64,000 bases of DNA, taken from Acidiferrobacter sp. Its GTDB lineage: Bacteria > Pseudomonadota > Gammaproteobacteria > Acidiferrobacterales > Acidiferrobacteraceae. Positions 1 through 64,000 of the stretch are shown here, in pieces (the first letter of the stretch is position 1; every line of letters begins with the position of its first letter). Location: positions 1-64,000 of the forward strand of contig DAIDMD010000122.1 in the NCBI GenBank assembly GCA_027449165.1, in the 5' to 3' direction. The notes beneath the pieces are model-generated. The model searched no databases, was not told where the DNA came from, and saw only the letters and a list, made by a program, of their open reading frames with translations. A program made the position numbers and the translations under genes.

Positions 1-779
1 CAGGTGAGCAGGGCCACGGCAGTCGCGATGTTGGTGTTCAGCACCGCGGCCGCGGCGTCGGCGTTGGCGAAGTAGGGGTCGCCGCCGTTGAACCCGTCCC
101 AGCCCAGCCACAGGATGCCGGCGCCCGCCAGGGTCACGAGCACGCTATTGGGCAGGAACGACTCGCGATCGCGCTGGAGCCGCGGGCCGATCATCGCCGC
201 CGCCGTGAACCCCGAAATGCCGGCCGCGAGATGGATGACGTAACCGCCGGAGAAGTCGGCGACCCCCATGGTCCCAAGCCAGCCCCCACCCCACAGGCTG
301 AAGGCCCCGACCGTATAGACGACCGTAAGCCATATGGGCACGAAGACCATCCAGGCGCGGAAGTTCATGCGACCAAGGAGCGATCCGGCGAGGATGATGA
401 GGGTGATCGCGGCGAACACGAACTGGAAAAAGACCATGGTCGCCATCGGAAAGGCGAGTCCCGGCATGCCGCCCGCCGCCGCCGGTATGGTCGCCCGGCC
501 CTCTTCCAGGACCGACGAGATAATGGGCCCGGGGTGTCCGAGGAAGGTCGTGAGTTCGGGTCCGAAGCTCATGTTGTAGGCCCATAGGACCCAGGCAACG
601 AGCACCGCGGCAAACGCGTAAAGCGCCATGAAGGCCGAGTTGACCGCCCATTTCTTTTTGACGATTCCTCCGTAGAGGATGACAAGACCCGGGACACTTT
701 GAAGGCCGACGATAGTGGCGGCCGTCAACTGCCACGCGTTGTCGCCGGCGTTCAGCCAGCTCGGTGCAGGTATCAGCAT
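1..779 (-). CDS. amt: Ammonium transporter, Amt family (3' part beyond window edge)
   Basis: This is the N-terminal 259 residues of an Amt/MEP/Rh-family inner-membrane ammonium channel. The reading frame is open to the window edge and is not in the ORF track because it has no stop here. It starts ATG at 779 ([16 protein letters not shown]). The opening resembles Amt proteins, with [19 protein letters not shown] and alternating hydrophobic segments. Further in come [10 protein letters not shown] and the Amt signature WDGFNGG followed by an ANADAAAA stretch. No extra signal peptide is needed because the first helix acts as one. A glnK-type regulator gene, often next to amt, could lie beyond the left edge and cannot be checked. 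The identity is secure from the motifs. The protein is incomplete only because of the window boundary. Confidence 0.9.
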
Positions 780-1128
780 AATTCCCCCAATTTGTGAAAT
801 GCGACTGGACCAAGGCAAAAACCGTGCCTACGGCCGGACCGGGTCGTTTAAGGGGGCTAATGTTGAGTTTGCAGGAAATTTCTGGATACGCCGGCTTGTC
901 GGCCGCGCACCGGATGGGGGCGTTTTCGGAAATCGGTGCCCGTTTATGGGGCACGGCACGGGGTCGGTGCCGGCGCGCGATACCGGGCGGCCGCCCGGCC
1001 TCGGGCATGCGCCCTTGTCGAGCGATGGTCGGTCGACTAGGATGGCCCCTCCGAGGCGCGGGGCCCCGGGCGCGGTCTGCGCTGTAGGGCGGCGCCCGGG
1101 AGGCGGTGGCCGCAAAGAGGGGGTGGTG
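780..1128. other. Intergenic region between divergent amt and galE
   Basis: About 350 bases separate the divergent amt and galE starts. Promoters for both genes must lie here, but I see no hexamer pair close enough to consensus to name. The long ORFs crossing it in the track (145-1008 minus, 715-2157 plus upstream part) show no recognisable protein sequence here and are GC-rich shadows. Confidence 0.5.
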
Positions 1129-2157
1129 TTGAAGGTTCTGGTTACCGGGGGCACGGGTTATATCGGTTCACACACGGCGGTTCGCCTCATGGAGACCGGC
1201 CACGAGGTCGTCTTATGGGATAACCTCTCTAACAGCCGCGCGGCGGTTGTGGCGCGCATAGCCGAGATCGTCGGGACGCGCCCGGAATTCGCGCAGGGCG
1301 ACGTGCGCGACGCGGCGGCCTTGGAGCGGCTTTTTCGTGATCAGGCCTTCGATGCAGTGATCCATTTCGCGGGCCTCAAGGCCGTCGGGGAGTCGGTCCA
1401 AAGGCCGCTGCTCTATTATGAAAACAATGTCCAGGGAACGATCACGCTGTTGCGCGCGATGCAGAAGGCCGGCGTCACAACCTTCGTATTTTCGTCGTCG
1501 GCCACGGTATATGGCGATCCGGCCTCCGTTCCCATACGCGAGGACTTCCCGCGGGCGGCCACCAATGCCTACGGGCGTTCCAAGATCATGATCGAAGACG
1601 TGCTGGCCGATTTGGCGGCCGCCGACGCCCGCTGGCGGATCGCCCGCCTGCGCTACTTCAATCCGGTCGGGGCCCATGCGAGCGGTCTCATAGGGGAGGA
1701 CCCCCGGGACGTCCCCAACAATCTGATGCCTTACATCTGCCAGGTCGCGGTGGGGCGCCGACCCGTGTTGCGGGTCTTTGGCGGCGATTACGAGACCCCG
1801 GATGGCACCGGGGTGCGCGACTACATCCATGTCCTGGATCTCGCCGAGGGGCATGTGGCGGCGCTGCGCCATCTGCAGGCCCATGAGGGGATGCTCACCG
1901 TGAACCTGGGTACCGGCCGCGGCTATTCCGTTTTGGAGATGGCGGAGGCCTTCGGGCGGGCCTGCGGGCGGCCCATCCCCTACGAGGTGCAGGCGCGCCG
2001 GCCCGGGGATATCGCCCAGTGTTATGCCGATCCGTCGGCGGCCCATAGGGTTCTTGGGTGGCGGGCGGTCTACGATCTCGACCGTATGTGCGCGGACGCG
2101 TGGCGCTGGCAGGAGCGCAATCCCGAGGGCTACGGCACGTCAACCACCCCGCCCTGA
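1129..2157 (+). CDS. galE: UDP-glucose/UDP-GlcNAc 4-epimerase (GalE), Cys gatekeeper type
   Basis: GalE is an NAD-dependent cytoplasmic 4-epimerase of the short-chain dehydrogenase superfamily. The start is taken as TTG 1129 (MKVLVTGGTGYIGSHT) because this matches the family N-terminus; GTG 1126 and GTG 1123 are alternatives, and AGAGG lies just upstream. The length is about 342 aa, against about 340 for the family. Visible motifs are GGTGYIG (NAD), SSATVYG (catalytic Ser) and YGRSK (Tyr-x3-Lys). The position controlling substrate size is in GDIAQCYADPS. By alignment from memory to human GALE (AACYANPS) it is Cys, not the Tyr of E. coli GalE, which predicts use of UDP-GlcNAc/UDP-GalNAc as well. 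The last residues (after GYGT) appear to be encoded by the end of the adjacent IS element. It lies downstream of, and convergent with, the pel operon, which consumes UDP-GalNAc. Confidence 0.93.
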   Translation: MKVLVTGGTGYIGSHTAVRLMETGHEVVLWDNLSNSRAAVVARIAEIVGTRPEFAQGDVRDAAALERLFRDQAFDAVIHFAGLKAVGESVQRPLLYYENNVQGTITLLRAMQKAGVTTFVFSSSATVYGDPASVPIREDFPRAATNAYGRSKIMIEDVLADLAAADARWRIARLRYFNPVGAHASGLIGEDPRDVPNNLMPYICQVAVGRRPVLRVFGGDYETPDGTGVRDYIHVLDLAEGHVAALRHLQAHEGMLTVNLGTGRGYSVLEMAEAFGRACGRPIPYEVQARRPGDIAQCYADPSAAHRVLGWRAVYDLDRMCADAWRWQERNPEGYGTSTTPP

Positions 2158-2178
2158 AGGCCGGCGCTTGTCCCTGTA

Positions 2179-3305
2179 CTAGGCCGCGAGGGTCCGCGGC
2201 GGTTCCGAGACCTTGGGCCGATTGACTGCGGCCCTGGCCCGGGAACGGATGTTCCGGGCCGCGTTCACGTCGGCATGGTCTGTGTGTCCACAGGCCACGC
2301 AGCGGAACTCTGCTTGGGAGGGGCGGTTGGCCCGGTCGATGTGCCCGCAACCGGCACATTCCCGGCTGGTGTTGCGGGGGTCGACGATCTCCAGTCTCAC
2401 CCCGGCCCTTTGCGCTTTGTAGGCGACGTAGTGCCGGAGTTGATGGAAGGCCCAACCGCCCATCCTCGCCCGTTGTGCCTTGCGAAACCGTGTCCGGTCG
2501 CGGATGCCCTTTAAGTCTTCCAGGGCCAGTCCGCGCCCGGTGTCTTGGGCCTTGGCAACGAGCGATTTGGAGATCTGATGATTGATGTCTTTGCGAAAAC
2601 GGGCCTCCTGTCCGGAGAGCGTGCGCAGTTTGTGGCGAATGGCCTTAGGTCTGTATCCGCGGCGTTTACGCCCCGCCGCCGCCTTCTGCAGGAGGCATCT
2701 GTGGGTGTGGTGGCGGATGCGACAGGCCTCAAGGCCCTCTCCGCTGTGCCGGCCGCCATCGCTGTCGGTGGCGAGATTGACCACGCCCAGATCGACACCC
2801 AGAAAGTCGGTCGTTGGCGTCTTGGTGCCATCGGGCAGATCGACCGTCACCAGCAGGAACCATTTTCCGTCACGGCGGCGCACGAGGTCGCACTGGCCCT
2901 TGGCGGCGCTGAACCGCTCGGACTGGTAGGCGCCCATGATAAACGGCACGATGATCCGGCCCGAAAGCGTCAAGAGGCTCACCCGATCCATTCCCTTGAA
3001 GCTCATGAGGCGCAGGTCTAGGGCATGGCGGCGAAGGGACGGAAACGGGGCCGTTTCCCCTTGTCCCGTTTATAGGCCTCGCAGGTCTGGGCGATACACC
3101 GCACCGCCATCTGCGCCGAGAGATCAAACCGCGTACGCAGTTCCCGATAATAAAGCCTCTGCAAGAGGACCTTGTTGGCGGTCTTTCGGGCGAAGGCCTC
3201 GCCCGCCAGCCAATCCGCCGCCGCGTTGAAGGCCCGCATCGTGGCCTCCAACGCCGCCACCTGATCCGGTGCGGGCAGAAGGCGTGTTTGCAGGGCCCGC
3301 TTCAT
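2179..3305 (-). pseudogene. tnpB: tnpB (RNA-guided nuclease of IS200/IS605), single frameshift
   Basis: The N-terminal 95 residues (MKRALQTRLLPAPDQ...RFRPFAAMP) end at a TAG at 3020-3018. The rest of the protein continues in the next frame from DLRLMSFKGMDRVSLLTLSGR. TnpB proteins read through this point as ...AMP-(F/Y)-DLRLMSFKG, so one base appears to be missing from an aromatic codon (CCC TA- GAC). The remainder is intact: RuvC residues in FLGVDLGVVN, LALEDLKG and HADVNAARN, and a zinc ribbon CAGCGH...CVACGH. Apart from the shift the length (about 372 aa) is normal. The C-terminal 275 residues could be translated from the ATG at 3006, but without the N-terminal domain that product should not work as a nuclease. 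A sequencing error is the main alternative explanation. Confidence 0.85.
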
Positions 3306-3330
3306 GGTTTGCCTAGTAGAGACGATAGCC

Positions 3331-3347
3331 CCATGGATCAACCATGG
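3331..3347. repeat. Hairpin CCATGG-N5-CCATGG upstream of tnpB
   Basis: Two CCATGG copies separated by ATCAA form a small imperfect stem-loop 26 bases upstream of the tnpB start. In IS200/IS605 elements subterminal hairpins are recognised by TnpA. This could be the left-end hairpin or chance. Confidence 0.35.
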
Positions 3348-3380
3348 TGCAGCGACCGCTTCGCGATCGGCGCTCTGTCT

Positions 3381-3400
3381 CCCCGGCATCAATGCCGGGG
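3381..3400. repeat. Perfect 9-bp hairpin, candidate IS left-end structure
   Basis: CCCCGGCAT-CA-ATGCCGGGG is a perfect 9-bp stem with a 2-base centre. It is followed on the plus strand by CTTCTCGCGCGTTTTT. It lies between tnpB and pelG. It could be the left-end hairpin of the IS element or a terminator-like structure reading rightward. Its distance from tnpB fits a left end. Confidence 0.5.
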
Positions 3401-3531
3401 CTTCTCGCGCGTTTTTGGTGACAAGGTGGCCCGGTCTCGGTATGCCGCCCGCTCCCGCGGGGGCCGGCCGGGCCGTGCGCGGCCTGTCGGTCAAGATCGG
3501 GGGCCGGATGATCGGGCGTCGTCCCCCGCCG

Positions 3532-4914
3532 CTAATGAGTCCACGGCTGGAGCATGAAGGTCTGGTACTCGACGGCCTCCATGTCACGGTCGAGCCAGAC
3601 GAGGCCCACGAGCACCGAGACGAGCGCCGATAGCGAGAAGCCGTATCCATAGAAGTAGAGGCCGAGATGGGTGCTTACGATGGAGAGCCCGAGATTTAGG
3701 CCGAGGAAGATCGCGGTCAAGTTGACCACGCGCGCCCGGCGGTCGAGATAGAAGAAGATGTTGAGGATACCCATGAGCGCCACCTGGAGGCCCGTGCCGA
3801 CCACATCGATCTTGAAGAGCGGGACATAGAGCAGGGATATCCCGAGGGCCCTGAGGACCGCGGGCCCGACGACGAAGGCCAGGACGGTGGTGAGCGACTG
3901 GACCTTGATGATGTCGAAGATCCCGGTCTTGGCGCTGGTCACCATGCCGTTGCGCATATTGCGGATATAGGAAAGGCTCGCGCCCTCGCGCACGCCTTCG
4001 TAGAAGCGGTCGTAGTATTCGACGAAATCGGTCTCGACGCGCATCAGGAACACGGCCATTCCGGGGATGATGGCGAGGTAGGCTAGAAAGATCGGGAGGT
4101 CGTATATGGCGGATGCGCGCAGCGGACCGATCACGTCCTGGCTCGTGCTCGGCGTGAACCAGAAGACGAACTTGTCGGCCCAGATCGCGGCGTTATAGAA
4201 AAACCCGCAGACCATGAGCGACCAGTACATGCGGCCGCGCTTCAAGAAATCGAAGGCCAGGAAGTCCCGCGAAGGGTAGTCGCGGTAGACGATGGCGAGC
4301 AGCCCCGCGAACAGCAGGCACTGCCCCAACAGAAAGGCGAGCAATAGACCCACGAGCCCATAGGGGCGCAGCAGCAGTCCGAGACCGAGCGCGGCCCCGT
4401 AGGCGGCGACGAAGCATGCCACGATGGCGCGATAGTGCTTGAGGCCGGTCAGCATCACCGCGACGACCCACACGCCGGTCAGGAGGGCGAAAAGTGCGGT
4501 CATGAGCAGCCGGTAGACGAGGCCCGTCCCCGCGAACAAATAGACCGAGGCGAGCGTGGCCAGCGCGAAGGCGCTCCCCATGGCCACGATCAGCAGACCG
4601 TTCAGGTTGGGCAGAATGCGATGGTGTTCCCGGGCGAAGGCCCGGTCGGCGACATAGCGCGTGAAGGCGAGCTGCCAGACGCCGCAAAAAATGAGGCTCG
4701 TCGCTATGAGGTACGTGACCGACGTCTGGAATTCGCTTATGAGGCGCGGTGGAAAGACGTGGTTTATGCTGAGAAAGCCCAGAAAGATGACCCCCAGTAT
4801 GGAGACGACCCACGGCCCCGCGCCGACGATGCCGGCATAGGAGTAGGCGCGGACGATACCGAGATAGTCGTTGTGGCGCATGAGCTTGCGAAGCTCGAAA
4901 CCTATGCCCGCCAT
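3532..4914 (-). CDS. pelG: PelG, Pel polysaccharide inner-membrane transporter subunit
   Basis: PelG is a polytopic inner-membrane protein related to the MOP (Wzx-like) flippases. With PelD, PelE and PelF it forms the synthase/export complex that moves Pel across the cytoplasmic membrane. At 460 aa it matches the family (about 456 in P. aeruginosa). The N-terminus MAGIGFELRKL is typical of PelG. About twelve hydrophobic segments follow, e.g. VSILGVIFLGFLSI and ILNIFFYLDRRARV. The start ATG at 4914 is preceded by GGGGGAG at good spacing. It is the last gene of the operon, 69 bases after pelF, the only sizeable gap between pel genes. The IS element lies immediately downstream. Confidence 0.95.
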   Translation of the reverse strand: MAGIGFELRKLMRHNDYLGIVRAYSYAGIVGAGPWVVSILGVIFLGFLSINHVFPPRLISEFQTSVTYLIATSLIFCGVWQLAFTRYVADRAFAREHHRILPNLNGLLIVAMGSAFALATLASVYLFAGTGLVYRLLMTALFALLTGVWVVAVMLTGLKHYRAIVACFVAAYGAALGLGLLLRPYGLVGLLLAFLLGQCLLFAGLLAIVYRDYPSRDFLAFDFLKRGRMYWSLMVCGFFYNAAIWADKFVFWFTPSTSQDVIGPLRASAIYDLPIFLAYLAIIPGMAVFLMRVETDFVEYYDRFYEGVREGASLSYIRNMRNGMVTSAKTGIFDIIKVQSLTTVLAFVVGPAVLRALGISLLYVPLFKIDVVGTGLQVALMGILNIFFYLDRRARVVNLTAIFLGLNLGLSIVSTHLGLYFYGYGFSLSALVSVLVGLVWLDRDMEAVEYQTFMLQPWTH

Positions 4915-4983
4915 GACCAGCTCCCCCGGTCGTCGTGGCGGCGGTGCGGCGCCCGCGCGGTCCGCAGACCCAAATGGCGCGTC

Positions 4984-6501
4984 TTAAGCATCGTAAGCCT
5001 CCTGATAGAGTTTCCGGTATTCTTGGAACATCAGGGTATCCGTGTAATAGGCCTCGACGCGGGCGATGGCCGCCGCCTGGGCGCTACGCCAGCGGGCCGG
5101 GTCGGTGAGCAGCGCGGTGGCGGCCTGGGCCAGCGCCTGCGGATCGGCGATTCCGATGATGTCTCCGGCGGACCCGAGGGCGTCGCCTTCGCCGCCGAAG
5201 ACCAGGCGGCGGCAGGCCCCTACATCGGTGCAGATCGCAGGCACACCCGCGGCGAAACCCTCGAGCAGCACCAACGGGAGCCCTTCGCTGATTGAACTCA
5301 AGATGAGCAGGTGGATCCTGGGCAGGATGTCGGTGACCGGCTGGAACCCCTTGAAGTGGACGTGCGCGGCGAGATCGAGGTTGTCCACGAGATTGCGGCA
5401 CTCGGCGGCATACACCGGGTCCTCGTCCTCGGGGCCCACGATCCAGCCCTGTGCGCCCGGGATTTCATCGAGAACCGCGGGCATGGCGCGGATAAAGGTC
5501 TTGATGTCCTTGATCGGCGTGACGCGGCCAAGCAGGCACAAGACCGGCGCGCCAAACGGCGGCTCGGGGCGCAGCGCGCGCAGGGCGGCGAACGGCTCGG
5601 TCGGCACGCCGTTGGGGATGATGAGGCTGCGTTGCTGGTCGGCGCCGTCGGCAATCTGCCGCTCCCGTGCCGCCGGGTACAAGGCCACGATCTTGTCCGC
5701 GGCGTCGTAGCAGGTTCGCCCCAGCGACTCGAAGAACGCGATCCAGAGTTCGCGGAGATAGCTGATTTCGCTCGGGTCGCGTTCCAGCCGGCTGCGGCGG
5801 TCGGCGACCCACGCGGCATTCAGGAGATCGATGCGGCGCTCCTTGGTGTAGATGCCGTGTTCGCTCAATATCAAAGGCCGTCCGGTGTGCCAGTGCAGGA
5901 GTGCGCCGAGCAGCCCGGCGTAGCCCGTGGAGACCGTATGATAGACGCGCGCCGGCGGCAGCTGGCGGGCAACGGCCGCAAGCCTCCAGATCGGCAGGTG
6001 CATGTTGCGTACCGTCCAGAAGTAATCGACGAACGAGGGATCGGTGCAGCGCTCCTCGTACGATTGGGTGATGTAATCCCAGCTGTCCTCGCCGTACAGG
6101 AATTCCGCGAGCGGGATTCCCCCGCCATCGTTGGCGTAGAAGGCGAGGTGGCGCAGAGGCTCCGGCAGGGACGGCCGTTCTTTGCGGCGGAGGGTCGTGT
6201 GGATGTCGCGCAGGCAGGCCGCGGTGCCGGGCGCGCGGCGCGGCGTCTCGGGCGGCGGCATGTCGTCCGGCGCGAAGAGGTAATGCGCCTCGAGATGCAC
6301 GAGGTTCTCCGGGAGCGTGTATTTCGGGTCGCCATAGTCCTCCGGGCGGCTCCCCAGGAACACGATTCCGAAGCGGTATTCCGGCATCCCTTGCATGATC
6401 TGGTTGACCCATGACGAGACGCCCCCGCTCACATACGGGAAGGTGCCTTCGAGCAGCAGCATGACATCGGCCGAGGCCGCCTTGGGAAACGCAATCGTCA
6501 T
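4984..6501 (-). CDS. pelF: PelF, cytosolic Pel glycosyltransferase (GT4)
   Basis: PelF is the soluble GT4-family glycosyltransferase that polymerises Pel, using UDP-GalNAc in known systems. The start ATG 6501 overlaps the pelE stop (ATGA). The ORF-track entry running to 7119 is over-extended. The length of 505 aa is close to the 507 of P. aeruginosa. Visible motifs are the donor-side N-terminal LLEGTFPYVSGGVSSWV, LSEHGIYTKER, and the C-terminal EX7E motif SEGLPLVLLEGFAAGVP of retaining GT-B enzymes, followed by CTDVGACR. No signal peptide or membrane helix is seen, consistent with a cytosolic enzyme recruited by PelE. Translation is probably coupled to pelE. Confidence 0.96.
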   Translation of the reverse strand: MTIAFPKAASADVMLLLEGTFPYVSGGVSSWVNQIMQGMPEYRFGIVFLGSRPEDYGDPKYTLPENLVHLEAHYLFAPDDMPPPETPRRAPGTAACLRDIHTTLRRKERPSLPEPLRHLAFYANDGGGIPLAEFLYGEDSWDYITQSYEERCTDPSFVDYFWTVRNMHLPIWRLAAVARQLPPARVYHTVSTGYAGLLGALLHWHTGRPLILSEHGIYTKERRIDLLNAAWVADRRSRLERDPSEISYLRELWIAFFESLGRTCYDAADKIVALYPAARERQIADGADQQRSLIIPNGVPTEPFAALRALRPEPPFGAPVLCLLGRVTPIKDIKTFIRAMPAVLDEIPGAQGWIVGPEDEDPVYAAECRNLVDNLDLAAHVHFKGFQPVTDILPRIHLLILSSISEGLPLVLLEGFAAGVPAICTDVGACRRLVFGGEGDALGSAGDIIGIADPQALAQAATALLTDPARWRSAQAAAIARVEAYYTDTLMFQEYRKLYQEAYDA

Positions 6502-7487
6502 GGGGTGGGACTCCAGAGCCGGATCACGGGTCCTATCGTGGGGAGGTCGAGTAGTGACGGAAAATCCCGCCCCAGATCCTTCAGGGCCGAATAATCTCCG
6601 AGCCGAAAGCGGGTCTCGGCGAGATAGGGGAGGACCTGTCCGGGTGCGGCGTTTAGATTCAGGGCGCGCTCGCAATGGGTGCGGGCGGCCAGATAATGGC
6701 CCTCGAGCATGGCGATGCGGCCCATAAGGACATGAAGGGTGGCATCCTCCGGGCGGCGCCCCAGGGCCGCCAGGGCATGGGTTTGCGCACGGCGGATCGC
6801 GTGCGCCCGCAGATGGTCGCGCGAGAGGTCCTGGTAGAGGAGTTCCCAGTACAGAAAGGCCAAGCGCTTTTCGAGCGCGCTGGCGTCGTCGTCTGGTCCC
6901 AGAGACCGTCGTTGCACCAGCGCCTCGTTGATGGCCTCCGCCAGATCCCCTTCGCGCTGATCGAGTAGCCCGTAGGCCAGCAGGCGCAGGTCCTCTTCGG
7001 GATGGCGCAAGGCGGCGCGCGCAAGCGGCGAGGTCTGGCGCGAGAGACGGGGGTCGAGGGCGAGTAGGGCGCGCACGCCGCGCGCGGTCCCCGCATCCTT
7101 GGCCCGTAATATCGCCCACGCGCCCCCGGCCCCCATGTGGCGCTGGCGCCCTCGCATCTCGGCGCCGAAGGCCGGCAGGCCCAAAGTCCGCGGCTCCAGC
7201 ACCGGCATGCGGCTGTTCAGCCGCGCGATGCCCAGGGCTACGAGGGCGGCGATCGGCAGCCCCAGGACCGGGACCGCGACGATGAGTGTCGCAAAGAGTC
7301 CGTATCCGTGCCTCCGGTAGGGGTCCGGCAGCAGGCGCGTCAAGGGGCCCGCCAGCAGCAGCGCCAGCACGCCGTTGCCGGCCACGATGAATAGAAACAG
7401 GGATCGCGGCGAAAGGCCCCGAAATGGGCGCGCGATGCCCGATAGCGAGGCGTGGGACAGGGCGTAGGACGCGAAATCAGGCGTCAT
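6498..7487 (-). CDS. pelE: PelE, TPR-containing inner-membrane scaffold
   Basis: PelE is a membrane-anchored TPR protein linking PelF to PelD/PelG. The length of 329 aa equals that of P. aeruginosa PelE. Two hydrophobic helices are visible at about residues 29-49 (LFLFIVAGNGVLALLLAG) and 63-88 (GLFATLIVAVPVLGLPIAALVALG). A helical TPR-like region follows from about 125 to 300 (e.g. ATLHVLMGRIAMLEGHYLAA). The start ATG 7487 lies 11 bases inside the end of pelD, and the stop overlaps the pelF start by 4 bases, so translation is coupled through pelD-E-F. Confidence 0.92.
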   Translation of the reverse strand: MTPDFASYALSHASLSGIARPFRGLSPRSLFLFIVAGNGVLALLLAGPLTRLLPDPYRRHGYGLFATLIVAVPVLGLPIAALVALGIARLNSRMPVLEPRTLGLPAFGAEMRGRQRHMGAGGAWAILRAKDAGTARGVRALLALDPRLSRQTSPLARAALRHPEEDLRLLAYGLLDQREGDLAEAINEALVQRRSLGPDDDASALEKRLAFLYWELLYQDLSRDHLRAHAIRRAQTHALAALGRRPEDATLHVLMGRIAMLEGHYLAARTHCERALNLNAAPGQVLPYLAETRFRLGDYSALKDLGRDFPSLLDLPTIGPVIRLWSPTP

Positions 7488-8799
7488 GGCTCGCCTCCGC
7501 CGCCGCGCTCAGCATCGGCAGGGCGTCGCCGCCCCCGATCGCGCGAATCGTTGTCGAATAGGTCTCGGGGCCGGGTTTTAGTCCAAACCGCTCCGCAAGC
7601 CGCGCCTTGACGCGGTCGATGTAACCCTCGGCCACAACCCGGTTGCTAAACGGCATGAGCGTGACGAGCCGGCACGCGTCGGGGCCCGTGATGCGCCAGT
7701 TGTCGTCGAGCCCGCGCGCAAGCGTCGCAAGGTCGTCTAGTATCTGGTCGCACGGAGCCGCTTTCGCGATCGCGATCGTGACGAGACTGCTTTGGAGATT
7801 GAGCTCGCGGGCGGCGCGCGCCAGCTTGACCGTTTCGGCCGCGAACCGCGGCGGACAGTGTGGCAGCGTCTTTAGAACATCTTGGGCGATGCGCGCGGCA
7901 TAGACGTCGTCTGCGAAGTAGGCCAGCAGAACGCTGATCGTAAGGAGGTTTTCGTCGTTCAGGAACAGGAACGGCATGGCCGCAACCACGAGTAGGCCCA
8001 GCATCGTCCCATCGGACGCCAGCAGGGGGGCTGCCACGAGGTAGGCGCTGTGCTCTCCGTCCTTGAGCGAGTTCACCGCCCAGTAGGCGGTCCGTCGCCT
8101 TTCGAGGCAGCGCGTGATCAGGATATCGTCGCGATCGAGATCGAAGGCCGCGCCGATGTGGGCGCAAGCCACCGGGTCGACGGCGTCTCCCGAGACCGCG
8201 TACAACGCCGCCTGCTCGAAGCCGCCATGGTAGGCGGTCAGGTGCAGCAATCGCGCGGCGACATCGCCCGCCAGTCCGTTGCCCTGGGTGACGAGCGCGC
8301 GCCGTAGTTCCAGAAGCGAATCGCGCAAGGTGACGGGTTTGCCGATGATGGTCTGCTCGAGGCGGTCGTGTGAGATCCGCGTCGTATGCAGCGTGCGCGT
8401 GAGCCCCTCGAGTTGTTGCGTGGCGTAGGTGCTCATCTGCTCTGAGCGGCGCAGGCGCAGGATCCACATGGAGCCGTATTCGCCGGACAGCAGCGTGAGC
8501 ATGATGCCGCCCAGGAATTGTTCTTGGGGAAGGCGATGGATATGTAGGGCCGGCAACCCGAGACGCGCGGCGACCAACGACAGGATCAAGACCGCCAGCG
8601 ACAAGACGGCCGGCGCCAGGCCGTAGCGCAGGGCCACCAGGACCGGGGCCAGCCACAGCCAGGGGAAGGTGGCGTCCACCAGAAACGGATCGTGCGGCCT
8701 TAGCGCAAAGGCGATCGCGATCGCGATGGCCGGGATCGCGATCGCTTCCGCCCAGGCCCGAGCTTGGGGAGACGGCGCGATATGATTGCGCAGGGTCAC
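7477..8799 (-). CDS. pelD: PelD, inner-membrane c-di-GMP receptor of the Pel synthase
   Basis: PelD activates Pel polymerisation when c-di-GMP binds its degenerate GGDEF domain. The start is GTG 8799, overlapping the pelC stop (GTGA); the ORF-track version to 9294 is over-extended. The length is 440 aa (455 in P. aeruginosa). Domains: four hydrophobic helices within about residues 15-115, a short coiled linker, a GAF domain (about 150-300) and a degenerate GGDEF domain (about 315-440) lacking a GGDEF motif. The inhibitory-site RxxD is present as RGLD at 362-365. An Arg at about 396 is spaced like the second c-di-GMP-binding Arg of P. aeruginosa PelD. c-di-GMP control therefore looks intact. 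The first helix is encoded by a GCGATC-repeat tract giving an Ala-Ile dipeptide run. Confidence 0.94.
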   Translation of the reverse strand: MTLRNHIAPSPQARAWAEAIAIPAIAIAIAFALRPHDPFLVDATFPWLWLAPVLVALRYGLAPAVLSLAVLILSLVAARLGLPALHIHRLPQEQFLGGIMLTLLSGEYGSMWILRLRRSEQMSTYATQQLEGLTRTLHTTRISHDRLEQTIIGKPVTLRDSLLELRRALVTQGNGLAGDVAARLLHLTAYHGGFEQAALYAVSGDAVDPVACAHIGAAFDLDRDDILITRCLERRRTAYWAVNSLKDGEHSAYLVAAPLLASDGTMLGLLVVAAMPFLFLNDENLLTISVLLAYFADDVYAARIAQDVLKTLPHCPPRFAAETVKLARAARELNLQSSLVTIAIAKAAPCDQILDDLATLARGLDDNWRITGPDACRLVTLMPFSNRVVAEGYIDRVKARLAERFGLKPGPETYSTTIRAIGGGDALPMLSAAAEASHDA

Positions 8800-9317
8800 G
8801 AGAGCAGCCTTTGGACCATGGCGTTCAAGGCGTTTTCGGCGAGCACGCCGACGCTCTCGCGGGGCGAACCGCTCCGGCTGGCGGTCGCCGTCCAGATGAT
8901 GCGCCCGCTGCGCACGCTCACGAGATTCATGGTGACGGCGACCGCCGGCTGTCCGTCCAGGCCTATGGTGTAGCGCCACTCCTGGACCGCGCCCTCGACG
9001 ATGTAGCGGGCGCCCATCGCCCGGGCCTTTCGGAGCAGGGTCGCGGGGTTGGGTTCGAGGCCGAGCGGCAGGCGGTTGCGGCGGCCGACGGCCATCGCGC
9101 TCGCGGTCTTGAGGCCGTGGGCCTGCAGGAGGCTTGCGGCCATGGACGCCGCGCGCGAGCCGGCCCCCGGGGTCGTCGTGTAGTTGGCGAATGGGGCGAC
9201 CGCGACCGCGGCGGTGCGCGCGAAGGGCACCGCGCGGCTGGCGTGGAGAGTGCTGTCCGCGCAGCCAGACAGCGTGATGCATATCGTAATGCAAGAGATG
9301 CGCTTTATCAGGGCCAT
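8796..9317 (-). CDS. pelC: PelC, outer-membrane lipoprotein of the Pel secretin
   Basis: PelC is a periplasm-facing lipoprotein forming a dodecameric ring below the PelB porin. The length of 173 aa matches the family (172). The signal peptide MALIKRISCITICITLSGC ends in the lipobox LSGC, giving Cys19 as the lipidated residue. The body has the expected alpha/beta fold pattern (VAVAPFANYT, GARYIVEGAVQEW, AENALNAMVQRLL). GGAGGGG precedes ATG 9317. It is 9 bases after the pelB C-terminal ORF and overlaps the start of pelD. Confidence 0.93.
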   Translation of the reverse strand: MALIKRISCITICITLSGCADSTLHASRAVPFARTAAVAVAPFANYTTTPGAGSRAASMAASLLQAHGLKTASAMAVGRRNRLPLGLEPNPATLLRKARAMGARYIVEGAVQEWRYTIGLDGQPAVAVTMNLVSVRSGRIIWTATASRSGSPRESVGVLAENALNAMVQRLLS

Positions 9318-9326
9318 GATCCCCTC

Positions 9327-12122
9327 CTAAGGTTTGAAGTAGTAGTCGTAGCGCAGGCCGATCGCCTGCAGGCGGTTGTCGATGCCGACACCCCCTTGGC
9401 TGCGCGTGTAGTAGACGGCCAAGTGGTCTGAGCCTATGAGCGGTGTTGCAACCCCGACGGAAATGTCGTAGCCGGCATGCGTGACGCTGTTGTCGAAGAC
9501 CTCCAGATCGAAAAACGGGCGCAGGCCCGGGGCGTAATGGCGCCGGTAGGTCTCCCCGAAGTGCATGTCGAGGCCCGCCTGGACATAGCTTTGCGGCACG
9601 AAAAAGCCGATCCCCGCACCGCCCGGGGGCAGGAGCGGTACGAGTACGGCCGGCACGGTGCCGGTCGCCCGGTAATGGGCGAACGACAAGGCCGCACCGA
9701 CCGTAAGATCGGGGTATGCCAGGCGGATCTTGTGGTCATAGTGAAAGTTTGCGATAAGGCCGGTTCCAAGGGCCCCGCCTCCCTGGGCGCTGAATCGGCG
9801 ATAGGAAAGCCGCCCGTTTATGGTGTCGCGTGCCGTCAGCGCCTGGGCGTCCATTATGCTCATGCCGTCTTTGACTCCCCCGAGGTACAGCGACGGAAGG
9901 TCGTAGGCGCGCATGTGGTAGTTCAGGCGTATCGTCTGCGTGGTGCGCGGCCAGAACGCCGTTGCCCAGCTTGCCTGGGCGTAGAGGAAGCGCGTCACGG
10001 CCGATCGGCGGCCCAGCGTCAGGCGGTAGGCGCCGGACGGACGCCATAGGCCGATCGCGAAGTGTTCAGACCGATCGAAGCGCGGGACGGCGCCGATGAG
10101 CGCCGGGTCGGTGCGGCCATCCAGACTGTTGCGGACCCCGGCCTCTATCTCGGTCCCGGGGTTTACCATGTGGCGCGTCGCGATGCCCTCGATCAGGGCA
10201 CTGAAGCCGGCACTCCGCAGGTATCGGATCCGGCCCGTCAGGCGGTCGGACTGGCGCAGCAAGAGCCGCCGGTATTCGTGGGCGAGCGGGGCGTCGGAGC
10301 GGCTCGCGCTCAGGCTCGCGAAGGCTTCCGATACGGCCCGGGCCGGTTCCCCGATCGCCGCGGCGGCGTCCACCCGGCCCGTCCGCGGAAGGGTGAGGCT
10401 GTGGCGGGCGAGCAGCGCGCGCAGCTGCATCCCGTTGTGGTCGCCCTGGGCTACGGCAAGGGCCGCCCATGGGGGCGCGTGGCGGGCATAGCCTTCCACC
10501 GCGTAGCCCGCGGGGGCGTAGGCGCTGCGTGCCAGTGCATAACCAAGCAGGATGTCGCGGCTTACCCCTCCTGGCCGTCCTTCGGCGCCCTGGGCAAGCA
10601 GCGCCATGGCGACCGGGGCGGTTGCCAGATCGATGGCCAGGGCGGCGCGCTTTCGGGCCTTGTGGCGTAGGTCGCCGGCCTGGGGCGCGAGGAGCGTGGC
10701 AAAGGCGCGTCGGCGCACAGATATTGCTGCGCCCGGGCGGCCGTCCTTGGCAAGGCTGTCGGCAAACGGCAACAACAGCCGCGGATCGTTCGGGTGGCGG
10801 CGCAGCAGGGCTTCCAGATAGGGAATCGCGAGGCGCGGCTCGTTTATGGTGAGGAAGGACAGGGCGTACGGGAGCCAGAGCGAGCGGTTGCGGTCGACGG
10901 TCGGCGCCCACGACAGCAAGGTGGCCGCGAGGCGCGGGGCGCGGCCCGTCGCCACGAAAAACCAGAGATAGGACCCAAGGATGGCGCCGTTGCCGGGAAA
11001 GCGCCGCAAGGCCTCGCGGTAGACGCGCTCGGCGTTCCGATAATGCCGTTGCACGGCCTGGCAGCGGGCGAGCCCGGTCCAATAGTAGGGGTTGGCGGTA
11101 AGCCGCCCGGCGTCACCGGCGGTGACTTGCGCGAAGGTCCGAACGAGCAGGGCGCGTGAGCGCAGCCGCTCGGCCAGGCTGAGCATGGCGAAAAAGAAGT
11201 TCGGGCTGTGGTAACGCCGGAAGCCTTCCAGGGCAAGCAGATACGATGTCCGCGGGTGCCGGCGTTCGCCGAGAAGTACGAGATGGGCGAGATCGGCGCG
11301 GGTCGCCGTGCCCCGCGCATAGAGGGCCTGGGCGGCCGAGAGCGCCGTCGGAAAGTCCTGGCGCATCCAGGCGAGCGCCCCCAACGTATGGTAATAGCTG
11401 AAGTGGCGCGTCGACACCGAGGCGGCGTGCCGGACCAGCAGCCGGTAGGCGCGGCCGGGGTGTCCGCTGCGGTAAAAGAGCGACGCCTCGGTCAGCAGAA
11501 CGCGGGCGGTGGCGCCGTACCGGTGATCGTAGGCGCGCAACGCGGCGAGCTCTTGCGTCTGCGCCCCGAGGCTGTTTTCCAGCGTTATGATAGACCAAAG
11601 GTAACGCCGGCGCGGGGTCTTGCGCATGGCCTGCTGGAGCCAGGCGATGGCCCGCCGGGGATGGCCTTGCAGTTGGTAGAGGCGGCTCATCTCCTCGACG
11701 AGGGCCGGTGCGCCCGGATGGCGTTTGAGGCGCAGGGCGAGCAGCTGGGTCAGGTGGGTGAAGGCCGACAGGCCGCTTGCCAAGGTCCATGCCGGCTTGA
11801 GGTAGGAGATCTGGCCGTGGCCTGCGAGATAGACGAGGGAGCGCAAGGCGACATGGTCATGCCCGGTCCACAACGCGGTCTTGGCGAGCCGCCGGCGCCA
11901 GGCGAGGTCGTGCGGGCGGTTTCCGACCGCCGTCAAGGCCACATCATAGGCCGCCTGCACGTCGCCGGAATTCAGGAATACCTTATAGGAAAGCGCGTAG
12001 TCGCGCCGATTATAGGGCGTTTGCGGAAGGGCCGGGGCGGCCGCGGCGAAGGCTACGGGCCACGGTCCCATCACGGCCGTCACGGCCGCGCCAAGGGCGA
12101 GGAATCGGCGTATGTTCACCAT
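9327..12122 (-). CDS. pelB: PelB C-terminal protein: periplasmic TPR scaffold plus outer-membrane porin, with its own signal peptide
   Basis: This is the large part of the Pel outer-membrane exporter, about 931 aa. The start is taken as ATG 12122, two bases after the upstream stop; the track uses TTG 12128. The N-terminus MVNIRRFLALGAAVTAVM...AFA-AA looks like a Sec signal peptide. Tandem TPR-like helices rich in Arg/His follow for about 580 residues. The C-terminal 300 or so residues have beta-barrel character: alternating aromatic strands such as LYAQASWATAFW and FDLEVFDNSVTHAGYDISVG, ending GLRYDYYFKP. In P. aeruginosa PelB is one 1193-aa chain beginning with a membrane anchor. Here the anchor and first TPRs are on the preceding ORF (286 + 931 = 1217 aa). 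The basic periplasmic composition suits an acidophile. Confidence 0.88.
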   Translation of the reverse strand: MVNIRRFLALGAAVTAVMGPWPVAFAAAAPALPQTPYNRRDYALSYKVFLNSGDVQAAYDVALTAVGNRPHDLAWRRRLAKTALWTGHDHVALRSLVYLAGHGQISYLKPAWTLASGLSAFTHLTQLLALRLKRHPGAPALVEEMSRLYQLQGHPRRAIAWLQQAMRKTPRRRYLWSIITLENSLGAQTQELAALRAYDHRYGATARVLLTEASLFYRSGHPGRAYRLLVRHAASVSTRHFSYYHTLGALAWMRQDFPTALSAAQALYARGTATRADLAHLVLLGERRHPRTSYLLALEGFRRYHSPNFFFAMLSLAERLRSRALLVRTFAQVTAGDAGRLTANPYYWTGLARCQAVQRHYRNAERVYREALRRFPGNGAILGSYLWFFVATGRAPRLAATLLSWAPTVDRNRSLWLPYALSFLTINEPRLAIPYLEALLRRHPNDPRLLLPFADSLAKDGRPGAAISVRRRAFATLLAPQAGDLRHKARKRAALAIDLATAPVAMALLAQGAEGRPGGVSRDILLGYALARSAYAPAGYAVEGYARHAPPWAALAVAQGDHNGMQLRALLARHSLTLPRTGRVDAAAAIGEPARAVSEAFASLSASRSDAPLAHEYRRLLLRQSDRLTGRIRYLRSAGFSALIEGIATRHMVNPGTEIEAGVRNSLDGRTDPALIGAVPRFDRSEHFAIGLWRPSGAYRLTLGRRSAVTRFLYAQASWATAFWPRTTQTIRLNYHMRAYDLPSLYLGGVKDGMSIMDAQALTARDTINGRLSYRRFSAQGGGALGTGLIANFHYDHKIRLAYPDLTVGAALSFAHYRATGTVPAVLVPLLPPGGAGIGFFVPQSYVQAGLDMHFGETYRRHYAPGLRPFFDLEVFDNSVTHAGYDISVGVATPLIGSDHLAVYYTRSQGGVGIDNRLQAIGLRYDYYFKP

Positions 12123-12124
12123 GG

Positions 12125-12985
12125 TCAAGGCATGCGCAGCAGTTGCTTGGCGTAGCGCGCCGCGACCGCGGGTTCATTCGCGGCGCGCGCCAGCGCGATC
12201 ATTCGTCGCAGGATGGCGGGCCGCCCCTCAAGGCCGCCGAGATGGCGGCCGCCCTCGCGGACTGCGAGCGCGACCTCATTGTGGCTTTGCAAGGCCTGCA
12301 TGGCCCCCAGGAAATAGCGGGCCGCCGCCGCGCGTGTCGGCGCGTAGTGTTCGGCCGAGAAATAGAGATGCGCCGCCAGCCGGGGGTGACCAAGGCCGTA
12401 GGCCGCGGCCGCCGCCAGCGCATAGTAGGCCGGGCGACGGGCATGGCCGCGCCGCGCCAGATCCCGGTAAATCGCGATCGCGGTTTTCTGATCATGGATG
12501 ACGACCGCCTCGCGCGCCAGACCGCGCAGCGCCCGTGGTCCGGCCCCCGGACGCAATTGGTCGATGAGCAGGCGTAGGGTATGGTCGTTATGCGAGCGCG
12601 CGGCGCTCCCTCTGGGATAGCGGTCGTTCATCGCGAGCAGGTCGCGATAGTAGAGCCAGCGGATGCGTTGCCGGGAGGCGCCGGCTTGGGTGCGGGCCAG
12701 CAGCGGCGCGAGGGCGCGCAGCGCGGCAATGTCGTGGCCGGTCTCGATCTCGCGGCGCACCAGCAAAAGCGTGATGGCCCGCCTGTGGTTGTCGCGGGCA
12801 AGGGCCTTCGCGAAATAGAGGCCGATCGCCGGTGTGCGCGACTCTTGGATCCGCCGCAAGAACGCCCCCGGGTTGAAGAGCAGCGCAAGTGTAAGCACGA
12901 TGCCGAGCGCAAGGCCCGCGACCAGGGTCGGGGGCGCAAGGCGTTCGCGCGCGCCGTCAGGGGCATGCAGCCGTGAAATGACCAT
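12125..12985 (-). CDS. pelB: PelB N-terminal protein: membrane-anchored TPR segment (split PelB)
   Basis: This is a 286-aa protein with one hydrophobic anchor at about residues 20-45 (TLVAGLALGIVLTLALLFNP) followed by TPR-like helices, e.g. YYALAAAAAYGLGHPRLAAHLYFSA. It sits between pelA and the PelB porin ORF, where full-length PelB begins in other species, and its architecture equals the start of PelB. The ATG at 12985 has GGAGGCGCACC just upstream. It overlaps the end of pelA by 29 bases and its stop is 2 bases from the next ATG. Since the downstream half carries its own signal peptide, this looks like a genuine two-subunit PelB and not a damaged gene. Assignment as PelB-N rests on position and architecture, not on alignment. 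Confidence 0.75.
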   Translation of the reverse strand: MVISRLHAPDGARERLAPPTLVAGLALGIVLTLALLFNPGAFLRRIQESRTPAIGLYFAKALARDNHRRAITLLLVRREIETGHDIAALRALAPLLARTQAGASRQRIRWLYYRDLLAMNDRYPRGSAARSHNDHTLRLLIDQLRPGAGPRALRGLAREAVVIHDQKTAIAIYRDLARRGHARRPAYYALAAAAAYGLGHPRLAAHLYFSAEHYAPTRAAAARYFLGAMQALQSHNEVALAVREGGRHLGGLEGRPAILRRMIALARAANEPAVAARYAKQLLRMP

Positions 12986-15770
12986 GGTGCGCCTCCAGGT
13001 GGTAGGTCATCAGGGATCCGTCGGGTCGTCCCCGAAGGACAAGGTCGCCGTCCATGACCCGGCAGCCGGCGGCATTCGCCAGCCGGAAGGAAAGCGGCGC
13101 GTTGCCCCGGAGGGCGAAGGAAAGGGCCGCCCCGTGGTAGGAGGCGGCGCGGATCGCGGCGTTGGCGTCGTGAAGAAAGGGCACGCGGGGGCGCATCGGC
13201 GTAAGCCGGATCCGTACCGTCTTTCCGGCGGGCACCGGGGCGATATGGATGTAGCGCACCGCGCCGTGGCGATCGAACCCCGCCAGGCCGCGGCTGCCGC
13301 GCAGCCGCGGGTAGCCAAGCCGCGCCGGGATGCGCCATTCCTGCGCGGCCCCGGCATCGCTTATGTACCAGCTGTGCGCGCCACGCGCGACCACCGCATG
13401 CCCGAAATCCACCGCGATGCGGGCGAAGTGGGATGGGAAGACCGGGTCCGTTCTTTGGCGAAGGGCCCAGGCGATCACGGTACGCAAGGCGCGCAGACCG
13501 GCGACCCGCGCCCCGGAATAGAAGTGATAGTAGATGTCGAGCGGCTTCAGGCGTCTGGGTGTGTCGGTCAGCTTGAAGGTCTGAATCGCCCGGACATAGC
13601 CGTAATAGTAGGGGCTCGTCCAACTGTGGGTGTAGACGTTCTCGTCTTGCATGGGCGAATAGACCTGGAAATGGCGGCCCTTGAAGATCCCGAGGCCGCG
13701 CACCTTCGTCACGAATGGCTCGGCGTAGGTCTCGGTGGCCCCGCCGCCGTTTAAGTTGAGGACGTGCGCGCGGTAGCTCAAGGCCAGCACACGGGCATCA
13801 GGATCGCAATCCCCGGACCATTGCACGAGCGAGACGCGCTTGCCGCGCGGGGCGATGTGGCGGTCTATCCACCGGTCGGCCCACACGATCTCCTTGCGGG
13901 CGCTGAATCGGGTGTAGCCGGGGACCGCCAACGCGTATCCGTAACGCAGGTTGCCCTTATGGCCCATGAGGCCGGGGTCGCGTTCCAGGGCCGGCCAGTC
14001 GAAGGGGTGGGAAAAGGTGTGGGATGCGACCTCGACCCATGGGAGGGCTGCGATCCGCCGCGCGATCGCCGTGAGCTTCGTGGCCGCCTTGGGGAACAGC
14101 CCATGGGGCGTGAAGTAGGAGACGATAAAGGATGCCGAGGTGGGGATGCGGTACTTCTCCAAGATCTGCTTCAAGATGACTGCGCCGGCGTACTGGTCCC
14201 GATAGCGGTAGATCCAGCTCTTATTGGCGAAGCCGTCGCCGTCGATCTGCGCCATGAGCATGCGCCGGCCGCTCTCGGTGGTGGTGTCCGGAACGGGCAT
14301 GGGCGGCAGGCGCAAGGCCTTGCGAAAGAACCGGAACGGGTTCAGGACCCATGCCGCCGGGGCCTTGCCTTTGCGGTGCGGCACCGCGCCAAGAGCGCTT
14401 ACGACGTCCGGCGACAGGGCGTAGCCGCCCCAGGGCGTAAGGCCGATCGCATCTTCGGTCTGCCCCTGCGCATCGCGCAGCGCAAGCAGCGTCCGGCCCT
14501 TGCGCAACGCGAGCGGCAGAAAATTGTCGGGCGCCGCCGGCACCGGGTGCGTCTCGAACCCGACGTAGCGCGGGTCGCTGAATGCCACGCGGTTTTGGAC
14601 CAAGCCGCGCGGGATGCGCCCGGCCGACAGGCCGAGCGCGCGCAGTTGTCCGGCGTCGGCTGGGAACCCGAAGCTCCCGAGCACCGCGACCGGCACCCCA
14701 TCGCGCATCTGGCGGCGCAGCCAGCGATAGAGCGCGGCGCCCTGCGTCACATGATTGTTCTCGAACCATGTGACGATACCCGCATAACGGCCGGCCAGGG
14801 TTCCGCGCGGCAGCCCGTCGGCCACGTTGCGGATGCGCGTGCTGTAGCCCAGATAATTCAGCGGCATCGCGGCATACCAGTTGAGCGACGTATGCTGAGC
14901 ATCCTCGGGTCCGCTGTAGAGCATGAGGATCTTGCGTGGCATGACGCGAATCGTACTGACGCCGAGCAGCGAGAGCCGGCCGTCGGCCACATACGGGGTA
15001 ATCCCCAAGGCGGCGATGCGCCGGGCGTCGGCGACCGCCTGCCGTCGCCGGCCGGGGGGGAGATAGTCGATGGCTATGACCGGCAGCCCCAGACGGCGAG
15101 CCCCGGCGAGCTTTTGCAACAAGGACCGGCGTGTCGCCGCCGCCACCTGCACATAGCGGCCGGTCCTTTGATCCCAGCCGTCGAACAAGGACTCGGCGGC
15201 GACCGCCGACACGAGCGTGCGAATGGCTGGCAGGATGGCAAATCCCCGATTGAGTATGAGCCGGGCCTCGGGGTGCGAGGCCTTGATCGCGCGGATCAGG
15301 CGGATGAGCCCCTGGCGTTGCCGGGCCCGGCCCGCCTTGGTCGCCACGGCCTGACGGTAGGCGTCGATGTCGTCGAGAAAAAACCCGCGATAGCCCCGGC
15401 GCCATAACGGCGCGAGCACATCGTGAAGGAAGTCCCGCCGACATGTCCGGCGCGCCTCGTCGAGGATGGCCGTACCCCAGGTCCGATCCTTTCCGAGCAC
15501 GCAGCGCGGCGGGATTCGCCGGTATTCGCCCGGCGAGGCCTCGCCGACGGCCGCGTAGGCGAACGCGCGCTCCCGGCCCTGGTCGAAGCGGCGCGGGGAG
15601 AAGGCCGAGTCCGGCTGAACCACCACCCAACGAAAGGCCTGCAGCGCGTGGCGCGGAGGGTGAGCGCCATAATAGAAGGCGATACTGAAGGGGCGCGCCT
15701 GAGCGGACAGCGCCAGCACGAACATCGCTGCGAGCGCGGCTAGGCCGAGTTTGAGGTCATGTAACCGCAT
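12957..15770 (-). CDS. pelA: PelA, periplasmic Pel hydrolase/deacetylase
   Basis: PelA partially deacetylates Pel and has an endo-glycosidase domain; it acts in the periplasm. The start is ATG 15770 (MRLHDLKLGLAALAAMFVL, signal peptide ending SAQA-RP); the track version to 15839 would begin inside the upstream hairpin. The length is 937 aa (948 in P. aeruginosa). The hydrolase domain (about 30-280) shows FFLDDIDAYR and AVAAESLFDGWDQRTG with candidate acidic residues. A reductase-like middle follows. The deacetylase domain has the metal-binding Asp in QIDGDGFANKSW and the HxxxH of ASHTFSHPFDW. The C-terminal part is beta-rich. It is the first gene of the operon, preceded by a structured leader and a near-consensus promoter. 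Confidence 0.95.
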   Translation of the reverse strand: MRLHDLKLGLAALAAMFVLALSAQARPFSIAFYYGAHPPRHALQAFRWVVVQPDSAFSPRRFDQGRERAFAYAAVGEASPGEYRRIPPRCVLGKDRTWGTAILDEARRTCRRDFLHDVLAPLWRRGYRGFFLDDIDAYRQAVATKAGRARQRQGLIRLIRAIKASHPEARLILNRGFAILPAIRTLVSAVAAESLFDGWDQRTGRYVQVAAATRRSLLQKLAGARRLGLPVIAIDYLPPGRRRQAVADARRIAALGITPYVADGRLSLLGVSTIRVMPRKILMLYSGPEDAQHTSLNWYAAMPLNYLGYSTRIRNVADGLPRGTLAGRYAGIVTWFENNHVTQGAALYRWLRRQMRDGVPVAVLGSFGFPADAGQLRALGLSAGRIPRGLVQNRVAFSDPRYVGFETHPVPAAPDNFLPLALRKGRTLLALRDAQGQTEDAIGLTPWGGYALSPDVVSALGAVPHRKGKAPAAWVLNPFRFFRKALRLPPMPVPDTTTESGRRMLMAQIDGDGFANKSWIYRYRDQYAGAVILKQILEKYRIPTSASFIVSYFTPHGLFPKAATKLTAIARRIAALPWVEVASHTFSHPFDWPALERDPGLMGHKGNLRYGYALAVPGYTRFSARKEIVWADRWIDRHIAPRGKRVSLVQWSGDCDPDARVLALSYRAHVLNLNGGGATETYAEPFVTKVRGLGIFKGRHFQVYSPMQDENVYTHSWTSPYYYGYVRAIQTFKLTDTPRRLKPLDIYYHFYSGARVAGLRALRTVIAWALRQRTDPVFPSHFARIAVDFGHAVVARGAHSWYISDAGAAQEWRIPARLGYPRLRGSRGLAGFDRHGAVRYIHIAPVPAGKTVRIRLTPMRPRVPFLHDANAAIRAASYHGAALSFALRGNAPLSFRLANAAGCRVMDGDLVLRGRPDGSLMTYHLEAHHGHFTAACP

Positions 15771-15795
15771 CAGGGTGTCGCCGCTGAGAAAACAC

Positions 15796-15827
15796 GATCC
15801 CTTCGCGGCCAGGGCCGCGAAGGGATC
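15796..15827 (-). promoter_or_regulatory. Perfect 15-bp terminator-like hairpin in the pelA leader
   Basis: GATCCCTTCGCGGCC and its exact reverse complement are separated by 2 bases. The repeat ends 26 bases before the pelA ATG. Read in the pelA direction it is followed by GTGTTTTCT, so it resembles an intrinsic terminator placed as an attenuator. It might instead sequester the ribosome-binding region or stabilise the operon mRNA. Confidence 0.75.
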
Positions 15828-15943
15828 ACCGAAGCCCAAACGGGACCGCCGCGCCGAACGTCCAAACCCCCGTTCTCGCGCGTCAGCCCGTTATGTCGGG
15901 CGCCATTTTCCGCGTGTTTCCCTGATGGTTATCACGAAAGCGC

Positions 15944-15963
15944 ACGGGCCTACCCCGGCCCGT
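15944..15963 (-). other. 7-bp hairpin in the pelA leader
   Basis: In the pelA transcript ACGGGCC and GGCCCGT pair perfectly around a 6-base loop. It lies midway between the promoter and the terminator-like hairpin, adding to the picture of a structured leader RNA. Confidence 0.5.
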
Positions 15964-15982
15964 TCTTTACTACGCCTCGGTT

Positions 15983-16048
15983 GTGTCTTGCGTCTGCGCG
16001 ATTATTATTTGCCTTTTAAATCCCGCCGAACCGCCGATGCCAAGACAC
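15983..16048 (-). other. Leader element closed by an 8-bp stem near the predicted pelA transcription start
   Basis: GTGTCTTG and CAAGACAC can pair across a 50-base AU-rich interior. The element begins within about ten bases of the predicted start site. This could be a leader RNA fold or, as DNA, part of an operator. No known riboswitch class could be fitted to it. Confidence 0.4.
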
Positions 16049-16060
16049 GCCCATGGGAAA

Positions 16061-16089
16061 ATTATAGGGCAGAGCCCTTGGCGTGTCCA
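16061..16089 (-). promoter_or_regulatory. pelA promoter, near-consensus sigma-70
   Basis: On the minus strand TGGACA (5/6 match to the -35) is followed after 17 bases by TATAAT (6/6). Half-sites GACACGCC (16044-16051) and GGCGTGTC (16080-16087) form an 8-bp inverted repeat flanking the -10 box. TGTCCGGG occurs twice at 10-base spacing (from 16113 and 16123, plus strand) further upstream. The predicted transcript starts near 16054, giving a leader of about 280 bases before pelA. Confidence 0.8.
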
Positions 16090-16145
16090 CCGTTCCGCGC
16101 AAATCGTCCGTTTGTCCGGGTGTGTCCGGGACGCCTCAGCTTATC

Positions 16146-17330
16146 CTATCGTGTCCGGATGAGTTCCGGTCCGGGCCGCGTGCCGAAGACGCCAAACGCG
16201 TCGAGCAACGCCTGGGGCGCGATGTCGCACAGGCATTCGGCGCGGCCGCCGTTGCCGCAGCCGTCGAGTTCGCAGGCCCGGCAGGAATGGTCGGTGGTGA
16301 CCAGGCGGTACCGTACCTGCCACGGATGGAATCGGCGTTCGTCTCCGGGGCCGAAGCAGGCGATCACCGGGACACCCATCGCCGCCGCGAGGTGCATGGG
16401 GCCGGAATCCGCCCCCACGAAGAGGCGCGACGCCTGGGCGAGGGCGGCAAGCTCGGCGAGCGTGACGGCGCCGGCGAGATTGTGGACGCGGCCGCCTCGA
16501 TCCTGGCACAGGGACTGGGCGAAGGCCTGCTGCCAGGCGTCGCGGCCGCTTATGATGACGACGTGTTCGCCCTGGTCCTCGCAATGGTCGAGAAAGTCCC
16601 GGCAGAGGGCGCCATCCAAGGTTCGGCTCCGTTGGCCGGCGAGCGGCGCGAACAGCACGAAGCCTCCGCGGGGGATCCCGCGCGCGGCGAGCAGGGAGGC
16701 GATGCGCGCGCTGGCCGCGGCTCCGGGTTCGATGACGGCGTGTCGCGCCTGTGGGCGCGGGCTGAGACCGAGGCGCCGCAAGAGGTCGAGATGGATCTCG
16801 GCCGCGTGGCGGGGGGTTTGGTGGGCGTGGGGCGGCGGCAGGGTATGGGTAAAGAGCCGCCGCCAGAAAAAGCGTTTGAGGGGGGAGCCGTGCATCGCTG
16901 CCGAAGCGCCCACGGCATAGGGGATACGGAGCAGGGCGATGAGCGCCGGTCCCCAGGAGCCGTCGGTGGTGTGGGGCGACTGGATGAGCAGATCGTAGCC
17001 GCGCCGGCGCAAGGTCCGGATCAAGGCCCGGCGCCGGCCGGCGGTGCGTAGAAGCCCCTTCCGGCGCCAGTCGGCGTCTATGGCGTGGACCGCCGCTATT
17101 GCCGGGTTATGGCAGAAGAGATCGATTAGCGATTGGTGCGCCATGACGTCGATCCGGCAGTCCGGAATCAAGTCCTTCAACGCGGTGATGAGCACCGACG
17201 AGAGCACGGCGTCCCCGAGCAGCTGCGGCGCGATGATAAGCACCCGTCGCAGGCAGGCCGCGGGGACGGCATCGCGGGGCGCGGATAAGTTGCCGCAGGC
17301 CCCGCAAGCCGGGTCGTGCCCTCGTGTCAT
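16146..17330 (-). CDS. Glycosyltransferase family 9 (heptosyltransferase-like)
   Basis: This is a cytoplasmic-face GT9 enzyme of the ADP-heptose:LPS heptosyltransferase superfamily, 394 aa. The start is ATG 17330, overlapping the stop of the upstream sulfotransferase-like gene (TGATG); the track ORF to 17861 is over-extended. The N-terminal donor-fold motif is RVLIIAPQLLGDAVLSSVLI. The GT9 signature near residue 310 is GADSGPMHLAAAMGVPVIA followed by CFGP. The N-terminus carries CGACG and the C-terminus HSCRACELDGCGNGG with CLC, an unusual Cys-rich tail that might bind metal. The acceptor is unknown: LPS core, or a decoration of the neighbouring exopolysaccharide. Its stop is about 60 bases upstream of the pelA promoter, so some read-through into pel is possible. 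Confidence 0.85.
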   Translation of the reverse strand: MTRGHDPACGACGNLSAPRDAVPAACLRRVLIIAPQLLGDAVLSSVLITALKDLIPDCRIDVMAHQSLIDLFCHNPAIAAVHAIDADWRRKGLLRTAGRRRALIRTLRRRGYDLLIQSPHTTDGSWGPALIALLRIPYAVGASAAMHGSPLKRFFWRRLFTHTLPPPHAHQTPRHAAEIHLDLLRRLGLSPRPQARHAVIEPGAAASARIASLLAARGIPRGGFVLFAPLAGQRSRTLDGALCRDFLDHCEDQGEHVVIISGRDAWQQAFAQSLCQDRGGRVHNLAGAVTLAELAALAQASRLFVGADSGPMHLAAAMGVPVIACFGPGDERRFHPWQVRYRLVTTDHSCRACELDGCGNGGRAECLCDIAPQALLDAFGVFGTRPGPELIRTR

Positions 17331-18619
17331 CAGGTCCCTCGGGACGGGGCCATGTCGCCTTCCGGCCGCAGCGGATGGGGGCCGGAGCGGCCGGGCACCG
17401 GCGGCCGCGCGGGTGTGCCAGGGCTCGGCTGTGGGGCCGCCGGGGCGTGCCGGACCCATGAGGTGTTGCCTGCCCCATCGCCTGCGCGACCGTCGGGCAC
17501 GCAGGCCTCGGCATGGCGCAAGGCCTCGTGCCAGCAGGCCAGGAAGGCCTCGTCGCCGGCCTGCGCCTGATGCACGGGGACCGCGCAGTCCCGCCAGTCG
17601 ATCTCGATGCCAAAGCGCCCGGCCAGCGCGGCCGACAGGGTGCGCCGCCCGGCCTCGGTGGAGAGCGTCTCGATCGGCATCACGATGTCGGCATGGCGTT
17701 GCGACAGGGCGGTGCCCAGGGCGAAGACGGCGGCGAACGCGCGCATGGTGATCGCAGGGTCGGCAATGGCCAACTGCTCGGCCTCGCGCAAGGCCTGCCC
17801 GGCGTCGCTCGTGCGCGGCAAGGCGTCGAGATTCAGGGACGCAAGATAATCGGAGATCCACCGGTCCCGGCGGCTCGTCAACAAGATGACGAGCGGGCGG
17901 GTCACGAAATAGAGATCTCCCAGGGTCTTTTTACGGCCGAGCGCCGAGCGCCATAGGCCCAGGCCGTCGCGGGTCAGGGCGATGTGGACGCCCGGCATGT
18001 AGCGCGTAAACCAGGCGGCGCGGCCGGTCGAGCGGCAGAAACCGAAGACGGCGCGGCGCTTAAGGGCACACGCCTGCGCGACGAGGCCGTTCAGGTAGGC
18101 CTGCTGTTCGGGTAGGGGCTCGTCGTTCACAAAGTAATAGGTATAGGCAAAGGCGTGCTCGAATCCGCGCACGCCGCCCCCGGGCGCGAGCAGGGGCGCG
18201 AACTCGCGGTAATAGGGTGCATCGAGCGATGGATGGCCGGATGGCCAGGACGTGGCGGTCGCCCCTTCGATGGTCTCGTGCGTCAATGTCTCCAGCGATT
18301 CATGGAAGGGCTCGTAGAAGGCGAGATATTGGGGAGACGACCGGAATTTGCTCCAGACGTAGGTCGACCCGGCGCGCCAGGGGGCATGGATCCAGATAGG
18401 GGCCGTGTAAGGATCGCAATCGTGCAGACGACCCGATGCCGGCGGCGTCGGGCCGCGCCGCCGCGCCTCGAGGCGCGCAATCTCGCGCGTCAGGGCCACG
18501 TGCCGGCGGCCGAGCAGGCGCAGCTTCGACTTCATATGCCGCGAGCGGACATGAAGCTGGGCGAGCCGCAGCGCCAGGGCGGCTCGTTGCCAGAGGCGCG
18601 ACAGCCGCGGCGCGCCCAT
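17330..18619 (-). CDS. Sulfotransferase-like protein
   Basis: This is a 429-aa protein with a P-loop resembling the PAPS-binding loop of sulfotransferases at IHAPWRAGSTYVWSKFR (about residues 75-90), followed by YEPFHESLE. It also has FGFCRSTGRAAWF and an RRDRWISDYLASLN segment. The N-terminal 60 residues are Arg-rich and helical. The C-terminal 60 are Pro/Gly-rich and probably disordered. It is translationally coupled to the GT9 gene. Together they could sulfate and glycosylate a surface glycan. The ATG at 18619 has only a weak ribosome site; an internal ATG (MKSKLRLL) is an alternative. Family assignment rests mainly on the P-loop context. Confidence 0.6.
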   Translation of the reverse strand: MGAPRLSRLWQRAALALRLAQLHVRSRHMKSKLRLLGRRHVALTREIARLEARRRGPTPPASGRLHDCDPYTAPIWIHAPWRAGSTYVWSKFRSSPQYLAFYEPFHESLETLTHETIEGATATSWPSGHPSLDAPYYREFAPLLAPGGGVRGFEHAFAYTYYFVNDEPLPEQQAYLNGLVAQACALKRRAVFGFCRSTGRAAWFTRYMPGVHIALTRDGLGLWRSALGRKKTLGDLYFVTRPLVILLTSRRDRWISDYLASLNLDALPRTSDAGQALREAEQLAIADPAITMRAFAAVFALGTALSQRHADIVMPIETLSTEAGRRTLSAALAGRFGIEIDWRDCAVPVHQAQAGDEAFLACWHEALRHAEACVPDGRAGDGAGNTSWVRHAPAAPQPSPGTPARPPVPGRSGPHPLRPEGDMAPSRGT

Positions 18620-18738
18620 TAGCTGGCCGATCTGTCGGCCGCAAAGGCGGCTTTGTCGGGGAATCGGCGGGCGACCCCGTATCGGGCATTGTCGGTGTTC
18701 ATCTGCATGTTATGGTAGGCACGACGATAGCGGCTCAT
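18619..18738 (-). CDS. Candidate small ORF upstream of the sulfotransferase gene (39 aa)
   Basis: The ORF MSRYRRAYHNMQMNTDN... ends in AADRSAS with TAA overlapping the next ATG (TAATG). It is too short for the ORF track. The arrangement would couple translation to the sulfotransferase gene, whose own ribosome site is poor. There is no recognisable family, and the ribosome site before this ORF is also weak, so it may be chance. Confidence 0.25.
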   Translation of the reverse strand: MSRYRRAYHNMQMNTDNARYGVARRFPDKAAFAADRSAS

Positions 18739-18887
18739 TGTTACCGTTTGTAAAGGCCAGGGGTCCGGAAGTTCCGTTGCGGCGCCTTTGCAGCGGCCGG
18801 GGGGACCGTCTAGACTAGCCGGTCCGGCGGGCCAAGCCGGCGCGCTGAAAACAAGAATACCGAGATACTATCAAAGGAGATGATGAT

Positions 18888-19391
18888 ATGAGCAATCGTT
18901 TTGTGATGGCGGGCCTCGCGGCCTTGTGCATGTGCCCGGCGGCGAGCTTCGCGCGCGTCTGGATCGGCGGCGACGTGGGGATAACCGGCGGGGCGCTTGC
19001 CGGTACCTCGCCCGTGGGTGTGTATGGGGGCCTTTCGACACGGTCGTTCCCGGTCGGGCTGGAGGTGGGCTACCAGGTATTGAGCGTGAACCCCTCGGAT
19101 ATCGGCTTGTTTACCGCGACCGCCCTGTATCGGGCCTCCATAGCCCGGGTCCCGGGCATGCATTTCCTGGCGCGTGTCGGCGTTGCCAACATCAATAGTG
19201 ACCCCAACGCCTATATCCGCAACAGCACGCGGCCGATCATAGGCGCGGGGGTGAGTTATCGCGTCATGCGCCAGCTCGATCTTCGCGCCGAATACGACGT
19301 GATCGTGGATCCGCGCGTGGCCCCGGGGGCGCCGAGGCAAAACGGCGACGAGTTGCTGGCGGGTGTGACCTACCAATTCGGGGTGCGCTGA
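18888..19391 (+). CDS. Small outer-membrane beta-barrel protein
   Basis: This is a 167-aa protein with a signal peptide (MSNRFVMAGLAALCMCPAASFA-RV). Amphipathic strands follow that are typical of an 8-stranded OmpA-like/OprF-N barrel: VGVYGGLSTR, VGLEVGYQVLSV, FLARVGVANIN, IIGAGVSYRVM, LRAEYDVIVD and LAGVTYQFGV. AAAGGAGA sits 8 bases before ATG 18888. No OmpA peptidoglycan-binding domain is present. It is divergent from the sulfotransferase-GT9 genes, with about 150 bases shared upstream. The function is unknown; structural or surface-interaction roles are usual for this class. Confidence 0.75.
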   Translation: MSNRFVMAGLAALCMCPAASFARVWIGGDVGITGGALAGTSPVGVYGGLSTRSFPVGLEVGYQVLSVNPSDIGLFTATALYRASIARVPGMHFLARVGVANINSDPNAYIRNSTRPIIGAGVSYRVMRQLDLRAEYDVIVDPRVAPGAPRQNGDELLAGVTYQFGVR

Positions 19392-19494
19392 GGCCCAAGG
19401 GGCGGGGGGGCGTGTCAGTTGCACCTCCCCCGACTTCGCACTCGCCCTTTGCCGAAGCGGCCGCTGACCGGCCCGCTCGGCGGCCAGCGATCTT

Positions 19495-20250
19495 CTAGAT
19501 CAGGTATTTGATCCCCACGGCGGCCAGGACCGCGAGCGTAGCGTGCAGAAAGGTGCGCTGGTTGATCCGCATGTGCAGGTGGTTGCCGAGGTAGAGTCCG
19601 AGGGCTGCGGCCGGCGCCATGGCCGCGAAAACGACCGTCAGCGGCCAGGTGAGCAGGCCGAAGGCGATATAAAGCCCGCCGCGTGCGATATTGTCCGTCA
19701 AGGCGATGGCCTGGAACGTCGCGCGAAACGCCCGTTTGTCGAGATGGCGCATCTGGAGGTAGGCCACCAGCGGCGGACCTCCGCCCCCATAAAGGCTGCC
19801 GATGATGCCGCCGAACACGCCCAGCGGAAGCGCCCAGGGGCGCGCTATCTGCGCTGCCCGGTCGGGTCTGGCGACGAGCGCGTAGACGACGTAAGCCAGA
19901 ATAAAAAGGCCCAGGAACCGCGTCAGGCTTTGGGCATCGGTGTGGACCAGGATGACCGCCCCGGCCGCGAGGCCGGCCAGCGAGCCCGGGATCAGCCAGG
20001 ACAGCTCCCCCCATTGCATCTCCCGGAAGTCGTAGGCCCCGAGCAATACCGACCCCAGCAGATCGAGCAGCAAGACCACGGGGACCACTTCCTTGACAGG
20101 GAAGCTCAACGACAGCAGGGCGACGGCAATGAGGCCCGATCCGAAGCCTATCGTCGCGCGGACATAGAAGGCCGCAAACACCACGACCTCCAGAAAAAGC
20201 CATAAGCTCGGCCTCTGCACGAGCCCGGCGATCGCAAGCGGGACCATCAT
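19495..20250 (-). CDS. Sulfite exporter TauE/SafE (TSUP) family permease
   Basis: This is a 251-aa inner-membrane protein with about eight hydrophobic helices in two homologous halves. The TSUP-type motif in the second half is GGIIGSLYGGGGPPLVAYL, mirrored in the first half by ATIGFGSGLIAVALLSL. The length is normal for the family. Members move sulfite, sulfonates or other organic anions outward; the substrate cannot be read from sequence. In a sulfur-oxidising lineage sulfite export would be plausible. ATG 20250 begins MMVPLAIAGL; the second Met is an alternative start. It is convergent with the barrel protein gene. Confidence 0.85.
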   Translation of the reverse strand: MMVPLAIAGLVQRPSLWLFLEVVVFAAFYVRATIGFGSGLIAVALLSLSFPVKEVVPVVLLLDLLGSVLLGAYDFREMQWGELSWLIPGSLAGLAAGAVILVHTDAQSLTRFLGLFILAYVVYALVARPDRAAQIARPWALPLGVFGGIIGSLYGGGGPPLVAYLQMRHLDKRAFRATFQAIALTDNIARGGLYIAFGLLTWPLTVVFAAMAPAAALGLYLGNHLHMRINQRTFLHATLAVLAAVGIKYLI

Positions 20251-20620
20251 GGCGCGGGCGGTTCTCCATAGTCGGGCGGGGGTCGTGACGCAGGGCCCCC
20301 CGGATTTCTTGGTCTTTTTTTAGGGCCGCGCGTCTGCGCAACCCGGTTCGATCGCAGAGAGGGTGGGCGTGACGCGGGCGCCCAGGGCCGGCCGTGCGGT
20401 CACCAACGCCACCGCCTGTCGGGACCCCGACGGTGTCTCGATGCGCGTGCCGTGCCCCGGTGCCGCCTGGGGCGCCCTTTATAAAGGTGGCCGTACGCGA
20501 GCCGGATGGTAGTGCATGTCGGGAAGGGGTTCAATGGCCGGTGGCGCGGACATCCCCCAAGGATGGGCGTTCGCGCGGGTTCGGCTATACTGCCAGAAAA
20601 TTAAGGGGAAGGGGAGTCGC
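20251..20620. other. Intergenic region upstream of the leader ORF and GGDEF-EAL gene
   Basis: About 370 bases with no supported gene. A possible -10 (TATACT, 20586-20591) lies before the small ORF, but no convincing -35 is seen. TTTTTTT at 20314 sits just outside the TSUP gene. Confidence 0.5.
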
Positions 20621-20767
20621 ATGAGCGACCCTGTCTGGGCATCTCGGAGCGCTCGCGGGCTACCGGCTGCCCACGATTCCGGCGCGTGCCGCGGGATCCT
20701 CGCGGGCGGCAGCCCCCGCGCCAGGCCGCCGGCCGCCTATCCCGGGAGGACCGCGGGCCATGGCTGA
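20621..20767 (+). CDS. Candidate leader ORF overlapping the GGDEF-EAL start (48 aa)
   Basis: ATG 20621 has an excellent ribosome site (AAGGGGAAGGGGAG). The ORF, MSDPVWASRSARGLPAAHD..., ends at a TGA 5 bases inside the downstream gene. The downstream ATG 20760 has a GGAGG placed 11-12 bases away, so coupling could control its translation. There is no family resemblance. It is either a real leader peptide or the true start region of a mis-framed gene. Confidence 0.35.
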   Translation: MSDPVWASRSARGLPAAHDSGACRGILAGGSPRARPPAAYPGRTAGHG

Positions 20768-23384
20768 GGCCGGGGCGGGCGCGCCGGGACGACGGTTGGC
20801 GGCGATCTTCGGCGGGCTCGCGGCGGTCTCGGTCGCGGTGGCCGTTTTCTGCGGGGTCGGGGTCTGGCGGGAGGCGCGCCGCGAGGCCTGGCACAGCCTT
20901 TCCGGCGCCGCGCGTCTCGTGGCCGTGACCGCGCGACTGCATTTGGCGAACGACCAGGCCGCCCTTGAGGGTCTGGGCCGGGCGATCGCCCGGGTCCCGC
21001 GGCCGGATGGCGGAAGAGACGGCGCGCGGATCGGCCGGCTGGGACGCCGGTTCAGCGCGCGCCATCCGGAGTTCGTCGGTCTGGCGGTGTTCGGCCCTCG
21101 CGGATCGTTGTGGTGGCGGGCGGGGGCGGCGCCCCGACGGATCCCGGGCGCCGGGCGGGCGATCGGGCGAGGTCGGGCGCGGACCGTGTTCTGGGTGGGG
21201 CGCTCGGGCGGCGGGCCCGATGTGCCGCTGGGGGTCGCGGTGCGCAGCCGGGGGCGGGTCCGTTTCCTCATAGGGGCCTTATTAGCCCTCGACCAGGGGC
21301 GGTGGCTGTGGCCGGGCGGTGTTCTTTCGGCGCACACCGTGGTCGGTCTTTCCTGGACCGACGGGCGCATCGCCGGTGCTTGGCCTGCGCGCCGCGCCGT
21401 GCCGGCGGCCGTCATTTTGCCGGTGGCGGCCAGTGCGCCCGGCGGCCGCTTCACCGTCGATCTCGGGAGGCGCACGGGTTTGAATCTCGGCGTCTCCCGG
21501 CCGATACCCGGATATCCGTTTAGGGCGTTTGCCCTGCGGCCGCAACGGGTCGTGGAGGCCCGCGGACTTCGCCAGGCCTATCCGGCCGCCGTTTGGCTCC
21601 TCGTGGTCCTGGCGTCGATCGCGTTTTTGTATCGCCGGGCCATCCGCGGCGAGATCCGGCTGGCGCGGGAGCGGGCCTTGGCGCAGGCCCGGTGGTCCGA
21701 AACGGGGGCGCAGGCCGAGGGGACCTTGCAGTCGCTTGCGGAGGCGGTGATCGCGACCGATCGAGAGGGCCGCATCGCCACCCTGAACCGGGCCGCCGAA
21801 CGGCTCACCGGGTGGACGCAGGGCGAGGTCCGCGGGCGAGCGCTCAACGAGGTCTTGCCCTGTCTCGACGAATACAGCGGCGACCTGCTCGACCCCTTGG
21901 CGGCCGATCGCGATGGACACCGCCCGGGCCCCGGGGAGGCGTTTTTTTTCCATCGCGATGGCCGCAGCATCCCGGTGGAGTACACCGCCGCCCCGCGTTA
22001 CGGGTCGGACGGCCGGGTATCCGGGTTCGTTTTGTCGCTCCGGAACGCCGCAGAAAAGCGCCTGCTTGCCGAACGGCTGGCCCATCAGGCCACCCACGAT
22101 GCCTTGACCGAGCTGCCCAACCGCATCCTGTTCAACGAACGCCTCGAGCGGGCGCTGGCCGAGGCCAAGGAAACCGGGAGGATGGTGGCGCTCCTGTTCC
22201 TGGACGTGGACGGATTCAAACGGGTCAACGACACGCTCGGCCACAGTACCGGCGACCGCGTCCTGGTGCTCATAGCCGAGCGCCTGCGGCGCACGGTGCG
22301 GGCCGCGGATACCCTGGGGCGTCTCGGCGGGGACGAGTTTGCGGTGGTGTTGCCGGGGCTCAGGGCGCGCCAGGACGCCTTGCCGGTGGTCCACAAAATC
22401 ATGGCGATCTTTCGCGAGCCCCTGGTCGTGGCCCTGGGCGAGGTCTCCTTGGGCGTCAGCGTCGGGATCGCCGTCTACCCGGAAGACGGCGCCGACGGCC
22501 GCACGCTCGTGCGCGTCGCCGATGCCGCCATGTACGAGGCCAAGGCCGGCGGGAAGAACGCCTATCGCTTTTTCCACAGCCGCGATGCTCACCGCTCCTC
22601 GGCCTACCCGCTGGCGATCGCCGCCGACCTGCGCCGGGCCCTCGAGCGCGACGAATTTTGTCTCGTCTACCAGCCCCAGGTGCAGGCGGGCAGCGGGCGG
22701 GTGGTGGCGATGGAGGCCCTGCTCCGGTGGATGCATCCCGTCGAGGGGGTCAAGTATCCCGGGGAATTTCTGTTGGCCGTGGAGGAGGCGGGGCTTGCGG
22801 CCGAGCTCGGCGCATGGGTGCTGCGGCAGGCCTGCCGGCAGAACCGCCGGTGGCGCGATCTCGGTCTTGGCGTGTTTCCGGTGGCGGTCAATGTGTCGGG
22901 CCGGCAGTGCGTCGAGGCGGGCTTGGGTGCGGTGATCGGCGAGATCCTGCGCGAACAGGGCCTGACGCCCGGCGATCTCGTCTTGGAGCTCGCCGAGGAG
23001 CTGCTCGTCGCCCCGGCGGCCGGGCTTGGCGGGGAGCTGGCGGATTTGCGGGAGCGGGGGGTGCGGCTTGCCGTGCAAAATTTCGGGGGCGCCTCGTCGA
23101 CCCTCGGCATGCTGCAGCGGCTGCGGGTCGACGCCCTCAAGATCGAATCGACGTTCATCGCCGGGATCGGCGAGAGCTATAACGATGCGGTGGTCCTGGC
23201 CGTCATCGCGCTTGGCCGCGCGCTCGACATGCGGGTGATCGCGGCCGGGGTCGAGACCGCGGCCCAGTACCGGTTTCTGACGGAGGCCGGTTGCGATGCG
23301 CTGCAGGGGCGTTACATCGCCGCGCCGCTCGACGACGAGGCGGCCACCGCCTATCTGCGCGCCCGGGGCGATCCTGACGGTTGA
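20760..23384 (+). CDS. Membrane PAS-GGDEF-EAL protein with degenerate EAL domain
   Basis: This is an 874-aa inner-membrane c-di-GMP signalling protein. Domains: TM about 13-33, periplasmic sensor region 34-275, TM about 276-292, PAS about 322-430 (AEAVIATDREGRIATLN), GGDEF about 440-605 and EAL about 615-868. The cyclase half is intact: GGDEF at 523-527 and an inhibitory-site RAAD at 514-517. The EAL half keeps EAL (652-654), NVSGRQ and the Glu of LELAEE. It has QNFGGA where active enzymes have DDFGTG, KIE for KID, and AAGVET for AEGVET. Loss of both Asp and the last Glu should abolish phosphodiesterase activity. It is therefore most likely a diguanylate cyclase with a regulatory EAL domain. 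It could feed the c-di-GMP sensed by PelD. Confidence 0.9.
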   Translation: MAEAGAGAPGRRLAAIFGGLAAVSVAVAVFCGVGVWREARREAWHSLSGAARLVAVTARLHLANDQAALEGLGRAIARVPRPDGGRDGARIGRLGRRFSARHPEFVGLAVFGPRGSLWWRAGAAPRRIPGAGRAIGRGRARTVFWVGRSGGGPDVPLGVAVRSRGRVRFLIGALLALDQGRWLWPGGVLSAHTVVGLSWTDGRIAGAWPARRAVPAAVILPVAASAPGGRFTVDLGRRTGLNLGVSRPIPGYPFRAFALRPQRVVEARGLRQAYPAAVWLLVVLASIAFLYRRAIRGEIRLARERALAQARWSETGAQAEGTLQSLAEAVIATDREGRIATLNRAAERLTGWTQGEVRGRALNEVLPCLDEYSGDLLDPLAADRDGHRPGPGEAFFFHRDGRSIPVEYTAAPRYGSDGRVSGFVLSLRNAAEKRLLAERLAHQATHDALTELPNRILFNERLERALAEAKETGRMVALLFLDVDGFKRVNDTLGHSTGDRVLVLIAERLRRTVRAADTLGRLGGDEFAVVLPGLRARQDALPVVHKIMAIFREPLVVALGEVSLGVSVGIAVYPEDGADGRTLVRVADAAMYEAKAGGKNAYRFFHSRDAHRSSAYPLAIAADLRRALERDEFCLVYQPQVQAGSGRVVAMEALLRWMHPVEGVKYPGEFLLAVEEAGLAAELGAWVLRQACRQNRRWRDLGLGVFPVAVNVSGRQCVEAGLGAVIGEILREQGLTPGDLVLELAEELLVAPAAGLGGELADLRERGVRLAVQNFGGASSTLGMLQRLRVDALKIESTFIAGIGESYNDAVVLAVIALGRALDMRVIAAGVETAAQYRFLTEAGCDALQGRYIAAPLDDEAATAYLRARGDPDG

Positions 23385-23407
23385 ATTTTGGCGGTCCTGC
23401 CCCCACT
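23381..23407 (+). promoter_or_regulatory. Candidate heat-shock (sigma-32) promoter of htpG
   Basis: TTGAAT and CCCCCACT are separated by 13 bases. This resembles the sigma-32 pattern (CTTGAAA, 13-17 bases, CCCCATNT). It overlaps the stop codon of the preceding gene, and htpG is a heat-shock gene in many proteobacteria. A 7-bp hairpin (CCTGCCC/GGGCAGG, 23396-23418) overlaps the -10. Confidence 0.5.
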
Positions 23408-23456
23408 GTGCGGGCAGGTATCCTGGCAACGGCGGCAAGAGGGACCGCAAGCGGCG

Positions 23457-25328
23457 ATGACGACGACCGAAAAACAGACATTGGGCTTTCAGACCGAGGT
23501 GCGCCAGCTCCTCGATCTCATGATCCATTCGCTCTACAGCGACAAGGACATATTTCTGCGCGAGCTCGTCTCGAACGCCTCCGACGCGGCCGACAAGCTG
23601 CGATTCGAGGCGCTGCGCGACGAATCCCTGTACGAGGGCGATTCCGACCTGAAGATCCGGGTGCTCGTCGACAAGGCGGCGCGGACCGTGACGATCGCCG
23701 ACAACGGGATCGGGATGACGCGCGACGAGGTGATCTCGCACATCGGGACGATCGCCCGTTCCGGCACGCGGCAGTTTTTCGAGAGGTTGACCGGCGACGA
23801 GGCCAAGGACGCGCGCCTCATAGGACAGTTCGGCGTGGGGTTCTATTCGGCCTTCATGGTCGCCGATCGGGTGACGCTGCTGACCCGCCGGGCCGGCACG
23901 CCCCCGGCGGAGGGCGTGGTGTGGGAATCGGCCGGTGCGGGCGAGTACACCGTGGAGACGGTGGAGCGTCCGGAGCGCGGGACCACGGTCGTGTTGCACC
24001 TGCGCGAGGGCGAGGATGAGTTCTTAGACGACCATCGCCTGAAGGCCATCCTGCGGCGGTATTCGGACCACATCACCCTGCCGATTGTGATGCCCGGGGC
24101 CGATGGGGCATTGGAGACCGTCAACAAGGCCTCGGCGCTATGGGCCCGGCCCCGCGGCGAGGTCACCGAGCTCGAGTACGACGAGTTCTACAAGCATGTG
24201 GCGCACGACTTCGAGGCGCCGCTGGCGCGCGTCCACAGTCGCGTGGAGGGCAAGCAGGAATACACCATCCTGTTGTTCATCCCGCGTCGCGCGCCCTTCG
24301 ATCTCTTCGATCGCGACCGGCGCCATGGCGTGAAGCTCTATGTGCGCCGGGTCTTCATCATGGACGATGCCGAGCAGTTGATGCCGAATTATCTGCGCTT
24401 CGTCCGCGGGGTGATCGATGCCGCCGATCTGCCCTTGAACGTGTCGCGCGAGATCCTGCAAAAGAGCCGCGACATCGACACCCTGCGCAGCGGCGCCACG
24501 CGCAAGGTCCTCGATCTCCTCGCCGAGCTCGCGGAGAAGGAACCGGAGAAATACCGGACCTTTTGGACGGAGTTCGGGGTTGTGTTGAAGGAAGGGGTGG
24601 TTGAGGACGCGGCCAATCGCGACCGCATCGCCAAGCTCCTGCGTTTTCAGACGACCGCCGACCCCGGCGACATGGTATCGCTCGCCGAATATGTCGGGCG
24701 CATGGTCAAGGGCCAGGACAAGATCTATTACGTGACCGCCGAAAGTCTACCGGCCGACCGCCGCAGCCCGCATCTCGAGATCTTCCGCCGCAAGGGGATC
24801 GAGGTCCTGCTGCTGACCGACCGGATCGACGAATGGCTCGTGACCCATCTGTCCGAGTTCGAGGGCAAGGCGCTGCGGTCGGTGGCCAAGGGCGATCTCG
24901 ACCTGAAGGGGGTCGGCACGGACGAGGGGGAGGCGGATACCCCCAAGGCCGAGGAGCCGGAGTGGAAGGCCTTTACCGACCGCATGGCGAAGGTCCTGGG
25001 CGACAAGGTCAAGGAGGTGCGCCTAAGCCGGAGGTTGACCGAATCCCCGGCGTGCCTGGTGGCCGGCGAGCACGACCTGGGCATCCACCTCGAGCGGCTC
25101 CTGAAGGCCGCCGGGCAAGACACCCCGGGCAGCCGCCCGGTCCTCGAGATCAATCCCAGCCATCCGTTGGTCACGCGCCTGCGCGCCGAGTCCTCGGACG
25201 AGCGGTTCGCCGATTGGACCGCGCTGTTGTTCGATCAGGCGATACTCGCCGAGGGCGGGACGCTGGAGGATGGGGCGGGCTTCGTGCACCGCCTGAACGG
25301 CTTGTTATTGGGCCTGCAGGGCGCATAG
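23457..25328 (+). CDS. htpG: HtpG, Hsp90-family chaperone
   Basis: HtpG is the cytosolic bacterial Hsp90, an ATP-dependent chaperone. The start is ATG 23457 ([19 protein letters not shown]), 23 codons inside the track ORF. The resulting 623 aa equals the usual 620-635. The N-terminal GHKL ATPase is seen in [24 protein letters not shown] and [15 protein letters not shown]. The middle domain follows ([15 protein letters not shown]) and then the C-terminal dimerisation domain. Cytosolic codon and residue use is ordinary. A sigma-32-like promoter lies just upstream. Confidence 0.97.
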
Positions 25329-25427
25329 TATGGGCGCCGGCCGCGGCCTTAAGGCGCCGGGCCTTGCAGACGGGGGCCGCGGGGCACGCGGCGGAGACGG
25401 CGGCGGTATCGGGGGCGGGGCTTTAAT

Positions 25428-26315
25428 GTGAATGTGCTGTATGAATCGCGGCTCCACCTGCCGCTTTTGCATCGCGGCAAGGTGCGGGACCTCTACGACG
25501 CCGGCCCCGACCACCTGCTCGTCGTGACCACCGATCGCCTGTCGGCCTTCGACTGTGTCCTGCCGGATCCGATCCCCGGAAAGGGCCGTATCCTGAACGC
25601 GATGTCGCGGTTTTGGTTTGCGCGCACGCGCGGGATCGTCGCCAACCACCTCTCGGATCGGCCGCTTGCGTCGGTCCTGCCCGGTGCGGCGGAGCGGGCC
25701 ACGGTGGCCGACCGGGCCGTGGTCGTCCGGCGCCTGAAGCCGCTGCCGATCGAGGCCATCGTGCGCGGTTACCTGGCCGGGTCCGGCTGGAAGGAGTACC
25801 GCCGGACCGGGGCGGTGTGCGGGATCGCCCTGCCGCCGGGGCTGCGCGAGGCCGAGCGGCTCCCCGAGCCCGTGTTTACGCCTTCGACCAAGGCCGCCGC
25901 CGGGGCCCATGACGAGAATATCGATTACGCCCAGGCCGAGGCCCTGCTCGGTGCGGGGCTTGCGCGCGCGGTGCGCGAGACGAGCCTGCGGATTTATACC
26001 GAGGCCGCCGCGTTCGCGGCCTCCCGCGGGGTCATCATCGCCGACACCAAATTCGAGTTCGCCGCGGACGGGGAGGGCCGCCTGGTCCTGATCGACGAGG
26101 TCCTGACGCCGGACTCGTCGCGGTTCTGGCCCGAGGCCTCCTACCGGCCGGGGACGAGCCCGCCGAGCTTCGACAAGCAGTATGTCCGGGATTACCTGGA
26201 GACCCTGGACTGGGACAAGCGCCCCCCGGCGCCGCACCTGCCCCCGGAGGTCGTGTCTCAGACCGTGGCGCGTTACGAGGAGGCCCTGCGGGTGCTGACC
26301 GCCCCGGCAGCGTAG
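25428..26315 (+). CDS. purC: SAICAR synthetase (purine biosynthesis)
   Basis: PurC is phosphoribosylaminoimidazole-succinocarboxamide synthase, which ligates CAIR and aspartate with ATP. The 295 aa are of the longer (yeast-like) PurC form, not the 237-aa E. coli form. Motifs are [53 protein letters not shown] and [27 protein letters not shown] (each read within a single exon-free frame). The start is GTG 25428 (MNVLYESRL); GTG 25434 is possible. It stands alone between htpG and tRNA-Leu. Confidence 0.95.
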
Positions 26316-26373
26316 GCCCCGGCCCGAGGCTGGCTGGCGCCACGGGCTTGTGCTAACGTGCCGCCAAAGGTCT

Positions 26374-26458
<85 letters not shown>

Positions 26459-26505
26459 AAACCCGAGGCGTGCCCCGTCCCCGGGCCCGCCGGACGGGTC
26501 CCGTC

Positions 26506-26534
26506 TTGGCCGTTTGCCGGTAAGCCGGTATGAT
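26506..26534 (+). promoter_or_regulatory. Candidate sigma-70 promoter of tig
   Basis: TTGGCC (4/6) and TATGAT (5/6) are separated by 17 bases and end 48 bases before the tig start codon. Confidence 0.5.
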
Positions 26535-26582
26535 CAAGCCGGAACCGCGTTTCCCATTTACCCCTTTTCGTGAGAAGGCAGC

Positions 26583-27875
26583 ATGCAGGTATCCATTGAA
26601 GCTACGGGCGGGCTCGGCCGGCGGATGACGGTGGCGGTTCCCGCGGAACAGTTCGAACGCGAGTTCGCGGAGCGGCTGAAGCGTCTGTCGCGAACCGCGC
26701 GGCTGGCCGGCTTCCGCCCGGGGCGCGCACCTCTGAAGATCGTCGAGGCCCAGTTTGGCGGCAAGCTCCTAGACGAGGTGGCGCAGGACCTGATGCGCGA
26801 CAGTTTCTACGAGGCCTTGAACCGCGAAGGCCTGAAGGCGGCGGGGGGGCCCATGATCGAGCCGAAGGCCTTGGCCCGCGGCCAGGATATGCAGTATGTG
26901 GCGGTCTTCGAGGTCTACCCGGAGGTCCCGCGGCTCGATCTCAAGGGGGTTACGGTCGAGTGTCCGAGCTGTACGGTCACCGATGCCGACGTCGAGCAAA
27001 CCATCGAGGTGATGCGCAAGCAGCGCCGGACGTTTAAGGCGGTGGACCGGGCGGCGGCCGACGGCGACCGCCTGACGATCGATTTCACCGGGACCCTGGA
27101 CGGCGCGGACTTTCCGGGCGGCAGCGCCACGGGCCATACCCTGATCCTGGGCGCCGGACAATTGCTGGCCGACTTCGAGGCCGGTCTCAAGGGGGCGACC
27201 GCCGGGGCGGTCCTCGATATCCCGGTCGCGTTCCCGGCCGACTATGGGGCGCAGGCGCTGGCCGGTAAGACCGCGCAGTTCCGCGTGACTGTCCATGAGG
27301 TCGCCGAGCCCGTGCTCCCGTCCCTCGATGAGGCGTTCGCCGCATCGCTCGGCGTCACCGAAGGCGGGATCGAGGCGCTGCGCGCTGAGGTCCGCCAGAA
27401 CCTCGAGCGCGAGGCCGGTCGCCGGATCCGCGAGCGGATCAAAGGCGAGATATTCAAGCGCCTGCGGGAGGTGAACCCGATGGATCTGCCCCAGATTCTG
27501 GTCGAGAACGAGGCCACCCGGCTCCGGGAGGAGGCGCGCAGCCAGCTTACGCGCCAGGGTCTGCGCGCCGAGGACCTGCCGGCCGACAACGCCGCGTTCC
27601 GCGAGCGGGCGTCGGAGCGGGTGGCGCTTGGCATCATCCTGTCCGAGCTGATCCGCGCGCGCGATCTCAAGGCCGATGCCGCGAAGGTGCGTGCGCGCGT
27701 CGAGGAAATGGCCGCGGACTACGACGATCCGGCGCGTTTCGTCGACTGGTATTATACCGACCGCGGGCGGGTGGCGGAGGCGGAATCGCTGGTCCTCGAG
27801 GATCAGGCGGTGGAGCAGTTGTTGGCCGAGGCGCAGGTGGCCGAGAAGGCCCTGCGTTTCGAGGAGTTGACCTGA
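26583..27875 (+). CDS. tig: Trigger factor
   Basis: Trigger factor is the ribosome-bound chaperone and peptidyl-prolyl isomerase, 430 aa (432 in E. coli). The N-terminal ribosome-binding signature is [13 protein letters not shown] (about 41-53). The FKBP-type PPIase domain (about 155-245) includes [13 protein letters not shown] and [17 protein letters not shown]. The C-terminal helical chaperone arms follow ([14 protein letters not shown]). GAAGG precedes ATG 26583. It starts the tig-clpP-clpX-lon chaperone/protease run and lies 19 bases before clpP, so co-transcription with clpP is likely. Confidence 0.97.
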
Positions 27876-27894
27876 AAATGACCTGGGACCGTCC

Positions 27895-28518
27895 ATGACA
27901 AAGACCGAATTCGCGGCCGATCTTGCGCCGCACGCGCAGCTCGTGCCGATGGTGATCGAGACCACGGGTCGCGGTGAGCGCGCCTACGACATCTATTCAC
28001 GGATGCTGAAGGAGCGCCTGATCTTCCTCGTGGGCCCGGTCGAGGACCATATGGCGAACCTGGTGGTGGCGCAGCTCCTGTTTCTCGAGTCCGAGAACCC
28101 GGACAAGGACATCCACATCTATATCAATTCCCCGGGGGGCGCTGTGACCGCGGGGCTTGCCATCTACGATACCATGCAGTTCATAAAGCCTGATGTGAGC
28201 ACCGTCTGCATCGGTCAAGCAGCCAGCATGGGGGCCCTGCTGCTCGCCGGCGGCGCCAAGGGCAAGCGTTACGCCCTCCCGCATGCGCGTATGATGGTCC
28301 ATCAGCCCTCCGGAGGGTTCCAGGGGCAGGCCACGGATATCGACATCCACGCGCGCGAGATCCTCCGGGTGCGAGAACGATTGAACGGCATTTTGGTCAA
28401 ACATACGGGTCAGGAGCTCAAACGGATCGAGCAGGATACCGAGCGCGATAACTTCATGGACGGCGGCGAGGCGGTGGCGTACGGTCTGATTGACTCGGTG
28501 ATCGATAAGCGTAAATAG
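27895..28518 (+). CDS. clpP: ClpP protease subunit
   Basis: ClpP is the serine peptidase of the ClpXP/ClpAP proteasome-like complexes, 207 aa. The catalytic Ser is in [14 protein letters not shown], the His in [14 protein letters not shown] and the Asp in the following region; [11 protein letters not shown] forms the oxyanion strand. The N-terminal propeptide region ([15 protein letters not shown]) is short, as in other proteobacteria. It lies between tig and clpX in the standard order. Confidence 0.98.
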
Positions 28519-28606
28519 GGGGATATGCTAGACTGGAATACAAAGCGCGAGGCCTTCGTGCGCCAAGGCGCACGCCGCCGGCGGTTCCCTTGAGCGAGGT
28601 TCAGTG

Positions 28607-29899
<1,293 letters not shown>

Positions 29900-29946
29900 A
29901 GCCGGCCGCGGTCCTCGCGGGCGCACGGCCCGGGCCGCGGTCAGGG

Positions 29947-29975
29947 TTGATTTTGGGCCAGCCCGGGCCCATCTA
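29947..29975 (+). promoter_or_regulatory. Candidate heat-shock (sigma-32) promoter of lon
   Basis: TTGATT and CCCATCTA are separated by 15 bases. The -10 agrees with the CCCCATNTA pattern and the -35 keeps TTGA. lon is a classical sigma-32 target. The predicted start lies at about 29982, immediately before a perfect hairpin. Confidence 0.5.
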
Positions 29976-29984
29976 TGGACCGTA

Positions 29985-30009
29985 AACCGCCGGGGTCGCC
30001 CCGGCGGTT
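29985..30009 (+). promoter_or_regulatory. Perfect 11-bp hairpin in the lon leader
   Basis: AACCGCCGGGG-TCG-CCCCGGCGGTT is followed by CCTTCC and ends 36 bases before the lon ATG. If transcription starts near 29982 it would form the extreme 5' end of the lon mRNA. Alternatively it terminates clpX transcripts. Confidence 0.65.
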
Positions 30010-30045
30010 CCTTCCGCTTCGGCGCCAGGCGTCACGAGGGCATTT

Positions 30046-32469
<2,424 letters not shown>

Positions 32470-32541
32470 GGCGGTAAGGCCGCGGCGGCGCCGCGCGTCC
32501 GATCCGCACAGGGGCTCGGCGGGCGCCCCGGGGGTTTTGCC

Positions 32542-32571
32542 TTGACAGCGACACAGGCCCGCTTGTATAAG
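32542..32571 (+). promoter_or_regulatory. hupB promoter, sigma-70
   Basis: A perfect -35 TTGACA is followed after 18 bases by TATAAG (5/6), 65 bases before the hupB start codon. Confidence 0.75.
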
Positions 32572-32636
32572 ACGAGATTGATCGCGAGGCCGGCGTCAAA
32601 GACCGGCATTTGGGACCACTAGCAGGGGAGCACCAG

Positions 32637-32909
32637 GTGAATAAATCCGAACTGATCGAGAAAGTGGCCGAACAGGCCGATCTCAACAAGGCCGAGGCCG
32701 CCCGTGCGGTGGATGCCGTGTTCGATGCCATAACGAAGGGTCTGCGTAACGGCGAGACCATCAATCTGGTGGGCTTCGGGACCTTCTCGGTGGGCGAGCG
32801 CGCGGCCCGCAGCGGCCGCAATCCGCGGACCGGCGAGACGATCGACATCGCCGCCTCGCGCAACCCGCGCTTCAAGGCTGGAAAGGGCCTGAAGGATGCC
32901 GTAAATTAG
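32637..32909 (+). CDS. hupB: HU-beta, histone-like DNA-binding protein
   Basis: HU is a 90-aa homodimer/heterodimer-forming nucleoid protein that bends DNA. The start is GTG 32637 ([29 protein letters not shown]) behind AGGGGAG; the track ORF begins nine codons too early. The signature [22 protein letters not shown] (beta-arm, shown here in two parts) and the C-terminal [15 protein letters not shown] are canonical. Gene order lon-hupB-ppiD is as in E. coli, here with two tRNA genes between hupB and ppiD. Confidence 0.97.
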
Positions 32910-32939
32910 CATCCTCCCGGTGGGTCGGCCGCCGTGTCC

Positions 32940-33015
32940 GGGTGCTTAGCTCAGTTGGTAGAGCGTCGCCCTTACAAGGCGAATGTCGGGGGTTCGAATC
33001 CCTCAGCACCCACCA
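32940..33015 (+). tRNA. tRNA-Val (UAC)
   Basis: 76 bases with acceptor GGGTGCT/AGCACCC, D-arm TAGCTCAGTTGGTAGAGC, anticodon loop CTTACAA (anticodon TAC), T-arm GGTTCGAATCC and encoded CCA. Confidence 0.98.
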
Positions 33016-33296
33016 AGACTGCCGCTCGGGGCGGTTATTTGGGATGGCAAGCGATCGCGGCGGCCCAAGAGGGGTCGCGGGCATTGCCGCCATACCTGGA
33101 TACATGCTCTAATAGATAGGATGATCCGCGGGAAGATCGGTGCGCGCCATCGACGCGCCCGGGTCGTTTCGGGGGATTTCCATTTTTATCGATGTGAAGA
33201 TCCGACCTTCCCGGTCCGCGCAAGACGCGAGGATCCGCGGAAACCGCAACTTGCAATGGATATGGGGTGGTCATCGGTATCCCCATACCGCCTTTG

Positions 33297-33373
33297 GGAG
33301 TGGTAGTTCAGTTGGTTAGAATACCGGCCTGTCACGCCGGGGGTCGCGGGTTCGAGTCCCGTCCACTCCGCCA
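33297..33373 (+). tRNA. tRNA-Asp (GUC)
   Basis: 77 bases with acceptor GGAGTGG/CCACTCC, D-arm TAGTTCAGTTGGTTAGAATA, anticodon loop CTGTCAC (anticodon GTC), T-arm GGTTCGAGTCC and encoded CCA. It ends 40 bases before ppiD. The 281 bases separating it from tRNA-Val hold no supported gene. Confidence 0.98.
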
Positions 33374-33413
33374 ATTTCCGAGGACAGGTCTTTTGTGAGG
33401 CCTGTCTAACGCT

Positions 33414-35327
33414 ATGCTCAACGCGCTTCGAGAAAAGACCCAGGGACTGATGGGTGCGGCCCTCCTTGTCATCCTGGTGGTGCCCTTCGTTCTTTGGGGG
33501 GTCAGTTCCTATTTCGGCGGGGCCTCGCAGGTGTATGTGGCCCGCGGGCACGGCCTGCGGATCACCCAGGCGGAATTCGCCGAGGCGTTGGCCCACCAGC
33601 GGGTGGCGCTGGAGCACGCCTTCGGGAAGAACCTGAACCCGGCGGCCTTGAGCGGCGGCAAGTTCAAGAAGGCCGTGCTTCAGGGCCTCATCAACAAGAC
33701 CCTCTTGATCCACTCGGCCATCAAGGCGGGTTATGTGACCAATCCCGACGAGCTGGCCTTCGAGATCCGGCATATTCCGGCGTTTCGCGTACACGGGCAT
33801 TTCAGCGCCCAACGGTACCGGGAGCTATTGGCCGCGCAGGGCCTTACCGTGGCTGGTTTCGAGCGGCGCGTGCGGGATCTGACGCTCTTGAACCAGGTCA
33901 AGGCGGGATTGCTCATGAGCGCGTTCGTGCCGCAACAGGTGGTCGCCCATGCCGCGCGGCTCCTGGGGCAGAAGCGGGCATTCTCCTATGTCGTGCTGGC
34001 GCCGCGGGCCTTCGCGCCCCGGGGTCCGGTGAGCGGCGCGCGCATCGCCCGCTACTACGCCAAGCATGCCCAGGCCTTCCGGTTGCCACAGGAGGTTCGG
34101 ATCGCCTATGTCGTGCTGTCGCCGCACGCGGTGATGCGGACCATGCCCCATAAGGTGGGGATGGCGGCCTTGCGAAGGGCCTATCAGGCGCATATCGCGC
34201 AATTCACGAATCCAGAGCAGCGGCTCGTGCGCCACATCATGATCGCGCTGGCCCCGCACCCGACCGCAAAGGCCGTGGCCGAGGCCAAGGCCCGGCTCGC
34301 CGCGCTGCGCGCTCAGATCCTCCACGGCGCATCGTTTGCAGCGCTCGCCAGACGCTATTCCCAGGACCCCGCATCGGCGGCCCAGGGCGGCAACCTGGGC
34401 TTTGTGACGGAGGGGGATTTGTCGAAGCCCGTCGGACAGGCGGTCTTCGCGCTCCCCCTTCACCAGGTGAGCGCGCCCATCGTCGGCCGCTCCGGGGTGC
34501 ATCTTTTCGAGGTCACCGCCGTGCGGCCGGCGACGGTCATCCCGTTTGCCAAGGTGCGGGCGGCGCTCAAGCAGCTGGTGCTGAAGGAGCGGGCGCGTCG
34601 CCGCATGTATCACCTGTCCGAGCGGCTCCGAAACGCCGCTTTCGAACACCCTCATAGTGTGGCGCCGGCGGCGCGCAGACTCCGGCTCACCGTCCACGAG
34701 AGCGGCTGGTTTGCGCGTACGGGCGGGGCCGGGATCGCCGCCTTGCCGCAGGTGGTGAAGGCGGTATTCGCCCCGAAGGTCCTGGCGGGCCGTCGCAATA
34801 CCCATGCGATCACGGTGGGGACCGATGCCCTGGTGGTGGCCCATGTGATCGGCCGCAAGGCGGGCCGCGCCGAGCCTCTGGCCACCGCCCGGCCGGTCAT
34901 CGTGCGCGATATTCGCGCCGCCATCGCCCGCCGGCGCGTCAAGGCCCGCGAGGCCCTGCTCGTGAAGGAGCTCCGCAAGGGGGCGCCCCTCGCGACGCTG
35001 GCCCGCCAGATGCATCTGGTCGTCGCCGCGCCGGCGCCGGCCGAGGCGGTGACGCCCGGGCTGCCGCAGGCGCTGCTGAAGGCGGTCTTTCGGACACCCC
35101 CGTCGGCCGCCGGCCACCCGGTGCCCGGGACCGTCGCCTTGGGTCAGGGGCAGCGCGCGGTATTCGTGGTACGGCAGGTGATCCCCGGGGCGGTGAAGCC
35201 TACGAGCGCGCGCTATATTCAGCTCGAGCGCTCGCTGATCGGCGACAGCGGCGTGGCCACCTATCTCGCCTACATGGAAAGCCTGCGCGCGCGCGCCCAC
35301 ATCCACATCAACGCCCAGGCCCTCTAG
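33414..35327 (+). CDS. ppiD: PpiD-like periplasmic chaperone/peptidyl-prolyl isomerase
   Basis: This is an inner-membrane-anchored SurA/PpiD-family chaperone, 637 aa (623 in E. coli). The N-terminal cytoplasmic stretch MLNALREKTQGLMG is followed by one helix (ALLVILVVPFVLWGV) typical of PpiD. A SurA-type N domain follows (RITQAEFAEALAHQR, LLNQVKAGLL). The parvulin domain (about 265-370) is visible as RLVRHIMIALAP, SQDPASAAQGGNLGFVTEGD and LHQVSAPIVGRSGVHLFEV. The periplasmic part is strikingly rich in His, Arg and Lys, consistent with an acid periplasm. It follows tRNA-Asp and is convergent with fabI. Confidence 0.93.
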   Translation: MLNALREKTQGLMGAALLVILVVPFVLWGVSSYFGGASQVYVARGHGLRITQAEFAEALAHQRVALEHAFGKNLNPAALSGGKFKKAVLQGLINKTLLIHSAIKAGYVTNPDELAFEIRHIPAFRVHGHFSAQRYRELLAAQGLTVAGFERRVRDLTLLNQVKAGLLMSAFVPQQVVAHAARLLGQKRAFSYVVLAPRAFAPRGPVSGARIARYYAKHAQAFRLPQEVRIAYVVLSPHAVMRTMPHKVGMAALRRAYQAHIAQFTNPEQRLVRHIMIALAPHPTAKAVAEAKARLAALRAQILHGASFAALARRYSQDPASAAQGGNLGFVTEGDLSKPVGQAVFALPLHQVSAPIVGRSGVHLFEVTAVRPATVIPFAKVRAALKQLVLKERARRRMYHLSERLRNAAFEHPHSVAPAARRLRLTVHESGWFARTGGAGIAALPQVVKAVFAPKVLAGRRNTHAITVGTDALVVAHVIGRKAGRAEPLATARPVIVRDIRAAIARRRVKAREALLVKELRKGAPLATLARQMHLVVAAPAPAEAVTPGLPQALLKAVFRTPPSAAGHPVPGTVALGQGQRAVFVVRQVIPGAVKPTSARYIQLERSLIGDSGVATYLAYMESLRARAHIHINAQAL

Positions 35328-35368
35328 GCGCGGCGGCCTTACGGCCGTCCCGCCTTCCGGCCGGACCC

Positions 35369-36160
35369 TCAGTCCGCGCCTTCCCCCATACCGACCATGT
35401 GATAGCCGGAGTCCACGTAGAGGATCTCGCCGGTGATGCCCGATGCGAGATCCGATGACAAGAAGGCGGCGGCGTGACCGACCTCTTCTATGGTTACGCC
35501 GCGCCGAAGCGGGGCGTTGTGCTCATAGTAGTCGAGCATCCTCCGGAAATCGCTGATACCGGCAGCCGCCAGGGTCTTGATCGGGCCTGCGGAAATCCCG
35601 TTGACGCGAACGCCGTGGCGGCCCAGGCTTTGGGCGAGATAGCGGACATTGGCCTCGAGACTCGCCTTGGCGAGCCCCATGACGTTGTAGTGGGGCACCA
35701 CGCGCGTCGCACCAAGATAAGACAAGGTGAGCAGCGAGCCCTTGCGCGGGATGATCGCCGGCCGCGCGCCCTTGGCAAGCGCCGCGAAACTATAGGAGCT
35801 GATATTGTGGGCCTCGAGGAAGCCCTCGCGGGTCACGGCATCCAAATAGTCGCCCTCGAGCTGGTCGCGGGGCGCATAGGCCACCGAGTGGATCAGGGCG
35901 TCGAAGCCGTCCGGCCAGGCCTTCCGGAGACCCTCGAACAGGGCGGCAATGTCCTCGTCACGGCCCACGTCGCAGGGCAACACGATGTGGCTTTCGGTCA
36001 GGGCCGCCAGCCCCTCGACCCGGCTCTGGACCTTCTCGTTTTGGTAGGTATAGGCGATTTCGGCGCCCTGGGCGTGCATGGCCTGCGCGATGCCCCAGGC
36101 TATCGACCGTTCGTTCAATGCGCCGACGACGAGGGCGCGTTTACCCGCCAAAAATCCCAT
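35369..36160 (-). CDS. fabI: Enoyl-ACP reductase (NADH), FabI
   Basis: FabI catalyses the last step of the fatty-acid elongation cycle, 263 aa. The start is ATG 36160 ([25 protein letters not shown]) behind GGAGAAAG; the track ORF begins 40 codons too early. The nucleotide fold begins [13 protein letters not shown]. The catalytic Tyr-x6-Lys is YNVMGLAK, with an upstream Tyr in [32 protein letters not shown] and the C-terminal [14 protein letters not shown] are characteristic of FabI as opposed to FabG. Convergent with ppiD; 41 bases separate the stops. Confidence 0.96.
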
Positions 36161-36423
36161 GAGGCTTTCTCCGTTGAATATGTGATCAGGCCACGGATCG
36201 GAATCCGGGGCCCTGTGGCCAAGCGATCCGCCGTCACCCGGATCATTATCGGGGCCCGTATCCTTGAGGACCGGCGCCATCCGCCGCTGCCCGGCCTGGC
36301 CGCCAAGGGGGATAGGGGGACCGCGACGGATCGCAGTCTAGCGCCAATTCGCGTGCGACTGAAGCCGCCACTTCCGGCGGCCGTCCGCCGGGGTCCCGGG
36401 GGGTCAGGCGGCTTGGCCGGACG

Positions 36424-37920
36424 TTACTCCGTCACGCGGGTCTTGGCCATCGCCGATGGGACCATGGAGGGGGACGCCCAGATCAGTATGCGCTGGCCGA
36501 GCCGCAGGACGTCATGGGCATTGAGGACATTCCAGCGCTCAAGCTGCCCGACGTAGACGCGATAGCGCTCGGCAATGCTCCACAGGGTGTCGCCGGGCCG
36601 TACCCGGTGGATGATCTTCACCAGCCGCGGTCCCCGGCGGGCCAGCGTCACCTCCGGGCGCGGGCTGTGGTGCCGGGACACGACGAGCTGCCGTCCGGCC
36701 ATGGGGATCAGGAGGCTTTGGCCGACGCGCAGGAGATTGCTGTAGAGGTGGTTGGTCGAGCGGATCGACGCGACGCTCACGCCGTATTCGCGGGCGATAC
36801 CGTACAAGGTATCCCCCGGCACCACGCGATGCCGTGCCCACTGCATGCGGTCTTGCGGCGGAAGCTGGCTCAGGCCCTCGATCAGCGCGGCCTTGGTGGC
36901 CACCGGCACGAGGATCGTATGCGGACCGTTCGGGGCCGTCGCCCACTGCGTGAAGCCCGGGTTGATGGCGTAGAGCTGTTTCAGGGACATGTTGGCGAGC
37001 CGGGCGATCACGCTGAGGTCGATCTGCGAGCCGGTGTTGACCCGCACGAAGTAGGGACTGTTGGGGATCGCGTGCAGGGTCAGGCCGTATTTCGCGGGGT
37101 CGCGCACGATGTTCACGAACGCCATGAGCTTGGGCACGTAGTGCTCGGTCTGCAGCGGCAGTCTCAGGTCGCGATAGTGCGTGCCGAGCCCTAGGGCCTT
37201 GTTATGCGCGATGGCGGCCTCGACCGTGCCTTGGCCGGCGTTGTAGGCGGCCAGCGCGAGGTTCCAGCTGTGGAATTGGTTGTGGAGCGATTGAAGGAAG
37301 TCGAGCGCGGCGTTCGTGGAGGCGATGATGTCGCGCTCGCCGTTGTACCACCAGTTGTTCTTCAGGCCCCAGAGCCGGCCGGTGGACGGCTCGAACTGCC
37401 AGAGCCCCATGGCCGCCGATCGCGAGTATGCGTCCGGCGAATACCCGCTTTCGATCGCCGGCAGCAATGCGATCTCCATCGGCATGTTGCGCTTGCTCAC
37501 GTCCTGCACGATCTGGTAGAGGTACAGGTTGGCGCGCTGCAGCATGTGATCGACATACTGGGGATTGTTCGCGAACCACTGTTCGTAGCGCGCGACACGC
37601 GGGCCTTCCATGCGCGGCAGCCGCAGTCCGGCACGGATCCGGTTCCAGAGGTTCGTGTATTTCTTGTCGCTCACATCCACGGCGTGCGCTGCCCGGGTGT
37701 CCTTGATCGCCGGGACCGGACATTCCCCCACCTTCACTACCGCCGGGGGGCGTGTCGAAGGTTCGGGTGTGGCGTGCGCCGGTGTGGCGTCCGGTTCGGC
37801 GGGCGATGAGGACCCGGCGGAGGCGAGCTGCGGCATGGGTACCGTCGCGCAGCCTACCAGGCTTGTGAGCAGGATACCGAGGCCCGCGAAGCGAAGCGCC
37901 TTAGATGAAGCGGTGGTCAT
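36424..37920 (-). CDS. mltD: MltD, membrane-bound lytic transglycosylase D with two LysM domains
   Basis: MltD cleaves peptidoglycan glycan strands (forming 1,6-anhydro ends), 498 aa. The lipoprotein signal ends LTSLVGC (lipobox), so the enzyme is probably outer-membrane anchored. The SLT domain (about 120-300) has the catalytic Glu in LLPAIESGYSPDAYSRS, then AMGLWQFEPSTGR and AYNAGQGTVEAAI. Two LysM repeats follow (VVPGDTLYGIAREYGVSV at about 368 and RVRPGDTLWSIAERYRVYV at about 442). A Pro/Ala-rich linker follows the lipid anchor. In E. coli mltD is also next to gloB, so the gloB-mltD order is conserved. Confidence 0.95.
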   Translation of the reverse strand: MTTASSKALRFAGLGILLTSLVGCATVPMPQLASAGSSSPAEPDATPAHATPEPSTRPPAVVKVGECPVPAIKDTRAAHAVDVSDKKYTNLWNRIRAGLRLPRMEGPRVARYEQWFANNPQYVDHMLQRANLYLYQIVQDVSKRNMPMEIALLPAIESGYSPDAYSRSAAMGLWQFEPSTGRLWGLKNNWWYNGERDIIASTNAALDFLQSLHNQFHSWNLALAAYNAGQGTVEAAIAHNKALGLGTHYRDLRLPLQTEHYVPKLMAFVNIVRDPAKYGLTLHAIPNSPYFVRVNTGSQIDLSVIARLANMSLKQLYAINPGFTQWATAPNGPHTILVPVATKAALIEGLSQLPPQDRMQWARHRVVPGDTLYGIAREYGVSVASIRSTNHLYSNLLRVGQSLLIPMAGRQLVVSRHHSPRPEVTLARRGPRLVKIIHRVRPGDTLWSIAERYRVYVGQLERWNVLNAHDVLRLGQRILIWASPSMVPSAMAKTRVTE

Positions 37921-37982
37921 GTAAGAACGCCGTGGTCATAACCCCGAACTATAGGTTCTGGCAGACGCTTCGTCAACGAGGT

Positions 37983-38756
37983 TTATCCTTTAAAACCATC
38001 CTTCCAGCGCCGCAGTGTCGCGAAGACGGCGGCATCGGTGTCCGTTTCCCGGCCGCCCATCGTGGCGGCGGCACGCCGCACGCCAGGTTGGGAGGTGCGG
38101 AGAAAGGGGTTGACCGCCCGTTCGTCGGCGATTGTGGTGGGGATCGTCGGCTGGCCGGCAGCGAGCAGGCGACGGGCGCGGCGTTCGCCGGCGAGGACGG
38201 CGGCGTTGTCGGGCTCGACGAGCCGGGCGAACGCGAGATTGGCGAGCGTGTATTCATGGCCGCAGTAGACCCGTGTTTCAGGGGGGAGGGCCGCGAGCCG
38301 CATCAGGGAGGCGTGCATCTGAAAGGCGGTGCCCTCGAAGAGCCGGCCGCATCCGGCCGCAAACAGGGTGTCTCCGGAAAACACGCGGCCTGCCCCGACA
38401 TAGGCGACATGCCCGCGGGTATGTCCGGGCACGCCAAGGACCCGATAAAATCCGGCCCGGTCCGATCCGACGACGTCGCCGTCCTGGATTGGGTGGGTGA
38501 CGCCGGGGATGGATTCGGCGGCCGGGCCGTATACGGGGATCGCGTACCGTTGGGCCAGGGCCGGGACGCCGTCCACGTGGTCGCCGTGGTGATGGGTGCA
38601 CAGCACGAAGGCCGGTGACAGCCCGTGCGCGGCGAGCGCGTCCATGACCGGACCGGCATCCCCGGGATCCACGACCGCTACAAGACCGGGTTCCGGTCCG
38701 GGGGCAAGCCAGATATAGTTGTCGCGAAAGGCCTGGGCTGCGATCACGTCGTCCAT
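37983..38756 (-). CDS. gloB: GloB, hydroxyacylglutathione hydrolase (glyoxalase II)
   Basis: GloB hydrolyses S-lactoylglutathione in methylglyoxal detoxification; it is a cytosolic metallo-beta-lactamase-fold enzyme, 257 aa. The start is ATG 38756 (MDDVIAAQAFRDNYIWLAP), inside the longer track ORF. The metal motif is THHHGDHVDG, then VPGHTRGHVAYV and FSGDTLFAAGCGRLFEG. The glutathione-binding tail has YCGHEYTLANLAFA. It diverges from the methyltransferase gene with 23 bases between starts, as in the E. coli gloB-yafS arrangement. Confidence 0.96.
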   Translation of the reverse strand: MDDVIAAQAFRDNYIWLAPGPEPGLVAVVDPGDAGPVMDALAAHGLSPAFVLCTHHHGDHVDGVPALAQRYAIPVYGPAAESIPGVTHPIQDGDVVGSDRAGFYRVLGVPGHTRGHVAYVGAGRVFSGDTLFAAGCGRLFEGTAFQMHASLMRLAALPPETRVYCGHEYTLANLAFARLVEPDNAAVLAGERRARRLLAAGQPTIPTTIADERAVNPFLRTSQPGVRRAAATMGGRETDTDAAVFATLRRWKDGFKG

Positions 38757-38779
38757 GCCAAGGAGTGTGAGGACAAGAG

Positions 38780-39532
38780 ATGGGGGAGTCAACGGATGAG
38801 GGCGAGGACGCGCGTATCGACCGCCTGCGGGCATGGTTCGCGGGGTCGCTGGGCGAATCCCTGCAGGCCATCGAGGCCCATCGGCTGCGCGAGGTCCTGC
38901 CGGCCCTGCCGGGCACCTTCGCGGTCCAGTGCGGCTGGTTAGGGCGCCGCGACCTTCTCGAATCGAGTCCCACGGCCGTGCATGTGCTGGTCGATCCGCA
39001 GCCGGCGGCGAACGGGCCGCAGTGGGTGGCGGGCCGTGCGGAGGCACTGCCTTTCGACAGCAAGTCGGTGCAGGTCATGGTGTTGCCGCATTCCCTCGAC
39101 GTGTCGGCGGCGCCGCACCAGCTGTTGCGCGAGGCCCATCGCGCGCTGGTACCGGAGGGCCATATCGTGATCCTCGGCTTCAATACGGCAAGCCTCTGGA
39201 GGGTTCCGTGCCTGGTGCGGCGGCCGGCCGCGCGCCCGCCCTGGTGCGGGGGGTGGATCGGCGTCCGGCGGCTGCGCGACTGGTTGTCTTTGCTCGACTT
39301 CGAATTGACGCAGGGGGTGATGCTGTACTACCGCCCGCCGCTGCGGCGCCAGCGCTGGATGGATCGGTTGTTTTTCCTGGAGCGTATGGGCGATCGTTGG
39401 TGGCCCCTGGGGGGCGCCGTGTACGTGCTGGTGGCGAAGAAGCGGGTGGCCGGCGTCACGCCCATCCTGCCGGCCTTGCGCCGCGCCCGCGTCCGCACGG
39501 TCTCGCAACCGGCCGGGGCCCGCTATGGCTAA
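38780..39532 (+). CDS. YafS-like class I SAM-dependent methyltransferase
   Basis: This is a 250-aa methyltransferase-like protein. The SAM-binding core is atypical, lacking a clear GxGxG. The post-core motifs are recognisable: [21 protein letters not shown] and [21 protein letters not shown], as in the Methyltransf_11 class. Its position (gloB, this gene, rnhA, dnaQ) is that of E. coli yafS, whose substrate is unknown. The stop overlaps the rnhA start by 8 bases, so translation of the two is linked. Confidence 0.8.
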
Positions 39533-39968
39533 GGTCGTGATTCATACCGACGGCGCGTGCCGCGGCAATCCCGGCCCCGGGGGCTGGGGCGCGGTTCTGG
39601 AGGCGGGCGGCCGCGAGCGCACGCTCTCCGGCGCGGAGCCGGCGACCACCAACAACCGCATGGAGCTGTTGGCGGCAATCTCGGCCCTGAAGGCCCTGAA
39701 TCGCCCGTGCGACGTGGAACTCGTGACCGATTCGCAGTATGTCCGTCGAGGCATCACCGAGTGGCTTGCGCAATGGAAGCGGCGGGGATGGTTGACCGCC
39801 GCCCGGCAGCCGGTCGCGAACGCCGATCTCTGGCAGGAGCTGGACGCCGCGGCAAGCCGCCACACGATCCACTGGCGATGGGTAAGGGGCCATTCCGGCC
39901 ACCCGGGCAACGAACGGGCGGATCGCCTCGCCAACGAGGCCATAGACCGCCTTCTCGGTCGCGGTTAA
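39525..39968 (+). CDS. rnhA: Ribonuclease HI
   Basis: RNase HI degrades the RNA of RNA-DNA hybrids, 147 aa (155 in E. coli). The catalytic carboxylates are in [17 protein letters not shown] (Asp), [10 protein letters not shown] (Glu), [11 protein letters not shown] (Asp) and [18 protein letters not shown] (His/Asp). ATG 39525 lies inside the end of the methyltransferase gene. It is followed by dnaQ 9 bases downstream on the same strand; in E. coli these two genes are adjacent but divergent. Confidence 0.97.
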
Positions 39969-39977
39969 GGGGCACGA

Positions 39978-40700
39978 ATGATGATACGGCAGATCGTACT
40001 GGATACCGAAACCACGGGCCTGGAGCCCGCGGACGGACACAGAATCATAGAGGTAGGCGCGATCGAGCTGGTCGACCGGCGCCTCACCGGGCGGCGTTTC
40101 CATCAGTATCTGAACCCCGACCGCGAGATCGACGCGGCGGCCATCGAGATCCACGGCATCACCAATGCCATGCTCGAAGACAAGCCGCGCTTCGCGGACG
40201 TGGCCGCGCAGTTTCTCGCCTTCGTCGAGGGCGCGGAACTCTTGATCCATAACGCCCCATTTGACGTGGGCTTCCTGAACGCCGAACTCGCCCGGGCGAT
40301 CGCGCAGGGGTGCGCGCTTCCCGTGACCGCGCTCGAGGAATGCTGCACCGTGCAGGATACCTTGAAGCTCGCAAGGACCCTGCACCCCGGCCAGAAGAAC
40401 AACCTCGACGCCCTCTGCCGCCGCTACAGTATCGACAACAGCCAACGGGTCGTGCACGGCGCGCTGCTCGATGCCGAGATCCTGGCGGATGTGTACCTGG
40501 CGATGACCGGCGGCCAGACGGCCTTGTTTTCCGAGGAGGCGACCAAGGTCGAGGCGGCGGCGGCCGATGGCTTCGCCTTCGAGGGGGGCGAGCCGCTCGT
40601 GATCGCGCCGTCGCCCGAGGAGCTCGCCGCCCACGAGGCCTACCTGGAGACCCTCGACCAAAAGAGCGGCGGCCGTTGCCTCTGGAAGTTGCTCGGCTGA
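39978..40700 (+). CDS. dnaQ: DNA polymerase III epsilon subunit (3'-5' proofreading exonuclease)
   Basis: DnaQ is the proofreading DEDDh exonuclease of the replicase, 240 aa. Exo I is LDTETTGLEPADGHRIIEVG, Exo II is HNAPFDVGFLNAEL and Exo III is VHGALLDAEILADVYL. The C-terminal segment that binds the alpha subunit is present (LETLDQKSGGRCLW). The ATGs at 39978 and 39981 are both usable; AAGGGG precedes them. It is convergent with the MFS gene (7 bases apart). Confidence 0.97.
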   Translation: MMIRQIVLDTETTGLEPADGHRIIEVGAIELVDRRLTGRRFHQYLNPDREIDAAAIEIHGITNAMLEDKPRFADVAAQFLAFVEGAELLIHNAPFDVGFLNAELARAIAQGCALPVTALEECCTVQDTLKLARTLHPGQKNNLDALCRRYSIDNSQRVVHGALLDAEILADVYLAMTGGQTALFSEEATKVEAAAADGFAFEGGEPLVIAPSPEELAAHEAYLETLDQKSGGRCLWKLLG

Positions 40701-40707
40701 CGGGTCG

Positions 40708-41880
40708 TCAGGGCCCGGTGGCGCGGATCGGACCGCGCCCGCTGAACGTAAAGGCGAGCGCCCCGGCGGCGAGCAGCGCCGCCAGCGTCAGGAAGGCCAA
40801 ACGGTAGCCGCTCGCCCCTATGAGCGCGCCGGTGAGCACCGGCCCAGTGGCCTGACCGACGTCCATGATGGTCCGTAACACGCCCATGCTCGCCCCAAAG
40901 CCTCCGGAACGCGCTCGGTCGCCCACCAGGGCCCCGGTCGCTGCCGTGGTCGCCGCGAACCCCGCCCCAAAGGCGGCGTTGATGAGCAGGAGCGGCCCGA
41001 AGCGGGCGGTAAACGGCAGGGCGGCTACGGAAAGCGCCCCCACCACGAGGCCGGTCAGGATGAGGGCGCGGCGTCCGAGGCGGTCGGACAGGGCCCCGAG
41101 CCGCGGTTTGAACAAGACCACGATGCCAAGCTGCGTCCCGAGCAGCAGGCCGATGGTCCAGGCCGGCCAGCCGCGCTGCTCGGCGTAAATGGCGAGGAAG
41201 GCCTCGACCGACCCGAAGACGAGATATTGCAGGGCCTCGATGAGGCTTGTGACGAGCACCACGCGATCGGCGAGCACGGCCGCCGTGCGGCTGGCCCCGG
41301 TGGTGTTGCGGTCCACCGCCGGGGCCGGCGCGGCGTCGCCGCCGGTGCGCAGCCCGAGGCTCAGTGCCAGCACGCCGGCGACCGCGCAGCCGATGTAGAC
41401 CCCCGGAAAACCGGTTGCGGAGATCAAGGCCCCCCCGAGAAACGGCGCGATCGAGCGCCCGACGGTACTGACCGAGCTGTAGATGCCCAGCGCATGGCCG
41501 CGGCTCTCGGGATAGCGCGCGGCGATCTCGGCGCCGACGACGGTCCCGAAGATGGCCGTCGCAAAGCCGTGATAAAAGCGCACGATGGCGAGCTCGCCTA
41601 TGGTATGGACGAGCAGGTACAGAAAGGGCGCGGTGGCGAACACGAACAGCGCCGCGATAAGCAGCGGCCGGGCGCCCAGGCGGTCGCGCAGCAGGCCCGC
41701 GGGCAGGCTGATCAGGATGCCCGGGACCGTCGAGGCCATGACCGCCCAGCCGATGAGCTCCGGGGGCGCGCCGAGCGATTGCGCAAAGAGCGGCAGGGCC
41801 GGGGTCTTGGCCATCGTGGAACTCAGGAGCGCGAGAGCCCCGGTGAGCGAGATGGCCGTCAGAAACGAGAGTTTGCGCAC
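40708..41880 (-). CDS. Major facilitator superfamily transporter
   Basis: This is a 390-aa inner-membrane protein with about twelve hydrophobic helices. The MFS loop 2-3 motif is seen as GLLRDRLGARPLLI and its repeat in the second half as GALSDRLGRRALIL. TM5-like YSSVSTVGRSIAPFLGGAL recalls drug:H+ antiporter motif C (G-x6-GP-x2-GG). A drug/metabolite exporter is therefore the best guess; the substrate is unknown. The start is ATG 41880 (MRKLSFLTAI). Confidence 0.85.
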   Translation of the reverse strand: MRKLSFLTAISLTGALALLSSTMAKTPALPLFAQSLGAPPELIGWAVMASTVPGILISLPAGLLRDRLGARPLLIAALFVFATAPFLYLLVHTIGELAIVRFYHGFATAIFGTVVGAEIAARYPESRGHALGIYSSVSTVGRSIAPFLGGALISATGFPGVYIGCAVAGVLALSLGLRTGGDAAPAPAVDRNTTGASRTAAVLADRVVLVTSLIEALQYLVFGSVEAFLAIYAEQRGWPAWTIGLLLGTQLGIVVLFKPRLGALSDRLGRRALILTGLVVGALSVAALPFTARFGPLLLINAAFGAGFAATTAATGALVGDRARSGGFGASMGVLRTIMDVGQATGPVLTGALIGASGYRLAFLTLAALLAAGALAFTFSGRGPIRATGP

Positions 41881-42614
41881 GAGCGGCTAGGGGGTTTGCG
41901 AAGACATGAACGGGTGCGCAACCTCTGTGATCGGGCCAGCAATCCGCCGAGGATACCGCGAAACGGCCCTCAAGGGGAGTCCGCCCCGCAGCCCTCGGCA
42001 GGGCCGGCCGATCGAAAAGACGTCATCCGGATACCGGGCGGCCTGCTCGTAGGCTTGGGTCGCTTGGATGGGAGGTCTTTCAAGCAGGGGAGCGCCGCGA
42101 GGGAGCCAACAATCTGGCGTTCGATGTCATCCCGCACGGTTTGGCGTGACCGGAATCCTGCCGGGGCGGGATGCTCGGCAACGCTTAAAAGCACCGGTTC
42201 CGGGCAAAGTGTCTCCAGCAGCACCAGCCGCTCTTTCGCTATCACGCGCCCGGCAAGATGATCGTATTTGCGTGGGTCCAGAGGACGATACCAAGCGCGT
42301 CTACGAAAGCGGCGACGTCCGCGAGCGTTCCACAGGATTCTGGAAGGCGGACAGCCGCCTGATGATCGGGGCGTCGCTTACGGCGACGGCGCAGAAGGAG
42401 TCACTGCGGATGCGGGAGTCGCTGGCAAGGGCGGCCGCCACGCCGTGCTAGTCGCGCGGAACGCTCGGAGCGTGGAGAATGCCGATACGCCGTGGGCGCC
42501 GCCGCTCGTACGGGGGCCGGGCCCGCTGGCGGTTGGATAGCGATGCGAGGGGGGGATGCGCGAACTGGCGAGACCACCGGGATCATGGAAGCTGCCGGCA
42601 ACGGAGGGGCCGCG
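41881..42614. other. About 730 bases without a supported gene
   Basis: Several short ORFs overlap here (e.g. 91 aa minus 41970-42245; 127 aa plus 42068-42451). None shows a recognisable family. Frame-jumping reading of the minus strand gives patches that look protein-like (ADVAAFVDALGIVLWTHAN), so this may be gene debris. GC and codon character differ mildly from the neighbours. Confidence 0.35.
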
Positions 42615-43523
42615 ATGCCCCGGCGGGGATTTGTGACGGCGGCCCCCGAGCGCTCGGGCTGCGTGACCCTGCCCGACGGCCGGATCCTCGCCTACGGCGA
42701 TTACGGGTCCCCGTCGGGGATCCCCGTCCTGTATTGTCACGGGTTCCCCAGCTCTTCGCGCGAGGCCGGCCTGCTGGCGCCGGTCCTAGCCGCCGAGGGG
42801 GCGCGTCTCATTGCCCCGGACCGGCCGGGCTATGGACGGTCCAGCCCGCTGGCGGGCCGGACTTTGAAGGGTTTCGCCGACGACATCGCGATCCTGCTCG
42901 ATCGGCTCGGGTTGCCGGGGGCGGCGGTCATCGGCGTCTCGGGGGGCGGTCCTTACGCCTTGTCGCTGCTCGCGAATCTGCCGGAGCGGGTCGGGCGGGG
43001 CGCGTTGGTGGGCGCACTCGGGCCTCCCGCGGCGCTGGCCGCGTGCCGCGCCGATCTCTTCCTGGCCGCGCGCTGGGCCTTGCGGCTTACGGATCGTTGG
43101 CCTTGCGTGGCGCCGCTCCTGGCCAGACCCGTAGTGCGCGCCCTGCGCCTCAGGGGCCGTTTGCGGCTCGGTCTGCGCCTGGCCTCGAGCGCCGATCGCG
43201 AGGTGTTGGCGGACCCCGCAGTCCTCGACGTCCTCGTGGCCGCGCAACGCGACGGCCTCTCGCAAGGGGCGCGCGTTGCGGCGCAGGATCTCCTCTTGTA
43301 TGTGCGGCCCTGGGACTTCTCGCTGGCGGGTCTACGGTCGCCCTGCACCCTCTGGCAGGGCACGGCCGACCGGATCGTCCCGGCGGGTATGGCGGTCGCG
43401 CTGAGCGGGATGCTCCCGGCCGCCCGTCTGCGTCTGGTGGCGGGCGAGGGGCATTATTCCCTGCCGATCCGTTACCGGGCCGCCATCCTGCGCGATCTCA
43501 TGCGGGATGCCGGACGGTCTTGA
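42615..43523 (+). CDS. Alpha/beta hydrolase
   Basis: This is a 302-aa alpha/beta-hydrolase-fold protein. The start is ATG 42615 behind GGAGGGG at 5-base spacing; the track ORF begins upstream. The oxyanion motif is YCHGFPSSSREAG. The nucleophile elbow is GVSGGGPYALSL (Ser), the acid is in GTADRIVP and the His is in GEGHYSLPI. DRPGYGRSSP is the usual loop after strand 4. The substrate is unknown; esterase, lactonase or epoxide-hydrolase-like members share this pattern. Its last 26 bases overlap the end of the convergent GGDEF gene. Confidence 0.85.
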   Translation: MPRRGFVTAAPERSGCVTLPDGRILAYGDYGSPSGIPVLYCHGFPSSSREAGLLAPVLAAEGARLIAPDRPGYGRSSPLAGRTLKGFADDIAILLDRLGLPGAAVIGVSGGGPYALSLLANLPERVGRGALVGALGPPAALAACRADLFLAARWALRLTDRWPCVAPLLARPVVRALRLRGRLRLGLRLASSADREVLADPAVLDVLVAAQRDGLSQGARVAAQDLLLYVRPWDFSLAGLRSPCTLWQGTADRIVPAGMAVALSGMLPAARLRLVAGEGHYSLPIRYRAAILRDLMRDAGRS

Positions 43524-45282
43524 GCCACTGGGCGATCGACCGGGCATCGAGCTCAGGCGCCAAGGCCAGTCCCTGCCCATAGCAGCAGCCGAGCAGGTCC
43601 GCGGCCTGTTGGCCGGCCGGGTCGTCCACCCTGCAGGCATAGAGCGGCAGTCCCAGGGCGGCGATGCCGGCCGTCAGGGCGCGCAGCAGCCGTGCCGCTG
43701 CCGGGTTGTCGGCGGGATCGCACTTGACGCCGTGCAAGGGGGTGGCGCTGATGTGCGTGAGGCTCGCGCGTCGATGCCCCCGAAAATGATCGACCAGGAG
43801 GCGAAATCCCTGCTCATTCAGGGTTGCAGCGAGCCGCTGGACGGCCTGCGGATGGGCGAGCAGGGCCTCATCCGGCAGCTCCAGGGCGACGGGGAAATCG
43901 CCGCCATAGATATCCTCGCGCCAGTCCGTGAGCCGGGCCGGCAGCCGCGGATCGTAGAGGTCGGCGGCGTGGATGTTGATGTGTAGGGGGACCGGCGGCG
44001 GCCCGTGCGTGGTCCAGTCGCGCCGGGTCGAGGCGAGCAGGCGATCCAGCAGCTGCCTGCGCAGGGTCCCTTCCGTAAGGTCGGATACGGCCTCTTCACG
44101 CACGGTCGTCCCGTTGGTTCGGCGCCAGCGCAGCCGGGCCTCGAGCCCCACCGTCCGTCCGGCGCGATCGACGATCGGCTGGTAGTGGGGCCGCCAAAGG
44201 TCGCCCTCCAGGGCCCGCTCGATGTCGCGGCGCAGCTGCGTGCGCAGCGTGAGGCGCGCGGTGTTGGCGCGCTCGAAGCAGCGGTACTGGTCTCCGCCGT
44301 CGCGCTTGGCTTCATACATGGCCTGGTCGGCGTGCTGGAGCAAGACCTCGGGCGGGTGATCATCGAACGGGTAGATCGTAAGGCCGGCGCTAATCGTGAT
44401 GCCCAGGGTGTGCCCCTGAAACAGGATCGGTTGGCGCACCGCGCGCAGCACGCGGGTCAGTATGGTCTCGACCTGCTCGAGATGGGTGATGTCTTCCATG
44501 AGGATCACGAATTCGTCGCCGCCGTAGCGGCCCACGGTATCGGCCAGGCGCAGAGACTCCGTGAGCCGCCCGGCCACGGACGTGAGCAGGTGGTCGCCGG
44601 CCTCGTGCCCCAGTTCGTCGTTGATCCCCTTGAAGCCGTCGATGTCGAGCAGGGCGATGACGAGCAGGCGGTCGTCGCGGGCGGCGCGCCCGCGGGCATG
44701 GGCTAGCCGGTCCATGAGCACCGCGCGGTTGGGGAGGCCCGTGAGGGTATCCTGGCGGGCATCGCGGGTCAGCGCCGCCTCAAGCGCCGAGCGGTAGCAG
44801 GCATTCCCCATGAAGGCGGTCAGGGCCTCCACCAGCCCGAGCTTGCGTCGCCCGGGCGCGCGCGGCAAGCGGCGGCGCCAGGCGAGCACCAGGGCGCCTT
44901 CGACGCGTCCCGCGATCCTCATGGGCACCACGAGGTGGGACGCCACGCCGAGGGCGGCGAATTCGGGGACGGCCAGCGGGTCCGGGATCGGGCCGGCGGC
45001 ATACAAGGTCTCGCCCAGGCCCGGGATCGGGCCGGCGGTGTCGGGGCCGCCGGCCCAGCGCACAGGCTGCGGGTCGCCACCGCCGGGGTCGAGCGCGAAA
45101 AAGAGCTGGTAGCGCAATTGTTCCCCGTGGCGCCGCACCAGCCCCGCATAGTCGGCGTCGACCGCCAGGGCCGCGGCGCGTGCGGCGTTCAGGAAGAACC
45201 GGTCGAATTCCAGCGTGGTCGCAAGTTCATGAAAGAGCTGTTCGGGCAAAGGCGACGACGAGGCGTGTCTGGGTGTGGCCAT
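43498..45282 (-). CDS. GAF-GGDEF protein with degenerate EAL-like domain
   Basis: This is a 594-aa soluble c-di-GMP protein with no membrane helix. The GAF domain spans about 20-165. The GGDEF domain (about 175-335) has an intact GRYGGDEFVIL at 254-258 and an inhibitory-site RLAD at 245-248. The C-terminal region (about 350-590) aligns with EAL by pattern but is eroded: EAR (381-383) for EAL, HINIHAAD for NVSxRQ, LLVDHFRGHRRASL for the DDFGTG loop, and no EGVE motif. It is predicted to be a diguanylate cyclase only, with the EAL relic perhaps regulatory. GGAGGA precedes ATG 45282. Confidence 0.88.
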   Translation of the reverse strand: MATPRHASSSPLPEQLFHELATTLEFDRFFLNAARAAALAVDADYAGLVRRHGEQLRYQLFFALDPGGGDPQPVRWAGGPDTAGPIPGLGETLYAAGPIPDPLAVPEFAALGVASHLVVPMRIAGRVEGALVLAWRRRLPRAPGRRKLGLVEALTAFMGNACYRSALEAALTRDARQDTLTGLPNRAVLMDRLAHARGRAARDDRLLVIALLDIDGFKGINDELGHEAGDHLLTSVAGRLTESLRLADTVGRYGGDEFVILMEDITHLEQVETILTRVLRAVRQPILFQGHTLGITISAGLTIYPFDDHPPEVLLQHADQAMYEAKRDGGDQYRCFERANTARLTLRTQLRRDIERALEGDLWRPHYQPIVDRAGRTVGLEARLRWRRTNGTTVREEAVSDLTEGTLRRQLLDRLLASTRRDWTTHGPPPVPLHINIHAADLYDPRLPARLTDWREDIYGGDFPVALELPDEALLAHPQAVQRLAATLNEQGFRLLVDHFRGHRRASLTHISATPLHGVKCDPADNPAAARLLRALTAGIAALGLPLYACRVDDPAGQQAADLLGCCYGQGLALAPELDARSIAQWLKTVRHPA

Positions 45283-45909
45283 AAACCGTCCTCCAGGGAT
45301 CTGCGAATCACGCCCAGGGCCTCGGCCATGACGGGCGCGCAGAAGACGGACCGTGCCCGGTCCCGCTCATTTCATCATAGACGGTCGGCGTCGGGGGTGG
45401 CAGATCCACGGCGCGAACGGAACAAGGGGGACGATATACGGGACGGGTGGATCCGGGGGCGCCGCGCGGCCGCTCCCCTTGGCCGCGGGGCCATGACCAT
45501 GACCCTGCGGACCGGTTTTCAGTCGCTGCTCGGTTTGCTATCAGGCCTTGGCTTGCCGCCCGAGGCATTTCCCGCCCGGGCCGCACCGGTTGCCGATTCG
45601 TGCCGGAAGGCCTGCATCCTGTGCGAGGGTCTCCAGGCCATCGGCCTGCGCCGGCAATCCCTCGTTATTGGGCCACGTCAACCAGGCCGCGGGGGGATAC
45701 GGGCGGCTGAAGGATTTTACCGCGATTCCTCTCGCGACCGGGGTCGCGGGGTTTCCTTGCGGGGCCCTATGAAAGGGGCGCCTTGAGGCAGCGCGCACGC
45801 TAAAGGTGGGTGGGGCGCCCCGAGATCGCACCCTAGCGGATTCGCGCGCCCTTGATCGGCGGGCCGCCCGCCCCCATATCGCGCGGGTGGCGTAGGCCGG
45901 AGAGCGGAT
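45283..45909. other. About 630 bases without a supported gene
   Basis: The ORFs in the track here (e.g. 45541-46197 minus) look like shadows. An ORF of about 97 aa from ATG 45493 (MTMTLRTGFQSLLG...) is possible but shows no ribosome site or family. I see nothing else. Confidence 0.4.
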
Positions 45910-46083
45910 ATGGCGAAGGATCTGAAGCGAACGTTCATGGCCGTGGGGCTGGTGCTGCTGGGGCTCTGGGCGGTCTTGTTTATGATGCATATCCTGTTCG
46001 CGTTGGTTTGGGTATTTTTTTGGATCGGGCTTATCGGTATCCTGGTGGCGGCGGTCCTGCACGCCGTGGAGCGGTTTGTCTGA
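45910..46083 (+). CDS. Small two-helix membrane protein (57 aa)
   Basis: This ORF is below the track cut-off. MAKDLKRTFMAVGLVLLGLW... has two hydrophobic helices, at about 9-26 and 28-50, with a short HI(L)FALVW turn and a basic N-terminus predicted to be cytoplasmic. GGAGA sits about 7 bases upstream of ATG 45910. The next gene (Bax-inhibitor family) begins 76 bases downstream on the same strand. It has no family that I recognise; the sharp hydrophobic pattern and ribosome site argue that it is real. A role alongside the downstream membrane protein is speculation. Confidence 0.6.
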   Translation: MAKDLKRTFMAVGLVLLGLWAVLFMMHILFALVWVFFWIGLIGILVAAVLHAVERFV

Positions 46084-46159
46084 TCCGGGCGGGGATGTGC
46101 TAAGGTGGAGTGCGTGACAACGATACGTTTGTGCCGTTTCTACGGTAAGGAGGGCCTTG

Positions 46160-46846
46160 ATGGCTCGTTCTAATCTGTTCCCCGATGCCCCGGCCACGGG
46201 TTACCAGAGTGGTTATTCGGTCACGACGGTCATCCACAGGACCTACCTGTTGCTGGCCGCGACCCTGTTGTTTAGCACCTTGACGGCCGTCATCGGCATG
46301 CGCGCGGCGTTCGCCTACCAGCATCCGATCCTGATCATGATCGCGGCCTTCGCGAGCCTGTTCGCGGTCCAATGGACGGGCGGCCGCAACAGCCCCATGG
46401 CCGTGCCGCTGGTCTTTGCGTTCACCGGCCTCATGGGGCTTTCGCTCGGTCCGGTGATCGCGATGTACATGCGGCTGCCGGCCGGTCCGACCATCGTCGC
46501 CGAGGCCCTGCTCGGGACCGCGGTGATATTCGGGAGCCTGTCGATCTACGCCCTGGTGTCGCGCCGCAATTTCAATTATCTGGGCGGCTTCCTGATGACC
46601 GGGCTTGTGATCGTGGTCCTGGCATCGCTGGCCAATCTCTTCTTCCATATGGCGGGCCTGCAGCTCGTTGTGGCGGGCATGGCGCTGCTGGTCTTTTCCG
46701 GACTCGTCTTGTTCGATACGAGCCGCATGATCAATAGCGGCGAGACCCGCCCGGTCCTCATCGCCGTGGGTCTCTATCTCGACATCCTGAACCTGTTCAT
46801 GGCGCTGCTCGAGATCCTGGGGGCCCTTCAGGGCCGACGGGAGTAG
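46160..46846 (+). CDS. Bax inhibitor-1 / YccA-YbhL family membrane protein
   Basis: This is a 228-aa inner-membrane protein of the TMBIM/UPF0005 family. AAGGAGGG lies before ATG 46160. The N-terminus holds family-typical NLFPDAPATGYQSG and VIHRTYLLLAATLLFSTLTA. About seven helices follow, then the conserved LVLFDTSRMINSGETRP and LYLDILNLFMALLEILG. In E. coli YccA binds and restrains FtsH; other members leak Ca2+. The precise role here is unknown. Confidence 0.93.
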   Translation: MARSNLFPDAPATGYQSGYSVTTVIHRTYLLLAATLLFSTLTAVIGMRAAFAYQHPILIMIAAFASLFAVQWTGGRNSPMAVPLVFAFTGLMGLSLGPVIAMYMRLPAGPTIVAEALLGTAVIFGSLSIYALVSRRNFNYLGGFLMTGLVIVVLASLANLFFHMAGLQLVVAGMALLVFSGLVLFDTSRMINSGETRPVLIAVGLYLDILNLFMALLEILGALQGRRE

Positions 46847-47273
46847 GCGTCCGCGAGGACACCGGGCCGCCATCGGCCGGCCGGTGGGGTCCGGCGGCGC
46901 TTCGCGGGATACCGGGGCCCTCGATAGAAAAGTTGCCTGAAGCCCTGTCTGCGCACTCCCCCTCTTGGGCGATTTTCGACCCGGTCTTACGCGCGGCGGA
47001 GATCGCAGCGGCCGGTGGGGTCTTGGGTCGGGCCTTTGCCTTGCGGGCACGTCCGGTGGTAGTTTGTCGGCCATGCGAGCCGGTCCAACCGATCTTTCGC
47101 AGGTAGGGGCGCAAGGCCCCGAACCGGCCGTCGTCAGGCAATCCGCGCCTGGGGAGACGTGAGGGCCGGGCGCCCGGGTGGCCACACCTCCGCGTTCTGG
47201 TCGTTGAACCAGGAAACCCCGTTGCAAGCCCGGCAGGTGCTTGACGGCGGGAGACTTCATTCGGAGGAGCGGC
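46847..47273. other. About 430 bases without a supported gene
   Basis: Only short GC-rich ORFs are seen. GAACCAG/CTGGTCG around 47200 and other short repeats do not form a convincing terminator. The promoter for the cytochrome gene may lie here. Confidence 0.4.
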
Positions 47274-47786
47274 ATGGGCAGTCGGGGGATCGTGCGGTGG
47301 GCGCGCATCGTTCTGGGTGTGTCGGGCTTGGTCTGGGCGGGCGCAGGGTTCGCGGGATCCTTACCGGGGGGGCTGCAGGGGGCCGTGGCGCGCGGGGCCC
47401 GCATCTTTAACGACGACACCTTCGGAAGCCGTGTGCGGCCCGTGCCCGATGCCGCGAGCGCGTTCGCCGACATGGGCCGCGCCGGCGGCGCCGGGCCGCA
47501 GTTTATGACCTGCGCGGCCTGCCATATCCATGGGGGTCTTACCCGCGGGCGGCTTCCCGACGGACGGCGGATCGCGAGCCTGCGCAATGCCGCCGCCGTG
47601 TTCCCGCGCTACAGCGCCAAATCCCATCGGATCGTGACCCTGGAAGACCAGATCCGGCATTGCGTCAAAGACGGGATCGTCGGGCGGCCCCCGGCCTTCG
47701 GGGGCCGGACGATGGCCGATCTCGTGAGCTATCTGCATTCCATCGCCGCCGGCCAGCGCGTCGCGATCGGCGGACCGTTCCATTAA
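47274..47786 (+). CDS. Periplasmic c-type cytochrome, monohaem
   Basis: This is a 170-aa exported protein. The start ATG 47274 follows TCGGAGGAG. The signal peptide is MGSRGIVRWARIVLGVSGLVWAGAGFAG. One haem site, TCAACHIHGG, lies at about residue 80. The family pattern RGARIFNDDTFG occurs before it. After it come VTLEDQIRHCVKDGI and MADLVSYLHSIAAGQ, recalling SoxA/SoxX-type cytochromes, in which a Cys in a similar place can ligate haem. The sixth ligand cannot be assigned: Met of MADL or Cys of RHC. Sulfur-compound oxidation is a possible role. The glgA start is 4 bases after the stop, so the two are probably co-transcribed. Confidence 0.8.
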   Translation: MGSRGIVRWARIVLGVSGLVWAGAGFAGSLPGGLQGAVARGARIFNDDTFGSRVRPVPDAASAFADMGRAGGAGPQFMTCAACHIHGGLTRGRLPDGRRIASLRNAAAVFPRYSAKSHRIVTLEDQIRHCVKDGIVGRPPAFGGRTMADLVSYLHSIAAGQRVAIGGPFH

Positions 47787-47790
47787 AGGC

Positions 47791-49356
47791 ATGGGCGAAC
47801 CGGAATTCCCGTTGCGGATCGGAGGGGCCCCGGAGGGCGGGATCCGGGACCGAACGGGTCCGGCCGGTCCGGACGGAGGCGGGACCGGACCTGCGACCGA
47901 CCCCCCGGTGCGGGTGCTGTTCGTCGCCTCCGAGTGCGCCCCTTGGGTCAAGACCGGCGGGCTTGCGGACGTCGTCGCGGCGTTGCCCGCGGCGCTCGTG
48001 GCCGCAGGCCTCGACGTGCGCGTGTGCCTCCCCTTCTATCGATCCATCCGCCGCGAGGTCGGCGAGGCGCCGGCGTGCGCCACGGTGCTGGGGGCGCTCG
48101 TGCGCGAGGCCACGCTCCCGTCCGGCGTCCCCGTCTACCTGATCGATGCGCCATGGCTCTTCGGGCGCGACGGCGGGCCCTATCAGGACGGCGAAGGGCG
48201 GGATTGGCGGGACAATGCCCAGCGCTTCGGGCTGTTCGCGCGCGTCTGCGCGTCCCTGGCCTCGGACGAGACGCCGCTCCTCTGGCGTCCCGACGTCTTT
48301 CATGGACACGACTGGCAGGCCGGTCTCGGCCCGATGTGGCTGAAGACCGCCTTGCCCGGGGCGGCCCCATCGGTCATGACCATCCATAACCTTGCCTTCC
48401 AGGGCCTGTTTCCGCCCGAGACCGTGAACGCGCTGCGCCTGCCCCCCGGGGTGTATGCCGTGGAGGGCGTGGAGTTTTACGGGCGACTGTCGTTTCTGAA
48501 GGCCGGTCTGCATTATGCCGATGTCTTGACGACGGTCAGTCCCACCTACGCCCGCGAGATCCAAGAGGAGGCCCAGGGTTGCGGGCTGCACGGCCTGTTG
48601 GCCCGCCGCCGCGCCGACCTGACGGGGATCGTGAACGGCATCGACGACATCGTCTGGAACCCGGCCACCGACCCGCTCATCACCGCCCGCTACGACAGCA
48701 AGACCCTGGCCGAAAAGCGTTTCAATAAGGAGGCGCTGCAGCGCCGCTTCGACCTGGTCGTCGATCCGACGCGGCCCCTCTTCGGCATGGTCGGCCGCCT
48801 CACCTGGCAGAAGGGCGTCGATCTGGTGGCCGAGATTGCCGATCGCCTCGTTCAGGCCGGGGGCCAGCTCGCCGTGCTCGGAACGGGCGAACGGGGGCTC
48901 GAGGACTCGCTGCGCGTGCTCGCCAGGCGCCATCGCGGCGCCATCGCGGTGCGCATCGGATTCGAGGAGGGACTCGCCCACGAGATCGAGGCCGGCGCCG
49001 ATCTCTTCCTCATGCCATCGCGTTTCGAGCCGTGCGGGCTCAATCAGATGTACAGCCAGCGCTACGGCACGCCCCCCGTGGCGCGCGCCACGGGGGGGCT
49101 GGCCGATACGATCCGCGCAGTCGGCCCCGGCGATTGCGCGGGCAGCGGCTTTTTGTTCGAGGAGGCGACCGGCACGGCCCTGTGGGAGGCTGTGGAGCAG
49201 GCGCTCGCCGCCTATCGCGACGCCTCGTGCTGGACGCGCATCATGTGCCACGGCATGCGCCAGGACTTTTCCTGGACGCGAAGCGCCCTGCGCTACCGCG
49301 CGCTCTATCACGCGCTCGTCTCGGGTGCCGCCGCGCGGCGGCGCATGCCGGGCTAG
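47791..49356 (+). CDS. glgA: Glycogen synthase (ADP-glucose), GlgA
   Basis: GlgA is a GT5 glycogen synthase that extends alpha-1,4-glucan from ADP-glucose, 521 aa from ATG 47791. The conserved protein really begins at VRVLFVASECAPWVKTGGLA about 39 residues in, so the start may be the GTG there; the extra N-terminus is Gly/Pro-rich. Motifs are KTGGLADVVAALP (ADP-glucose binding), the catalytic-site region in VFHGHDWQAGLGP, and the C-terminal MPSRFEPCGLNQMYSQRYGT. The stop TAG overlaps the convergent glk stop. Confidence 0.95.
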   Translation: MGEPEFPLRIGGAPEGGIRDRTGPAGPDGGGTGPATDPPVRVLFVASECAPWVKTGGLADVVAALPAALVAAGLDVRVCLPFYRSIRREVGEAPACATVLGALVREATLPSGVPVYLIDAPWLFGRDGGPYQDGEGRDWRDNAQRFGLFARVCASLASDETPLLWRPDVFHGHDWQAGLGPMWLKTALPGAAPSVMTIHNLAFQGLFPPETVNALRLPPGVYAVEGVEFYGRLSFLKAGLHYADVLTTVSPTYAREIQEEAQGCGLHGLLARRRADLTGIVNGIDDIVWNPATDPLITARYDSKTLAEKRFNKEALQRRFDLVVDPTRPLFGMVGRLTWQKGVDLVAEIADRLVQAGGQLAVLGTGERGLEDSLRVLARRHRGAIAVRIGFEEGLAHEIEAGADLFLMPSRFEPCGLNQMYSQRYGTPPVARATGGLADTIRAVGPGDCAGSGFLFEEATGTALWEAVEQALAAYRDASCWTRIMCHGMRQDFSWTRSALRYRALYHALVSGAAARRRMPG

Positions 49357-50372
49357 GGGTCGCCGCGCATGCGCGCCCAGCCGTAGGCCGCGGTGCCCAT
49401 GAGGGTGGCGTCGGGATTGACGACCACCCTGAGCGGGATACGCCCCAGGAGTTTCGCGAACCGGCCCTTGGCGCAAAAGGCGTCCACGAAACGGCGTTCG
49501 TCCATGAGCGGCAAGAGTCGCGGAGGGATGCCGCCCGCGATGTAGACGCCCCCCAGGGCCAAGACCTTGAGGGCGAGGTTGCCGGCCTCGGCGGCCAGGA
49601 TGGTCAGGAAGGCGTCGGTCGCCGCGCGGCATATCGGGCACGGGGCGCCGGGCCGCAGGGCCCCGTCGACGATGAGCGGGGTGCGGTCGGGGCTCGCGGC
49701 CAGCGCGGCCGCGAATTCCGGGGCCTCGCGCCCGGGGTCCTGCTCGCGAAAGAATTCGTAGAGGTGCGGGATGCCGATGCCTGAACAGACGTGTTCGTAG
49801 CTCACATGGTCGTAGCGGCGCCGCAGGTAGTCGACCAGACCGGCCAGCGCCGGCGTGGGCGGGGCGAAATCGGCGTGGCCGCCCTCCGAAGGCTGCGGCA
49901 GATAGCGGGTGCCGTCCCAGATGAGGAAGGCCTCGCCGAGGCCCGTGCCCGGGGCGATGATCGCCTTGGCCGCGGCGGCGGTTTCGATGCCGGCATTCAC
50001 GGTCTTCAGGTCGGCCGCCTGCAGCACCGGGATGGCGTGGGCGATGGCCGCGAGGTCGTTTAGGATGGTGACCGAGGCGAACCCGAGATCGGCGCGCAAC
50101 GCGGCGCCATCGACCTTCCAGGGGAGGCTGGTGAGATGCGCGCGGCCGTTTATGACCGGGCCGGCGACATCCAGGCAGGCGTGGCGGACGGTCAGGCCGG
50201 TGGTCGCGAGAAACTCGGTAAGCAGGGTCTTCAGGTCCGGGTATCGGCCGCTCGGGAGGCGGGCACGGCCAAGCGGCCGCGCAAGTCCCCCCTGCGCGGA
50301 TACGACGAGGAGGTCGGTCTTGGTCCCCCCGATGTCGCCTATCAGCAAAAGGTCGCCGTCTGGATCGGTCAC
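49353..50372 (-). CDS. glk: Glucokinase, Glk
   Basis: This is an ATP-dependent glucokinase of the proteobacterial Glk family, 339 aa. The start is GTG 50372 behind GGGAGGG; the track ORF begins earlier. Motifs are the phosphate-binding LLIGDIGGTKTDL, the glucose/catalytic region TILNDLAAIAHAIP with its Asp, APGTGLGEAFLIWDG, EGGHADFAP and GGVYIAGGI. CPICRAA is an added Cys pair. Glucose freed by the amylomaltase/GH57 enzymes could enter metabolism here. It diverges from gnd with about 180 bases between. Confidence 0.95.
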   Translation of the reverse strand: MTDPDGDLLLIGDIGGTKTDLLVVSAQGGLARPLGRARLPSGRYPDLKTLLTEFLATTGLTVRHACLDVAGPVINGRAHLTSLPWKVDGAALRADLGFASVTILNDLAAIAHAIPVLQAADLKTVNAGIETAAAAKAIIAPGTGLGEAFLIWDGTRYLPQPSEGGHADFAPPTPALAGLVDYLRRRYDHVSYEHVCSGIGIPHLYEFFREQDPGREAPEFAAALAASPDRTPLIVDGALRPGAPCPICRAATDAFLTILAAEAGNLALKVLALGGVYIAGGIPPRLLPLMDERRFVDAFCAKGRFAKLLGRIPLRVVVNPDATLMGTAAYGWARMRGDP

Positions 50373-50551
50373 AGTGCCCTCCCGCGCGCGGTCGCCGCGA
50401 TGCACGCACCCCATAATACAGCATAGGCCGTTCGCGCCGGACGCGCGGCCGGCCCTGGAAAAACCGGCTGGACGGCGCTAGTGTGCCGCAAGGGCGGGCC
50501 GCCGTCGGACGGGCGGCCGATCGGAGGACGATACCGGCGGGAGGGGTGATG

Positions 50552-51562
50552 ATGCGCATAGGGATGGTGGGTTTGGGGCGCATGGGCGCCAATATGGCGC
50601 GGCGCCTGATGCACGCGGGACACGAGGTCGTCGGCTATGCCCGCAGCCGGGCGACGGTCGACGCCTTCACGGCGCAAGGGGGGCTGGGCGCCCGCGGGCT
50701 TGCCGACCTCGTCGGCCAACTGCCCGCGCCGCGCGTTGTCTGGTGCATGGTGCCGGCGGCCACGGTCGACGCCCTGCTTACGGAGCTCGTGCCGCTGCTC
50801 GCGCCGGGCGACATCGTGGTCGATGGCGGGAATTCCTTCTATCAGGACGATATCCGCCGCTCGCGCGCGCTCGGCGGGTCCGGGCTGCACTATGTCGACG
50901 TCGGCACGAGCGGTGGCGTGTGGGGTCTCGAGCGCGGGTATTGCCTGATGATAGGCGGGGAGGCCTCGGCGGTGGCCGCGCTCGATCCGGTCTTCCAGGC
51001 CCTGGCCCCGGGCGTCGCGGCGGCGCCGCCGACCCCCGGCCGTGCCCTGGGCTTGGGGTCGGCGGAGCGCGGCTACCTGCACTGCGGGCCGCATGGCGCC
51101 GGTCATTTCGTGAAAATGGTCCACAACGGGATCGAATACGGCCTTATGGCCGCCTACGCCGAGGGTCTCAACATCCTGAAGGGCGCCGGCGCCGGCGCGG
51201 CGGCGCACGCCGAGGACGCGGAGACCGCGCCTCTGCGGCATCCGGAGCATTTCCAATACGATTTCGATGTTGCCGAGGTCGCGGAGCTGTGGCGGCGCGG
51301 CAGCGTCGTGGGTTCCTGGCTGCTCGATCTGACGGCAGCCGCGCTTTCGGGCGATCGCGAGCTCGCGGGCTTCGCGGGCCGGGTGGCGGATTCCGGGGAG
51401 GGTCGCTGGACGGTCCAGGCGGCGGTCGAGGTGGGCGTCCCCGCGCCGGTCATCACGTCGGCGCTTTACGCGCGATTCAATTCGCGCGGGCACGGCGATT
51501 TCGCCGACCGGGTCCTGGCCGCCATGCGCTATCAGTTCGGCGGGCACGTCGAGAAGGGGTGA
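50552..51562 (+). CDS. gnd: 6-phosphogluconate dehydrogenase, short decarboxylating type
   Basis: This is an oxidative pentose-phosphate enzyme giving ribulose-5-P, CO2 and a reduced nicotinamide, 336 aa, i.e. the short (YqeC/GndA-like) class and not the 470-aa form. The start is ATG 50552 behind GGGAGGGG; the preceding ATG (50549) is also in frame. The Rossmann motif is MRIGMVGLGRMGANMARRL. The substrate region is VDGGNSFYQDD, VDVGTSGGVWGLERGY and HGAGHFVKMVHNGIEYGLM with the catalytic Lys. The third base of the coenzyme loop suggests NAD use in this class, but that is not certain. Confidence 0.93.
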   Translation: MRIGMVGLGRMGANMARRLMHAGHEVVGYARSRATVDAFTAQGGLGARGLADLVGQLPAPRVVWCMVPAATVDALLTELVPLLAPGDIVVDGGNSFYQDDIRRSRALGGSGLHYVDVGTSGGVWGLERGYCLMIGGEASAVAALDPVFQALAPGVAAAPPTPGRALGLGSAERGYLHCGPHGAGHFVKMVHNGIEYGLMAAYAEGLNILKGAGAGAAAHAEDAETAPLRHPEHFQYDFDVAEVAELWRRGSVVGSWLLDLTAAALSGDRELAGFAGRVADSGEGRWTVQAAVEVGVPAPVITSALYARFNSRGHGDFADRVLAAMRYQFGGHVEKG

Positions 51563-51605
51563 CCGCCGCAGAGACGTAGGATAGGGCTTTGTCGTGTTTC
51601 GGGGC

Positions 51606-51634
51606 TTGCACAAATCGCAATGCCGCGTTAGGGT
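51606..51634 (+). promoter_or_regulatory. Weak candidate promoter of pgi
   Basis: TTGCAC and TAGGGT are separated by 17 bases, 90 bases before the pgi ATG. The -35 is fair, the -10 poor. Confidence 0.3.
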
Positions 51635-51724
51635 CTGATCAGAGCGGCGCCCGAACCCTGGGCCGCGGCGTTGCAGGAAGCGCGGCCACGGAACGACCGG
51701 AAACGACTATCAGGAGGGACCGTC

Positions 51725-53407
51725 ATGGACAACCGATTCGATAGGCCGCGCGGCGATGGCGCGCCGGGCGCCGAACGCGATCATCGTGCGCTCACCGAAA
51801 GCGTCCAATGGCGGGCCCTTGCGAGCCATTTTCGGGCCGTGGAGGGGCTTACGCTGCGCGACCTCTTCGATGCGGATCCCGATCGGGGGGTGGCGCTCGC
51901 GGCCGAAGGCGGCGGCCTCTATCTCGATTATTCCAAAAATCGCGTAACGCGGGAGACGGTTCGGCTGCTCGTCGACCTCGCGCGCGCCCGCGGCTTGGAG
52001 GCCCGGCGCGACGCCATGTTCCGCGGCGAGCGCATCAACGTTACGGAGGACCGCCCGGTCCTGCACGTCGCGTTGCGTGCTCCGAAGGGGGTGGCGATCG
52101 TAGTCGACGGGCGCGATGTCGTCCTCGACGTCCATGCGGTCCTCGAACAGATGGCGGAATTCGCCGACCGGGTGCGCAACGGCCTCTGGACGGGCCATAC
52201 CGGCAAACGGATCCGCACGGTGATCAATATCGGTATCGGCGGCTCCTATCTCGGCCCGGAGATGGCCTGTCGGGCGTTGCGGACGTTCGCCGATCCCGGC
52301 ATCGCGGTGCGCTTTGTGGCCAACATCGACGGCGAGGCGTTTCGCGCCGCGACCGCCGATCTGGACCCTGCGGAGACGCTTTTTATCGTATGCTCGAAGA
52401 CCTTCACGACCGAGGAAACGATGGCCAACGCGCGCGCGGCGCGCCAGTGGTGCATCGCGGGTCTCGGCACCGACGCCGCGGTCGCCTCGCACTTCGTCGC
52501 GGTCTCGACCAATGCCGCCGAGGTCGCGCGCTTTGGCATCGATACCGCCCGCATGTTCGTGTTCTGGGACTGGGTGGGGGGGCGCTACTCGCTCGGGTCG
52601 GCGGTCGGCCTGTCCTTGATGATAGCGATAGGCCCCGCGAGGTTTCGGGAGATGCTCGCGGGCTTTCGGGATATGGACGAGCATTTTTGCGCGGCCCCGC
52701 TCGAGCGGAACCTGCCGGTCCTCTTGGGGGTGTTGGGGATCTGGTACAACAACTTTTTCGGGATGGAGACGCAGGCGATACTGCCTTATGCGCACGGCCT
52801 GGGGCGTCTGCCGGCCTATCTCGAGCAGTTGCAGATGGAGAGCAACGGCAAGCACGTCGACATCGCCGGGCGCCCGGTGGCCTACGACACCGGCCCGATC
52901 GTCTGGGGCGAGCCCGGAGTCGACGCCCAGCACTCGTTCTACCAATTGCTGCATCAGGGGACCAAGGCCATACCGTGCGACCTGATCGGGTTCTGCCGGT
53001 CGCAGGCGGATCTGCCCGGCCACCAGGACCTTCTGATCGCCAACCTCCTGGCCCAGGCGGAGGCGCTCGCCTTCGGGCAGTCGGCCGCCCGGCTCGCCGA
53101 GCAGGGCGTCCCGGCGGCCCAGATCCCGTATCGGGTCTGTGAGGGCAACCGTCCGACCAATGTGATCCTGGGCGAGAGCCTGTCGCCGCGCACCCTGGGG
53201 GCGCTCGTGGCGCTCTACGAGCACGCCGTTTTTACCCAAGGGGTCGTCTGGGGGATCGATTCCTTCGACCAGTGGGGGGTCGAACTCGGCAAGGTGCTCG
53301 CGCGGCGGATCGCAACCGAGATACGAGGCCGCGCCCATGAACCGGCGCACGACAGCTCGACCCGCACCCTGATCGGGCGCTATCTGGCCCGGCGTGTCGG
53401 GGGCTGA
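51725..53407 (+). CDS. pgi: Glucose-6-phosphate isomerase
   Basis: Pgi interconverts glucose-6-P and fructose-6-P, 560 aa (549 in E. coli). The start is ATG 51725 behind AGGAGGG. Motifs are [18 protein letters not shown], the phosphate loop [33 protein letters not shown] (PGI signature), [11 protein letters not shown] with the catalytic Glu, [19 protein letters not shown] (His) and [13 protein letters not shown] (Lys). It links the gnd branch and the glucan genes. Confidence 0.97.
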
Positions 53408-53482
53408 CCGGGCCGGAGGACCCGGGGCGCCAGCCGGTTGGCCGGCGCCTTATCCATTTGTCAAAACGAGGACCGCTGCGGC

Positions 53483-54748
53483 ATGGACCAGGCACCCCGA
53501 TTCGTAAGTCAGCTCACCCGCAACACCTTGGCGCTCATCCTGGCCGGGGGCCGGGGCTCGCGATTGAAGCATTTGACGTTGTGGCGCGCGAAACCGGCGG
53601 TGCCGTTCGGCGGCAAGTTTCGGGTGATCGATTTCCCTTTGTCGAACTGCGTGAACTCCGGCATCCGCCGCATCGGCGTCCTCACCCAGTACAAGGCCCA
53701 TTCGCTGATCCATCATATCCATAAGGGCTGGGGGAGTTTGAGCGGCGATTTCGGCGAGTTCGTCGAGCTCCTCCCGGCCCAGCAACGGATCGAATCCTCG
53801 TGGTACGCGGGGACCGCCGATGCCGTCTACCAGAACCTCGATATCGTCCGCAACCACAATCCGGATTTCATCCTGATTTTGGCCGGCGACCACGTCTACA
53901 AGATGGATTACGGGCCCATGATCGCCGACCACGTGCGCAAGGGCGCGGATCTCACCGTGGGCTGTGTGCACGTCCCGCTCGAGCGCGCGAGCGATTTCGG
54001 CGTCATGGCGACCGACGAGAGCGGGCGGATCGTTCGTTTCGACGAGAAGCCGGAGGTCCCCATGCCCACCGTGCCGGGGGTCGACACGGCGCTCGCCTCG
54101 ATGGGCATTTACGTCTTTAGCGCGGGCTTCCTCTACGAGCAGCTCGTCAAGGACGCCGACACCAAGGCCTCGCGGCACGATTTCGGGCACAACGTGATCC
54201 CCGGGGCCATAGGCCGCTACCGGGTCATGGCCTACGCCTTCTCGGGCAACGGCAGCGGACAGTCGGCCTATTGGCGGGACGTCGGGACGCTGGACGCCTA
54301 CTGGGAGGCCAACATGGAACTGGTCGGCGTGACCCCGGAACTCAATCTGTACGACACCTCCTGGCCGATCTGGACCCACCAGGAGCAGCATCCGCCGGCC
54401 AAGTTCATTTTCGATCAGGATGACGGGCGCCGGGGGATGGCCGTGGATTCCATGGTATCCGGCGGCTGCGTGATTTCCGGGGCCCATATCCGCCACTCGC
54501 TGCTCTTTTCGGCCGTGCATGCGCACTCCTATGCCGAGGTGATCGACTCGGTGGTCATGGGCGATGTCGACATCGGCCGGCACAGCCGTATCCGGCGCGC
54601 GGTCATCGACAAGGGGTGCCGCATACCCGAGGGCAGCATCATAGGATGGGATCGCGAGGAGGACGCGCGCCGCTATCATGTCACCCCGGAGGGCGTGACC
54701 GTGGTGACGCCCGAGATGCTGGGCCAGGATCTGCACCATGTCCGATAA
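53483..54748 (+). CDS. glgC: ADP-glucose pyrophosphorylase, GlgC
   Basis: GlgC makes ADP-glucose from glucose-1-P and ATP, the committed step of glycogen synthesis, 421 aa (431 in E. coli). The start is ATG 53483 (MDQAPRFVSQLTRNTLALILAGGRGSRLKHLT); the track ORF begins 15 codons early. Motifs are the nucleotide loop LAGGRGSRL, the activator/regulatory KPAVPFGGKFRVIDFPLSN, AGDHVYKMDYG (catalytic Asp), FDEKP and YWRDVGTLDAYWEANM. The C-terminal beta-helix has SLLFSAVHAHSYAEVIDSVV. It overlaps the GH57 gene by 11 bases. Confidence 0.97.
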   Translation: MDQAPRFVSQLTRNTLALILAGGRGSRLKHLTLWRAKPAVPFGGKFRVIDFPLSNCVNSGIRRIGVLTQYKAHSLIHHIHKGWGSLSGDFGEFVELLPAQQRIESSWYAGTADAVYQNLDIVRNHNPDFILILAGDHVYKMDYGPMIADHVRKGADLTVGCVHVPLERASDFGVMATDESGRIVRFDEKPEVPMPTVPGVDTALASMGIYVFSAGFLYEQLVKDADTKASRHDFGHNVIPGAIGRYRVMAYAFSGNGSGQSAYWRDVGTLDAYWEANMELVGVTPELNLYDTSWPIWTHQEQHPPAKFIFDQDDGRRGMAVDSMVSGGCVISGAHIRHSLLFSAVHAHSYAEVIDSVVMGDVDIGRHSRIRRAVIDKGCRIPEGSIIGWDREEDARRYHVTPEGVTVVTPEMLGQDLHHVR

Positions 54749-56438
54749 AGGACGCCTCAACCTCGTCTTGTGTTGGCACATGCATCAGCCGCAGTATCGG
54801 CGCCTGTCCGATGGCCAGTATCAGCAGCCCTGGGTCTACCTGCACGCCATCAAGGACTACATCGACATGGCCGCGCATATCGAGGCGGTCCCCGGTGCGC
54901 GGGCGGTAGTCAATTTCTCGCCCATCCTGCTCGATCAGATCGCCGATTACGCCGGACAAGTCGAGGCCTATCTGCGCGACAGGACGCCGTTGCGCGATCC
55001 GCTGCTCGCGGCCCTGGCCGGCCATTGGCCGCCGGCCGGACCGCAGCGGGCGGCGCTCATCGCGGCCTGCCTCAAGGCCAATAAGTCGCGCATGATCGAC
55101 CGGTTCCCGGTCTTCAGGCGCTTGGCCGAGCTCGCCGCGCCGGTGATCGCAGACCCGGAGCTTTCCGGCTACCTCGGCGACCACTATCTGCGGGACCTCG
55201 TGATCTGGCATCACCTGGGCTGGCTCGGCGAGACCGTGCGCCGCACCGACGCGCGCGTGGAAGGGTTGATGCGCCGTGGCCGGGATTTCGACGAGGAGTC
55301 GGTCGGGCTCATGCTTTCGGTGGTGGCCGAGATCCTGACGGGCCTCATGCCCCGTTACCGCCGGCTTGCGGCAAGCGGCCAGGTGGAGTTGTCCTTTACG
55401 CCGTATTCCCACCCCATCGTGCCGCTGCTGCTCGATTTCGCGGCGGCGCGCGAGGCGCAGCCGGACATCCGGCTGCCGGCGGCCCCGGGCTATCCGGGCG
55501 GGGAGGAGCGGGCCCGCTGGCAGATCCGCGCGGGCCAGGAGGGGTTCGCCCGGCACTTCGGGTTCCGGCCGGCGGGCTGCTGGCCTGCGGAAGGGGGCGT
55601 CAGCGCCCGGATGCTCGGGCTGCTCGATGAGGCAGGCGTGAAGTGGGCGGCGTCGGGCGAGCGCGTGTTGCGCCACAGCATGCAGGCAAGCGGCCGGGAT
55701 TGCGGCCATGCCACGCGTCACCGGGCCTACGCCGAGCCGGGGCGGGCCTTGCGCTGCTTCTTCCGGGACGACGGTCTCTCGGACCTGATCGGGTTCTCAT
55801 ACGCCGATTGGCATGCCGACGACGCGGTCGGCAATCTCATCTCCCACCTCGAGACGATCGCCCATGCCGCCGATCCCGATACCGATCCGCTGGTCTCCAT
55901 CATCATGGACGGAGAGAACGCCTGGGAGTATTACCCCGAGAACGCCTATTATTTTCTGCGAACGCTCTACGAGCGGCTCGCCGCCCACCCCATGATCCGC
56001 CTCACGACCTTCTCCGATTATCTGGCCGCGGGCCACGCCCCGGTGGCCCTCCCGCCGCTCGTCGCCGGCAGTTGGGTGAACGGGACCTTTGCGACCTGGA
56101 TCGGCTGTACCGACAAGAACCGCGCCTGGGAGATGCTCGTGCAGGCGAAGACCGACTATGATCGGGTCATGGCCCTGGGCCAGTTGTCGCCCGAGGATGT
56201 CGCGCGCGCCGCCGAGGCCCTGGCGGTGTGCGAGGGCTCCGATTGGAGCTGGTGGCTCGGCGATTACAACCCCCGTGAATCGGTCGAGGAATTCGAGCGT
56301 CTGTATCGCCGGCATCTCGCCGATCTCTATCACATCCTGGGCGAGCCGCCGCCCCCCCTGATCGGAGAGCCGTTCGCGCAGCACGGCACCGATCACGCCG
56401 GGCATACAGGGGCCATGCGGACGTCCGGGGCGGTATGA
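54738..56438 (+). CDS. Glycoside hydrolase family 57 (alpha-glucan acting)
   Basis: This is a cytosolic GH57 enzyme (alpha-amylase/4-alpha-glucanotransferase class), 566 aa. The five GH57 blocks are recognisable: LCWHMHQPQYR at the N-terminus, ELSFTPYSHPIVPLL, GCWPAEGGVS (nucleophile Glu), IIMDGENAWEYYP (acid Asp) and WVNGTFATWIGCTDKNRAWE. It overlaps both glgC (11 bases) and malQ (4 bases, ATGA), so it is translated as part of the glucan operon. The exact activity (amylase, glucanotransferase or branching) cannot be decided from motifs. Confidence 0.92.
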   Translation: MSDKGRLNLVLCWHMHQPQYRRLSDGQYQQPWVYLHAIKDYIDMAAHIEAVPGARAVVNFSPILLDQIADYAGQVEAYLRDRTPLRDPLLAALAGHWPPAGPQRAALIAACLKANKSRMIDRFPVFRRLAELAAPVIADPELSGYLGDHYLRDLVIWHHLGWLGETVRRTDARVEGLMRRGRDFDEESVGLMLSVVAEILTGLMPRYRRLAASGQVELSFTPYSHPIVPLLLDFAAAREAQPDIRLPAAPGYPGGEERARWQIRAGQEGFARHFGFRPAGCWPAEGGVSARMLGLLDEAGVKWAASGERVLRHSMQASGRDCGHATRHRAYAEPGRALRCFFRDDGLSDLIGFSYADWHADDAVGNLISHLETIAHAADPDTDPLVSIIMDGENAWEYYPENAYYFLRTLYERLAAHPMIRLTTFSDYLAAGHAPVALPPLVAGSWVNGTFATWIGCTDKNRAWEMLVQAKTDYDRVMALGQLSPEDVARAAEALAVCEGSDWSWWLGDYNPRESVEEFERLYRRHLADLYHILGEPPPPLIGEPFAQHGTDHAGHTGAMRTSGAV

Positions 56439-57925
56439 CAGGCCCGGGGCCGCGCTCTACGCCGGTCCTGGATCGCCGCCGCCTGGGCGTCCTGCTGCAT
56501 CCGAGTTCGCTGCCTGGAGACGGACCCAGGGGGACGCTCGGTCCGGACGCACGGCGCTTCGTGGGGGTCTTGGCCGCCGCCGGGGCGAGTGTCTGGCAGG
56601 TGCTGCCTTTGGGGCCGTGCGGCGGCGGCTCGCCCTACAATAGCCTATCCGCCCACGCCGGTGACCCCGCGCTCATAAGCCTCGGGGATCTCGCCGACCA
56701 GGGCTGGATCGAGGTCTCCGAGGCGCGGGCCGGCGCGGCCGACGGGCCGGCCCGCGCCGCAGCGTTCGGTTCCGCGTATCGGCGTTTCCGGGACAAGGGC
56801 GGGGCCGCGGAGCAGGCCGAGTTCGGCGATTTCCGGCAGCGCCATCGCGCCTGGCTGCCCGATTACTGCGCCTACGAATGCATCAAGGCGGACCAGGGCG
56901 GGGCGCCCTGGTGGCAGTGGCCCCCAACCCTCAAGGATCGCGATCCGGCGGCGCTCGCGGCGCTGGCCGGAACGGAGCCCTGCGAGGCCGCGGCCTTCGC
57001 CCAGTTCCTCTTCTTCCGCCAATGGCACGCGCTCAAGGACTACGCAGCGGCGCACGGCATCCATTTCTTCGGGGACATGCCGATCTTCGTCGCTGAAGAC
57101 AGCGCCGATGTCTGGGCGCATCGCGATCTCTTCGTCCTGGACAAGACCGGGCGGCCCGAGATCGTGACCGGCGTGCCGCCCGATTACTTCTCGGAGCATG
57201 GCCAGCGCTGGGGGAACCCGCATTATCGGTGGGCGCGCATGGCCGCCGACGGTTTCGCCTGGTGGCGGGAGCGGGTCCGCACGCAGCGCGAACTCTTCGA
57301 TTGGCTGCGGATCGACCACTTCCGGGGCTTCGTGGCGTCCTGGGCGATACCGGCGACCGCGCCGACCGCCGCCGGCGGCGAATGGATGCCGGTGCCCGGT
57401 GACGCCCTGCTCTCGGCCTTGCAAAACGCCTTCGGGGAGCTCCCCTTGGTCGCCGAGGACCTGGGCCTCATCACCGACGATGTCTATAGCCTGCGCGACC
57501 GCTACGCTCTGCCGGGCATGCGGGTCTTGCAGTTCGGTTTCGACGGCGACCCCGGTAATCCGCATCTGCCCCACAACTATGTGCCCAATTGCGTGGCCTA
57601 TACCGGGACCCACGACAACGACACCTCGGCCGGCTGGTATGCGCATCTGACGGAGCCGCAGCGGGCGGTCGTCCGCGACTATCTTCCCGATGCCGGCGCC
57701 GAGCCGCCGTGGGCGGCCATGCGGGCCGTGATCGCCTCGGTCGCGCGCCTTGCCGTCGTCCCCTGGCAGGACGTGCTGGGCCTTGGGAGCGCCGCGCGCA
57801 TGAATACCCCCGGGGTCAGTACCGGCAATTGGGGATTTCGGTTCCGGTGGGAGGACGTCGGCGATCCGGCGCTCCATCACCTGGCGCGGCTCGCCTTTCT
57901 CTATGGGCGGGGCAGCGGGAGATAG
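56435..57925 (+). CDS. malQ: 4-alpha-glucanotransferase (amylomaltase), MalQ
   Basis: MalQ is a GH77 disproportionating enzyme that transfers maltodextrin segments and releases glucose, 496 aa. Motifs are LLHPSSLPGDGPRGTLG, GGGSPYNSLSAHAGDPALIS, GIHFFGDMPIFVAEDSADVW, LRIDHFRGFVASWAIPA (nucleophile Asp), PLVAEDLGLITDDV (acid/base Glu) and YTGTHDNDTSAGWY. The start ATG overlaps the GH57 stop. The protein has the plant/bacterial DPE1-like length, without the extended E. coli N-terminus. Confidence 0.96.
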   Translation: MTGPGPRSTPVLDRRRLGVLLHPSSLPGDGPRGTLGPDARRFVGVLAAAGASVWQVLPLGPCGGGSPYNSLSAHAGDPALISLGDLADQGWIEVSEARAGAADGPARAAAFGSAYRRFRDKGGAAEQAEFGDFRQRHRAWLPDYCAYECIKADQGGAPWWQWPPTLKDRDPAALAALAGTEPCEAAAFAQFLFFRQWHALKDYAAAHGIHFFGDMPIFVAEDSADVWAHRDLFVLDKTGRPEIVTGVPPDYFSEHGQRWGNPHYRWARMAADGFAWWRERVRTQRELFDWLRIDHFRGFVASWAIPATAPTAAGGEWMPVPGDALLSALQNAFGELPLVAEDLGLITDDVYSLRDRYALPGMRVLQFGFDGDPGNPHLPHNYVPNCVAYTGTHDNDTSAGWYAHLTEPQRAVVRDYLPDAGAEPPWAAMRAVIASVARLAVVPWQDVLGLGSAARMNTPGVSTGNWGFRFRWEDVGDPALHHLARLAFLYGRGSGR

Positions 57926-58411
57926 CACCGCTTCATCCGCTGACCAGGGCGGGGCTGGCGCCCAACCCAAGCCAAACGGAAAATCGCCATGGCGCTCGGC
58001 CTCGGGAAATACACCGTTTTGCGCGTAGATGGTGGACAACCGGCCTTGGGCTGGTATCCTCCTTTGTACAAAGAGCCGGTGGCGAAGGGCGTGGCGGACA
58101 GGAACGGATCGGGCGCTTTCGCGGCAGTTCTGTCGTCTGCCAGGCTCATCGCGTGTCGGACGCCTGCCTCGGCGAAGGTCTCCGATACGGCAGGGGCGGC
58201 TGCGTGGACGGCGGGCACTGCATCAAGAACCAACCCCTTATAAAGCCCGCGCCGCCGCGCTCGTACGGCGAGACGGGCGCGGGTCTGAGGGCCATCGGAG
58301 GCGAAACCCCGGCTGATGGGGCGGTGTAACCCGAGAGCGAGCGCCCAACGGCGGCGTGCCCCGCCATCGGGCATGACCCGGCGCCCGAACACTGACGATT
58401 TGGGGTGTGCC
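57926..58411. other. About 490 bases without a supported gene
   Basis: ORFs on both strands (e.g. 57901-58467 minus, 57989-58243 plus) show no recognisable family. The sequence is slightly less GC-rich than the glucan genes. It forms the left junction of the inserted DUF262 gene. No terminal repeats or tRNA fragment are seen. Confidence 0.4.
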
Positions 58412-60127
58412 ATGGCCGCAACGAATTTCAAGACCGAAAACAATACATTCAGAAAGCTCATCGGCAACGGTCTGACCTACAGGATCCCCCGTTTCCAGCG
58501 GGACTACAGCTGGACCAGCGACGAGTGGGAGGATCTATGGATGGACATGTCGGCCACGTTGAAGGCCGACGGCGAATCCGCCCATTACATGGGATACCTA
58601 GTGTTGCAGTCGGCCGACGACAAAACCTTTGATGTGATCGACGGCCAGCAGCGCCTGACTACGATTAGTATTATCGTGCTTGCCATTCTGAAGAACCTTC
58701 AACGTCTCATCGATTCGGGAAACGAACCCGAGGCGAACAGGCGCCGCAAGGAGCAGATCCAGCAGACCTATGTCGGCTACCTGGATCCGGTGACTCTGGT
58801 CGCACGTCCCAAATTGAGCCTCAATCGCAACAACAATGGCTACTATCAGACCTACTTGGTTCCCCTGGGCCATCTTCCGCAGCGGGGGTTTCGCGCGTCC
58901 GAGCACCTTCTCCGCAAGGCCTTCGAGTGGTTTGATAAGAAGGTTGCCGCATACCTCAAGGAAAGCACCGGCGATGAAGGTATGCGCCTTGCGAAATTGG
59001 TCGAGGACATCAGTGATCGCCTGTTTTTTACAGTGATCACCGTCACAGACGAATTGAACGCGTATAAAGTCTTCGAGACGCTGAATGCGCGCGGTGTGCG
59101 GCTCTCCGCAACCGATCTCTTGAAGAACTACTTGTTCTCGGTACTCGATCGCGGCGGTGAGACGGACCACGAGCTGCGCAGCCTTGAGGATCGGTGGGAA
59201 GCGATCGTCGGGCGGCTGCAATCGGAAAACTTTCCGGACTTCCTTCGTATTCACTGGAACAGCCGCCGGTCGTTCGCGCGGCAAGCCGATCTGTTTAAGA
59301 CAATCCGCGCACAAGTCAGGGCACCGGAAGCGGTGTTTCGGCTGTTACGCGAGATGGAGGAAGATCTCGACACCTACCTCGCCCTGTCCGTGCCGGAGCC
59401 ATCCGACTGGACCCGGGAAGACAAGAATCTGGCAAGCGCCTTGAAGAGTTTCCGTGTGCGCCAGCCCTTCCCCCTGCTATTGGCGGCGAAGCGAATTTTC
59501 GATGCGCCGGATTTCACGGGCCTATTGCGGGCCACGGTAGTCATTTCCATGCGGTTCAATGTCATAGGATCCTATAGCGCTGCTGAGCAAGAGCGCAAAT
59601 ACAATGAAGTCGCCGAGCGTGTCGCAAGGAGGGAACTGACGAAGCTCGGACCGGTCCTATCGGCGATGCGAAGTATTTACCCGGACGATACCACGTTTCA
59701 AGCCGCCTTCGCGGAAAAGACAATCCGGACTACAGATGCACGCAACAACCGCGTGGTTCGCTTCATCCTGTGTGCCCTGGAAAAACACCTTTCCGGGCAG
59801 GATTACAGCTTCACAAGCGATGCGTTCAATGTCGAACACGTGTTGCCCCAAAACGCGCCCGATGGCTGGGGAGGTTTTAGCAACGACGACGCGGAAGCGC
59901 TGGTCTATCGGCTGGGGAATATGACGCTACTGCAGACCGGCTCCAATAGGGAGCTGGCTGCAGCGGGATATGCCGATAAGCGCGCCGATTATCGGAAAAG
60001 CGGCTTCGCCATCACAAGAAAGCTCGCGGATGACAACGCGGAATGGACGCCGGAGAGGATTGCCGCCCACCAAAATTGGATGGCCCGTCAGGCCACGGCA
60101 ATCTGGCGTATCGCCCAGTTGAGCTAA
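58412..60127 (+). CDS. GmrSD-like DUF262/DUF1524 protein (type IV restriction)
   Basis: This is a 571-aa single-chain protein of the GmrSD/SspE/BrxU-like class, which restricts modified or invading DNA. The start is ATG 58412. The N-terminal DUF262 (ParB-like NTPase) has YRIPRFQRDYSWTSDEWEDL and FDVIDGQQRLTTISII. The mid-region has FETLNARGVRLSATDLLKNY. The C-terminal DUF1524 HNH-type nuclease has NVEHVLPQNAPDGW and YRLGNMTLL. Lower GC and more A/T-ending codons than the flanking genes suggest transfer. It interrupts the glycogen cluster between malQ and glgP. No methylase or partner gene is adjacent, consistent with a stand-alone type IV system. Confidence 0.88.
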   Translation: MAATNFKTENNTFRKLIGNGLTYRIPRFQRDYSWTSDEWEDLWMDMSATLKADGESAHYMGYLVLQSADDKTFDVIDGQQRLTTISIIVLAILKNLQRLIDSGNEPEANRRRKEQIQQTYVGYLDPVTLVARPKLSLNRNNNGYYQTYLVPLGHLPQRGFRASEHLLRKAFEWFDKKVAAYLKESTGDEGMRLAKLVEDISDRLFFTVITVTDELNAYKVFETLNARGVRLSATDLLKNYLFSVLDRGGETDHELRSLEDRWEAIVGRLQSENFPDFLRIHWNSRRSFARQADLFKTIRAQVRAPEAVFRLLREMEEDLDTYLALSVPEPSDWTREDKNLASALKSFRVRQPFPLLLAAKRIFDAPDFTGLLRATVVISMRFNVIGSYSAAEQERKYNEVAERVARRELTKLGPVLSAMRSIYPDDTTFQAAFAEKTIRTTDARNNRVVRFILCALEKHLSGQDYSFTSDAFNVEHVLPQNAPDGWGGFSNDDAEALVYRLGNMTLLQTGSNRELAAAGYADKRADYRKSGFAITRKLADDNAEWTPERIAAHQNWMARQATAIWRIAQLS

Positions 60128-60459
60128 AAGGCGGCGGAGAATCGCCGCGGGTCGAAAATCGGATCTGCAAGGAAACTGCGGCCCGGAACGGGTGGATGGG
60201 TCTGGCGTGCCAGAAACAGCGCCCGTGTGGCCGTTTTCCTGAAACATACGAATACGTTGCCGCCTCCCCTTGAAAATGCGTGGCAGCAGGTCAAGATCTG
60301 AGGCGTTGTGGCCTGCATATGCCAGCCTACGTCAGGATGGGGCGATCGCACGCGGTGTCGCCCGCGCAAGCCGCCCTCGGAATCCACGAGGCGTAGCCTT
60401 GGCGCGCACCCCCATCGCGCTTGCGCGCAACACCTGCAGTCGACGTGCCCGAACGGGAA
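60128..60459. other. About 330 bases without a supported gene
   Basis: No convincing ORF. This is the right flank of the DUF262 gene. Palindromic GCGGCGGAGAATCGCCGC at 60130-60147 may act as its terminator. Confidence 0.4.
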
Positions 60460-60837
60460 GAGACAAGGAGTCCCTGGCTCATCCGGCATTTGGTTCTCAC
60501 CACCGCAAACCTGGACTCCTGCGTGGAGTTTTATACGCGGGTGCTGGGGATGAAATTGGAGACCTTTGCGGGGGCTTGCCGCCGGTCGAGCGCAAAGCCT
60601 CGAAATATCAAGGGAAGAGGGTTCGGAACCCAAGGCCCATTTGCCGATGCCAAGCGCCTTGGATTTGTGTTGCATTACGGGCGTGCCGCTAGAGCGAGTG
60701 ATTCGGATACTCGAATCCGCAGGGTAACCAATTGAAGAAGGCCCCGTGCTGGATACCGGGGCCAGGTCGAAGATTCGGTCGGTGTATGTGCGAGACCCGA
60801 TCGCAACCTGATCGAGATACCGAAGGTTGTAAAGTGA
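60460..60837 (+). pseudogene. Decayed VOC-family (glyoxalase/bleomycin-resistance-like) gene
   Basis: Readable pieces of one VOC protein lie in successive frames. First comes WLIRHLVLTTANLDSCVEFY with TRVLGMKLETF. After a shift, PKAHLPMPSALDLCCITGVP continues to VIRILESAG and meets a TAA. The same frame then continues PIEEGPVLDTGARSKIRSVY to VRDP. After a 1-base shift comes DRNLIEIPKVVK followed by TGA. At least two frameshifts and one stop make it non-functional. The intact family would be about 120-130 aa. It adjoins the transferred DUF262 gene. Confidence 0.8.
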
Positions 60838-60914
60838 GCCCGATCCGCGCCGGTGTTGGCACACCCCTATGCGGGGTGTGCCGGTGGGGTCAGAGGCCCG
60901 AGGGCCCCTGGCGT

Positions 60915-63470
60915 CTATAGCCATACCATGCAGCCTGTCTCGAAGCGATGGGCGAGCAGGGTGTGGTAGGGATAGGCGCGGATGCGCAGTATCTGGGACC
61001 CCGCGGTCTGGGGTTTGTGGTCGAGACGAAAGACGAGGCGCCCCTCGTCGTCGGCGCCGTCGGCGACGAACCGCGCCTCTTCGCGCCGGATCGTTTCGCC
61101 GATGTCGTCCAGGGTCTCGAACAGGCACTCCACGATCAGATCGTCCGGCCCTAAGCCGTTGCCGTGCACGAGAACGGTGAGACGCAGGGGCTCGCCCACA
61201 TGCAGCGCCTCGGGGATGTCCCGGCCGCGTTCGAGCCAGACCCCGGGCCAGGCAGCCATCACCTGCCGTTTCCACGAGGCCAGCGTCCGGCCGCCCGCCG
61301 CGTCGCCGGCGGACAGGAGACGGGCGTGGCGCGCAGCCTTGTGATAGTAGTCGCGCGCGTACTCGAGCACCATGCGCTCGGCGTTGAAGACCGGCATCGC
61401 CCGGCGCATCGCCGCCTTGGACATCGCGATCCACGGCCGGGAGTAGCCGTGTTCGGCGGCCTCGAAGTAGAGGGGCACGACCTGCTGTTCGAGGACGTCC
61501 AGAAGCTCCGTACCCTCCTCGCGGGCGCGCTGATCATGGTCGATGAGGCCCTTGTGCGGGCAGATCCCCCAGCCGTTGTCGCCGGCATAGCCTTCGCCCC
61601 ACCAGCCGTCGAGGATGCTGAGATTGATCACGCCGTTGATGGCGGCCTTTTGTCCGGATGTCCCGCTCGCCTCCAGTGGATACTCCGGGGTGTTCAGCCA
61701 GATGTCGACACCGGTCACGAGCCGGCGGGCGAGCGCAAGGTCATAGCCCTCGATCAGGATGATCTTGCCGGCGAATTCGCGGCGCCGCGAGAATTCGTGG
61801 ATCAACCGGATGAGGTTCTGTCCGGGGTGGTCGTGGGGGTGGGCCTTGCCGGCGAAAAGCAGCAGGACCGGACGTTCCGGGTCGTTGAGCAGGCGCTCGA
61901 GCCGTGCAGGGTCCTCGAACAGGAGGTCGGCGCGCTTATAGGTCGCAAAGCGCCGCGCAAAGCCGATCACAAGCGGCCCCTTGGCGTCGGGCTCCAGCTG
62001 GCGCGTGAGCTGGCGGATGAGGCTTTCACCGACCCCGTTGCGGCGATATTGGCGAGTGACGCGCGACTTGACGGCCTCCAGCATCGTGCCCTTCAAGGAT
62101 TGATGCACGCTCCAGTAGCTGTGATCGGGTATGGCGTCGATACGTTCCCAATAGCCGGGCTCCGTCAGCTTGTTGCGCCACTCGCTGCCGAAGCGTACAT
62201 CGAAGAGGCTGCTCCATTCGTGGGCGAGGAAGGTCGCGACGTGCACCCCGTTGGTCACATGACCGACCGGGTTCTCGGCCCACGGGATCTGTGGCCAGAC
62301 GTAGGCCTCCATGCGCGAGGCGACGCCCCCGTGGATGCGGCTCACGCCGTTGTGCCGGCGCGATCCGCGCAGGGCCAGCGCGGTCATGTTGAACCCACCC
62401 TGGCTGATGGGGCTCGACCCGAGGGATTTCAGTTCGGCCAGACCGACTCCGAGTTCGGCCACATAGGGATCGAGGTAGCGGCCGAAGAGCTCCTCGTCGA
62501 AGATGTCGTGCCCCGCGGGCACCGGCGTGTGCGTGGTGAACACCGTGCCGGCGGCCACGATCTCCAGGGCCGTATCGAAATCCCGCCCCAGCGCGGTGTG
62601 CTCGCGGCAGCGCTCGAGGATCTGGAAGGCGGGATGGCCTTCGTTGATGTGCCAGACGGCCGGGTCGAGGCCGAGCGCGCGCAGGGCCCGGACTCCGCCT
62701 ATCCCCAGGACGATCTCCTGTTGAAGCCGGGTCTCCCGATCGCCCCCGTAGAGCTGGCAGGTGATGCCGCGGTCGGCGTCGGCGTTGTCGGGGATATCGC
62801 TATCGAGCAGGTAAAGACAGATGCGGCCGGCGGCGACGCGCCAGACCTTGAGCGCCACGGCGCGCCCCGGAAAAGGGACCGACACCCGCAGCTCGCAGCC
62901 CCCGGGGTCGCAGACCGGGCTTACGGGCAGGTCCGCGAGCAAGGCCGGCGCGGTCCCGACGATCTGGTTGCCCTGGGCGTCTATGGTCTGCGTGAAGTAT
63001 CCCTGGCGGTAGAGGAGCCCCACGGCCACGAACGGAAGGCCGAGATCGCTCGCCGCCTTGCAGTGGTCGCCCGCAAGGATACCCAGGCCGCCGGAGTAGA
63101 TCTGCAGGCTCTCGTGGAACCCGAACTCGGCGCAAAAGTAGGCAACGAGGTCGGTCTTGGGGTCCAGATCCGTGAGTTTGGCGGACAGGCGCACCGCATG
63201 GTAGGTGTCATATAGCGACAGGGCGCGCTGGTACTCCTCGAGGAACAAGGGATCTTGCGCCGCCTCGTCGAGCCGCGCCTGCGCGACGCGCCGCAGCATG
63301 AGTTTAGGATTGCGCCCGCAGCGCTCCCAGAGTGCCGGATCGAGCCGCACGAACAGCGCGCGGATCGGCCGGTTCCAGCTGTAGAGGAGGTCGGCTGCGA
63401 GTTCTGTAAGGCGTTCCAGTCGTTGCGGAATGAGCGGCTGGACTTCCAGGGGGTAGCGGGTACCGGGCAC
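60915..63470 (-). CDS. glgP: Alpha-glucan (glycogen/maltodextrin) phosphorylase
   Basis: This is a GT35 phosphorylase releasing glucose-1-P from alpha-glucan, 851 aa. It is of the short bacterial/archaeal-like class with an extra N-terminal alpha-glucan phosphorylase domain (LYSWNRPIRALFVRLDPALW). Motifs are AEFGFHESLQIYSGGLGILAGDH, VWHINEGHPAFQILE, VTNGVHVATFL and the PLP-phosphate region PLEASGTSGQKAAINGVINLSILDGWW with the PLP Lys. The start is GTG 63470 behind AAAGGTCATCAC. It is divergent from glgB. Confidence 0.94.
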   Translation of the reverse strand: MPGTRYPLEVQPLIPQRLERLTELAADLLYSWNRPIRALFVRLDPALWERCGRNPKLMLRRVAQARLDEAAQDPLFLEEYQRALSLYDTYHAVRLSAKLTDLDPKTDLVAYFCAEFGFHESLQIYSGGLGILAGDHCKAASDLGLPFVAVGLLYRQGYFTQTIDAQGNQIVGTAPALLADLPVSPVCDPGGCELRVSVPFPGRAVALKVWRVAAGRICLYLLDSDIPDNADADRGITCQLYGGDRETRLQQEIVLGIGGVRALRALGLDPAVWHINEGHPAFQILERCREHTALGRDFDTALEIVAAGTVFTTHTPVPAGHDIFDEELFGRYLDPYVAELGVGLAELKSLGSSPISQGGFNMTALALRGSRRHNGVSRIHGGVASRMEAYVWPQIPWAENPVGHVTNGVHVATFLAHEWSSLFDVRFGSEWRNKLTEPGYWERIDAIPDHSYWSVHQSLKGTMLEAVKSRVTRQYRRNGVGESLIRQLTRQLEPDAKGPLVIGFARRFATYKRADLLFEDPARLERLLNDPERPVLLLFAGKAHPHDHPGQNLIRLIHEFSRRREFAGKIILIEGYDLALARRLVTGVDIWLNTPEYPLEASGTSGQKAAINGVINLSILDGWWGEGYAGDNGWGICPHKGLIDHDQRAREEGTELLDVLEQQVVPLYFEAAEHGYSRPWIAMSKAAMRRAMPVFNAERMVLEYARDYYHKAARHARLLSAGDAAGGRTLASWKRQVMAAWPGVWLERGRDIPEALHVGEPLRLTVLVHGNGLGPDDLIVECLFETLDDIGETIRREEARFVADGADDEGRLVFRLDHKPQTAGSQILRIRAYPYHTLLAHRFETGCMVWL

Positions 63471-63841
63471 GTGATGACCTTTTGCGATGGCAAGTTAGGG
63501 GATGGGCGCTCTTCGGTCAGCGTGCAGTTATTATGCCACAGGCGGAGCGCGCCTCGTTATCCTTAGCCTATAGACCGCCCGAGGCGCTGCTGGTTCTTCG
63601 GGCGGCCGGGTCTCTCGGGGGCGGCTGGCCTCGTGCGGCGCCGCCGCCGATCCTGACCCGCTTGGGTGCAGGCGCACCATATCATGGCCGTGGAAAGGAT
63701 AGGCCGCGCGCGGGGCCTCGGGGCCGGACCGCCCACGTTTCGGCACTTGTCAGGATCGGACATGGTCCGTAACATGGGTCGACGAGCCGGGCCCGGACCG
63801 CGCGTCCCGGGCGTGTGGTCCTTGGCAAGGGAGGGTGGTGC
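63471..63841. other. Divergent promoter region between glgP and glgB
   Basis: About 370 bases with no supported gene. It must contain starts for both directions. No near-consensus hexamer pair was found by eye. Confidence 0.4.
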
Positions 63842-64000
63842 ATGCCGGGTGGCAGGGGAGCGAGGCGCCAGGCGCCGATCGGCAGTACGGACGCGTGGTT
63901 TAGTGCGGAGGACATCTACCTCTTTCGCGAAGGGCGGCACGTCAGGCTGTATGAAAAACTGGGTGCGCACCTTGTGCGCTCGGCCGACGGCGCGGGCGTG
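63842..64000 (+). CDS. glgB: 1,4-alpha-glucan branching enzyme, GlgB (N-terminal fragment, runs off window)
   Basis: The reading frame opens at ATG 63842 behind GGGAGGG and stays open to the window end; it is not in the ORF track. The visible 53 residues include AEDIYLFREGRHVRLYEKLG, the hallmark N-terminal segment of GlgB. GlgB introduces alpha-1,6 branches and completes the glycogen set (glgA, glgC, glgP, GH57, malQ). It is truncated only by the window edge. Confidence 0.85.
   Translation, partial: MPGGRGARRQAPIGSTDAWFSAEDIYLFREGRHVRLYEKLGAHLVRSADGAGV

Follow-up and report, generated by a model that had tools for sequence, protein, structure and literature searches.

Few biofilm polysaccharides have been studied as thoroughly as Pel, which is known to be controlled by the transcription factor FleQ and by the enzyme-level switch PelD, both of them linked to c-di-GMP; we know of no dedicated leader RNA acting on pel. 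The window analyzed here, a stretch of 64,000 nucleotides from Acidiferrobacter sp., carries a pel operon on its minus strand whose first gene, pelA, follows a long leader, raising the question of whether this operon is also controlled through its RNA and, if so, at which step. An initial annotation had proposed attenuation or riboswitch-type control, with a terminator-like hairpin just ahead of pelA as the deciding element. Targeted searches of the open-access literature turned up no leader RNA for pel. Coordinates of the features discussed below are collected in Table 1.

Table 1. Features of the pelA leader and pel operon in the window (all on the minus strand)
Feature	Position	Strand	Evidence
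pelA promoter TGGACA-N17-TATAAT	16061..16089	-	11/12 consensus matches
5' domain closed by stem P1, GTGTCTTG (16041-16048) with CAAGACAC (15983-15990); inner hairpin sequence variable	15983..16048	-	inverted repeat and covariation
Conserved RNA core, 76 nt, 54 invariant columns in seven genomes	15910..15985	-	alignment and covariance model R1
Hairpin P3, lower stem 15972-15977 with 15938-15943, upper stem 15957-15963 with 15944-15950, loop GGGGTA	15938..15977	-	R1 helix cells
P4, CGTG (15933-15936) with CGCG (15911-15914), loop holding CATCAGGG; alternative to K2	15911..15936	-	96% of cells paired
Small hairpin P5, GCCCG-N6-CGGGC	15886..15901	-	89% of cells paired, register shifts in L006
Anti-start arm CATCAGGG (5' arm of putative helix K); CATCAGG invariant in seven genomes	15920..15927	-	alignment, inverted repeat
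Start-codon region CCCTGATG (3' arm of putative helix K); CCTGATG invariant in seven genomes	15768..15775	-	alignment
GTTAC in pelA codons 2-4 (3' arm of putative K2); partner CGTGAT 15931-15936	15761..15765	-	
Perfect 15-bp terminator-like hairpin of this genome	15796..15827	-	exceptional only here
TTTT of TTTTC, kept 20-24 nt before the ATG in 7/7 genomes	15789..15792	-	
pelA (GH114-type hydrolase and deacetylase), first gene of the pel operon	12957..15770	-	
Remaining operon: orf286, pelB, pelC, pelD, pelE, pelF, pelG	3532..12985	-	PelB_C match, PelF equivalog; others by position and orthologs

Among 96 related genomes, pelA orthologs were identified at 73-84% identity within the genus, together with one in the family at 42% and one in the class at 37%. 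The upstream regions of all seven Acidiferrobacter-like genomes having pelA with its leader were aligned. The promoter described in the initial annotation, of which one match was seen against 0.3 expected, is retained throughout: all seven genomes have an N17-spaced TRGACA and a TA-rich -10, always 6 nt from a conserved ATGGGCG. Two further elements had been assigned to this control region. The sequence TGTCCGGG does occur twice at one-turn spacing (16113-16130, 10 bp apart), and nine times in the window against about four expected, and an 8-bp inverted repeat (GACACGCC/GGCGTGTC) does flank the -10, but neither is conserved in the alignment of the six relatives, and we rejected both as operators. 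The -10 palindrome is the -35 hexamer matching a strand of P1 by chance.

The leader, annotated at about 280 nt, measures 284-298 nt in the seven genomes and is conserved in all of them. In the window its predicted fold was more stable than that of all 100 dinucleotide shuffles (z -4.1). Pairwise identity is 0.76-0.95 over a core of about 76 nt, compared with about 0.4-0.6 in the leader flanks. The 8-bp stem proposed to close the 5' end of the leader is present and proved to be conserved and covarying: with the arms aligned by hand, 41 of the 42 pair cells of P1 (GUGUCUUG with CAAGACAC in the window) are kept across the seven genomes, and three of its six pairs show double compensatory changes. 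Shuffles equalled P1 in 1.7% of cases for pairing and in 5.7% for double changes. A 7-bp leader hairpin, also annotated, exists in the window as the CGGGCC hairpin. Within the core, the cells of P3 are 92-98% paired with one compensatory change (GC to AU) and several one-sided ones, covariation support for P3 being weak because it is nearly invariant. The fold energy of the core alone lies only slightly below that of shuffles in most genomes, and the case for structure therefore rests on P1, the fold of the window leader and the pattern of conservation. An alternative pairing of the 3' end of the core with a 5' GGGCAC fits only three genomes, whereas P1 fits all of them.

To place the core among known RNA families, leaders were compared with Rfam 15, and no match at the gathering score was obtained, to GEMM (RF01051) or to any other family; at E values up to 5, only chance matches to unrelated families appeared in the leaders, with no c-di-GMP-II among them. 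A covariance model built on the core (R1) found one strong copy per pelA genome, solely before pelA and on the sense strand, in seven of the seven genomes with the leader on the contig, and no comparable second copy elsewhere in those genomes. Beyond the genus, R1 detected no copy in the order (57 genomes), class (369) or phylum (399), the class and phylum scans having been run with stricter filters. PelB scored over the family cut-off in 17 genomes of the class sample, 15 of which are outside the genus, and since R1 found no copy in these 15 pel-positive genomes, pel operons do not in general carry the leader. Weak R1 matches elsewhere in the genus (18-20 bits) do not contain the core sequence and were taken as chance; sequences of other places in the genus that differ from AACCATCAGGGAAAC by one mismatch were likewise taken as coincidences, with the rest of the core missing and their surroundings differently conserved.

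Two genus members without pelA and pelG, G002 and G011, retain a decaying copy of the core, a natural relic on which constraint is relaxed. The G002 copy lies downstream of a heptosyltransferase gene, the same gene that precedes pel in the window; it has lost the -35, and 6 of the 54 otherwise invariant core positions are changed, compared with 0-2 of 54 in functional copies when each was left out and set against the other six. Retention of the core thus appears to depend on retention of pel. Loss of pel in G002 (L035/L042) and G011 (L036/L043) has left the 5' domain and core beside a CheB/CheR-like fusion gene. A role as the leader of this next gene was rejected for a relic that has no -35 and is altered at invariant positions, and the same features, with the strict tie to pelA, led us to reject an independent small RNA. 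The leader is, very probably, a real cis-acting RNA element dedicated to pel and absent from Rfam. The original proposal that a structured leader controls pelA at the RNA level is supported by the 76-nt core with its 54 invariant positions, the covarying 5' stem kept in all seven relatives, the linkage to pelA and a core segment matching the pelA start, the anti-start arm.

In the window, G005 and G009, a 286-aa protein (12125-12985 of the window, minus strand), with no Pfam match and a probable N-terminal membrane segment, is encoded between pelA and the gene for a PelB of 933 aa, and may be the split-off N-terminal part of PelB. In G009 the operon is broken inside pelB on contig C2 (L068 and L069; 164000-181000 and 737000-754000): pelA, orf286 and the 5' part of pelB are at 174-180 kb on the minus strand, with the leader intact, and the 3' part of pelB with pelC-pelG occupies the plus strand at 737-743 kb, an arrangement that a 560-kb inversion would produce. 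Just past pelG, the window encodes a protein resembling a TnpB-type (IS605-family) transposase accessory (2179-3006, minus strand). In G014, a more distant family member whose pelA leader does not contain the core, pelA is immediately preceded by a same-strand GGDEF (diguanylate cyclase) gene (L010, 4840-5604).

The anti-start arm suggests what the leader may do. Its CAUCAGG is complementary to CCUGAUG, which is the AUG of pelA plus the four preceding bases; the ribosome-binding region around CCUGAUG varies among the seven genomes, whereas CCUGAUG itself is invariant. Predicted pairing energies between the core segment and the pelA start of the same genome are -14 to -22 kcal/mol, compared with a mean near -9 for the 114 other ATGs of the window, only 1-4 of which pair with the segment as well. 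The segment is the best or tied start-pairing stretch of the whole leader in five of the seven genomes; in L007 and L008, two other stretches of the leader pair more strongly with the start. The predicted pair probability of this helix, K, exceeds 0.8 in four of the seven genomes and is 0.2-0.5 in the window, L006 and L008. Beside the anti-start arm, a second helix, K2, could form between CGUGA(C/U) and the GUUAC of pelA codons 2-4; K2 is broken or altered in L007 and L008. Codon 3 of pelA is the rare TTA (14 of 649 leucine codons) in five of the seven genomes (L002-L006), and in L007 GUUA recurs 1 nt later in another frame, as would be expected of a constraint on the RNA. P4 and K2 are mutually exclusive because the CGUG strand is common to both. 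In minimum-energy folds, the long-range helix is favored over a forced P4 by 4-9 kcal/mol in L003, L004, L005 and L007, and the two are near balance in the window, L006 and L008. Across these predictions, K is favored in four to five genomes. Helix K shows no covariation because both of its arms are invariant, which is the main gap in the sequestration argument; the comparison behind K and K2 comprises seven sequences from one genus, and K leaves many invariant core positions (AACC, GGGAAACAC) unexplained.

We favor, with moderate confidence and from sequence analysis, a leader that acts in cis by sequestering the pelA start codon, which folding of the core or binding of a signal would release. 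Transcription would start near 16054, and the first parts to fold would be the 5' domain with P1 and the core with P3 and P4. In the OFF state, CGUGAU-AAC-CAUCAGG would leave P4 and pair with CCUGAUG-N2-GUUAC, burying the start of pelA in K and K2. In the ON state, a signal, whether a small molecule, a protein or temperature, would hold P4 (CGUG with CACG) and the remaining core together, so that the long-range helix would lose a strand and the start codon would be free. The control point would come after transcription has begun, most likely at translation initiation.

This arrangement has to be weighed against the hairpin on which the original proposal turned. Transcription attenuation would have the core, as an aptamer or protein site, decide the formation of a terminator hairpin before the start, possibly alongside sequestration. 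The perfect 15-bp hairpin followed by GTGTTTTCT is indeed present in the window, 25 nt before the ATG at 15770, and none of 100 dinucleotide shuffles gave as good a hairpin; TTTTC stands at -20 to -24 in all seven genomes with some stem adjoining, and in most genomes inspection shows that CCGRGGC of P3 can pair with GCYYCG, immediately ahead of the hairpin, one change being compensated. The stem, however, beats shuffles only in the window genome. In the six relatives, 23-43 of 100 dinucleotide shuffles folded as well as the 50 nt leading up to the T run, the core by contrast being strongly conserved, and the T run has only four to five U and could be an A/U-rich stand-by site for the ribosome. 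Comparison therefore does not support attenuation by the 15-bp terminator, and attenuation in any form is a possibility that we hold doubtful. The hairpin sequence has a single copy in the 2.08-Mb draft genome and, being unique, is not a dispersed repeat of the REP or MITE kind. To have made the hairpin the center of control was probably wrong, and the anatomy of the leader points to control of translation initiation at least as much as of termination; a ligand or protein may act on the leader, as also proposed.

A CsrA/RsmA switch, in which the start would be opened or blocked by CsrA bound to two GGA motifs of P4 (CAGGGA and CACGGA, 10 nt apart), is a serious rival because CsrA is encoded in every genome (18 of 18) and GGA is invariant at both sites, one of them, CAGGGA, overlapping the anti-start arm. 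CAGGGA occurs in seven of seven leaders and CACGGA in six, the second site being CGCGGA in the window itself. There is a precedent in P. aeruginosa psl, another biofilm polysaccharide operon, whose long 5' UTR is repressed by RsmA and has an anti-SD, a segment complementary to the initiation region beside a GGA (PMC2984543). Unlike the pel leader, psl has its anti-SD adjacent and no conserved 76-nt core, and RsmA binding is demonstrated for psl and a candidate only here; on P. aeruginosa pel, RsmA acts indirectly through vfr and fleQ (PMC7705225). Moreover, GGA is frequent, with 3-8 copies per leader, none overlaps the SD, and a near-invariant 76-nt core with P3 is not needed for CsrA, so that we rate this switch as rather unlikely. 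Processive antitermination of the long operon, by an RNA of the EAR type or by recruitment of RfaH or LoaP, would also fit a structured leader before a 12-kb exopolysaccharide operon with a terminator possibly next, as in the Bacillus eps operon with its eps-associated RNA (EAR). Unlike those systems, the pel leader has an arm matching the start codon; it matches no Rfam family, EAR-type included, and has no ops element. At most one NusG is encoded per genome, with no RfaH or LoaP paralog, including in the single-contig G005 and four-contig G009, which argues against the RfaH/LoaP type and makes antitermination very improbable. Were the region instead a DNA-level control element, for example a FleQ operator downstream of the promoter, the RNA folds would be incidental; pel is a classic FleQ target in Pseudomonas, and the very high conservation of some 20 nt (AACCATCAGGGAAACACACGG) could reflect a protein site, but the compensatory changes in P1 and P3 and the complementarity to the start codon are signatures of RNA, and we regard this as improbable. 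Coupling of pelA to a leader peptide or upstream ORF by a TGATG overlap is hardly credible: UGAUG does stand at the start codon in all seven genomes, but in L007 and L008 the frame that ends with this TGA is already closed 3-4 codons earlier, and there are no other conserved ORFs. A TIRETHGK-like frame was rejected as a leader peptide, its second codon positions being variable and the frame lost in L005, L006 and the window.

More tentatively, the core may be the aptamer of a new riboswitch class gating translation of pel, and possibly its transcription, plausibly in response to c-di-GMP or a Pel precursor; this extension, read from the sequence, we rate as rather unlikely. The pel leader resembles translational riboswitches, which combine an aptamer with sequestration of the RBS or start and include c-di-GMP-I (GEMM, RF01051) and c-di-GMP-II, in its near-invariant 5' core, its c-di-GMP-linked biofilm operon and a strand common to the core fold and the putative start-covering helix. 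Unlike c-di-GMP-I and c-di-GMP-II, it matches no Rfam family at an E of 5 beyond chance, and it further differs from translational riboswitches in having one target gene in one genus and a putative long-range pairing with the start (about 150 nt). No c-di-GMP riboswitch had been found in Acidithiobacillus (PMC5852609). The operon is the same as that under FleQ and c-di-GMP in Pseudomonas and as the c-di-GMP-linked pel of Acidithiobacillus (PMC5852609), with a gene in the position of pelD; unlike the mechanism proposed here, FleQ/c-di-GMP control is transcriptional or by a protein effector.

If correct, start-codon sequestration by a leader shared across the genus would give the control of pel an additional RNA layer and establish an orphan RNA family whose single target is clear, and for which identification of the ligand or protein would be directly testable with a 180-nt transcript. 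Should the core prove to be a riboswitch, it would place an RNA sensor on an operon whose control has so far been attributed to FleQ and PelD. In either case the element would bear on the control of biofilm formation in mineral-dwelling acidophiles.
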